This document shows positions 1-40,783 of a DNA stretch of 40,783 nt, piece after piece. A program made the position numbers and the translations under genes. Source of the DNA: Microcaldota archaeon. Lineage in GTDB: Archaea; Micrarchaeota; Micrarchaeia; Micrarchaeales; Micrarchaeaceae. The stretch lies in assembly GCA_021807115.1 (NCBI GenBank), contig JAKAPJ010000010.1, positions 1-40,783 of the forward strand, read 5' to 3'. The notes beneath the pieces were generated by a model that worked only from the letters and a program-made list of their open reading frames with translations, searched no databases and was not told where the DNA came from. Positions within the stretch are counted from its first letter, which is position 1; every line of letters begins with the position of its first letter.

Positions 1-73
1 GATTTCAATCAATTTTTTATACTTCGGAGTTCTAGTTTTGGTCGTCATGGTCGTCAAATCATGACAACCGAAG

Positions 74-95
74 CTGGAGGCTTTAAAACCTCCAG
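74..95. repeat. Perfect 7-bp inverted repeat (CTGGAGG-ctttaaaa-CCTCCAG), possible hairpin/terminator
   Basis: Read directly; extends by AAG/TTT pairing with one G-U. Confidence 0.5.
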
Positions 96-227
96 TTTTG
101 GCCTGATTTGAGGAATTCTACAACGCCGGGGGTGGGAGCAATATCGCAATGATTGTGATGCATTCTGAGCATTACGGCATTGTTTAAATATCATGATTGG
201 CGGAATAGAATAAATGGGTAGGATTGC

Positions 228-581
228 ATGAGCGATACAACAAAGGGTTTGCCCCAGGATGTCATAAGCATAGACATGTGGGTGGCTGCAGACTGGAAGG
301 CAAAGCCGGAGGTGCTTGCGAATTACGCAAAGAGCAAGTACTGGCAGGTTAGGGCAGAAACTGCGGCTAACCCTGCGACGCCGTCCGACTCAAGGAGGAT
401 GCTGCTGAACGACCCGGTACCTGACGTGAGGGCCATGGCCTTGGACAGCCCGAAAACCACGCTTGCAGAGATATCGCTGATGCTGAACGACAACGAGGCG
501 CTTATCGCGAATCCCAAGGACACTGTCAGACAATCGGCAATGCGCGCACTGGAGCGGCTTAAGAAGAACTTGCGCGGCTGA
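228..581 (+). CDS. Small LRV/HEAT-like repeat protein (117 aa)
   Basis: Repeated pattern WQVRAETAANPATPSDSRRMLLNDPVPDVRAMALDSP typical of leucine-rich-repeat-variant/HEAT units. Confidence 0.6.
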   Translation: MSDTTKGLPQDVISIDMWVAADWKAKPEVLANYAKSKYWQVRAETAANPATPSDSRRMLLNDPVPDVRAMALDSPKTTLAEISLMLNDNEALIANPKDTVRQSAMRALERLKKNLRG

Positions 582-675
582 GAGACCTGCGGCGCAGGCT
601 ATTAGCTACTTGGATGGCATAGCCGCGGCTAGGGGAAGGTAAAAATAAAAAGAAGGAAAATAAAAAATAATCGAT

Positions 676-1698
676 TCAGAGCAGGCTTTCGAGGCTTGCA
701 ACTCCCTCGAAGCTTGCCACTGCAGAAGGCTTTTGCGACTGGCCGAACTTCGGTCTCACCCCAGTGACTATTGACATGACCTTTATCTGGTCCGTCAGCT
801 CAGGGACTAGCCTTGCGCCGAAGATCACGTTTGCCTTTGCGTCCAAATTGTCCGTAACGCCTGCGCCTACCCGCGTGGCTTCCTCAATTGTCAGGGAAGC
901 GCCGCCGGTCACATGGACCATTGCGCTCTTTGCGCCTTCGAGGTCCACATCCAGCAGTGGGTGAGTGAGCGTGCTCTTTATCGCCTTGTCAACACGGTCC
1001 GGACCATACCCGGCGCCCAGATTTATGACTGCAGTGCCTGCGCCGCCCATTACCGCCTTGAGGTCGGCGAAGTCCAGGTTTATTAGGCTAGGTAGCATTA
1101 TCGTGTCTGATATGCCCCTTACCGCAGTGACCAGTATGTTGTCGACCAGCTCAAACGCCTTCTCTATCTGCAGGTTTGGCGAGTAGCTAAGCAGCCTGTC
1201 GTTCTCTATAACGATGGTGGTGTCTGCATTCTTTGTCAGTTGCTCCAGCCCCCAGTCGGCCTTCTGCTTCCTGCTCCTCTCAAGCGAGAACGGATAGGTA
1301 ACGAACGCTACGACCAGCGAACCCTGCTCCTTTGCCATCTGGGCGATCAACGGCACTGAGCCTCCGCCCGTGCCGCCGCCCATTCCTGCGGCAAGGAACA
1401 CCATGTCGTAGCCTGAAATCGCATCCACTATCTCCCGCCTGCTCGCCTCTGCACATTTTGCGCCCACCTCGGGATACCCTCCTGCGCCAAGGCCCCTTGT
1501 TATCTCCTTGCCTATGAGGATCTTCTTCTGGGCATTTATCATGTTCAGGTGCTTTGCATCAGTATTAAGAGCGATGGTCGTCGCGCTCTTTATGCCGCTG
1601 CTGTACAGCCTGTTGATAAGGTTGCTCCCTGCTCCTCCACATCCCACTACGGCCAGCTTGGCCGCAAATTCTGTACTATCCCATGAGTTCTCTACCAT
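676..1698 (-). CDS. ftsZ: FtsZ-family cell division GTPase (paralog A)
   Basis: [77 protein letters not shown] motifs. Confidence 0.95.
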
Positions 1699-1742
1699 TC
1701 TCTCACCGGTCGATTTAATGCAAAAATAAAAATAATAGGCAA

Positions 1743-2828
1743 TTAGCCTATCATTTCTAAGTTGCTGAACGCAGAGGATGCCTCCTTCCTATCCTCCAAC
1801 TTGCCCAGGATGCTTGCACCCTTCACTCCGGTCACTATGGCAACGATCTCTATCTGGTCGTCATAGCCGGGTATGAGCCTGGCACCCCACTTTATGTTGG
1901 CCTTGGAATCCATGCGGTCGGTTATTATCTCACCAGCCTTGATGGCGTCGCCTATGGTGAGGGAAGCACCTCCGGAAATGTGTATGAGCGCGCCGCTTGC
2001 GCCCTCCATGTCAACATCAAGCAGCTTGTTCTTCAGCACGCCGTCGGATGCAATGTGTACCTTGTCGTTGCCCTTGCCCTGCCCGACAGCTATGAAACCT
2101 ACATCGCCGCCGCCTAGGATTGACCTGACATCGGCAAAGTCTATGTTGATCAGACTCGGCTGGGTTATGGTCCATACCAGACCGCCTATGGCCTTCGCAA
2201 GCACTTCATCTGCGAGCGCGAACGCCTCATTCATTGGCAGGTTCGGAGCCAGCTTGACGAGCCTGTTGTTGTCCAGTATTATGACACTGTCGCAGAACTT
2301 CCTCAACTGCTGGATTCCCTCCTCGGCCTTGGTCTTCCTGATTCGCTCAAGGTCGAATGGATAAGTCACCATTGCGACAACTATTGCACCCTGTTCCTTC
2401 GCAATCTGCGCCGCTACCTTGACAGAGCCAGTACCGGTGCCGCCGCCCATTCCTGCACACAGAAACACGAGCTGTGCACCGTTAAGGGATTCTTCAATCA
2501 TGTGCCTGTCAACCTCCGCTGCCTTGGCACCCACAGTAGGGTCGCCTCCGGCGCCTAGGCCCTTTGTTATGCTCCTTCCTATCAGTACCTTCTTTATGCG
2601 CTCGTCGATGATCTTGAAGTGCTGCGCGTCGGTGTTGACTGCAACGAACTCCGTGCCCTTGACCCCAGCCTTTAGGAGCCTGTTCACTATGTTGTTGCCT
2701 GCCCCGCCGAAACCAGCCGTCACAATCTTGATTGTAGCGGAGCTGAATTCGTCATCGGTTCCTACCTTAGACTGTCCCAAAACTTCGTTCACTAGGTCGC
2801 CCATTTTATCGCCTTTACTTGTCGCCAA
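1743..2828 (-). CDS. ftsZ: FtsZ-family cell division GTPase (paralog B)
   Basis: TAGFGGAGNNIVNRL, NTDAQHF, GLGAGGDPTVGAKAAE, GMGGGTGTGS, NIDFADVRSIL motifs. Confidence 0.96.
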   Translation of the reverse strand: MATSKGDKMGDLVNEVLGQSKVGTDDEFSSATIKIVTAGFGGAGNNIVNRLLKAGVKGTEFVAVNTDAQHFKIIDERIKKVLIGRSITKGLGAGGDPTVGAKAAEVDRHMIEESLNGAQLVFLCAGMGGGTGTGSVKVAAQIAKEQGAIVVAMVTYPFDLERIRKTKAEEGIQQLRKFCDSVIILDNNRLVKLAPNLPMNEAFALADEVLAKAIGGLVWTITQPSLINIDFADVRSILGGGDVGFIAVGQGKGNDKVHIASDGVLKNKLLDVDMEGASGALIHISGGASLTIGDAIKAGEIITDRMDSKANIKWGARLIPGYDDQIEIVAIVTGVKGASILGKLEDRKEASSAFSNLEMIG

Positions 2829-3009
2829 GGAATATTGCGTAGAAAAGCTTTTAAAGCTTTATTATTTTTGACGTAATTAGGGTAGTATGGGTTTATGTGC
2901 GGGACAGAAGAGCCGATTTTAGAATTTTTTTATACACGAGTACATATTTGTGTAATGATATAAAGGCGTTTTTAACGCGTGGTTGCCGCCAATGCCTTTT
3001 TGCGGGGTT

Positions 3010-3648
3010 TTACTGCTTGCTTGCGGTGTAATTCCCTATTATTCGCCCAGCTTGGGAGAGCAGTACGTACTGGTTGTAGCCGGAACTGCCTGCGCTGAAA
3101 TTCACTAGCCACACAGAGCCAGCGGTGACATTCAGGGGAGTAACTGATGCATTCATAGACTGATAGAAGGTAGCATGTACGACGGTCTCGTTGTACCCGT
3201 ATGTGCTCACGTAGCCGCGCACTATGGAAGATGCATTGTACGACCGCGCCGATGCTATATACGGCGAACTTATGACGTACGATGGGGTGGATGGCGGCTC
3301 GTTCACTACGCAATGGGACGTGTATAGGTTGTCGGTAGTTGGAAGGAGCTGGGTTGCAGGGTAATCGAAGCTTTCTATGAAAAGAGTCGGACATGGCCGG
3401 GTCGCATTGTATATCACCACCAGGAATATGTTCCAGCTGCCACTTACCAGCGTAGACGGAGATACGTTGACAATGCTCACTACGGCCGATGGGTTTTGTG
3501 CCCTGACGTCAGTTAGCACCAGCTGCTGCGCCTGTCCTGATGTGATGTTCTTGGGCGCGGGCTGCGCCTGATTGAATACGGCCGTGGTGGCTGCGAATAG
3601 CGCTATAGCGATAACTATGATTATGCCGACCTTGAGTATCAAGTCCAT
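3010..3648 (-). CDS. Single-TM N-terminally anchored, probably exported hypothetical protein (212 aa)
   Basis: N-terminal hydrophobic helix MDLILKVGIIIVIAIALFAATTAVF followed by an N/S/T-rich domain with several N-x-S/T sites. Confidence 0.7.
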   Translation of the reverse strand: MDLILKVGIIIVIAIALFAATTAVFNQAQPAPKNITSGQAQQLVLTDVRAQNPSAVVSIVNVSPSTLVSGSWNIFLVVIYNATRPCPTLFIESFDYPATQLLPTTDNLYTSHCVVNEPPSTPSYVISSPYIASARSYNASSIVRGYVSTYGYNETVVHATFYQSMNASVTPLNVTAGSVWLVNFSAGSSGYNQYVLLSQAGRIIGNYTASKQ

Positions 3649-3777
3649 GTCAAACCCGATGCGCCCTGTTGCCTACCGAGACTTATATGGCAGATAAGGA
3701 TTATAAGGTTATACTAAAGCGCAGCTATGGCGCACATTTTCGTGTGTGCAAGAATTAATCGTGAAGCTGTCTGCAGG

Positions 3778-4674
3778 CTAGCGCTTTGACAGATATGCCA
3801 TTATTGCCTTGTTTAGAAGCATCTTGTTTCGGGCCTGCTCCCACACAACGCTTTTTGGACCGTCCAGCACGTCGGACGTTATCTCCTCGCCGCGGTGGGC
3901 TGGAAGGCAGTGTAGCACTATTGCGTCGCTCTTTGCGTACTTGAATACGCCGCTGTTGACTTGGTAGGGAGCGAAAAGCTTCCTTCTTTTTTCCGCTTCG
4001 GCCTCCTGACCCATGCTTACAAAAGTATCCGTGTATATTGCATCCACGCCCTTAAGCCCCTTTTCCAAGGAGTCGGCGACTTCGACGTTGGAATACTTGC
4101 GGGCAATTTTCACAAAGTCCATATTTGGAGAATATCCCTTCGGTCCTATAAGTACAGTTTCTGCTCCAAGCTTTGCGGCAACTACCATGAGCGAATTTGC
4201 GGTGTTGTTTGCAGTGTCGCCTACGAATGCAATCCTGAGGCCCGCCATATTTTTCTTGTGCACCCTTATTGTGTAGACATCGGCGAGGGCCTGGGTCGGA
4301 TGTTCTATGTCTGTAAGCGCATTTATGACAGGGACAGTGGAGTTCCTTGCGATTTCAAGGAGATCGGCATGCTTGTAGAGCCTTGCCGCTATAAGGTCGC
4401 AGTAACCGCTAAACATCCTGGTAGTGTCGGCAAGCGTCTCGCCGCGAGATCTCTGTGTTGTGCTCGGATCGATGTATATCGCGTGGCCGCCCAGCTGCGT
4501 CATTGCAACCTCAAAAGACATTCTAGTGCGCGTTGATGTCTTTTCGAAGAACAGGGTGAGGGATGCGCCGTCGAGCCGATATTTCTTGTCCTTGCCCTTC
4601 GACATGTCGTCCGCGATACTGAATATTCCTTCTATGTCCTCCTTGGATAGGTCGTCAGAGTTCAATAGGTTCAT
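3778..4674 (-). CDS. argF: Ornithine carbamoyltransferase
   Basis: STRTRMSFEVAM, HPTQALADVYT, HCLPAHRGEEI motifs; start set at MNLLNSDDL just downstream of the preceding gene's stop (track ORF 3778..4740). Confidence 0.92.
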   Translation of the reverse strand: MNLLNSDDLSKEDIEGIFSIADDMSKGKDKKYRLDGASLTLFFEKTSTRTRMSFEVAMTQLGGHAIYIDPSTTQRSRGETLADTTRMFSGYCDLIAARLYKHADLLEIARNSTVPVINALTDIEHPTQALADVYTIRVHKKNMAGLRIAFVGDTANNTANSLMVVAAKLGAETVLIGPKGYSPNMDFVKIARKYSNVEVADSLEKGLKGVDAIYTDTFVSMGQEAEAEKRRKLFAPYQVNSGVFKYAKSDAIVLHCLPAHRGEEITSDVLDGPKSVVWEQARNKMLLNKAIMAYLSKR

Positions 4675-4678
4675 TCCA

Positions 4679-5140
4679 TCACCCGAATATTGCTCCGAAT
4701 CCAACGTTTGCTGCGGATTCCTCGCTCTCCTTAAGCTCAATGAATTTTTTTTCTATCACGGATGTGGCACGCTTCACTGTTTTGAATTCATGCTTGAAGC
4801 GCTCCTCCGCCGCATTGAGGAACTCGTCAGTGGCCTTAAGATACAGGTAGCTTTTGCTGTCCTCCACCCCTATTGATTTGCCCTCCCTCATATCGTAGTC
4901 CTGTCTTGCGAAGATGACATTAGCGAATTTGTCGCTTTTGAGTTTTTCTATCGCTGCCCTTGTGGCAGCCTCCCTCTCCGCGTACGCCTTCTTCTCCTCG
5001 TCGCTGAGCTTTGCAAGATCCTTTTCGCTCAAATCCGAGGACTTCGGTATGAGGTTCGGATCCAGGTACGGATCGTAGGATAGGATCTTCTTGAGTGCCT
5101 TGACCTCAGGTTCATCGCATTCGTAGACTCGTGCAGGCAT
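4679..5140 (-). CDS. Hypothetical protein (153 aa) between S8e and OTCase
   Basis: Full-length ORF tightly packed with S8e (1-nt gap) and OTCase; charged, helical composition. Confidence 0.75.
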   Translation of the reverse strand: MPARVYECDEPEVKALKKILSYDPYLDPNLIPKSSDLSEKDLAKLSDEEKKAYAEREAATRAAIEKLKSDKFANVIFARQDYDMREGKSIGVEDSKSYLYLKATDEFLNAAEERFKHEFKTVKRATSVIEKKFIELKESEESAANVGFGAIFG

Positions 5141-5141
5141 G

Positions 5142-5552
5142 TCAACCCTCCACCAATCGCGCGTTGACGTTTCCTTCGCGGCCCGGTCTGTTCACCACAA
5201 CTGCCTTGCCCGCATCTGTGTTTATGATTGTCCCTTTTGTTATTATGTTCTGCCTGGCGAAGTTCCTGTTGTCGGGGGACTCGAGAACGCCTTTGATCTT
5301 TACCTTTTTGTATCCGCCCTTTGTGAGCAAGTTAGCGAATACTGCGCGTTTTAGCACAGTGGTTACGCCGCCGCCGCGGCGTCGAACTGCCTTTGTGCCA
5401 TTGGCCTCCTGTTTCGCATCTCCCATGTATGTGGCAGTAAAATAGTTGCCGGTTTCAGAGCGCTTTTTGTCGCGAAACTTTATTTTCCTCTTGCCATTGC
5501 CCACGCGCTTTGTCCTTGATTTGCCGTGCAGTTGTATACCGAATTGGCTCAT
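5142..5552 (-). CDS. rps8e: 30S ribosomal protein S8e
   Basis: LHGKSRTKRVGNGKRK, VRRRGGGVTTVLKRAVFANLL, ESPDNRNFARQNIITKGTIINTDAGKAVVVNRPGREGNVNARL match the S8e consensus. Confidence 0.9.
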   Translation of the reverse strand: MSQFGIQLHGKSRTKRVGNGKRKIKFRDKKRSETGNYFTATYMGDAKQEANGTKAVRRRGGGVTTVLKRAVFANLLTKGGYKKVKIKGVLESPDNRNFARQNIITKGTIINTDAGKAVVVNRPGREGNVNARLVEG

Positions 5553-5679
5553 TTGATCACGTATAGAACAGAATCTTGCAGCCTTTTAAGAAAGGAAGAT
5601 TAAGCTATATGTAATATTATCGCATATTAGTTAATTTAAAAGTTTCTATCGCTGCAATGCCCGATGTACAGGCCGCTGC

Positions 5680-6246
5680 TTATATCGAATGGCTGGCGGG
5701 CACGGTGTGCAGGTCCTCATATATTGGGCCTTTCGGGGTAAGCGTGCTGCGCTTTAACTTTATCTCGCCGCAGCGAAATGTGCCTAAAGCCTCGCCGGAC
5801 AGGCGCATGTGCATGCTGACCACCTCTGCCAGCGCCCCCGGGCCCAGCCGCTTGAATCTTGCCATAGTCACATGCGGCACGAATGGCCTCTCATCGGTTC
5901 TGACGCCAAATTTATGCAGCCCGTATTCCAGGCTTCTGTACAGACTGGCTAGCCCCTTGTCATCCGTTACGCGCGCCACAAGAACATGAGGCCGATCTGG
6001 CGTAAAGACGTCCACACCTGCAAGCGTGATATTGAATGCGCCGAAGTTCGTGCCGCTCATGGCACTTGCGATGCCTTTTAGCTGCGCCTCTTCTGCGCTT
6101 TCAAAGAAAAATAGTGTTATGTGCAGTTGGCTGTCAGGAACGATGCGGGCCCAGGGCCAATGCAGGCTTTCGGCGAAACTGCGTATGCGCACCCTTACCT
6201 CTTCCGGTACTTCGATGCATATAAATGCCCTGTATCCGTAGCCCAT
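5680..6246 (-). CDS. thpR: RNA 2',3'-cyclic phosphodiesterase / 2'-5' RNA ligase family
   Basis: Two HxT motifs (LHITLFFFES and PHVTMARFK) plus RAFICIEVPEEV start. Confidence 0.9.
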   Translation of the reverse strand: MGYGYRAFICIEVPEEVRVRIRSFAESLHWPWARIVPDSQLHITLFFFESAEEAQLKGIASAMSGTNFGAFNITLAGVDVFTPDRPHVLVARVTDDKGLASLYRSLEYGLHKFGVRTDERPFVPHVTMARFKRLGPGALAEVVSMHMRLSGEALGTFRCGEIKLKRSTLTPKGPIYEDLHTVPASHSI

Positions 6247-6371
6247 GTTTATAGATGATGTCCAAAATATAAAGAGCTTGTAGTGGCGCGGAGATGCGGA
6301 TTCGGTAGTCGGATAACGTAGTTGTTTTATAGGTTTAGGTAGATAGATACCTGTTTTCTGCAGGCTAATCC

Positions 6372-7049
6372 GTGGAGTTAGTGGGATGGATGGAGGATTA
6401 CCGCGACACTACAGTGCTCATACCGGTCAAGGACGAGCCTGCCGTAGAAAAAGTCACAAAGGGAGTACTCAGCAAACTGCCGGCATGCAAAGTCATAGTT
6501 GTGTACAAGGGCAGGCTTGGCATGAAGCTGAATGGCAAGAACCTGAGGATATTGAAGCAGTCCGGATCCGGCAAGGGTGCCGCATGCGTGCAGGCCGCCA
6601 AGCTCGTGGATACGGATATAATGTGTTTTATAGACGGGGATAATACATACGACGTTAACGACCTGAAGAAAGTAATAGCGCTCGTAAGGGAGGGTGCGGC
6701 GATGGCGATAGGCAACAGGTTCAGCAACATAAGCAGCGAGGCGATGCCGCCGTACATCCAGTTTGGCAACAATATGCTCACACTCACCGCAAACGTGCTG
6801 TACGGGCTGCGCATAAAAGACTCGCAGACGGGGCTTAGGGCGATAAGGAAGGATATATTCGACCGGCTCGGGGTTACGGAGACGCATTTCGGGATAGAGG
6901 AGGAGATGAACATAAAAACCAAGAAACTTGGGCTAAAGATCGCGGAGACCCCGATAAACTACTATGTAAGGGTAGGAGAGTCAAAGCAGTTCAAGCTTGT
7001 TGACGGATTACGCCTACTTTTCATAAACTTCAAGTTCATATTCTGGTAG
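6372..7049 (+). CDS. Family 2 glycosyltransferase (dolichyl-phosphate mannosyltransferase-like)
   Basis: TVLIPVKDEPAVEKV...DIMCFIDGDNTYDVNDLKKVI (DxD-like), NMLTLTANVLYGLRIKDSQTGLRAIR. Confidence 0.85.
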   Translation: MELVGWMEDYRDTTVLIPVKDEPAVEKVTKGVLSKLPACKVIVVYKGRLGMKLNGKNLRILKQSGSGKGAACVQAAKLVDTDIMCFIDGDNTYDVNDLKKVIALVREGAAMAIGNRFSNISSEAMPPYIQFGNNMLTLTANVLYGLRIKDSQTGLRAIRKDIFDRLGVTETHFGIEEEMNIKTKKLGLKIAETPINYYVRVGESKQFKLVDGLRLLFINFKFIFW

Positions 7050-7105
7050 GCAGGCTGCGTACCGCAAGTGCAACCATTTTTAAACTTGAATGCGCCATAT
7101 CATAC

Positions 7106-8716
7106 ATGCAAACGCGATATGTAGTGGTGCTGGGCTCGCTGCTGAGCGGGCTTGGGAAAGGGATAGTGTCTTCTTCTATAGCAAAGATTCTCTCGTTGTA
7201 CGGCTACAATGCTATGCCCCTGAAGTTTGACGGCTACTTGAATTACGATTGCGGCACAATGAACCCGTTCAGGCACGGTGAGGTGTTCGTGCTGGAAGAC
7301 GGGGGGGAGGTCGACATGGACTTCGGCACTTATGAGAGGTTCATGGACAGGAACATGAAATCGTCATTCTCGCTCACAGGGGGCAAGGTGATGAATGATG
7401 TGATATCCATGGAGAGAAAAGGGGAGTTCCTAGGCCAGGATGTCCAGATAATACCGCAGGTGACTGATTACCTGATAAAGAGGATAGAATCGCTATCCCA
7501 AAAGGAGCATCTTGATGTGCTCATAATAGAGGTCGGCGGCACCGTAGGCGACATAGAAAACGGTTATTTCGTGGAAGCGATGAGGCAGCTTGGCACCCTG
7601 AGAAAGACTGTTTTTATCGACGTCACAATGGTGCCGGAGCTTGAGGCTGTGGGTGAACAGAAGACAAAGCCTACGCAGATAGGGCTTAGGAGCTTGAGGC
7701 AGGACGGCATACAACCAGACTTCATGATATGCAGGACGACAAGGGCGTTGGAGGATAGGGCGAGAGGCAAGATAGCCCTTTTCGCCAACCTCCCGCCCGA
7801 AGCGGTGATAGACGACCATGATGTACCGTCCATCTATGACATGCCTGAGCTGCTGATGCGGCAGAAGCTTGATAAAATGCTTATAGGGCGGCTTGGGCTA
7901 GAAAGGCGCACAATCAACCGCAAGGCGCTCAACGAGTGGAAGAGGTGCCTGCATCCGGGCGGAAGCAAGAACAAACCGGTAGTGAGCGTGGCCATAGTTG
8001 GAAAGTACATAAAGCTGCATGATGCGTATGCCAGCGTGAAGGAATCTCTTTCGCATGCGGCTATGAAGAACAACGTGGAGCTCAAAATAAACTGGGTGGA
8101 GTCGGAGTATTTCGAGGGTAAGGACGCGGAGAGGCACATAGGGACGCTTGCAGACAGCGATTGCGTGCTAGTCCCGGGGGGATTCGGCAAACGTGGGATA
8201 GAGGGCATGATAAGGGCGATACAGTACGCGCGGACCAGCAAGAAACCCTACCTGGGGCTGTGCTTGGGCATGCAGCTCATGGTGGTCGAATACGCGAGAA
8301 ACGTGTGCAAACTTGATGATGCGAACTCAACGGAATTCGGCAAAACGCCGCACAATGTCATAGACCTTCTTGAAGGGCAGCGTGGCCTTTCTGAGAAGGG
8401 CGCTACGATGAGGCTTGGGGCTGCGCAGATAAAGGTGATGGGTGGCACGCTTGCGCACAGCATCTACGGCAGCGGCGTAATATCGGAAAGGCACAGACAC
8501 AGATACGAGCTCAACAACAAGTTCAGGGGAGTGCTGGAGAGGGGCGGGCTGGTTATAAGCGCGACCACTACGGACGGACAGCTGGCCGAAATGGTGGAGT
8601 GGAGGGGGCAGTTCGGAATCGGGATACAGGCGCATCCGGAATTCAAGTCCAGACCTGAGCACCCCGCGCCGCTTTTCGAGGCGTTTATACGGGATGCCGC
8701 GGCAGGGGGCGCGTAG
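7106..8716 (+). CDS. pyrG: CTP synthase
   Basis: VLGSLLSGLGKGIVSSSIAKIL, KFDGYLNYDCGTMNPFRHGEVFVLEDGGEVDMDFGTYERF, glutaminase LGLCLGMQ and HPEFKSRP. Confidence 0.98.
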   Translation: MQTRYVVVLGSLLSGLGKGIVSSSIAKILSLYGYNAMPLKFDGYLNYDCGTMNPFRHGEVFVLEDGGEVDMDFGTYERFMDRNMKSSFSLTGGKVMNDVISMERKGEFLGQDVQIIPQVTDYLIKRIESLSQKEHLDVLIIEVGGTVGDIENGYFVEAMRQLGTLRKTVFIDVTMVPELEAVGEQKTKPTQIGLRSLRQDGIQPDFMICRTTRALEDRARGKIALFANLPPEAVIDDHDVPSIYDMPELLMRQKLDKMLIGRLGLERRTINRKALNEWKRCLHPGGSKNKPVVSVAIVGKYIKLHDAYASVKESLSHAAMKNNVELKINWVESEYFEGKDAERHIGTLADSDCVLVPGGFGKRGIEGMIRAIQYARTSKKPYLGLCLGMQLMVVEYARNVCKLDDANSTEFGKTPHNVIDLLEGQRGLSEKGATMRLGAAQIKVMGGTLAHSIYGSGVISERHRHRYELNNKFRGVLERGGLVISATTTDGQLAEMVEWRGQFGIGIQAHPEFKSRPEHPAPLFEAFIRDAAAGGA

Positions 8717-8719
8717 CGG

Positions 8720-10315
8720 TCATACGAAATTCCTGGTGTAGCCGAGCATGGTGCCGAATATGACATTCACGACCGGAATCCTGGCCGTTATGCCCTCTAG
8801 AACGTCTATGTCTTCCTTTTCTATTGCGCCGGTGTACGCTATCAGCGGGGGATAAACAAGCAGCTGTTCTATGAACGCGGCGAAAAGGACAAGCAGGAAG
8901 TTGCCCCCTATGAAGTACCTGAGAGGTAGTATGAACCCCGCACTTATGACCCCTGATGCGACTATGCGGGATATCCTTGACAGCTCAGGGCGTATCTTGA
9001 AGGACCTGAATGCCCAGGCCATGTACAATACATCCGTTACCAACGGCTCGGCTATGAATATTGCAAACGCAAGGCCAAGCCCATTTAATGTGGGCACAAG
9101 GGCAAAAAGCAGTGCCAGTATTATCAATGACGCTATGGTGTTGTATTTGAGTATTTGTCTTGTGCTGCCTGCGGCAACAAGCAGGGAGTACGCATAAAGC
9201 CATATTATGCTTATTAGCGCGCCTATGCTGGCCAGAGCTATGTAAATGGGGGCAGATCCGTAAGTGCCCCCGAACGTAACGAAGGAGAACTGCTTTGCAA
9301 GCACCACGAGGTAAAAGCTAACGGGGGTAGCCAGGAGGATGGATGTGTAAATAGAGTAGTTGTAGTATTCGCTTATCCTGCCCTTGGCGGTTTTTCTGGC
9401 AATCTCTTTGGAGAAAAGCGGCAGCAGGGACATGCCTATCGAGCCCACTATGAGGTCAAGTATGCCGAGCACCTTTATGGCTATGCCTACGTTACCCAGA
9501 ACCTGTGCCGTGGAATAGAACGCAAGCAGTATTGGGGCGAAGTTGTCAGGTATGGTACGTACGCTCCCTGAAATCGCTATTGGCAGCGAGAACCTGAGCA
9601 CTTTCACCGCCCTGGCTGTTGAGAACAGGATGCTGTTGAGGTCTATCTTGAGCTGCCTTGAGATGATGCGCAGCGCTACGAGCGTGCCTAACAAGAACCC
9701 GGCTAGCACACCTATTATGGGCGCGACTGGCCCGTACCCCATCAGCGCCATGAGGACGCCTATGCATGCCTGGGTTCCGGACTGCAACATTGCCAGAAGC
9801 GCATACTCCTTGCCGCGGCCTAGCCCAACTAGGGTGGATATCGAAGTTCCCCATACTGCGCCAAGCACGATAACAAAAGACGCCCACTGTATGACGTATG
9901 CATCTGTCGGATCATGCAGGAAGTAGGCAGCCAGTGGGGTAGCCAGCAGGAACGCAATCAGTGTTATTGCACCGCAGAGCAGGAAGACAAGGATGAACCC
10001 TGTGGTGATTATCTCACTGCTCGTCTTGACATTGTTCTTGCTCATGTGCTCTGATACGAATTTTATTGCGGCGGTGCCGATTCCGAAGTCCCCGAACATG
10101 CTAAGCAGGCCGGCTGCCGACGTGGCAAACACATATATTCCATATGCGGTAGGCCCTAGTATCCTGGCAATCAGCACAATGCCAATGCCGGCAAAAACCA
10201 ATGTGGCCGCCTTGGCAATAAGTATGAATATGGCAGTGTTTGCGGTCTTGCTGCCAGCCTCCAGGGCTGCACCGTCCAACCTCACAATAGTGCTCCGCGC
10301 CATGTTACCAGTCAT
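8720..10315 (-). CDS. Polysaccharide/oligosaccharide flippase (MATE/Wzx-like), multi-TM
   Basis: About 14 hydrophobic helices, LIARILGPTAYGIYVFATSAAGLLSMFGDFGIGTAAIKFVSE; start chosen at MTGNMAR (ATGA overlap with the upstream GT). Confidence 0.85.
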   Translation of the reverse strand: MTGNMARSTIVRLDGAALEAGSKTANTAIFILIAKAATLVFAGIGIVLIARILGPTAYGIYVFATSAAGLLSMFGDFGIGTAAIKFVSEHMSKNNVKTSSEIITTGFILVFLLCGAITLIAFLLATPLAAYFLHDPTDAYVIQWASFVIVLGAVWGTSISTLVGLGRGKEYALLAMLQSGTQACIGVLMALMGYGPVAPIIGVLAGFLLGTLVALRIISRQLKIDLNSILFSTARAVKVLRFSLPIAISGSVRTIPDNFAPILLAFYSTAQVLGNVGIAIKVLGILDLIVGSIGMSLLPLFSKEIARKTAKGRISEYYNYSIYTSILLATPVSFYLVVLAKQFSFVTFGGTYGSAPIYIALASIGALISIIWLYAYSLLVAAGSTRQILKYNTIASLIILALLFALVPTLNGLGLAFAIFIAEPLVTDVLYMAWAFRSFKIRPELSRISRIVASGVISAGFILPLRYFIGGNFLLVLFAAFIEQLLVYPPLIAYTGAIEKEDIDVLEGITARIPVVNVIFGTMLGYTRNFV

Positions 10316-11016
10316 TTTAGCGTTGACATTAAGGTGTAGACTATGTGCTTGTAACCCAGCTTTGACTCTCCGTGCTCCCTCCTGTGGAAGGTTGAGTAGT
10401 AGACCTCCCCCACCCTGCATTCCCTTCCGGCTAGGCGCAGTATGTCCAGCAGGATTTTATAGCCCTGCCCGACAAACCCTTGCCTTTTGGTCCGCACGAG
10501 GCGCTTCATCATGCTGGAGCGTATTCCAAAAAAACCGGACATCAGGTCATCGCATGTTTTCCTGCCGCGCAACTTGAACAGCGCATACGCTATATACGCC
10601 ATGCCCTTTGAAATTATCTTGCGCACCGCGCCCCACTCCTTCACATACGTGCGCACTGCGACCACTATGTCGTAACTGCCTAGTTTGTCGGATATTTCGC
10701 CAACCTTGTCCACAGGATGCTGTAAATCGGCGTCCATGACAATCGTCTTGGGCGTCCTTACGTGCATGGCAGCGTCAAGAACGCTTACGGCCAACCCATG
10801 CACCTCCATGCCACTGCGATCCAGAAACATGACGCGATGATTATGGGACGCAATTGCCAAAACCTTGCTCCGTGTGCCATCGGTTGAACCGTCGTCTGCG
10901 ACTATCACGCTTATTCCATTGTACCTTCCAGTAAGCAGCAGTACCAGCCTGCCTATGTTGCTGGCCTCGTTCAGGGTAGGCACTATCACGGTTGTATCGG
11001 AGTAGTCTGTGCGCAT
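10312..11016 (-). CDS. Family 2 glycosyltransferase (dolichol-P-mannose synthase-like)
   Basis: TVIVPTLNEASNIGRLV, VIVADDGSTDGT, IVMDADLQHPVDKV, DDLMSGFFGIRSSMM. Confidence 0.9.
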   Translation of the reverse strand: MRTDYSDTTVIVPTLNEASNIGRLVLLLTGRYNGISVIVADDGSTDGTRSKVLAIASHNHRVMFLDRSGMEVHGLAVSVLDAAMHVRTPKTIVMDADLQHPVDKVGEISDKLGSYDIVVAVRTYVKEWGAVRKIISKGMAYIAYALFKLRGRKTCDDLMSGFFGIRSSMMKRLVRTKRQGFVGQGYKILLDILRLAGRECRVGEVYYSTFHRREHGESKLGYKHIVYTLMSTLK

Positions 11017-11167
11017 CTAACTGACCTTCTTTATATGATGAATCCTCATAATTATTAAAGCCATAGATGTATGCAAAAGCACAATCAGACACGGTTGGGG
11101 TCGTGGTATTGCAGCATGACAATGTATAAAAATCCTAATAAGCAATAGGTATTGCCCATCCGCATGT

Positions 11168-13600
11168 ATGGGCATATGGTTTTGGGGAAGTTGGATGGCG
11201 GAGGAAAGCGCTGATTCTGGCCAAGCTGCGGAAGCAAAGCAGCATGTTCATCCGGTGGAGCACCATACTGCGGCGCACGAACATGCCCACACACACCAAA
11301 CACATGATGCTGCCGTAGGCAAAAAGCACGGCAAAATAGGGCCGTTCGATGCGGGATACGTTAAGGCTGCAATAGCCTACCTGCTAATCTCATTTGTAGC
11401 ATTTTATCCTATAATACTGAATATTTCCAATGTCGCCCCTGGCGTGGGAGGCGACACATACCAGAACCTATGGGACATATGGTGGGTGGACTATGCAGTA
11501 TTCACGCTGCACACGAGCTTCTACCAGACGTCGCTGCTGTTTTGGCCTGTTGGTTCAAACTTGGTGTACCAGACAATGTCCCCTCTCTTTGCAATAATTT
11601 CCGCGCCTTTCCAGTTGGTGAGCGTGCCGTTCGCCTACAATGTAATGTTCCTGATGGGATTTGTGCTTTCGGGACTGGCGATGTTCACACTCGCGGACTA
11701 CATTGTGGGCAACAGGTACGCGGCATTCTTTGCAGGGGTAGTTTTCGCATTCAGCGCATTCCATGTCGCCCAATCATACAGCCACATAGAGTGGATAAAC
11801 CTTGAGTGGGTGCCGCTGGCGGCCTACTTCATTATACGCATAGTGCGGGGAGAGGGCAGGATGAGGAGCGCAGTTCTTCTTGGCGTATCGATGGTGCTTG
11901 TGTTTTTCATGGCAGGCATGGAGCTGGGCATAATGACATCGCTGTTCCTCCTCTTTCTCCTGATTGCGTATTTCGTAAACAAGGATACCAGAAAGCAGTT
12001 CTTCTCCTTGGCAATCTGGGAGTATATTGCGCTTGCCGTCGTGCTCGCGTTTGTACTTGGATTGTGGGGCTTCGTACCGATACTCCAGGCAGTGGCACAG
12101 CCTGGCGCCCTGCAGACTGTGAACAACCTAAACGCACCGCAATACAATCAGATATGGAGCGACGATATCCTGTCGTTCTTCCTGCCAAGCTACTACAACG
12201 GCCTGTTCAACGGCCTTGCAACGTCAGTCTACAGCAGTGTACTGGGGCCAGACCCGACCGAAAGATCGGCATACTTCGGATATGTGGCCCTTGCACTTGC
12301 CGCTTGGGGCGTGTACAGGAGCCGTGCTAAGACCGGGCAGATAAGGCTATGGCTCGTTTTAGGCGCCATATTCTTCCTGTTGTGCCTCGGGCCGAACCTG
12401 ATAGTAGGGGGAAGCGTAACCACTGTCCCAGGGCTGTACTCAGCATACAGCATCATACCTGTGCTCAACATAGTCAGGGAACCGGGCCGGTTTGACGTAT
12501 TCGTAACAATCGCTTTGGCAATGCTTGCGGCAATAGGGATGAAGGATCTTCTGGATATGCCACACAGGCAGGGTAGCGTTCTTGGGGACAGGAAGGTTGT
12601 TCTGGTTTGCGCTTGCGCCCTCTTCCTCTTCGAGAGTGTGGGCCTGCCGCTGTCCCCTGCTTTTGTTGGTGCAGTTACAACGCAGGTATACGTACCCGCA
12701 GTTTACTATCAACTCGGCAAGGTGTCGGCAAACTACTCGGTGCTGAACCTGCCTGCTGTGCCTGACCAGAATAGCCCGCTCCCGGCACTTTATGAAGGCA
12801 TGTCGATGTACTATATGTCGAAATCTAGATTACCGATGGTAGGCGGATACGTTACGCGAGAGAATACCAGCCAGGAGCTGACACTGCTCAACATACCGCT
12901 TGCCGTTGCGGCCACTAATCTGGAATCCACAGGGGTGGGGTCGTACCCGTCCCCGGTCAACCAAAGTCCTACGAACGTCACGCTCCTATCCCTATTCAAT
13001 TACAACACCGCCATTGTGGTAGTAAACAAGGCAGCTTACAACTACACTGACCTCTCGCGGCTTGACAGCTATCTGATAAGCCTGTTCGGGCAGCCGCTCT
13101 ACAGTGACAGCGTAACGGACGTGTTCCAGACCGAGAACGCAATCGCACTGCTAAAACCTTTCGATGGCTATGTTGCATATCCGATGTACTATGACTGGGT
13201 GCCGCTGCAGTTCCAGCTCATAAATGGAACGTACCAGCAGTTCTGGACGCCAGTAAGCCAGGGGAAAATTGTTCTGTTCGCACCTTTCGTTAACAGCACA
13301 GACATAGCCTCCAAACTCACGAGCAGCGCTCTTGAGACCATAAACACGACAATAAGTTTTGAGGCCTTCAGCAGCTACGGCCCTGCCAGCCTTTATATTG
13401 AACAGAATAGCACGGGACTTACGAGGGGAGGGGTGGTACTTGCACGCATAAACCTTACGAACGTGCCAACGGTATATGCAATAAATACTACAATGGCATC
13501 CGGCCTGCGCGGTAACAACCTGTTCTTTGTGCCACAGGCTACAGGGGTGTTCAGCAACCAGACAGTGGTGGAGATAAAGGACATACGGTTCTTACGCTGA
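11168..13600 (+). CDS. Large multi-TM membrane protein (GT-C/YfhO-like architecture), 810 aa
   Basis: GGDTYQNLWDIWWVDYA...LLFWPVGSNLVYQTMSPL...AYNVMFLMGFVLSGLAMF; His-rich N-terminus; many TM helices and an N-x-S/T-rich C-terminal half. Confidence 0.75.
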   Translation: MGIWFWGSWMAEESADSGQAAEAKQHVHPVEHHTAAHEHAHTHQTHDAAVGKKHGKIGPFDAGYVKAAIAYLLISFVAFYPIILNISNVAPGVGGDTYQNLWDIWWVDYAVFTLHTSFYQTSLLFWPVGSNLVYQTMSPLFAIISAPFQLVSVPFAYNVMFLMGFVLSGLAMFTLADYIVGNRYAAFFAGVVFAFSAFHVAQSYSHIEWINLEWVPLAAYFIIRIVRGEGRMRSAVLLGVSMVLVFFMAGMELGIMTSLFLLFLLIAYFVNKDTRKQFFSLAIWEYIALAVVLAFVLGLWGFVPILQAVAQPGALQTVNNLNAPQYNQIWSDDILSFFLPSYYNGLFNGLATSVYSSVLGPDPTERSAYFGYVALALAAWGVYRSRAKTGQIRLWLVLGAIFFLLCLGPNLIVGGSVTTVPGLYSAYSIIPVLNIVREPGRFDVFVTIALAMLAAIGMKDLLDMPHRQGSVLGDRKVVLVCACALFLFESVGLPLSPAFVGAVTTQVYVPAVYYQLGKVSANYSVLNLPAVPDQNSPLPALYEGMSMYYMSKSRLPMVGGYVTRENTSQELTLLNIPLAVAATNLESTGVGSYPSPVNQSPTNVTLLSLFNYNTAIVVVNKAAYNYTDLSRLDSYLISLFGQPLYSDSVTDVFQTENAIALLKPFDGYVAYPMYYDWVPLQFQLINGTYQQFWTPVSQGKIVLFAPFVNSTDIASKLTSSALETINTTISFEAFSSYGPASLYIEQNSTGLTRGGVVLARINLTNVPTVYAINTTMASGLRGNNLFFVPQATGVFSNQTVVEIKDIRFLR

Positions 13601-13613
13601 TGCGCAGACGAGG

Positions 13614-13883
13614 CTATGGGCCTACTGCGTACTGTTTCATTTCTTCGTGAACCTCGATGAAGTGCACAATGTATGGGCAGTCAGGACGCACCTTCAGCCC
13701 TTCAGCCTTCGCGAATTCGAATGCGGTCCTGGCTAGATCCTCTGCAATGCCCTTGCCCCGCTCCGCGTCGGGTACGAATGTGTGGTAAATGCTCATCACG
13801 CCGCCACTGATGCGATAGAGCAATTCCGCGTCTCCGTGAGTAGTCTTCGTGTAGAACCTTGAACGTTCATGCTTTATTTCCAT
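13614..13883 (-). CDS. GNAT-like N-acetyltransferase (COG2388-like), 89 aa
   Basis: ELLYRISGGVMSIYHTFVPDAERGKGIAEDLARTAFEFAKAEGLKVRPDCPYIVHFIE fits the small GNAT core. Confidence 0.85.
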   Translation of the reverse strand: MEIKHERSRFYTKTTHGDAELLYRISGGVMSIYHTFVPDAERGKGIAEDLARTAFEFAKAEGLKVRPDCPYIVHFIEVHEEMKQYAVGP

Positions 13884-13919
13884 GCATGCATATGGACTGC
13901 CAACTATAAAGCGCTATCC

Positions 13920-14432
13920 TTAGAGCTCCTTTATCCGGGAGATTGCCATTTTCTGCAGCACCATCTTGTCCAGGTTGCCGTCGTCCACCAGCCCCAACCG
14001 TCTTGATGCCTCGGCGTGGTGTGCAGAAGACCGGCTGAGGGGCCGGATGCCTTTCAGCAGCCTTTTGACGGTGGAATATGAACGCGGGGAGTCGGAGAAT
14101 ACCACAAATAGCTTGTTGGTCTTTGCACCGGCCAGCTTCACCGCATCGCCAATCTGTGTGGACATGCTGGCGAAAAGCAGCATCTCCATCCCCCTGGTCT
14201 TTGATATGTTAGTGCCGTTCTTGAATGAGGCCATAGCATTTACATATGCGCCCTGCAGGTGCGTGGGGCCAGTTATGGCATCTGGATCAAAAAGCTGGAC
14301 GACTGAACCGCCTCCAGCAAGCCCAGATATTGTCCTAAGCAGCTCGTCCATCCCGGTATCGGAAGATGCAAGCACCATCACAATGCCATGCGGGTCGAAC
14401 GGCTCATCGAAATGCACTTGCAACCCGTTCAC
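13920..14432 (-). CDS. Cgi121-like protein (KEOPS complex subunit family), tentative
   Basis: THLQGAYVNAMASFKNGTNISKTRGMEMLLFASMSTQIGDAVKLAGAKTNKLFVVF resembles the Cgi121/TPRKB core. Confidence 0.6.
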   Translation of the reverse strand: MNGLQVHFDEPFDPHGIVMVLASSDTGMDELLRTISGLAGGGSVVQLFDPDAITGPTHLQGAYVNAMASFKNGTNISKTRGMEMLLFASMSTQIGDAVKLAGAKTNKLFVVFSDSPRSYSTVKRLLKGIRPLSRSSAHHAEASRRLGLVDDGNLDKMVLQKMAISRIKEL

Positions 14433-14453
14433 CTACACATATTGGCGTGCATG

Positions 14454-14945
14454 CTATGTGCGCAGCATGGTTTTATGCATCGCGCCTTCAATGTCAACCA
14501 TTACCGCGTTCAACCTATGCACATCCGAGTAGAAAACCATAACAGGGCCATCGGCAGATCGGTTCATGACATCCACCATTGGATGCTTGGCGTAATCCTC
14601 AATAAGCACATTCACTTTTTTGACCGTGGCGTCGTAGACTACACTAAGTACCTTGACGATGTCATCTGCGGACGGGGTGCTACGCATTCGTGCAACGATT
14701 TCGGCGCTCACGGGCACCCTTACATCTCCGACTGCCACACTGTGGTACACGGCCTCATTTGCACGCATATCCACGCTAACCTTGAACGCATTCCATCTCG
14801 GCCATTTTACCCTATCGAAGGACAACTCTACGGTGTCACCGTTTCCGCCAACGGATGTGATTGAAACGCAATACTTTTTACCGAGGACTGGCTGCTGTGC
14901 GCCTGTGCTACTATCCTGCATGCCGTCTGACGTTTTTCTTTCCAT
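14454..14945 (-). CDS. Hypothetical protein (163 aa)
   Basis: Full-length ORF packed against the Cgi121-like gene. Confidence 0.65.
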   Translation of the reverse strand: MERKTSDGMQDSSTGAQQPVLGKKYCVSITSVGGNGDTVELSFDRVKWPRWNAFKVSVDMRANEAVYHSVAVGDVRVPVSAEIVARMRSTPSADDIVKVLSVVYDATVKKVNVLIEDYAKHPMVDVMNRSADGPVMVFYSDVHRLNAVMVDIEGAMHKTMLRT

Positions 14946-14968
14946 TGAATCACAGGTCGCTTTTACTG

Positions 14969-15091
14969 CTACTCGCGCCTCAGGTACTTTTTCAGGGCGT
15001 CAATTAGTTCCTTCCCGCTCCTTACCATGCTCTTGAGCGCTACCTTGGGCCCGTCAGCCCTTTTTCCGTGTTCTGTCGTCTGTTCAGGCAT
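14969..15091 (-). CDS. Small 40-aa ORF MPEQTTEHGKRADGPKVALKSMVRSGKELIDALKKYLRRE (below the track's length cutoff)
   Basis: Reads open from ATG to TAG, preceded on the minus strand by a TATA-like box (cataaatatatgg, near 15120-15132). Confidence 0.4.
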   Translation of the reverse strand: MPEQTTEHGKRADGPKVALKSMVRSGKELIDALKKYLRRE

Positions 15092-15176
15092 CGAAACACC
15101 TATAGGCTTATGGGCACAGCCATATATTTATGCATTGCTGTGGGGCCTGGCGCCCTGACAGGGCATACGTAGGCGG

Positions 15177-15194
15177 GCATAGCTCACGCTATGC
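15177..15194 (-). terminator. Hairpin gcatagc-GTGA-gctatgc downstream of 23S, possible terminator/processing hairpin
   Basis: Perfect 7-bp stem with GNRA (GUGA) loop on the RNA strand. Confidence 0.45.
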
Positions 15195-15219
15195 TATGGA
15201 TGAAAGCAAAAAAGAAATT

Positions 15220-15247
15220 GTAAGGAGTGTGGAAAATCAAACCACAG
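15220..15247 (-). repeat. 3' arm of pre-23S processing stem
   Basis: gtaaggagtgtggaaaatcaaaccacag pairs with 18088-18116. Confidence 0.75.
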
Positions 15248-18087
15248 TTAGCCTTTAGTAACGGAATGTTCACAGATCGCGTGAGCTTTCTGTTTACGCA
15301 CCCGTCCTATCAAAGTCGTATATTGCGACCGGCCTAAGTGCCTAGTTTCAGGTAAGGCTTCGACCTTAGATGCTTTCAGGTCTTATCCTTATGGCGTGTG
15401 GCTACCCGGCAATGCTTACACAACCGGTACACTAGAGACGCCGTTCCCCTGTTCCTCTCGTATTATGGGGAACTTATCTTCTGGCACTAACACCCTCAGT
15501 AGATATTACCGTCCTGCCTCACGGCGGACTGAACGCAGCTCGTGTGAGTTTTTAATGGGAGGACAGCCCAACCTTTGGCCGTTGATGCGCGGCCAGGATA
15601 ACTCAAGCCCATATCGATGTATCAAACCGCGAGGTCGATGTGAACTCTCACCCGCGACGAATCGATTACCTCCAGAGTAACTTGTTTGACAGCTTGGAGC
15701 CCCACTTAAAGAGCTTCCAACGTTCGTTAAGCCCCACTTTCGTGTCTGCACCCTTCGCTTTTCAGAGTACAGTCAGCCCAGCATTTGCCTTTATGCTTAC
15801 CTTCGGGTTCCCAACCCGAATAAGCTGAGCATTGGTCAATTTCGTTTCCTTATCGAAATCAACCGTCCAGTCTAACTATCCACCTGCATCTGTCCCCTTA
15901 CGGGTTAGCTATGAGATAAAATAACATTGGTGTTACATTGTCGCTCCACGTGCGCCGTAGCGCACATTTCGACGCTCCCAATTACGCTATGGATATTTCA
16001 TCGCACAACAAATACAGGCTATAGTAAAGCTTCATGGAGACTTCATTTCCCACTGAGGGATCGCGGCATATTCACCGCGAAGTGAGTTCACTGGATCCAT
16101 TGTTGGGACATTGGGACAGTCATTACGCCCTTCATGCAAGTCACCAATTAAGTGACAAGGTATTACGCTACCTCAAGAGAGTCAGAGTTACTCCCGCTCT
16201 TTGCCAGGGCTTACCCCTGTTGAAACAGGTCTTCGCTTACTGGCGGTGAGCAGGCGTCACCCACCGTATTAAGCCTTACGGCTTCGCAGTGAGTTGTGTT
16301 TGTGATAAACAGTTGCCGCCCCCTGGTTAATGCTATCTGCGCATACAATACGCAGACATGGCTTATCGATATCTTACGCCACCAACTTGCCGAATTCCCT
16401 AACAATGGTTACGCCACCACACCTTGGCTTATTCAGCCTGCAGCACCTGTACTGGATCTAGGTACGGAGTGACATGATCGTTACAGATTTCCTTTTCACG
16501 GACTCAAGGAGTCATTCCAACGGTTCATTTAGCTGCTTCTCCTCATAACGAGACTCTGCAGCCCTTTGCACCTTCTTGCGGAACTATCCCCAAATGTCAG
16601 AAATCTGTCTTGCGTCGCCGCGCCTACATGTCACGGGCAGGAATATTAACCTGCTTCCCTTTTGGGATAAGGTGATTAGCCTACCCCTTAGGATCGCCTA
16701 ACTCTCCGCTGACGAGCGTCGCGAAGAAACCCGTGTGCTTTCGGTGCATGGGATTCTCACCCATGTATGCTGTATACTAACACCAGGATTTTCACTGCAG
16801 CACGCTCCATACGTCCTCTCAGACATACTTCGTGGCGCACTGCACGCCATCTTACCAGATTTTTTAAATCTCCGAGGTCTCGGTACCTAGTTTAGCCCCG
16901 TATGTTTTCGGAAAGAAACTCCTCGACTGGTACGCTATGACGCGTTTTTTAAAGGATGGCTGCTTCTGAGCCTACCTCCCAGCTGTCTAAGAAGTCTCCT
17001 GCCTTTGTTACACTTAACTAGGATTTGGGGACCTTAACCCCGGTCACGGTCTTTGCCGTCTCGGATATCTAGCTTACCCAAATACCCCGACTCCTGTGGT
17101 CTACGCAGTACGTACATTCGGAGTTTGACAGTTGAGTGGGCCCTTCCGGACCCGTCCACAACAATCGGTCGCTCTACCGTACGTACAAGCTCGCACAGAG
17201 CTATCCTAAAGATACTTCAGATGGGACCCGCTATTGCCGCGTTCGAATGGTATATCGCCGCTACTCGTAACTCACCCAACAGGACATGCCATGACAGGTT
17301 GCGGACCTCCAGCTGGCTTTGGCCAACCTTCGTCCTGGTCACGAGTAGATCACAGCGGCTTCGGGTCGAATAATAGTGACTTGGGCATTTTCATACCTTG
17401 CTCCTCGCATGCTGCGAGCTCTCGCTTTCGCTACGCCTTTCGGCTCGCCACTAAGATTCACTCCCTGGCTCTTGCTTCAAGAAGAATGATAGAACGGTGT
17501 TTCACGCGGATCGCTAACTCCTCTCGAAGTCCCGCTTCCCCGCGCTGCATTCCTTTCCCGCCCTACCTGCGTTTAACCACCTAGTTTCAGATCTGATTTC
17601 ACACCCACGCGTGTGGGTCCTTTTCAGCTTTCGCTCGCGCTACTTGTTCACTATCGGTCTGTAGCCAATATTTAGGGTTGGAGTTATGTGCCCCCGTATT
17701 CACACTGGGTACTCAGCCAGTGCTACTCATTGCAGCTACCTCCAAAACACTTTGCCTACGAGGCTGTCACTCTCTATGACGGCGCTTTCCAACGCCTTCG
17801 GCTCATGTTCTGGATGGATATCGCTACACCACATCTCCGCACTCGTTGCCGGTGCGGATTCAGTTTGCCCTGATCGGTTTTCACTCGCGTTACTAGCCGA
17901 ATCTCATTAGATTTCTTCTCCTGCGGGTACTAAGATATTTCAGTTCCCCGCGTGCGCTTGCATATTGCTATGCATAATTCGGGAATCCTTGGTTCAAAGC
18001 CTGACCTGCGGCTACCCAAGGCTTATCGCAGCTTGCCACGCCCTTACTCGCTACTACAGCCAAGCCATCCACTAGGTGGCTTAAAAA
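15248..18087 (-). rRNA. 23S ribosomal RNA (boundaries approximate)
   Basis: Minus strand contains conserved LSU blocks (complements of the 5' 'taagccacctagtggatggcttggctg' region, 'cagttccccgcgtgcgctt', 'gttcccctgttcctctcgta', 'ttctggcactaacaccctcagtaga...cggactgaacgcagctcgtg'). Length about 2.8 kb. Confidence 0.96.
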
Positions 18088-18116
18088 GTGTGGTTAGATT
18101 TTCTTCCACTCCTCAC
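18088..18116 (-). repeat. 5' arm of pre-23S processing stem
   Basis: gtgaggagtggaagaaaatctaaccacac (minus) matches the reverse complement of the 3' arm except for a few positions. Confidence 0.75.
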
Positions 18117-18280
18117 ATCAATCGCAAAACATGCGATCTCATTAATGCAATAGATGACAGCAATGGAGCATCCTAGGATACGTACTTTTCATCAAGCTTA
18201 AAAACAGCTTTCCGAGATACGAGCCCTTAGAAGCTCCCGCAGTACATAAATGGCACCAAACATAACATAAGCTGGACAAG

Positions 18281-18290
18281 ATATAAATAC
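18281..18290 (-). promoter_or_regulatory. Candidate TATA box of the 23S transcription unit
   Basis: gtatttatat on the minus strand, about 165 nt upstream of the processing stem. Confidence 0.45.
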
Positions 18291-18438
18291 CTTGCCATCA
18301 GGCGGTGCTACAATACGCCATAACCACCCGCAGAGCCATGACCCGCGGACTGCAGGACTTGGGTGGTTGCCAGACTCTGTGCAATTTCTATTTTTATCAA
18401 AATCGCAATGATTTGCATCGAAAACGGGCATTTCTACT

Positions 18439-21400
18439 ATGCATAAATATCTGGCCAATTTGAGTACCATAACGGGCAAGTGGGTAGCAATGCCAGAGTG
18501 GAACATAATAGACCATGTAGGACCCCGGAGGATAAGGCAGAAACTTGACTGCGACAATGAGACTGCCGATGTGATATTCTCTTACATAAAGGCGCAATCG
18601 CGCCAAGGGAAAGAGTCCTTACATGATGCGTGGCGCAGGATACACGGAGTGCTATACACGATGCGTAGACAGGAAGACACGATAGGTAAGATTTACACTG
18701 CGCTCAAGATTGAAGGTTGCGCTGAAGGGCTGCTGGACAAGGCGACTTTGGGATTTGTAAGGGACCTGGGAGAGGAGCGCGGCAGTTACCTTGACGCTAT
18801 AATCGCCACTAGGGGCGCAAAGGCACTTACGGGGGAGAAGGTAATAGCGTTCGCGTACGATGGCATGTATCAGAGAACCATAGGACAGTATTTCAGAACT
18901 GTAGCTAGCACGGGCAATGTTGCGGCGATGACGAGCGACACGATGCTTGGCTTCCTCAAGAAACTAAACGCCGCGACGCCTGACGACTACAAGATGGGCG
19001 GCACGCACGGCGGTACAAAAGGTGAGGCGGCCATGAAGTACCTAGAGGTGCTACACGATGCCGCGATGCCTGGCACATTGCTGGAAAGGAGGGTAATGGA
19101 CCAAGCTGAGTTAATATGCAGGCTAGGGGCCAGGTCGGAATGGTATTTCCGTGCCATACTTGCGACAAACCGGGTGGATGCATTGACGTCTGGAGGGTCG
19201 GCGCTCGGGACGGTGGCCAGTGTAGGCAGTGAAACTGCGGGATTACTGCTCAAGAGCATAGCAGACACCAAGGACATTGGAGCGCTTACTGACCGGAGAA
19301 TGCAGGATTTCATAGGATGGCTAGGCAGCGCAGAGAACAGAAAGGAATACCTCTACGCAGTCTCAAGGGTCGGCGGTGATGGGTCGCTGACATCGGATAG
19401 GGTGATCGAGTTCGCAAAGGCGGTGGGCGGAGCTAACGCCGCATCCTACTTCGCCACCATATCCAACATAGGAGACTTTAACATCTTGACAAGCGACGCC
19501 GTATTAAGCAATGCGGGGTTCTTTGGGTCTGTCGGACCGCATGGCGCCGCGAAGCTGTTCACTGCACTCAAGGCCAAGTCAAATCAGGACATTCTCCTTG
19601 CCCCTGCAGTAAGGGAGCTTGCATATGCGCTCGGGGAGGCGTTCGGGGACTGTGTTGAAACGCTCAACGCTAAGGGCATGATGAGGCTGCTGGATGATAG
19701 TAGCCTAACAAATGCACTAAGGACTGTCGCAGGCCTTGACAATGGAGTGGCGAATGGCGCCGTGGCGGCATACACCAAGGCGATTGTCTCTGCAGTGTGC
19801 AGGGGGGGCGCATCCGACACACTGAAAGGTAGCGGCTTCCTTTCGCTTATCTCATCTATAGAACAACACCAGGTAAGGATGAAGATACTAGACGCAGTAT
19901 CGGACGGTGCGGCGCTGTCGACGGTTATGGATGCGTCTTTGGCAAGTGCTGCAGGATTTATAAACCGCCTTGAACCGGAGGTGGGCGACAGATACCTTGA
20001 TGCGGTGATAAAAACTGCCCAACTGCAGAAACTATCTGGCGAAGATGCAAGGTCGTTCATACTTTCACTAAGCACCGCAAACAGGCTCCAGTACTTGGAT
20101 GACATAATAGCCGCAAATGGCTCAGACGTGCTTTTGGATAGCACCACTATGGCTTCGCTATCCAAGCTCTCAGGGATGGGTGACGAGGTACTGGGCAGGT
20201 ACCTCAAGGTCGCGGGAATGCGCAACCGCTCTGCGCTGCTGAGTGCTCCGGTTCTTGCAATGATCACAGAGCACATGACACCAGAGTCTGCGACCCAATA
20301 CCTTGGCGTGCTGGCTAAGACCAAATCGCCAGAGACTATCCTGAGCCCGGAGTTCGCTGCCTTCTTCTCTTCCCTTAAACCAGAGATTGCCAGTATATAC
20401 GCCACATTGCTCAGAGAGGAGCACGAATATCACATGAGATACTATGCCAAAACCAACAAGGATGCGGTGATGAAGTTCGTGCTGGTTGAAGGAGGGGTGA
20501 TGGGTACCTCAGGATTCATGAATGAGATAGGACCGCGTGGCGCGGAAGCGTTCCTCAGGCTAATTACGTACGCAAACCATACAACTAAGGAGACCCCTAA
20601 GATCATCGGAAAGAAGGTGCTGGATTTTGCCCTTTCGATAGGAGGGAACATTGCAGCTGAGTACTTCAACGCCCTCAAGGACGCCACAACGAACGATGAC
20701 GGTGTAACCAACACATATGCGTGGGCCAGATTAACCAACCCTGCCGTCTTAGGAAACAGCGACTTCATAAAGTCGCTGGGGACAAATGGAGCAAGAAAGT
20801 ACTTCGATGCTGCGGCAAAAATGAAGAAGACGGAGATGATGGCAAATGGAAAGATAATGGATTCCGCGAGGGCACTGGGGGAATACGCTGACCTGTATTT
20901 CACTGCTATGCCCAAGCTTGAATATTGGGATACCCTCACATCAGACAAGACGCTTTCGGCCATGCCACTGGTAGGGCAGGTGGGGGCAAGAGATGCCATA
21001 CTCGCCTATCTGGAGACCCTCATGGAAAAAGGTAACGTAGACACGCTAACGAGCGAGGAAGTTATTGGAGCAGTACGCAGGCTTGGAGGGGCGGGAGCGG
21101 AAACGATAAAGGCTTACCTGGCCAGGTACACAGCCGTGGAAAACAGGAGCGAGTTGCTTGACCCGGCGCTGTTGGACTACTTACGCCACCTCGGGCACGC
21201 AAGGTCTGCAGAGGCGGCAGAGTTGGTGTCAACGCTCATAGATGACAAAAAGGTTCTGCAGTTCGTCAACGGGCTGCTCCGCAAGGAGGGCGAGCGCATT
21301 AAGCTGCTCGACGACAGAGCGCTGGAGCTGTTCAAATACTACGGCATGCTGCATCAGGCCGGCGTAGATGCGGAGAACGAAACTGTCTACATGGTGAGGA

Positions 21401-23118
21401 AGGGGAACAAAGCCAGGATAACCAAGCATTACAGGAGCGTGAAGAATGGCGCGGGCAATTTGAGCATAGATGGACTTGCCGTTGCCTTGGATTTTGTCAG
21501 CGCCAAAATGCCAAGTCTGGGCTTTACTGCGGAACAGAGAATGGAAGCCTTGGACAAGCTACTGCAGTTTGCCGCAATAAGTCAGAATCTGTCTAGTGAT
21601 GCATTCCACAGAGTGAGCGGCGTGTTTTACAGGAGGGATTTGAGCGACGATGAATTGAGAAATAGATACCCTGAGATAATGGAGTATGTGGACAGGCATG
21701 TTGGATATGCCGCAGGGCATCCGGAGTTCAAAGCCGCGCTCTCAAAAGATAAGGTTATGGATCTGTTGCGGGAGTATTTGGGAACAGAGGAACCAAACAT
21801 ACAGACCGTGAAGGTAGAGAAGCAGCAGGTCAAGAAGGGCAAGGACGCGGTAATAAGGGAGAAGTACGAGAGTTTGTTCATGTCAGACCTTAGCAGGACA
21901 GTGGAGCGCTCGAGGTACGAGGCCTTGATGGACGCGCTGTCGGTACACAGGCACATACTGGCAAGGATACTTGACGAGGACAACCCAAAAGCCGCATACG
22001 AGGTGCCAGACATGATGAAACCTGCAATAGAGGGATACACTCGACTTGAGGCTAACAGGGGTGTGATGAGGGACATGCTTGCGAAATACTACACCGATGG
22101 ACCGGAGAAGACCCAAAAGTGGCTTATGGGCCTGAATGGGAACACAAGTGTAATTGCTGAGATGATGGCAAGGGGCACGGACGTTGATGCGATGCAGACC
22201 TTCCATGTGTCGTATGACTCGGTGGCGGCGCAGAAACTCTCTAGGAAATGGGCAGAGAGAAGCGAACAGATATTCCAGGGCATAAAGGAGGAGCTTGCGA
22301 GGCTGGGCATAGGAGACATAAGCGCGCTCGGGGTGGACGGGGGCGGTTCCATCTCCGAGACTGCAGAGGCAGTAGCCAAGAAGCTCAGGGAAATGGCAGC
22401 GGAGGGGAAACTGACGAAAGATGCCAAAAGGGTAGTGGATGGCATAACCAACGACGCCAACGCACTGAAGAGCTTCGTGGGGCAGATGCAGTTGGCCGGT
22501 GAGGCGCACAGGATAGAGTTCGCCGTGCCGCAGGATCCAATGAAGAGGATACAGATGGGTGTGGGTTTTGAATCCTGCCTGGACATAGTGAACGGGTCGA
22601 ACAATTACGGTGCAGTAGCGAGGACCGTAGATGCAAACAACATTGTGATTTTCGCCTCGGAGGGCGACGACGAGGAAAGAGTGATAGGCAGAGTATCCCT
22701 CTTCGAGACCGACAAGGGCTTGATGGTGAACTCCAAATTCTACGAGAACACCACCTATGACCTGTTCAACCCTGGCGGCGGGTGGATAAATGCATTGGTA
22801 GAACTTGCCGCACGCTCCGGCAGGGAACTAATAGTACCTACACGCTTCATAAAGAGTCCGGAAGCAATAAAAACACTTGATGCGTACGGCTTCAAGAAAG
22901 AGAACATTGAAGTGAAAGTAAGCAGGGCGCAATGCACTAGCGTATATTCGGACCTGGGCTCGCAGGACCTTGCAGACACAGAAAGATACGGGTATGAGGT
23001 GGAAGCCTATGTACTTGGCACAAAGAAAGCTAGGGAAGCATCGGTAGGCGCCGCAAATGTGCAGGAAGCAGCCGAAGGTGCGTCGGGAAGCATCCGTCCT
23101 GTCGGTCTTAGGACCTGA
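18439..23118 (+). CDS. Giant (1559 aa) repeat protein, predicted alpha-solenoid, with a distinct C-terminal domain
   Basis: Many imperfect repeats of about 33-36 aa with the phrase LTSDxVLxF...LGxxxAxxYFxAI...; start codon uncertain. Confidence 0.85.
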   Translation: MHKYLANLSTITGKWVAMPEWNIIDHVGPRRIRQKLDCDNETADVIFSYIKAQSRQGKESLHDAWRRIHGVLYTMRRQEDTIGKIYTALKIEGCAEGLLDKATLGFVRDLGEERGSYLDAIIATRGAKALTGEKVIAFAYDGMYQRTIGQYFRTVASTGNVAAMTSDTMLGFLKKLNAATPDDYKMGGTHGGTKGEAAMKYLEVLHDAAMPGTLLERRVMDQAELICRLGARSEWYFRAILATNRVDALTSGGSALGTVASVGSETAGLLLKSIADTKDIGALTDRRMQDFIGWLGSAENRKEYLYAVSRVGGDGSLTSDRVIEFAKAVGGANAASYFATISNIGDFNILTSDAVLSNAGFFGSVGPHGAAKLFTALKAKSNQDILLAPAVRELAYALGEAFGDCVETLNAKGMMRLLDDSSLTNALRTVAGLDNGVANGAVAAYTKAIVSAVCRGGASDTLKGSGFLSLISSIEQHQVRMKILDAVSDGAALSTVMDASLASAAGFINRLEPEVGDRYLDAVIKTAQLQKLSGEDARSFILSLSTANRLQYLDDIIAANGSDVLLDSTTMASLSKLSGMGDEVLGRYLKVAGMRNRSALLSAPVLAMITEHMTPESATQYLGVLAKTKSPETILSPEFAAFFSSLKPEIASIYATLLREEHEYHMRYYAKTNKDAVMKFVLVEGGVMGTSGFMNEIGPRGAEAFLRLITYANHTTKETPKIIGKKVLDFALSIGGNIAAEYFNALKDATTNDDGVTNTYAWARLTNPAVLGNSDFIKSLGTNGARKYFDAAAKMKKTEMMANGKIMDSARALGEYADLYFTAMPKLEYWDTLTSDKTLSAMPLVGQVGARDAILAYLETLMEKGNVDTLTSEEVIGAVRRLGGAGAETIKAYLARYTAVENRSELLDPALLDYLRHLGHARSAEAAELVSTLIDDKKVLQFVNGLLRKEGERIKLLDDRALELFKYYGMLHQAGVDAENETVYMVRKGNKARITKHYRSVKNGAGNLSIDGLAVALDFVSAKMPSLGFTAEQRMEALDKLLQFAAISQNLSSDAFHRVSGVFYRRDLSDDELRNRYPEIMEYVDRHVGYAAGHPEFKAALSKDKVMDLLREYLGTEEPNIQTVKVEKQQVKKGKDAVIREKYESLFMSDLSRTVERSRYEALMDALSVHRHILARILDEDNPKAAYEVPDMMKPAIEGYTRLEANRGVMRDMLAKYYTDGPEKTQKWLMGLNGNTSVIAEMMARGTDVDAMQTFHVSYDSVAAQKLSRKWAERSEQIFQGIKEELARLGIGDISALGVDGGGSISETAEAVAKKLREMAAEGKLTKDAKRVVDGITNDANALKSFVGQMQLAGEAHRIEFAVPQDPMKRIQMGVGFESCLDIVNGSNNYGAVARTVDANNIVIFASEGDDEERVIGRVSLFETDKGLMVNSKFYENTTYDLFNPGGGWINALVELAARSGRELIVPTRFIKSPEAIKTLDAYGFKKENIEVKVSRAQCTSVYSDLGSQDLADTERYGYEVEAYVLGTKKAREASVGAANVQEAAEGASGSIRPVGLRT

Positions 23119-23210
23119 AATTGAAATTACTAGCATCTCTAGCAAACATGTGCCTGCTCAATGCACTGGTGCCGCATCTTAGGTTTTGCGTGTTGCAAAG
23201 GAGTCCGCAC

Positions 23211-24209
23211 TTATTTGCCGAGGATTGCTGACGATACCCAGGCAGCTATTCCGCCGCCCTTGCCGTCTGCATGCTTTTCCTCGCCAGAAGGAGCGGCGAC
23301 ATGAACCGATGATTCCTCAAATATTCCCCGCACTATTGACGCTGCAGTCCTTATCGCAGCCATATCCTGCCGTATTATTTCCGCGATTTTGGGCCTATTT
23401 AGCATGTCACGTATGGATCGAGCCGGATCAAACCCGTTGTGCGCGAGAACTGCAAGTGCAAGCATGCCGCCTATCGCGTGCTTCCTGTCGCCTTTCACGC
23501 CGCCGTTGCGCAAATACGCACGCTGGCGTATGTCTTCGATTACGGACATGTTTGGATCTGCCATCTCGAAGACCGCTATGACTGCCTTCATCGCTTCCAC
23601 GCCTCTGTTTTTCTTGTGAAAAGCGTAGTCAGTTATAAGGGAATCCTCTATTTCGGATTTGCGGCGAACCGTATCCCATCCGGTTCTTGTTACATAGGAT
23701 GCGGCAAAAAGCATAGCGCATCCCTCAGAAGCCCAGCTGTTGAACAACTTGGTGGACTTTTTGGCGCCATTTCTGCCGCTGGCGGCAGGAGGTGCCTGTT
23801 CTGCACCATGCTGACCGTACTCAACGGCGTACATGTGCTGTAGTGCGTGTGCGTACTCATGTGCGAGCAGCCTATCGCTGAAGCGCTTTCGGGACATTTC
23901 AAGAGCGAAGTTAACCTTCTCCGCTTCGATGTTGTTCATGTCAAGTATTGCAACAATACCATCCTGGACGAGCTCCCCCCTCACATTGCCTATCTTCACA
24001 GTTATTGCGCCATCGCGCCAGAAGCCGGCCTTGGTCTTGTAGCGTGGATCTTCCCTTACAAGGCTCCTTTCAGTCCTGAGCTTAAGCGGAGGGAATTGGT
24101 ATGCATAGCCCATGCTTGCCGAGTATGCCTCTATTCTTGCCGCGGCTGCGGCGATGCTTGCCGCGTCCTTCATGCGCATTTCCCTGCTCGACGTGATTGG
24201 CATGACCAT
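23211..24209 (-). CDS. Putative zinc metalloprotease (HExxH), 332 aa
   Basis: LLAHEYAHALQHMYAVEYGQHGAEQ contains HEYAH with a helical context. Confidence 0.65.
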   Translation of the reverse strand: MVMPITSSREMRMKDAASIAAAAARIEAYSASMGYAYQFPPLKLRTERSLVREDPRYKTKAGFWRDGAITVKIGNVRGELVQDGIVAILDMNNIEAEKVNFALEMSRKRFSDRLLAHEYAHALQHMYAVEYGQHGAEQAPPAASGRNGAKKSTKLFNSWASEGCAMLFAASYVTRTGWDTVRRKSEIEDSLITDYAFHKKNRGVEAMKAVIAVFEMADPNMSVIEDIRQRAYLRNGGVKGDRKHAIGGMLALAVLAHNGFDPARSIRDMLNRPKIAEIIRQDMAAIRTAASIVRGIFEESSVHVAAPSGEEKHADGKGGGIAAWVSSAILGK

Positions 24210-24215
24210 AAAGAT

Positions 24216-24878
24216 TCAACCATTTTCTGGCCAAGAATGCGCATCTGCCATCTCCTCCTTGGCCCGGTTCTTCTCGTGCTTTTCCTTCAGCTTCTGCCTC
24301 TCCCAGTGCTTGTTGTCTTCATCCCTGAATATCCTGCGCAAAAGGAACGTAAGCGCCAATGCGCCTCCTGCGATTGCGCCTGCGGCTGCAAGACCCCATT
24401 CTGTCGCAAGGTTGGTGTTCTGCAGATACGGCGTTACCACCGCCACACCGTTTGATATGCTGTCGACATGCACTCTTATCCCGTCATTGCACGGGTTGTT
24501 TGTGCCTGTAGAGCTGAACCATCCGCCAGACACTGTACTGAAGAGCGACTTTAGGGGGGTGTTGCCGTCACCGGCATTCTGTTGGAGCAGTTCGAAGTTG
24601 TTCTGGCCCTGGTATGTTATGCTACATGTGCCGTTGTCTACGTTATGTGAATTTCCCTGTGTTATGGTAATGTTGTTCTGGGGCAGCCATTGGTTCAGTG
24701 CATCGTTTGTCTTTGTTATGGCTAACCATCCAAGCGCAAGCAGTGAAGAGGGTACAAAAAACGCTGCGGCCTTCACGGTGTACTCTGCCGCAGTCCTAAG
24801 ATACCCCTTGAGCGTACGCGTCCCTACATCATCGTCCTGCAGCTGTGGTGCATGGGCAACTTCCTTCTCGCTTTTCAT
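24216..24878 (-). CDS. Two-TM membrane protein, hypothetical
   Basis: TM1 AAAFFVPSSLLALGWLAI, extracytoplasmic N/C-containing loop, TM2 LAAAGAIAGGALALTFLL, charged C-tail; start set at MKSEKEV; 6 nt upstream of the metalloprotease. Confidence 0.7.
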   Translation of the reverse strand: MKSEKEVAHAPQLQDDDVGTRTLKGYLRTAAEYTVKAAAFFVPSSLLALGWLAITKTNDALNQWLPQNNITITQGNSHNVDNGTCSITYQGQNNFELLQQNAGDGNTPLKSLFSTVSGGWFSSTGTNNPCNDGIRVHVDSISNGVAVVTPYLQNTNLATEWGLAAAGAIAGGALALTFLLRRIFRDEDNKHWERQKLKEKHEKNRAKEEMADAHSWPENG

Positions 24879-25071
24879 ACTCAACACGTCTGTTATAGGA
24901 AGAGCAGTTTTGTGATATTTAAAATGAGCGAAAAGGCACATATTGCCCGTAAGATTTTACGATTTCGAGACTGCTTGTGGACGCACACAAAACTCGTAAC
25001 GCAGATGAGGCTAATAGATATCTTTAAATATTATAGAGAGTTGATAGCTACCGCTACTTAACGGTGAATGA

Positions 25072-25815
25072 ATGGTAACTACACCACACAGACATGAGTA
25101 CAAAGTTAAGGTAAAGGACATATTGGCTGGGGCTACGATTGACCAGATGCGCCAGTGCAATGAGGGCGGGGCACACCCTACTACGATAGTAAAGGTAGGA
25201 AGGGGCGACGATACGGAGAAACTCGCCGAGCGGTCTAAGACAGTACCGAGCCCGGAGATGGCGGCGCGGTGCGGCCCTGAAGCTTATGTGCTTAAGTATT
25301 ACCACAGGATACCTGCAAAGATGACATTCACAAGCACACCCGACTCCCCCGTGCAGTTCGACATGAAGGTGTATGTACGCAGCAAGTACGATACCAGGGG
25401 TCACGTGAAACTGACGCTCAAGAACGAAGATGGCAGCACAATGACTACAGTGAGGGTGCATTCCGTTCCGGGAGACGAGGCGTGCAAGTCAGTAAACAAG
25501 CTTTCGCGCTCGTTGGAAGCGGCCGGAGTCACTGGTCCCGAGATAAAAGGCATAATGCTTGATGCCTTGAGTAGGGCGAAGGGCCAGCTGGAGAAGCGCA
25601 AGATTGATGCAATGGATGGCGAACCCAGGACATATACAGGCAGGGGCATAAGAGTAAACTACAGGCTGGAGCAAGCCGACGTGGCAGCCATTGCGGCCAC
25701 AATAGACAGGTCTATTGCTGCAGTCAACAGCATAACTGAAGCAGTAACCGGTGCGGACGTTAACATTAGGAAGGTAACTGCGAACGTCAGGGTCCTGGTG
25801 AAAAAGCCGCTATAA
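25072..25815 (+). CDS. Hypothetical protein (247 aa)
   Basis: Full-length ORF with upstream TATA-like AT-rich region and a downstream hairpin terminator. Confidence 0.75.
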   Translation: MVTTPHRHEYKVKVKDILAGATIDQMRQCNEGGAHPTTIVKVGRGDDTEKLAERSKTVPSPEMAARCGPEAYVLKYYHRIPAKMTFTSTPDSPVQFDMKVYVRSKYDTRGHVKLTLKNEDGSTMTTVRVHSVPGDEACKSVNKLSRSLEAAGVTGPEIKGIMLDALSRAKGQLEKRKIDAMDGEPRTYTGRGIRVNYRLEQADVAAIAATIDRSIAAVNSITEAVTGADVNIRKVTANVRVLVKKPL

Positions 25816-25824
25816 GCCGCCGCA

Positions 25825-25857
25825 GCCGGTAGCGATACCGGCATTTTTATTTTTATA
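25825..25857 (+). terminator. Hairpin gccggta-GCGA-taccggc followed by a T-rich tract
   Basis: Perfect 7-bp stem, GNRA loop, then atttttattttta. Confidence 0.75.
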
Positions 25858-25943
25858 CCTTAAGCTTGATCTTCTTTTTCAAGTTTCTTTTTTCCTAGCC
25901 ACCTTTAGGTAGGCAGTCCACAGGCACGCCCGATTGGCGAAAA

Positions 25944-27326
25944 TCATGGCACCGCATCGGCCGTCTCGCTCTCCGATATAACGTCATCGCGCATGATGCC
26001 GACTGCCGTCCCTGCCCTGGTAAATACCAAGTACGACGCGAGCGCGACCGCGAACGAGACGAAATAGCTCACATCCGCACCACCGAGCATGGTTGCCAGC
26101 GCACCTTCGTACTGGATCCCGTACGAAGTCAGGTTCATGAAAGGCACCGATACTGCCAGGCCAATTACATAGGAGGCTATCGGGCCCCACAACACGTCCC
26201 TGTTTCTTTCCACTCCGCGGGTTATGTGATTGACAAAGAACGCACCGACCATTATCCCTATCCACGGGGTTATCCAATAGTCCAGCGTAAGCAAGAAGTT
26301 CTGGTAGAACAGCGCGAAGTCGCCAGCGCCGAGCAGCGCAAGCGCGAAGCCAACCGCCCCTGCCGCGGCCACCGCATGCCATCTCTTAATTCTCCCGTAC
26401 ACTATCTGCGCAGACAGGGAGTTGGTATATAGGTTGAGGGAATTGGCAGTTATGGACCCTAGTATTATGGCGCCAAGGGCCAGCATGGAGTATGGTCCGG
26501 CTGCCTGCGCCAGCGCCGCTATGGGGTTTATCGCAGAGGAGCCTACGCTTATGTACACCAGGGTGCCTATGAGCTCCACGCCCGTGCATGCTATGGCGCC
26601 CGCGGCCATGGCGTACAGCGCTATCCTCAGCGGACTTGTGCCCTCTGGGAGGTACCTGGAGTAATCGCTGGCGTATGGGGACCAGCTCATGAGGTAGGAG
26701 AATACGGCGGCCACCACAAGGGCAAACATGGAGGCGGTTGGCGAAGATGAGGCCTGGTATGCACCGAGGTTGCCAAGTGCGCCTTCATATGCAAGTATGC
26801 CCACCGCAATGAACATCAAACACAGCGCGGCAGCCATCAAGATCTCGAACTTGTGTATCATGTCGTGACCGTAGACCGCAAGGATTGACTGCACAAGGAC
26901 GAGAATGAGCGCCCCGGCATAGAAAGGCAGGCCGAGCGCAAGCTGGAGCGCATATCCCCCGAGGACTATGTTTACGGTGAACCATCCTACAGTGCTTATC
27001 CAGTTAGCCACTGCAAATGGCGCATTTCCCTTCCTGCCGAAATACGCCCTTGATATCATCATCTGGGGGTAGCCGAACTTCGGCCCCATTGCGGCCATCA
27101 GCCCCAGAAGCAGGCCGCCTAGTATGTTGCCGACCAGGACGGCCAGGACTATGTAGTTCAGAGGCAGGCCGTAAAGTATTGTCCCAAGAGCATAGTCAGC
27201 TATGGTCAGGTTTGCTGCAAGCCACAGCGTGAACGTTATGAAAGGCCTGCCGTGCCTGTGCTTTTTGTCGACGTGTTCTATCCCAAGTTCCTCAATAGGC
27301 ATTGAATCACCCATTTTAATCGTCAT
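25944..27326 (-). CDS. NCS1-family nucleobase/cation symporter (cytosine permease-like)
   Basis: 12-TM profile; NILGGLLLGLMAAMGPKFGYPQMMISRAYFGRKGN, SYLMSWSPYASDYSRYLPEGTSP, LDYWITPWIGIM motifs. Confidence 0.9.
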   Translation of the reverse strand: MTIKMGDSMPIEELGIEHVDKKHRHGRPFITFTLWLAANLTIADYALGTILYGLPLNYIVLAVLVGNILGGLLLGLMAAMGPKFGYPQMMISRAYFGRKGNAPFAVANWISTVGWFTVNIVLGGYALQLALGLPFYAGALILVLVQSILAVYGHDMIHKFEILMAAALCLMFIAVGILAYEGALGNLGAYQASSSPTASMFALVVAAVFSYLMSWSPYASDYSRYLPEGTSPLRIALYAMAAGAIACTGVELIGTLVYISVGSSAINPIAALAQAAGPYSMLALGAIILGSITANSLNLYTNSLSAQIVYGRIKRWHAVAAAGAVGFALALLGAGDFALFYQNFLLTLDYWITPWIGIMVGAFFVNHITRGVERNRDVLWGPIASYVIGLAVSVPFMNLTSYGIQYEGALATMLGGADVSYFVSFAVALASYLVFTRAGTAVGIMRDDVISESETADAVP

Positions 27327-28783
27327 GCATGTTCAGTCTGGCGCGACAGCACCCTTTCCGGAGGCGCCTGCCGCGACCTGAGCAGCGCCTCAGCCTTCCG
27401 CCTTTCGGATAAAAAACCGTTAGCTCGGCTGCGTATCTCATCGAGGGAGTATTCTTGCAGGATTTTGCCATAGCGAAACACCTCGACCAGCTGGTCTGCC
27501 CCATCGTGTGACATGGAGACAGTTTCAAATGACCCATCCGTCCTGAGCACGAGCTTGAGCCGGCCCGCCTTGGAGTTCTTTCCAGGGTCTGTGACGGGTT
27601 GCTTGAACACGTCTCGCTCCTGCCCGTCCACGGTGACGCTTGAGCACTTGAACGCGAATTTCTGGGTGTCCCTGTGGAGCTTCTGCAGCAATGCGCCGCC
27701 CATTCCGAACGCTACGTTGTCCGCAGACCAACCAGCAGCCTCAAGCGCAGACATTACCCTTTCGGCTGACTCGTAATCCACTCCGTCGCCCTGTATCACG
27801 CGTATCTGGGATGGCAGCACCAAGTACCCCTTGTCGTTCCTGCTTGTACCGAACTTGGCCCCCAGTATGTTCAGCACCTCTACCACGACCTTCTCAGGGT
27901 TGCCGGAGTCTGGACGCACCACCACTGTGCCATCGCGACCTGCCACTTTTTCCTTGAGCTTGTCGCCCCATATCTCGCCGCATGCCTTGAATATGTCGTA
28001 GGAATCCGATACGACTGCTACAGCGCCCTTTGGGAACTGCTTGAGCATGTTCTCCATGGCCAACGCCTCCCCCTGGCGCCCCCATGAGGTTATGGTGGAA
28101 TGCTCAGCGGCAGGTATGGAGAACCCGGCCATGTCCGCGCCGTAGTACTGCCTGAGCAGAAGCAGGCCCACAATCGTATCAGTACCCATGAAGCTTACTA
28201 GGTGCGCCGCGCCCCCTATAGCTGCAGATTCCACTGAAGATACGCCCCTGAAGCCGAAGTCGTGGAGCTTGAAATCCACAAGACCGGGATCCCCGGTCCT
28301 GTCCAGGTAGTCCATAATCTGCCTCTTCATGTTCATCGACAGTGTGGCCACGGTTGTGGGATACCACACCTGCACCAGCAGCGTCTCGAGGTAGTTCGTA
28401 AGCCAGAAGCACTTAGGGTCCGTGTTCTCTATTGTCATCAGGACGTTGTGCGTAGGGACCACCGACCCCTCCGGGACCGCCTTTATGCTGATTGGCAGTC
28501 TGCCGCCATGCTCCCGTAGTATGTACTCCCACCCCTCCCTGTTGAAGAGGGATTTGTTGCCTAGGTGCTTCTCCACTATCATTTCCGCGGTGTCTATCGT
28601 CTCCTGGGTAACTACCACACCCTCAAGGTGCTTCTTTAGCATGTACTGCAGCCCGAAGAAAAGGACCTCTGGGTACTTGCCACCGCGTGACTCAAAGTAC
28701 GAGTAGACCTTTTCGGTGCCGGGCGGGTACTGTCTCCAGTGTGTAACCTTGTAGCTGTCGGTAAGCAGGAGTATGTTATCCAT
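27323..28783 (-). CDS. nadV: Nicotinamide phosphoribosyltransferase
   Basis: LLTDSYKVTHWRQYPPGTEKVYSYFESRGG, FHDFGFRG-type HDFGFRGVSS, GAAHLVSFMGTDT, PAAEHSTITSWG, VVRPDSGNP, GDGVDYES; start at MDNILLL assumed (track ORF starts at 28831). Confidence 0.95.
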   Translation of the reverse strand: MDNILLLTDSYKVTHWRQYPPGTEKVYSYFESRGGKYPEVLFFGLQYMLKKHLEGVVVTQETIDTAEMIVEKHLGNKSLFNREGWEYILREHGGRLPISIKAVPEGSVVPTHNVLMTIENTDPKCFWLTNYLETLLVQVWYPTTVATLSMNMKRQIMDYLDRTGDPGLVDFKLHDFGFRGVSSVESAAIGGAAHLVSFMGTDTIVGLLLLRQYYGADMAGFSIPAAEHSTITSWGRQGEALAMENMLKQFPKGAVAVVSDSYDIFKACGEIWGDKLKEKVAGRDGTVVVRPDSGNPEKVVVEVLNILGAKFGTSRNDKGYLVLPSQIRVIQGDGVDYESAERVMSALEAAGWSADNVAFGMGGALLQKLHRDTQKFAFKCSSVTVDGQERDVFKQPVTDPGKNSKAGRLKLVLRTDGSFETVSMSHDGADQLVEVFRYGKILQEYSLDEIRSRANGFLSERRKAEALLRSRQAPPERVLSRQTEHA

Positions 28784-28848
28784 ATCACCGCTCCGCCCGG
28801 GTGCAGTGTGAACCTCGCTATCTCCTGCCATGGAAGTACCGATACGGA

Positions 28849-28911
28849 ATATTGATGGCGGATGTATATATGCAATATGGATAAAGTATATATATTGGTG
28901 ATATACAATAT
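28849..28911. promoter_or_regulatory. Divergent NAMPT/regulator promoter with two ATATTG...CAATAT inverted repeats
   Basis: ATATTG at 28849-28854 and 28892-28897; CAATAT at 28873-28878 and 28906-28911; TATA-like sequence between. Confidence 0.5.
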
Positions 28912-29811
28912 ATGTATATGGAAAAGCATATCTTCAAGTTCGGCGCAAGCAGCCTTGCCATCATAGTGCCGAAAAAATGGGCAGACAAGCACGGCCTTGG
29001 GCCGTCCAGCGCAATCAATGTCACCGAGGGTAACAGGGGGGAGCTTGTGATGTCACCAGAGGAGACGAGGATTAGGGATGTGGAGAGGGGCATCAGCAGG
29101 GGGCTGAACCCTGAACTGCTTGGCAGGTGGGTGGGGCTGCACTACATGTACGGCACGCGCAAGCTGCGGCTGTATTCAAAGGAGGGGCTCACCCAAGCGC
29201 AGCTGGACTCCGTGGAGAGGAAGCTCAACGACGAATGCATAGGCTTTGAGGTGACCAGCCAGTCCAACACGGACCTTGTCATAGAGGACTTCACCAACAT
29301 AAAGGAGATAGACATAGGCAAGGTCGTATCGAGGATACGGTTCCTCATAGACCAGGAGTTCAAGGAGATTGAGGAGGGCGATCCGCGAACTGTCGGGAAG
29401 ATAGAGAAGAGGGTGAATAGGTTCTACATGCTTGGCATCAGGTACGTGAACATGATACAGCCCAGGGAGTATGCCAGGTACCTGGGAATGCTGACCATGC
29501 TAGAACTGGTGTCCGACAACATAGACGTGCTCAGCACTACACCACTAGTGAGGAGCAGGGGCCTAGTGGACACGCTGCACAGACAGTTTGGCAGGTGCTT
29601 CGCCGCATTTGACGGGGACGAAAGGGCGATAGAGGAGGTGGCGGGGCTGAGGGCTGCAGCCGTAAGTAGAATCGGCAGGGAGAGGGCCGACAAACTGCAC
29701 AGGCACCTGCTTATGGAGATAACCGACAGCATAGCCAAGATATCTGAATACGGGTTCAACGCGGAGAGGCAGGGGGTGGGTACCGCTGCGGAGGGCGGCG
29801 GACAAGGTTAG
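28912..29811 (+). CDS. SpoVT/AbrB-domain plus PhoU-like transcriptional regulator
   Basis: N-terminal HIFKFGASSLAIIVPKKWADKHGLGPSSAINVTEGNRGELVM (AbrB swapped-hairpin), followed by a PhoU-like helical region. Confidence 0.85.
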   Translation: MYMEKHIFKFGASSLAIIVPKKWADKHGLGPSSAINVTEGNRGELVMSPEETRIRDVERGISRGLNPELLGRWVGLHYMYGTRKLRLYSKEGLTQAQLDSVERKLNDECIGFEVTSQSNTDLVIEDFTNIKEIDIGKVVSRIRFLIDQEFKEIEEGDPRTVGKIEKRVNRFYMLGIRYVNMIQPREYARYLGMLTMLELVSDNIDVLSTTPLVRSRGLVDTLHRQFGRCFAAFDGDERAIEEVAGLRAAAVSRIGRERADKLHRHLLMEITDSIAKISEYGFNAERQGVGTAAEGGGQG

Positions 29812-29854
29812 GTATAAATATATTCAATGGGGATATATTAGCAAGGGCAAGGGG

Positions 29855-30154
29855 GTGATGCGCATGGTTGAGAACGAGAAGAAGGCTGTTGTGAAAAAGC
29901 CTGCTGAGAAGTCCGAGACCGACATTACCGACGTCAGGAACTCGTTGTTCATGGTAGGCGCGGCAGACACCTTCGGGAGGGTCACGGTGGGCAGATCCCT
30001 GCTCGCGGCGCTGGCCGGAGGCATTAAGGAGTCAGCAGATTACGCAGGCATTGGTGCGGCATCGTCCATGTATCTTGCGCCAGTGGCTGAAAAACCCGAG
30101 AGGCTCAAGACACTCGCGGAACTGATCGCAGAGGAAAGCAGCGAGGGCAAGTAG
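29855..30154 (+). CDS. Hypothetical protein (99 aa)
   Basis: ORF with purine-rich gggggtg upstream and TATA-like ggtataaatata at about 29810-29822. Confidence 0.6.
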   Translation: MMRMVENEKKAVVKKPAEKSETDITDVRNSLFMVGAADTFGRVTVGRSLLAALAGGIKESADYAGIGAASSMYLAPVAEKPERLKTLAELIAEESSEGK

Positions 30155-30156
30155 CG

Positions 30157-30690
30157 CTATTTCACGTAGAGCTTCTCGAACTCCTTTGCAAGCAGAGAAA
30201 GATACTCAGGCAGCATCTCTATTGACTGTCCGGCTATGGCCCTTGGCTCAATCACCCCGCCCGCGCCCTCGAATTTCGCAAAATCCTCGAACACCTCGGC
30301 CATCTTCTGCTGGTTCATCCCGCTCTTCATGAGTATCAGCAGTATCTTCGCCGTGGCATATGTCTCGGTGAGCATGCCGGTGAGCATTATCCTCTCGGCG
30401 TCGCCGACCTTCTCGAGATCCTCTGACTCTATGAACTTGTTGAGCCACCTGGCTGACAGCTCGAATATGCTGGCCATGGATGTCTGCTTTCTAAGTGCCT
30501 GCCTTGCAGTTACTGCGATCTCGCTGCGGAGATCGTTGTTGGTAGTGGTGGCGGCGAGGTAGCTGCCTATGGAGCCTATATCAGTGGCCAGCATCCCGGA
30601 AAGGGCCATGAAAAGGTATTCGTAGCCGGTGGGATGCCTGCGCCCCTCTGCCTGGTCTGTGGCCATTGCGCTGCACCTATACACTACCAC
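30157..30690 (-). CDS. Hypothetical helical protein (177 aa), edge of the island
   Basis: Full-length ORF with the same orientation and density as the downstream paralog cluster. Confidence 0.65.
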   Translation of the reverse strand: MVVYRCSAMATDQAEGRRHPTGYEYLFMALSGMLATDIGSIGSYLAATTTNNDLRSEIAVTARQALRKQTSMASIFELSARWLNKFIESEDLEKVGDAERIMLTGMLTETYATAKILLILMKSGMNQQKMAEVFEDFAKFEGAGGVIEPRAIAGQSIEMLPEYLSLLAKEFEKLYVK

Positions 30691-30741
30691 TTGCCAAAGT
30701 AAACTATATAAAGACGCGTGGTACCGTTCGGTATGCGGGCG

Positions 30742-31380
30742 TCACTGTGCCGCAGTCTTTGCAAGCTCTGGGCCTACTGACATCATTATCAGCGCCCTGC
30801 CGAGGTTTGGTGCTAGCCCCTCTACGTTCTTTATGGATTTGAGCATGCTCTCGACCCGATCCGTGAAGTCGCTTGCAAAGGGATTCTTGGAGAGGTAGTC
30901 GGCATCCTTCGCTATCTCGTTGAACGCGGATATCGTTGCTCTTAGCGAAGCCACTGCCACGTAAACAAAGCCGGGCGTGTTGCCTGTGTATCCGAAGTCA
31001 GACCCCCAGTAGTTTTTCCAGTACCATGGCAGGAAGTTCTTTATCTCTTCGGGGCTGTAGCGCAGCCACGCCTCGCCAGACAGCACCACGGTGTTTAGTC
31101 TCTTGACTAGGTCAGAGCGTGTTATATACTCGACTACCTCGGCACGCCTGGACGGGGACGGACCGCCATCGACCCATGATTCTGGGATGTCGGCAAACGT
31201 CTTGAGAGGGCCTACCAGGTTCAGGCCTTTCTTCAGCTCCCACTCCAGCACATCAGTGCTGTGTAGGAATCCAGTCTTCATGAATGAGGCAGCCCTCTCC
31301 TCCTTTTTCAGGTTTGACTCTTTTGTTACCATCATATCGCCGCACGCCGCCTGTTTATGAGGCGATTTCGCCTCGCCCAT
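30742..31380 (-). CDS. ESWVDGG-family paralog 1
   Basis: KTFADIPESWVDGGPSPSRRAEVVEY...LPWYWKNYWG; start at MGEAKSP (track ORF 30742..31422). Confidence 0.75.
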   Translation of the reverse strand: MGEAKSPHKQAACGDMMVTKESNLKKEERAASFMKTGFLHSTDVLEWELKKGLNLVGPLKTFADIPESWVDGGPSPSRRAEVVEYITRSDLVKRLNTVVLSGEAWLRYSPEEIKNFLPWYWKNYWGSDFGYTGNTPGFVYVAVASLRATISAFNEIAKDADYLSKNPFASDFTDRVESMLKSIKNVEGLAPNLGRALIMMSVGPELAKTAAQ

Positions 31381-31387
31381 CGCGCCC

Positions 31388-32519
31388 TCATGGCGCCACC
31401 GGACCAACGTCCAGGAACACAAGCCTGTCGACCGAGTTATAGATTGAGCTCGCTGCTTTATATATGTTTATGAGCACATCCTCCGCGACATCGTTTTTAC
31501 CTGCCGCGACGGAGTGCCGGAGCTTCGGATATTTGGCTATGCTGCCCTCGAGCGCCCTCAGGTCCCCCCAGCATCCTGCCGGTGTTCGCGACCGCATCCT
31601 TTACGATCCCATACGAAGCTGACGCCGCGTTTTGACCCACACCGAGGGACGTGATCCAGTGCGACTGCACTGATGCAGCTATCGCGGCGTAGCCATTTGA
31701 AAGAAATTTCTCAGTCTTGGCTATGGACCTTGATATTGAGCGCGCCAGGTTCCGGTTCGACACTGCAGCTGCCATGGCGTCATACCTGGATTGATCTGCG
31801 TTCTTGCCATCAATCCATGCCCCGAGCATATCATCGAAATTGCGCATCTCCTTTAGCCTGCCGGACGTGTCCAGAGCGGAATTGTACAGCGAGATGGTAT
31901 CGCCCATTACGCCGTCGCTGGGGGCCTTGCCGCGCCGGCTAACGGTGCTGTGCAGCGGCGCCGATACCCTGCTGCCTGCGAATGCGCAGTGCTTCACCTC
32001 CCCTCTTATGGCCGCGATTGTGGCGAGCAGCCGGAAGGAGTCCGTCCTCGCGTCAAGGGCCGAGTACAGCTGGGCATCGCTAATAGCGGTGGGCCTGATT
32101 GCCATGCGCAATGTGACAGTGTACAGTATCCCAATCAGAAGTGAGATGCCGTTCGCCGGATCCTTTGCTATCGCGTCTATCTTTTCCTGCACCACCGGGT
32201 TGTGCTCGTACGCCGTGGAGAACACGCATGACTTTTGCGCGTTGGCGCTCATATCAGTGCCGCAGGATTCCGAAGTCGCTATCCTGAAGCCTGTCGTATT
32301 TCCGCCAACACCCACATTTCCGTACAGCACCATGCCGTGCGGTGTGAGTTCAAGCTTTGCAGAAAGAGATTCACCCTTGAGCGCTATATGTAGATCCTGC
32401 GGTTTGCGGGCATGGCGGCGGCTGCTTTGGTACACTGGTTCCCACCGGTGCGTCAGCCCTTGCGCAGCCGTGCTGCATCTGCAGCGCTGTTTATTTCCTG
32501 GCCAAGCGAAGACAGCCAC
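31388..32519 (-). pseudogene. ESWVDGG-family paralog 2 with a frameshift (ORFs 31497..32519 and 31388..31597)
   Basis: MRNFDDMLGAWIDGKNADQSRYDAMAAAV...QSHWITS in one frame; the C-terminal IYNSVDRLVFLDVGPVAP continues in another frame past a G6 run. The 5' end is uncertain. Confidence 0.6.
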
Positions 32520-33073
32520 ATCATCATGTAGCCGAGGTTGAAGCCTAGTTCCGTTGTGCGGGAAAGAAGGTCTATTGTCTTATCGTGGACGGAAAGAACC
32601 TCTGGATCCGTTGAAATCTCACGGAGCTCCTTTAGGTCGCTGAGCATCTTAGTGACCAACCCTACCTTATATTCATACTTCTTCTGCTTCTCATCCATCA
32701 TTTGCGGATCGCCCTTGGTCACCCGCTCCCAATGGGGCATGAGCATATTCCTTATGGCCTTGACATCCATGTCAATCCATGCCTGCAGCGTGTTTATGCA
32801 CCGTTCCAGCGATACCTTGAAACCCTCGGAATTTATCACTGCGGCTATTGCCTCGTTGCTCGCGGTCTGCACCACTGTTACGTCGCCAAGCCGGCTGGTC
32901 TTGCCAGGCGGGACCGGCACGAACTCTATCATGTTCTGTAGCGCAACTGATGCGAGATGCAACTGCTCTGCCTCATGGCCCATGTCTATCATGGGCTGTA
33001 CTAGAGGTTCTGGAGTGCGATGCCTGGGCTTGTTGTTCCAGCCGCCGCGCTCTCCTCGTTTATCCTTGTTCAT
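32453..33073 (-). CDS. ESWVDGG-family divergent paralog 3 (206 aa)
   Basis: AAVINSEGFKVSLERCINTLQAWIDMDVKAIRNMLMPHWERVTKGD aligns with the middle/HW segment of the paralogs. Confidence 0.65.
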   Translation of the reverse strand: MNKDKRGERGGWNNKPRHRTPEPLVQPMIDMGHEAEQLHLASVALQNMIEFVPVPPGKTSRLGDVTVVQTASNEAIAAVINSEGFKVSLERCINTLQAWIDMDVKAIRNMLMPHWERVTKGDPQMMDEKQKKYEYKVGLVTKMLSDLKELREISTDPEVLSVHDKTIDLLSRTTELGFNLGYMMMWLSSLGQEINSAADAARLRKG

Positions 33074-33076
33074 ATA

Positions 33077-33604
33077 TTACACCACATCGCTAAACCCAAA
33101 TTTCTTGCGTCTTCGCAACATACTCCTGAGTCCGCCTGCCTGCTCTGTTGCCACGGCGTGCCTCACTGCATCGCTGAGGTCTGGGCTGCAGTTTGGCGCA
33201 TTTACTGCAAGCACCATGTCCGAAGCGAAGGCCCTGAGCCTCTCCTCCGAGTCCTTTATCCCATTGAATTGTACTTGGACCTGTTCGCATGGCAGTTGAA
33301 CGTAGTAGGAGCGTAAAACCTTCATACGCCCGACTGAGGATGTGTACAGCAGCTGCAACTGTACATCCCCGGATGTTTCCACCCTGAGCTTAAAGCTTTC
33401 CCATACCCCCGGTATGGACCCTACGGGATTCGACATCCTGAACGTACCTATCATGTCGAGCCTTCCGGGGCCAACCATAGCATTCGCAATAAGGCGCTCT
33501 CCGTCAAGGAAGAATGTCTCGCTATGGGCAATCCCTGCTTGGCTGCCCATTATATGTCTCGCAAGGGGCACGGGCAAGGTAACTGTTGGGGGCATCAATC
33601 TCAC
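33077..33604 (-). CDS. Hypothetical beta-rich protein (175 aa) in the island
   Basis: Full-length ORF 3 nt upstream of paralog 3. Confidence 0.6.
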   Translation of the reverse strand: MRLMPPTVTLPVPLARHIMGSQAGIAHSETFFLDGERLIANAMVGPGRLDMIGTFRMSNPVGSIPGVWESFKLRVETSGDVQLQLLYTSSVGRMKVLRSYYVQLPCEQVQVQFNGIKDSEERLRAFASDMVLAVNAPNCSPDLSDAVRHAVATEQAGGLRSMLRRRKKFGFSDVV

Positions 33605-33804
33605 TTGCTAGCACGAAGTTGTGGTATGGACATAATATTTATGCGTTTTGATTTCCTTGACCTGCACCTAAGGCATACCCTCCATTTCAGCTTGGTTTTC
33701 TGCTCCTTTAGCTTGTCTATGCCGCTTGCCTTTAGCACTGCTCCGTCTGTGTCCCTGCCTGAGAGGTGCACATATGTCTCGGTCATGTTGCTGTCAGGGG
33801 GTAT
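33601..33804 (-). pseudogene. C-terminal relic of a XerC/D-like tyrosine recombinase
   Basis: NMTETYVHLSGRDTDGAVLKASGIDKLKEQ...RVCLRCRSRKS matches the archaeal integrase tail with catalytic Tyr (YxHLSGRDxDxAxLKxxGI...CxxC); no R/HxxR part present. Confidence 0.7.
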
Positions 33805-34110
33805 TTAGGCGGGTAAAAGCACCCATACCCAGGTATCCGGCGATGAGTTTGTGGCGTTATTCTCAATCCATGCCCGTAGCATGGTACCGGTTGCGTTTGC
33901 GCCTGTAGAGAATTCCACATTGCTCCAATTAGAATTTATTTGCGGGATTGAGATGCTGTTTATAGTGAGCATTTGCTGGAATGGCTCCGGCGCGTGGAGC
34001 CGCTAGCCATTGCTTATTACTATAGGTATCGAGGCCAACGTTTGGGAGTATGCGAACATCTGGGACAAAACAATCGCAACGAATGTAAACAGCAGCAGTC
34101 TGCAATGCAT
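33805..34110 (-). pseudogene. Signal-peptide plus DUF2341-like fragment with an in-frame TAG
   Basis: MHCRLLLFTFVAIVLSQMFAYSQTLASIPIVISNG*RLHAPEPFQQMLTINSISIPQINSNWSNVEFSTGANATGTMLRAWIENNATNSSPDTWVWVLLPA* in one frame; TAG at 34003-34005. Confidence 0.65.
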
Positions 34111-34250
34111 TTGCCCTCCCCGATTTATTTCAAAACGCGCTCATAAAGGTTATTTGCTTCTCCTATTTGGTCCTGCGGCAGTATTTATAATAAGTGCTTT
34201 TGTGCAATTTGGCTGTTTGGATTTCCGGTAAGGCCGGGCAAATAGCCATA

Positions 34251-34305
34251 CGTATAAACTCAGCCATCTGTGTATAAAGTCGGCAGTCTGCGTATAAAGT
34301 AGGCC
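34251..34305. repeat. 20-bp tandem repeat, about 2.75 copies, each with a GTATAAA/TTTATAC core
   Basis: cgtataaactcagccatctg / tgtataaagtcggcagtctg / cgtataaagtaggcc. Confidence 0.75.
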
Positions 34306-34429
34306 AAAAACCTGACTTTGTACACAAAGCAGATATGAGCTACAGGTGCACTATTGCAATGCATTACGCTGGTACCCGCTCATGCATCCACTGCCCGTGG
34401 CGGCACGGCGCGAGGCAACGGCGCTACCT

Positions 34430-35035
34430 TCAGGTCCGCCTCGGGACGGGCTGCACCCTGTGCGCCAATGAAGACAGTCTTGGAGCTGCATCTGCTACGA
34501 CCCTCTGCACGTCTCCAAGCATTCCAAGCATCTCATCAACCCTATCCCTGAAGTCTGGCGAATCCAGATTTTCAGGCAGGTCCATATACGGCCGCAGCTC
34601 CTCAAGCTTTTTGTATGCGGACTCGGCAGCTATCCTGGTCAGATCGTATAGAGACAGCACCTGCCGCACTGTGTTTTCAGTGGCGTTAAAAACAGATACT
34701 TGAGACGCGGCTATGGACGCCTTGGCACTATCCTTATCTATTGCCAACCACGCCCCTACCGCATCGATGGCGCTGCCGACAGCGTTCTTCATGTCCAAGT
34801 ATGCCATGCGCCCCGTAAGCTGATCGTAGCGGTACTGCTGCGCACCTCCCTCTAGCCAATGCGTGGTTATGTCGCCGAATTTCCCTATGGCCCTGATCGG
34901 CTCAATGATGCTAAAGAGCATGGCGCTGGCCTTCCGGGCCAGTGCCGATATCTCTGTGCCGGTGGCGTACTGGGTTGGCGGTACATCCTTGCCAATGCCC
35001 GGGATTGCGTCCTTTTCTGGCATTCGCAGCACCAT
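34430..35035 (-). CDS. ESWVDGG-family paralog 4
   Basis: IGKFGDITTHWLEGGAQQYRYDQLTGRMAYLDMKNAVGSAIDAVGAWL. Confidence 0.7.
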   Translation of the reverse strand: MVLRMPEKDAIPGIGKDVPPTQYATGTEISALARKASAMLFSIIEPIRAIGKFGDITTHWLEGGAQQYRYDQLTGRMAYLDMKNAVGSAIDAVGAWLAIDKDSAKASIAASQVSVFNATENTVRQVLSLYDLTRIAAESAYKKLEELRPYMDLPENLDSPDFRDRVDEMLGMLGDVQRVVADAAPRLSSLAHRVQPVPRRT

Positions 35036-35041
35036 TCAGCA

Positions 35042-35668
35042 CTATTGCTTATCGAAAGCAGTAGGGGCCCTTGCGAGCCGATAGAGGGATCCGCAGAGTG
35101 GAGCGAGCTGCTCTGCAAGCACGGCTGCGTGCTTCAGGGTTTCAGGCAGAACCTTGTCAACTATGTCACGCATATTAGGGTCTCCTTCCGCAGCAAGTAG
35201 CGCCGCAACAGAGGCGCGGAACTCCTTCATTGCCGGCAGGGATTCGTTGATGAGTGCAGTGGCATCATCCACAAGGGTGGGCACCGCGGATATCTTCTGC
35301 GTCATCCCCCTATACATGCCAGTGTAGTGCCTAAGCCAGTGCGATGGAAATAGCATCTTCATCTCATCGCCGTCATTTTTTGCCCATTGCTCTCCCTGGG
35401 ATATTGCGGAATCCATGGCTACCCATCTCTTGGCATCCTTCAGCATGGCAAACAGCTGCCCATAGCGCCCCTCCGCAGGGCCGCCGTCGACCCAGGACTC
35501 CACTATGTCGTTGAACGTGAGTATTTCCTTTGCGCGCGAATTGGCTTCCCACATGTTGTCTGCAAGGTTCTTTGTCCTGCTCACCACGCCTTCCTTCCTG
35601 GCCAGCTGGATCTCCTGCACGAAGTCGCGGTACTCCGCACCCGGATACTGTGACTTTATCATCGCCAT
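35042..35668 (-). CDS. ESWVDGG-family paralog 5
   Basis: ILTFNDIVESWVDGGPAEGRYGQLFAMLKDAKRWVAMDSAISQGEQW...PSHWLRHY. Confidence 0.8.
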   Translation of the reverse strand: MAMIKSQYPGAEYRDFVQEIQLARKEGVVSRTKNLADNMWEANSRAKEILTFNDIVESWVDGGPAEGRYGQLFAMLKDAKRWVAMDSAISQGEQWAKNDGDEMKMLFPSHWLRHYTGMYRGMTQKISAVPTLVDDATALINESLPAMKEFRASVAALLAAEGDPNMRDIVDKVLPETLKHAAVLAEQLAPLCGSLYRLARAPTAFDKQ

Positions 35669-35740
35669 GTCAGTTGCACACCGTCTTGTATTGTATTCAG
35701 CCCATTATTTATTACATTGAGCCAAATCCGCACGGATATT

Positions 35741-36364
35741 CTAGCCGTAGATCCTGAGCAGGTTGTGCTCTATCGTAGCCGGGGCGCGGGGACCGCGGTA
35801 TAGCATCATTAGGTTCCTAGCTCCATTGTATATCTGCAGTATCGCATCGCCGGACCGCTCGATTGCGGCCTGCAGTTCCGCGTCGATCCTGCTGGTGTCG
35901 TACGGGACCGCGGAGCACTCCAGCATTCCTCCTATGCTCAGCCTTATCGCCTTTAGGGCCGCCAGGGATTTGACGATGTTGGATGCAGCCTTGCCAATTA
36001 TAGGGGCAAGTTTTGCAGCCTCGGCCGGCGTTGCGTTCTGCTCATTTATCCAGTGCGCCGCTATCACGGCGGGGGCGCCGTCCGGGCCCGACCGGACCCA
36101 TTGCTCTGACAGCCTTATAGCATCGTCGATCGCGCTGGTGAACTTATCGTTCTTGAGCATTGCGAAGAGCTCGTCGTATCGCACCGCAGAGGAGCCGCCG
36201 TCGACCCAGGACTCCACTATGTCATTGAACTTGACAAGGCGGTGAAGTGACCCGTATGCCTGGAATAGAGCGCTGCCTAGCACTATTGTGCTGTCGCGGA
36301 ACGCATCGCGCCTGAGGCTGTACTCAGTGTGGCCCTGTGACCTCTTGGCTTCTACCTCGCCCAT
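35741..36364 (-). CDS. ESWVDGG-family paralog 6
   Basis: LVKFNDIVESWVDGGSSAVRYDELFAMLKNDKFTSAIDDAIRLSEQWV...AAHWINEQ; start placed at MGEVEAKR because a TATA-like tttaaat abuts the track's ATG. Confidence 0.8.
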   Translation of the reverse strand: MGEVEAKRSQGHTEYSLRRDAFRDSTIVLGSALFQAYGSLHRLVKFNDIVESWVDGGSSAVRYDELFAMLKNDKFTSAIDDAIRLSEQWVRSGPDGAPAVIAAHWINEQNATPAEAAKLAPIIGKAASNIVKSLAALKAIRLSIGGMLECSAVPYDTSRIDAELQAAIERSGDAILQIYNGARNLMMLYRGPRAPATIEHNLLRIYG

Positions 36365-36439
36365 CTCAACACACGCTGATTCTACCCATTGTGCGCAACT
36401 CATATTTAAACCAGCCTGCCTGGGGCGGCTGCCTGATAT

Positions 36440-37069
36440 TCACGCCTTCCTGGCGAAGATACATACTATCCTCTGCCTGGGGTCCTTTTTGTTTAGGTAG
36501 CTCATCTCGACCCTGAACCCGTGGCGCCCCACAAGCCCGCGAAGCTCAGGCTCCCTGTAGTTGGAGAAGAGCCTCTTGTCGAAGTGCTCGCCAGAACCGT
36601 TCTTCACGGAGATGAACAGCACGCCACCCGGCTTGAGAACCTTGCATATCCCGTCAAGCACTGCTCCGGCGTCCGCCTTCTTTATGTGGAGTATGCTCAT
36701 GCATGACCAGGCAGCATCGAAGCTGCCATGGGGGAATTTTATGCTGCGCATGTCCATACGCGTGAACTTGCAGCCTGGCGCCAGGCGCTTTGCCTCGGAA
36801 AGCATGGGAGCGGAATAGTCTATGCCCTCTGTGTCGTAACCTAGCTTCGTGAAGTACTCCGTGTCCCTGCCCGGGCCGCAGCCCACATCGATTATTCTGC
36901 CGCTGCTGCCCAGAAGCCCAAGGAACGTGCGGTACTCTGCCTTCCAGAATGTCAGGCCGTAATACGCCTTTGCGTATAGGTGGGCATCGGAATCGTAAGT
37001 CGACTTTGTGCTGGAATATTCCATGTCTCCCTTATCGCTCACGCTTGCAGCTGCCATCGCAACCAACAT
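36440..37069 (-). CDS. Class I SAM-dependent methyltransferase
   Basis: RIIDVGCGPGRDTEYFTKLGYDTEGIDYSAPMLSEA, SFDAAWSCMSILHI, LKPGGVLFISVK. Confidence 0.92.
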   Translation of the reverse strand: MLVAMAAASVSDKGDMEYSSTKSTYDSDAHLYAKAYYGLTFWKAEYRTFLGLLGSSGRIIDVGCGPGRDTEYFTKLGYDTEGIDYSAPMLSEAKRLAPGCKFTRMDMRSIKFPHGSFDAAWSCMSILHIKKADAGAVLDGICKVLKPGGVLFISVKNGSGEHFDKRLFSNYREPELRGLVGRHGFRVEMSYLNKKDPRQRIVCIFARKA

Positions 37070-37136
37070 TGCGCCGGCGCATATGCCGCCGGCGCTTTAA
37101 TTGGCGCCACAAAGGTATTTAACAGTTGGATAAGCA

Positions 37137-37784
37137 GTGGATTGCATGAGGTTCGTCGCGTGGGACGTAATAAGCAAGAGCTTCTGGTGGCTTTTCGATG
37201 ACAAGTTTACGCTAGCTGTGGCGGCTGGAGGGGGGGCGCTCGGGGCGGCGACGTATCTTGTCGCGATTCAGTTTGTGAGGGCACCTGCCCCTGCGCTTGC
37301 AGAGATAGTAGGCGTGCTGCCGATGGCGATAGTGGGGTTCATTGTGGGGCTATTCGTGCAGGAGGCGGTTGTTGTCAGGGGGCTATCCGGATTCAAAGGG
37401 GACATATCTGAGACACTCGGCACCACGGTGGGAAAATACCCGGTGTTTCTGGCCACCACCGTGGCGTTTTATGTGGCGTTCGCGGTGGGGCTTGTGGCAC
37501 TTGTGCTGCCCGGCATATACCTTGCGCTGAGGCTTTCCCTTGCGCCCCTGGTATCTATTGCCGAGAATGTTGGACCGCTGGATGCGCTTAGGAGGAGCTG
37601 GAACTTAACAAGGGGCAATGCGCTGGGGATGCTGTATGTGTACGGGGCCGTGGTGCTCACGGCAAGCATCGCGCAGGCCGTAGTCTCAATGGTTTCTGGC
37701 GTGGTTGGGCAGTTCCTGTTCTCGGGAATAGAAATGGCTGCGGCAGTATCTTGGTGCCTGGTATACAGGGCGCTTGCGGCGTAG
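37137..37784 (+). CDS. Multi-TM membrane protein (GPDPase-membrane-domain/YciC-like)
   Basis: VLPGIYLALRLSLAPLVSIAENVGPLDALRRSWNLTRGN pattern with about 6 TM helices; start may be 37146. Confidence 0.75.
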   Translation: MDCMRFVAWDVISKSFWWLFDDKFTLAVAAGGGALGAATYLVAIQFVRAPAPALAEIVGVLPMAIVGFIVGLFVQEAVVVRGLSGFKGDISETLGTTVGKYPVFLATTVAFYVAFAVGLVALVLPGIYLALRLSLAPLVSIAENVGPLDALRRSWNLTRGNALGMLYVYGAVVLTASIAQAVVSMVSGVVGQFLFSGIEMAAAVSWCLVYRALAA

Positions 37785-37873
37785 GGCAACGGGACGCGGG
37801 CATGGCATTGGCCGGACTGCGGTCTGGAATGATTACATCGCCCCGTGCAAATGCAATGCGGGATATGGCGCAG

Positions 37874-38158
37874 TCACTTGCGCAACATGCCCGCCACCTC
37901 CTGAAGGCTTGCATCGGAGACCTGCGCGGCGGATGTGGCGGAATAGTGCGCCAGTATCCTTTTTATCTGCCCGAGTGCAGGTGACACGTGCTCGGCATGG
38001 CGCCGCGGGCCGCCTGATGGCCCGTTTAAGTATTTTGATTCTGGGGACCTGTCGCGGAAGTTCTGGGACAACAGCAGCTGTGGCTTCACCTCCTGCGAAA
38101 ACCCTCCAGATGTAACCATATTCGCCTGAACGTCGCTTTGGCTTATCTCCATTTTCAC
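37874..38158 (-). CDS. Hypothetical protein (94 aa)
   Basis: Open frame only; no recognised motif. Confidence 0.4.
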   Translation of the reverse strand: MKMEISQSDVQANMVTSGGFSQEVKPQLLLSQNFRDRSPESKYLNGPSGGPRRHAEHVSPALGQIKRILAHYSATSAAQVSDASLQEVAGMLRK

Positions 38159-38323
38159 ACCCTTTTCAATCGCTTATGGATGTATCGCGTCCCATGATAT
38201 ATTTATGCGTTGGTAGGGATACGTCAGGTGCAGTTGCGTGGGCATGGCGCGCTGCAGGCGGGGCGGGTTAGTGGCGCCCCTGCCCTTTTAAGTTTTGTCG
38301 CCCATAGTCTTGCAAATGATTCC

Positions 38324-39604
38324 ATGATTACCCTTTCGGAGGGCAGGGGCGCAGGGGGAAGCATAAAGGCCTCTGCGGAAGACTTCGTTGTAGAGGAGAT
38401 AACCAAGGGAGGTGTTGTGCTGGCTACCGGAAGCCGCTACGGCGCAGTGGACCTTGGCATGGAGGAGGGTGGCGAGGGGTCGAAATTCTGCACCTTCGTG
38501 CTGCAGAAGAGGGACTGGAACACCGTGCAGGCCCTCGCGGGGATAGCGAGGAAGTTCAGGAGGGGGATACGCGCGATGGGGTTTGCCGGGACGAAGGACA
38601 GGACGGCGGTGTCCACGCAGCTTTGCAGCATGCACGGCGTGAGCCCTGATAATATCATGGCCGTACACATAAAGGACATTGCCATAAATGGAGCCTGGCG
38701 CAGCAACGATGGGGTAAGGATGGGCGAGCTGCTTGGGAACAGGTTCTCAGTTGTGGTGCGCGGGGACTCGCTGAACCAGGAGGGGCTGGGGGATATCAAC
38801 GCAGAGCTGGGAGGGCTGTTCCCCAACTACTTCGGGGAACAGAGGTTCGGCTTCAGGAACAACAACGTGCAGGTGGGACTGGACATAATAAGGGGGGACC
38901 TGGAGGCGGCGGTGATGAAGATACTCACCGATACCACAAACGAGAGGAACGCCGATGCCATAGGCGCCAGGACAAGGCTGGCGGAGGAGATGGACTTCCT
39001 GCGCGCGACCGAATACTTCCCGCGCTACCTCAAGTACGAGCGCTCCATGATAGACCACCTGTCCAAGTACCCAACGGACTACGGCAACGCGATAAGGAAG
39101 CTGCCGAGGTCGCTTGCGCTCATGTACGTGCACTCCGTGGACTCCTACATTTTCAACAGGGAGATAGAGCTGAGGCTGGGGGGGAAGGGGGGCACTGCGC
39201 CGGTGGATGGGGACATGGTATGCCGGACCGATGCATACGGGTTCCCGGACCTTGGCGCGGTATTCCCTAGTGCACAGGCAGGCACGGAAGGTAAGCTGTT
39301 CGTGGTGGGCAGCATTGTGGGCTACGACAACAAAGTCAACATGGTGGAGGCGGGGATACTTGAGGAGCTCGGCATAACGCAGGAGCAGTTCAGGGTCAAG
39401 AGCATGCCTGAGCTCAACTGCAAGGGCGCGTACAGGGCTGTCTTCGCGCCATACCTGAACTTCTCGCACTCGATGCCGGAGGAGGGCGCGATGAGGCTGG
39501 TGTTCTCCCTTCCAGCGGGATCGTATGCGACTGTGCTCATGAGGGAGTTCGTAAAGGGAGATGCAGGGCCGGCGGCGGGCGATCAGCCCCCCGTGGATGC
39601 ATAG
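38324..39604 (+). CDS. truD: tRNA pseudouridine(13) synthase TruD family
   Basis: KASAEDFVVEEI, FVLQKRDWNTVQAL, GFAGTKDRTAVSTQLCSMHGV, FPNYFGEQRFG, RLVFSLPAGSYATVLMREF; start at MITLSEG preferred over 38210. Confidence 0.95.
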   Translation: MITLSEGRGAGGSIKASAEDFVVEEITKGGVVLATGSRYGAVDLGMEEGGEGSKFCTFVLQKRDWNTVQALAGIARKFRRGIRAMGFAGTKDRTAVSTQLCSMHGVSPDNIMAVHIKDIAINGAWRSNDGVRMGELLGNRFSVVVRGDSLNQEGLGDINAELGGLFPNYFGEQRFGFRNNNVQVGLDIIRGDLEAAVMKILTDTTNERNADAIGARTRLAEEMDFLRATEYFPRYLKYERSMIDHLSKYPTDYGNAIRKLPRSLALMYVHSVDSYIFNREIELRLGGKGGTAPVDGDMVCRTDAYGFPDLGAVFPSAQAGTEGKLFVVGSIVGYDNKVNMVEAGILEELGITQEQFRVKSMPELNCKGAYRAVFAPYLNFSHSMPEEGAMRLVFSLPAGSYATVLMREFVKGDAGPAAGDQPPVDA

Positions 39605-40783
39605 AGCGTTGCGCTGCCGTTTACCGCATACAGCCGGTATCCCTCGTTTGCTATGTATGAGCGGAACATGCCATTCTCGGCTGCTGCATCATAGGGCGCC
39701 ATGATGCTGGAGTTGAAGTCCAGGAGAATGTACTGCGGGCGGAACGACACAGGGTAGAACGGGGGAAACTCGAGGTAGCGCCGCTGAGTGACGTGTGGCA
39801 CGAGGGGGTAGTCGACCATAAGCGACGCGTTTGGGGGGATGAGCGATATGAGCGAGTCAATCTGGGCGGCCGTGGCGCGCAGGGATGCATTCTGCTCGAA
39901 AAGGAAGCTCTGGCCCATGCTCGATAAGTTCTGGCTGAATATGTAGAACGGCGATGCCGCAAGGATCACGACCGTGGCTGTTAGCATTGATGACACAAAT
40001 AGCGCCCGCATCTGCACACGGCTTACGCGCACCCAGAGCAGGTGCCTTGCCTCAAGCATGCGGCGCGCGCCAAGCATTGCTGCGGCGAGTGTGCCGCCGA
40101 GGACGAAGCCGAAGTACTGCTGCCCTATGAGCAGGAACTCTATGGACCTGCCGCCCATTGTGGACTCCACAAGCCACGGCAGCGCCGCCACAACTGCGGT
40201 GGGCAGCGCGTACATAATGCCAAAACCGAAGCCGAGAAAAGCTACCATGAGCCCATACACGAGGAAAGGCAGTCCTGCCGTAGGCAGGGTTGGTCCCGCG
40301 CTCGCCCCGCCTGCGCCCGATGTGAAAATGTAGTTAAGTGGGGCGATGGGCTCAGGCTTGACCTGCAGCGCGAGGGGCACGCCGGACGGATTGGATGCGT
40401 ATGCAGCTGCAAGGCAGATGTAGAGAGCATTGTACAGTATTAAGGCCAGTATTGACATTGCAAAGGCCGACTTGCACAGCCATAGACGCCGCCTGCGGAG
40501 GTTCTGGTCGCCGTTGCATGTGAGCTCGTACACCGCCATGCCCATAGAAAACGCCAAGGCTATGGCGGTTGCCGACGCTATTGTGCCCAGAAGCAGCAGG
40601 AAGGATATGGTGAATGCAAGGCGATCGGTGCCGATGTAGAAATAGAGCGCAAGGGCGTATAATGGTAGTATAAGGAACTCGGCATGGTAGTCGAAGAACA
40701 GTATGCCATGCATCCCCGGATTCGCCAGGAAAGCGAAGCAGAACAGCAGGCTCAGAGATGCGCTGCCAAGCGCCCTCCTGGCG
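39583..40783 (-). CDS. Multi-TM membrane protein, DUF2079-like, 5' end outside the window
   Basis: Frame stays open to the window edge (...SLLFCFAFLANPGMHGILFFDYHAEFLILPLYALALYFY). Confidence 0.7.
   Translation of the reverse strand, partial: ARRALGSASLSLLFCFAFLANPGMHGILFFDYHAEFLILPLYALALYFYIGTDRLAFTISFLLLLGTIASATAIALAFSMGMAVYELTCNGDQNLRRRRLWLCKSAFAMSILALILYNALYICLAAAYASNPSGVPLALQVKPEPIAPLNYIFTSGAGGASAGPTLPTAGLPFLVYGLMVAFLGFGFGIMYALPTAVVAALPWLVESTMGGRSIEFLLIGQQYFGFVLGGTLAAAMLGARRMLEARHLLWVRVSRVQMRALFVSSMLTATVVILAASPFYIFSQNLSSMGQSFLFEQNASLRATAAQIDSLISLIPPNASLMVDYPLVPHVTQRRYLEFPPFYPVSFRPQYILLDFNSSIMAPYDAAAENGMFRSYIANEGYRLYAVNGSATLYASTGG

Follow-up and report, generated by a model that had tools for sequence, protein, structure and literature searches.

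The closest described counterparts of the locus examined here are the dark matter islands of archaeal genomes, in which lineage-specific paralogs occur in gene clusters, as for arCOG10027/10066/10028 of Thermococcus (Makarova et al., 2014; PMC4158269). The window, by which we mean the whole stretch of DNA that was analysed, is a contig (C43) of 40,783 bp from a genome of 1.18 Mb in 44 contigs that is 86% complete; the organism is uncultured, its assignment to the DPANN (Micrarchaeota) is supported, and among the genes of the window is that of an archaeal 23S rRNA, in full length. Within it, the region 30157-36403 resembles the described islands in its clustering of narrow, fast-evolving genes and in its integrase debris. 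This cluster is narrowly spread, being found in 2 of the 301 phylum genomes, and of no recognisable function. Where a dark matter island allows no more than one well-known gene in any five consecutive genes, the interval has, apart from orphans, only the remnant of a recombinase gene and a broken surface-protein gene. The locus is of a kind already known, the archaeal dark matter island with a lineage-specific paralog cluster, and what is new is the protein family itself. Whereas the most abundant families of the described islands are mainly secreted or membrane proteins, the present family is predicted to be soluble and all-helical, and none of the families in Table 2 of that study, as judged by their descriptions, fits it. 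Islands have also been reported for Ca. Mancarchaeum acidiphilum Mia14 (Golyshina et al., 2017; PMC5498576), which appears to belong to the same micrarchaeal family as the present host. The likeness in this case consists of a XerD-type integrase, the absence of an arCOG for about half of the genes and the position of one end of an island close to the 23S rRNA gene. However, the Mia14 island carries metal-fitness genes and other recognisable cargo, none of which is present in this island, and no credible member of the family was found in the genome that we infer to be that of Mia14 (G021).

An earlier note on this DNA had proposed six paralogs on the minus strand, and all of them are present, five being intact and one carrying a one-base frameshift. 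Members 1 (P0001; 35741-36403) and 2 (P0002; 35042-35668) carry FNDIVESWVDGG, member 3 (P0003; 34430-35035) carries FGDITTHWLEGG, and member 5 (P0005; 30742-31380) carries FADIPESWVDGG. Member 4 (P0004; 32453-33073) has an ortholog-like copy in another species (G003), and member 6 (31388-32435) is fused behind an unrelated N-terminal stretch. The ordered motif set described for these proteins does mark a common family, but it is looser than was claimed: RYD is found only in the members at 35741, 34430 and 31388-32519, the HW dipeptide is not present in those at 34430 or 30742, and the ESWVDGG motif (motif 1) is missing from the member at 32453 and from its copy in the other species. Similarly, the view of the whole interval 30157-36403 as an island built from this family holds for the six members, but two to three unrelated orphans and pseudogene debris lie between them, and the gene at the low end is not a member. 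This last gene, the helical orphan P0006 (30157-30690, minus strand), adjoins the cluster and was rejected as a family member by profile tests, hhalign and alignment against shuffled sequences.

The relationship among the members was assessed by a leave-one-out design, which avoids circularity in that the profile is built from the remaining members and the left-out protein is then scored. In one run the left-out protein competed with all ORFs in the window and in some further loci, and in another with its own reversal and 300 shuffles. All nine known members were recovered with scores of 31.7-102 bits, where no reversed sequence exceeded 1.8 bits and no shuffle 10.2 bits; in the run with the ORFs, the E values of the left-out members ranged from 6e-31 to 6e-8 (Z=5000). 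These proteins are divergent paralogs of one family, as had been proposed, and their similarity is not confined to the motif, since every member still scored when 25 alignment columns around ESWVDGG were masked, with E values of 5e-20 to 1e-3. In profile tests of separate regions the signal came from the motif together with the whole of the sequence C-terminal to it, and the N-terminal region alone gave no family signal. The leave-one-out, masked and regional tests together indicate that the ESWVDGG family is real, that the motif is only one part of it and that its N-terminus is variable. The family is also unrecognised, in agreement with the earlier note, as Pfam, NCBIfam, PHROGs, PADLOC and PDB sequences gave no useful match: the best E value of any member against Pfam, NCBIfam and PHROGs was 0.017, which is far short of the curated cut-off, and PADLOC returned nothing below E 0.05.

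Members 1 and 2 have near-identical DNA around motif 1 (35429-35520 and 36143-36234), with 39 of 41 nt identical in the core, and the overall identity of their proteins is only 29%. Identical synonymous codons (10 of 11 versus 15 of 38; Fisher p 0.003, in a comparison chosen after the tract had been seen) are consistent with a possible short gene-conversion tract. The identity of the motif codons was also considered as a DNA signal of the whole family, and this was rejected because it is confined to these two members.

Eight copies of the family are present in this genome and one in the same-genus species G003. The two copies outside the window are tandem neighbours (18640-19176 and 19256-19855) in the end region of contig C21, at a second locus that adjoins housekeeping genes. 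The G003 copy (C8:17494-18084) is motif-less and of the P0004 type, and in the phylogenetic tree it groups with P0004 with 83/93 support, tree support for the family being otherwise weak. This pairing suggests that at least two sub-families probably existed before the species split. The family is present in 2 of the 14 species of the genus, and no credible further member was found in the rest of the 85 genomes of the micrarchaeal family or the 301 of the phylum. Profile matches in G042, G078, G254 and other genomes are partial, with E values above 1e-5, and were discounted as chance matches; that in G042 sits in a coiled-coil-like protein. Scans of public genome and viral contigs with peptide patterns (conserved peptides and the P0001/P0002 pair) found nothing. 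With many copies here, one in G003 and none elsewhere among the phylum genomes, the distribution is that of a lineage-specific expansion, as the earlier note had suggested.

The fold of the family was predicted with AlphaFold2 from alignments of the window members only. The models led by P0001 (pLDDT 74, pTM 0.69) and by P0005 (pLDDT 78, pTM 0.73) show the same order of elements: an extended helical arm at the N-terminus is followed by the ESWVDGG loop, then by three helices of lesser length and finally by two long ones at the C-terminus. As the alignments have six rows, confidence in this fold is moderate. The agreement of models from two different members supports the proposal of a helical protein, predicted here to be an all-helical bundle. 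No hydrophobic segment of transmembrane strength was detected in the members (best 19-residue mean at most 1.34), and the proteins of this family are predicted to be soluble bundles of about 180-220 aa. Foldseek retrieved only generic helical bundles, none of them with E below 0.001, and the family models had no match among viral structures. The predicted topology is generically like that of up-and-down helical bundles (talin rod, FAT, rice PBI1 and designed proteins; TM about 0.4-0.5), but sequence similarity to these is lacking (E >0.001) and the likeness is one of a common fold type only.

TATA-like boxes are found 35-38 nt upstream of four starts, those of member 1, member 2, P0007 and the 30157 gene (P0006). 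P0007 (33077-33604, minus strand) is an orphan from outside the family, and 3 nt separate its end from member 4. The boxes of member 1 (TTTAAATA; 36403-36410, minus strand) and of the 30157 gene (TTTATATA; 30705-30712) match the consensus in full; those of member 2 (TAAATAAT; 35704-35711) and P0007 (TAAATATT; 33634-33641) are weaker, as they match 6 of 8 consensus positions, which is common in the background. Because the annotated ATG of member 1 (36403) lies inside its TATA box, the start of this gene is probably the ATG at 36364, 38 nt after the box. The box of P0007 likewise suggests a start at ATG 33595, and the 30157 gene probably starts at 30666. Taken with the intergenic gaps, the boxes divide the cluster into what appear, from the sequence, to be four TATA-led units, consisting of member 1, members 2-3, P0007 followed by members 4, 6 and 5, and the 30157 gene. 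Operon spacing within the cluster is 3-17 nt, and the gaps of a few nucleotides that had been remarked upon are stop-to-start distances of 7 nt between members 6 and 5 (31388/31380) and 6 nt between members 2 and 3 (35042/35035). Co-transcription of some neighbours is supported by this spacing and by the TATA-like boxes.

Member 6 is comprised of an N-terminal stretch (about 31914-32435), the family core (31572-31913) and a tail in another frame (31388-31563). Its N-terminal part of about 170 aa is unrelated to the family and, according to codon-bias scores, is in frame with the family domain, the upstream 170 codons having the bias of coding DNA in that same frame. The frameshift falls in a run of six G residues (31564-31569), after which another frame carries both the signal of coding DNA and the similarity to the family, and the tail adds about 11 bits to the profile score. 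The shift may be an error, a mutation or a programmed one.

Orphan companions of the family are of three kinds: P0007 before member 4, the in-frame fusion in member 6, and a HELGH protein of 433 aa encoded 4 nt upstream of the C21 copy. The HELGH protein was rejected as a conserved partner, since its relatives in G015 and G047 are not accompanied by a family member, and its link to the family may be due to chance. Two other orphans of the window (14454-14945, minus strand; 25072-25815, plus strand) have by eye a beta-then-helix layout. A single partner family consisting of these two, P0007 and the N-terminal part of member 6 was suggested by eye and then rejected by shuffles and hhalign, in which the two proved unrelated to each other and to P0007.

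The reading that we tentatively favour, its chance being in our view a little below even, is that of a lineage-restricted soluble helical family within a dark matter island, which arose by old serial duplication and whose members would most likely serve inside the cell as binding or scaffold subunits for different orphan partners. In one micrarchaeal genus, a small helical protein would have been multiplied by old serial tandem duplication, with retention of the copies, inside the island and at the site of a former integrating element. The copies would apparently be expressed from small operons; their conserved core, made up of the ESWVDGG loop, the helices that bear W and HW and the pair of long C-terminal helices, would serve the fold or a contact between subunits, and the N-terminal helix and the surfaces, which vary, would meet different partners, candidates for which are the orphan proteins encoded directly upstream or fused in frame. 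Expression, a cytoplasmic binding or scaffold role and specificity for partners are what we infer, and the role is a best guess based upon the fold type, the lack of enzyme or membrane signatures, the operon neighbours and the one fusion; it has to be set against the generic nature of the structural matches to the models and companions that are not demonstrably interrelated.

The stretch 34430-33600, which holds gene debris, bears upon a different account, in which an integrated virus or plasmid would have brought in the copies as cargo or as structural genes and left them behind when its integrase and the rest decayed. We regard this as unlikely, although not far-fetched. The debris includes a tyrosine recombinase remnant (33661-33795, minus strand), a XerC/D-type C-terminus of about 45 aa with the catalytic-tyrosine motif TYVHLSGRD, which is 49-61% identical to the catalytic-tyrosine region of integrases of about 400 aa from several genus, family and order relatives; a full-length relative belongs to PF00589, and a tblastn search of plasmids gave no match. 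Next to it is a broken surface-protein gene of low coding score (33808-34112, minus strand), with a signal-peptide-like start and a weak DUF2341-like match in different frames. A tandem repeat of 20 bp in 2.7 copies (CGTATAAAGTCGGCAATCTG; 34251-34304), TATA-like in content, adjoins the integrase debris. Besides the remnant, the patchy occurrence (2 of 14 species) and the gene order speak for a decayed element. The divergent pair of NAPRT and PhoU-like genes is kept in G008, G010, G001 and G002, and in the first two it is followed by aIF1A and aIF2-beta, whereas here aIF1A is on contig C19, which places the cluster at a break in gene order just past the PhoU-like gene; no clean empty site was found. 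Mobile-element cargo had been suggested in the earlier note and the integrase remnant hints at it, but the composition is native, with GC3 of 0.65-0.70 and a similar codon-usage index in members and neighbours. The cluster contains no intact integrase or transposase and no virus or plasmid hallmark gene, the window has no tRNA, and no long direct repeat that could be an attachment repeat was found flanking the cluster. Viral contigs and viral structures were also without a match, and the second locus on C21 lies beside housekeeping genes.

A conflict or defence system, in which the copies would be diversifying recognition proteins directed against viruses, rivals or the euryarchaeal host, is improbable. 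A multi-copy, fast-diverging, patchy and clustered family, with possible gene conversion around motif 1 of members 1 and 2, would be compatible with it. However, no nuclease, toxin, pore or transmembrane part that could act as an effector is encoded in the cluster, and PADLOC gave no match, so that the earlier suggestion of such a system could not be substantiated; the members are too divergent for positive selection to be measured. Similarly low in probability is a single lineage-specific structural assembly (cytoskeletal, envelope-associated or storage) with the copies as its subunits, and the multi-subunit assembly raised in the earlier note could likewise not be substantiated: neighbouring co-transcribed paralogs with a helical-bundle fold would suit it, but relatives in the same genus do without the family, and G003 has a single copy, near a contig end. 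A modular adaptor system invented in this lineage, in which each of the diverged helical bundles would be encoded with, or fused to, an orphan partner of its own (including the C21 HExxH protein) and would serve regulated binding or regulated proteolysis during conflict or attachment to a host, is very unlikely.

The lineage-restricted family favoured above is a clear case of a new protein family that has arisen and expanded in one micrarchaeal genus of small genome size. Its nine members and reproducible fold prediction make cloning and testing feasible, and a family profile would annotate genes that are otherwise blank; the family alone gives no pointer to a new mechanism.

Some other genes were also of interest. 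The NAPRT-like (nicotinate phosphoribosyltransferase-like) gene (27323-28831, minus strand) has its nearest relatives in Candidatus Micrarchaeota bins (69-74% identity), and outside the Micrarchaeota the closest are bacterial (Kapaibacterium, Ignavibacteria; about 65%), for which a transfer between bacteria and the micrarchaeal lineage is the likely explanation, to judge from these identities. Two adjoining genes (676-1698 and 1743-2828, minus strand) were identified by eye as FtsZ-like paralogs, and a protein of 1,559 aa (18439-23118, plus strand), with repeats of about 40 residues by eye, has no significant Pfam, NCBIfam or PHROG match. Orphans with HExxH motifs (HEYAH, HELGH, HEYGH) that belong to no Pfam family are encoded in the window (23211-24209, minus strand) and at two other loci (L008:1138-2619 and 7341-8642; L029:4845-5417). 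The two L008 proteins are paralogs situated on either side of a surface protein of 1,431 aa, and their relatives are patchy, G015 and G047 being the only ones of 60 genomes to contain any.
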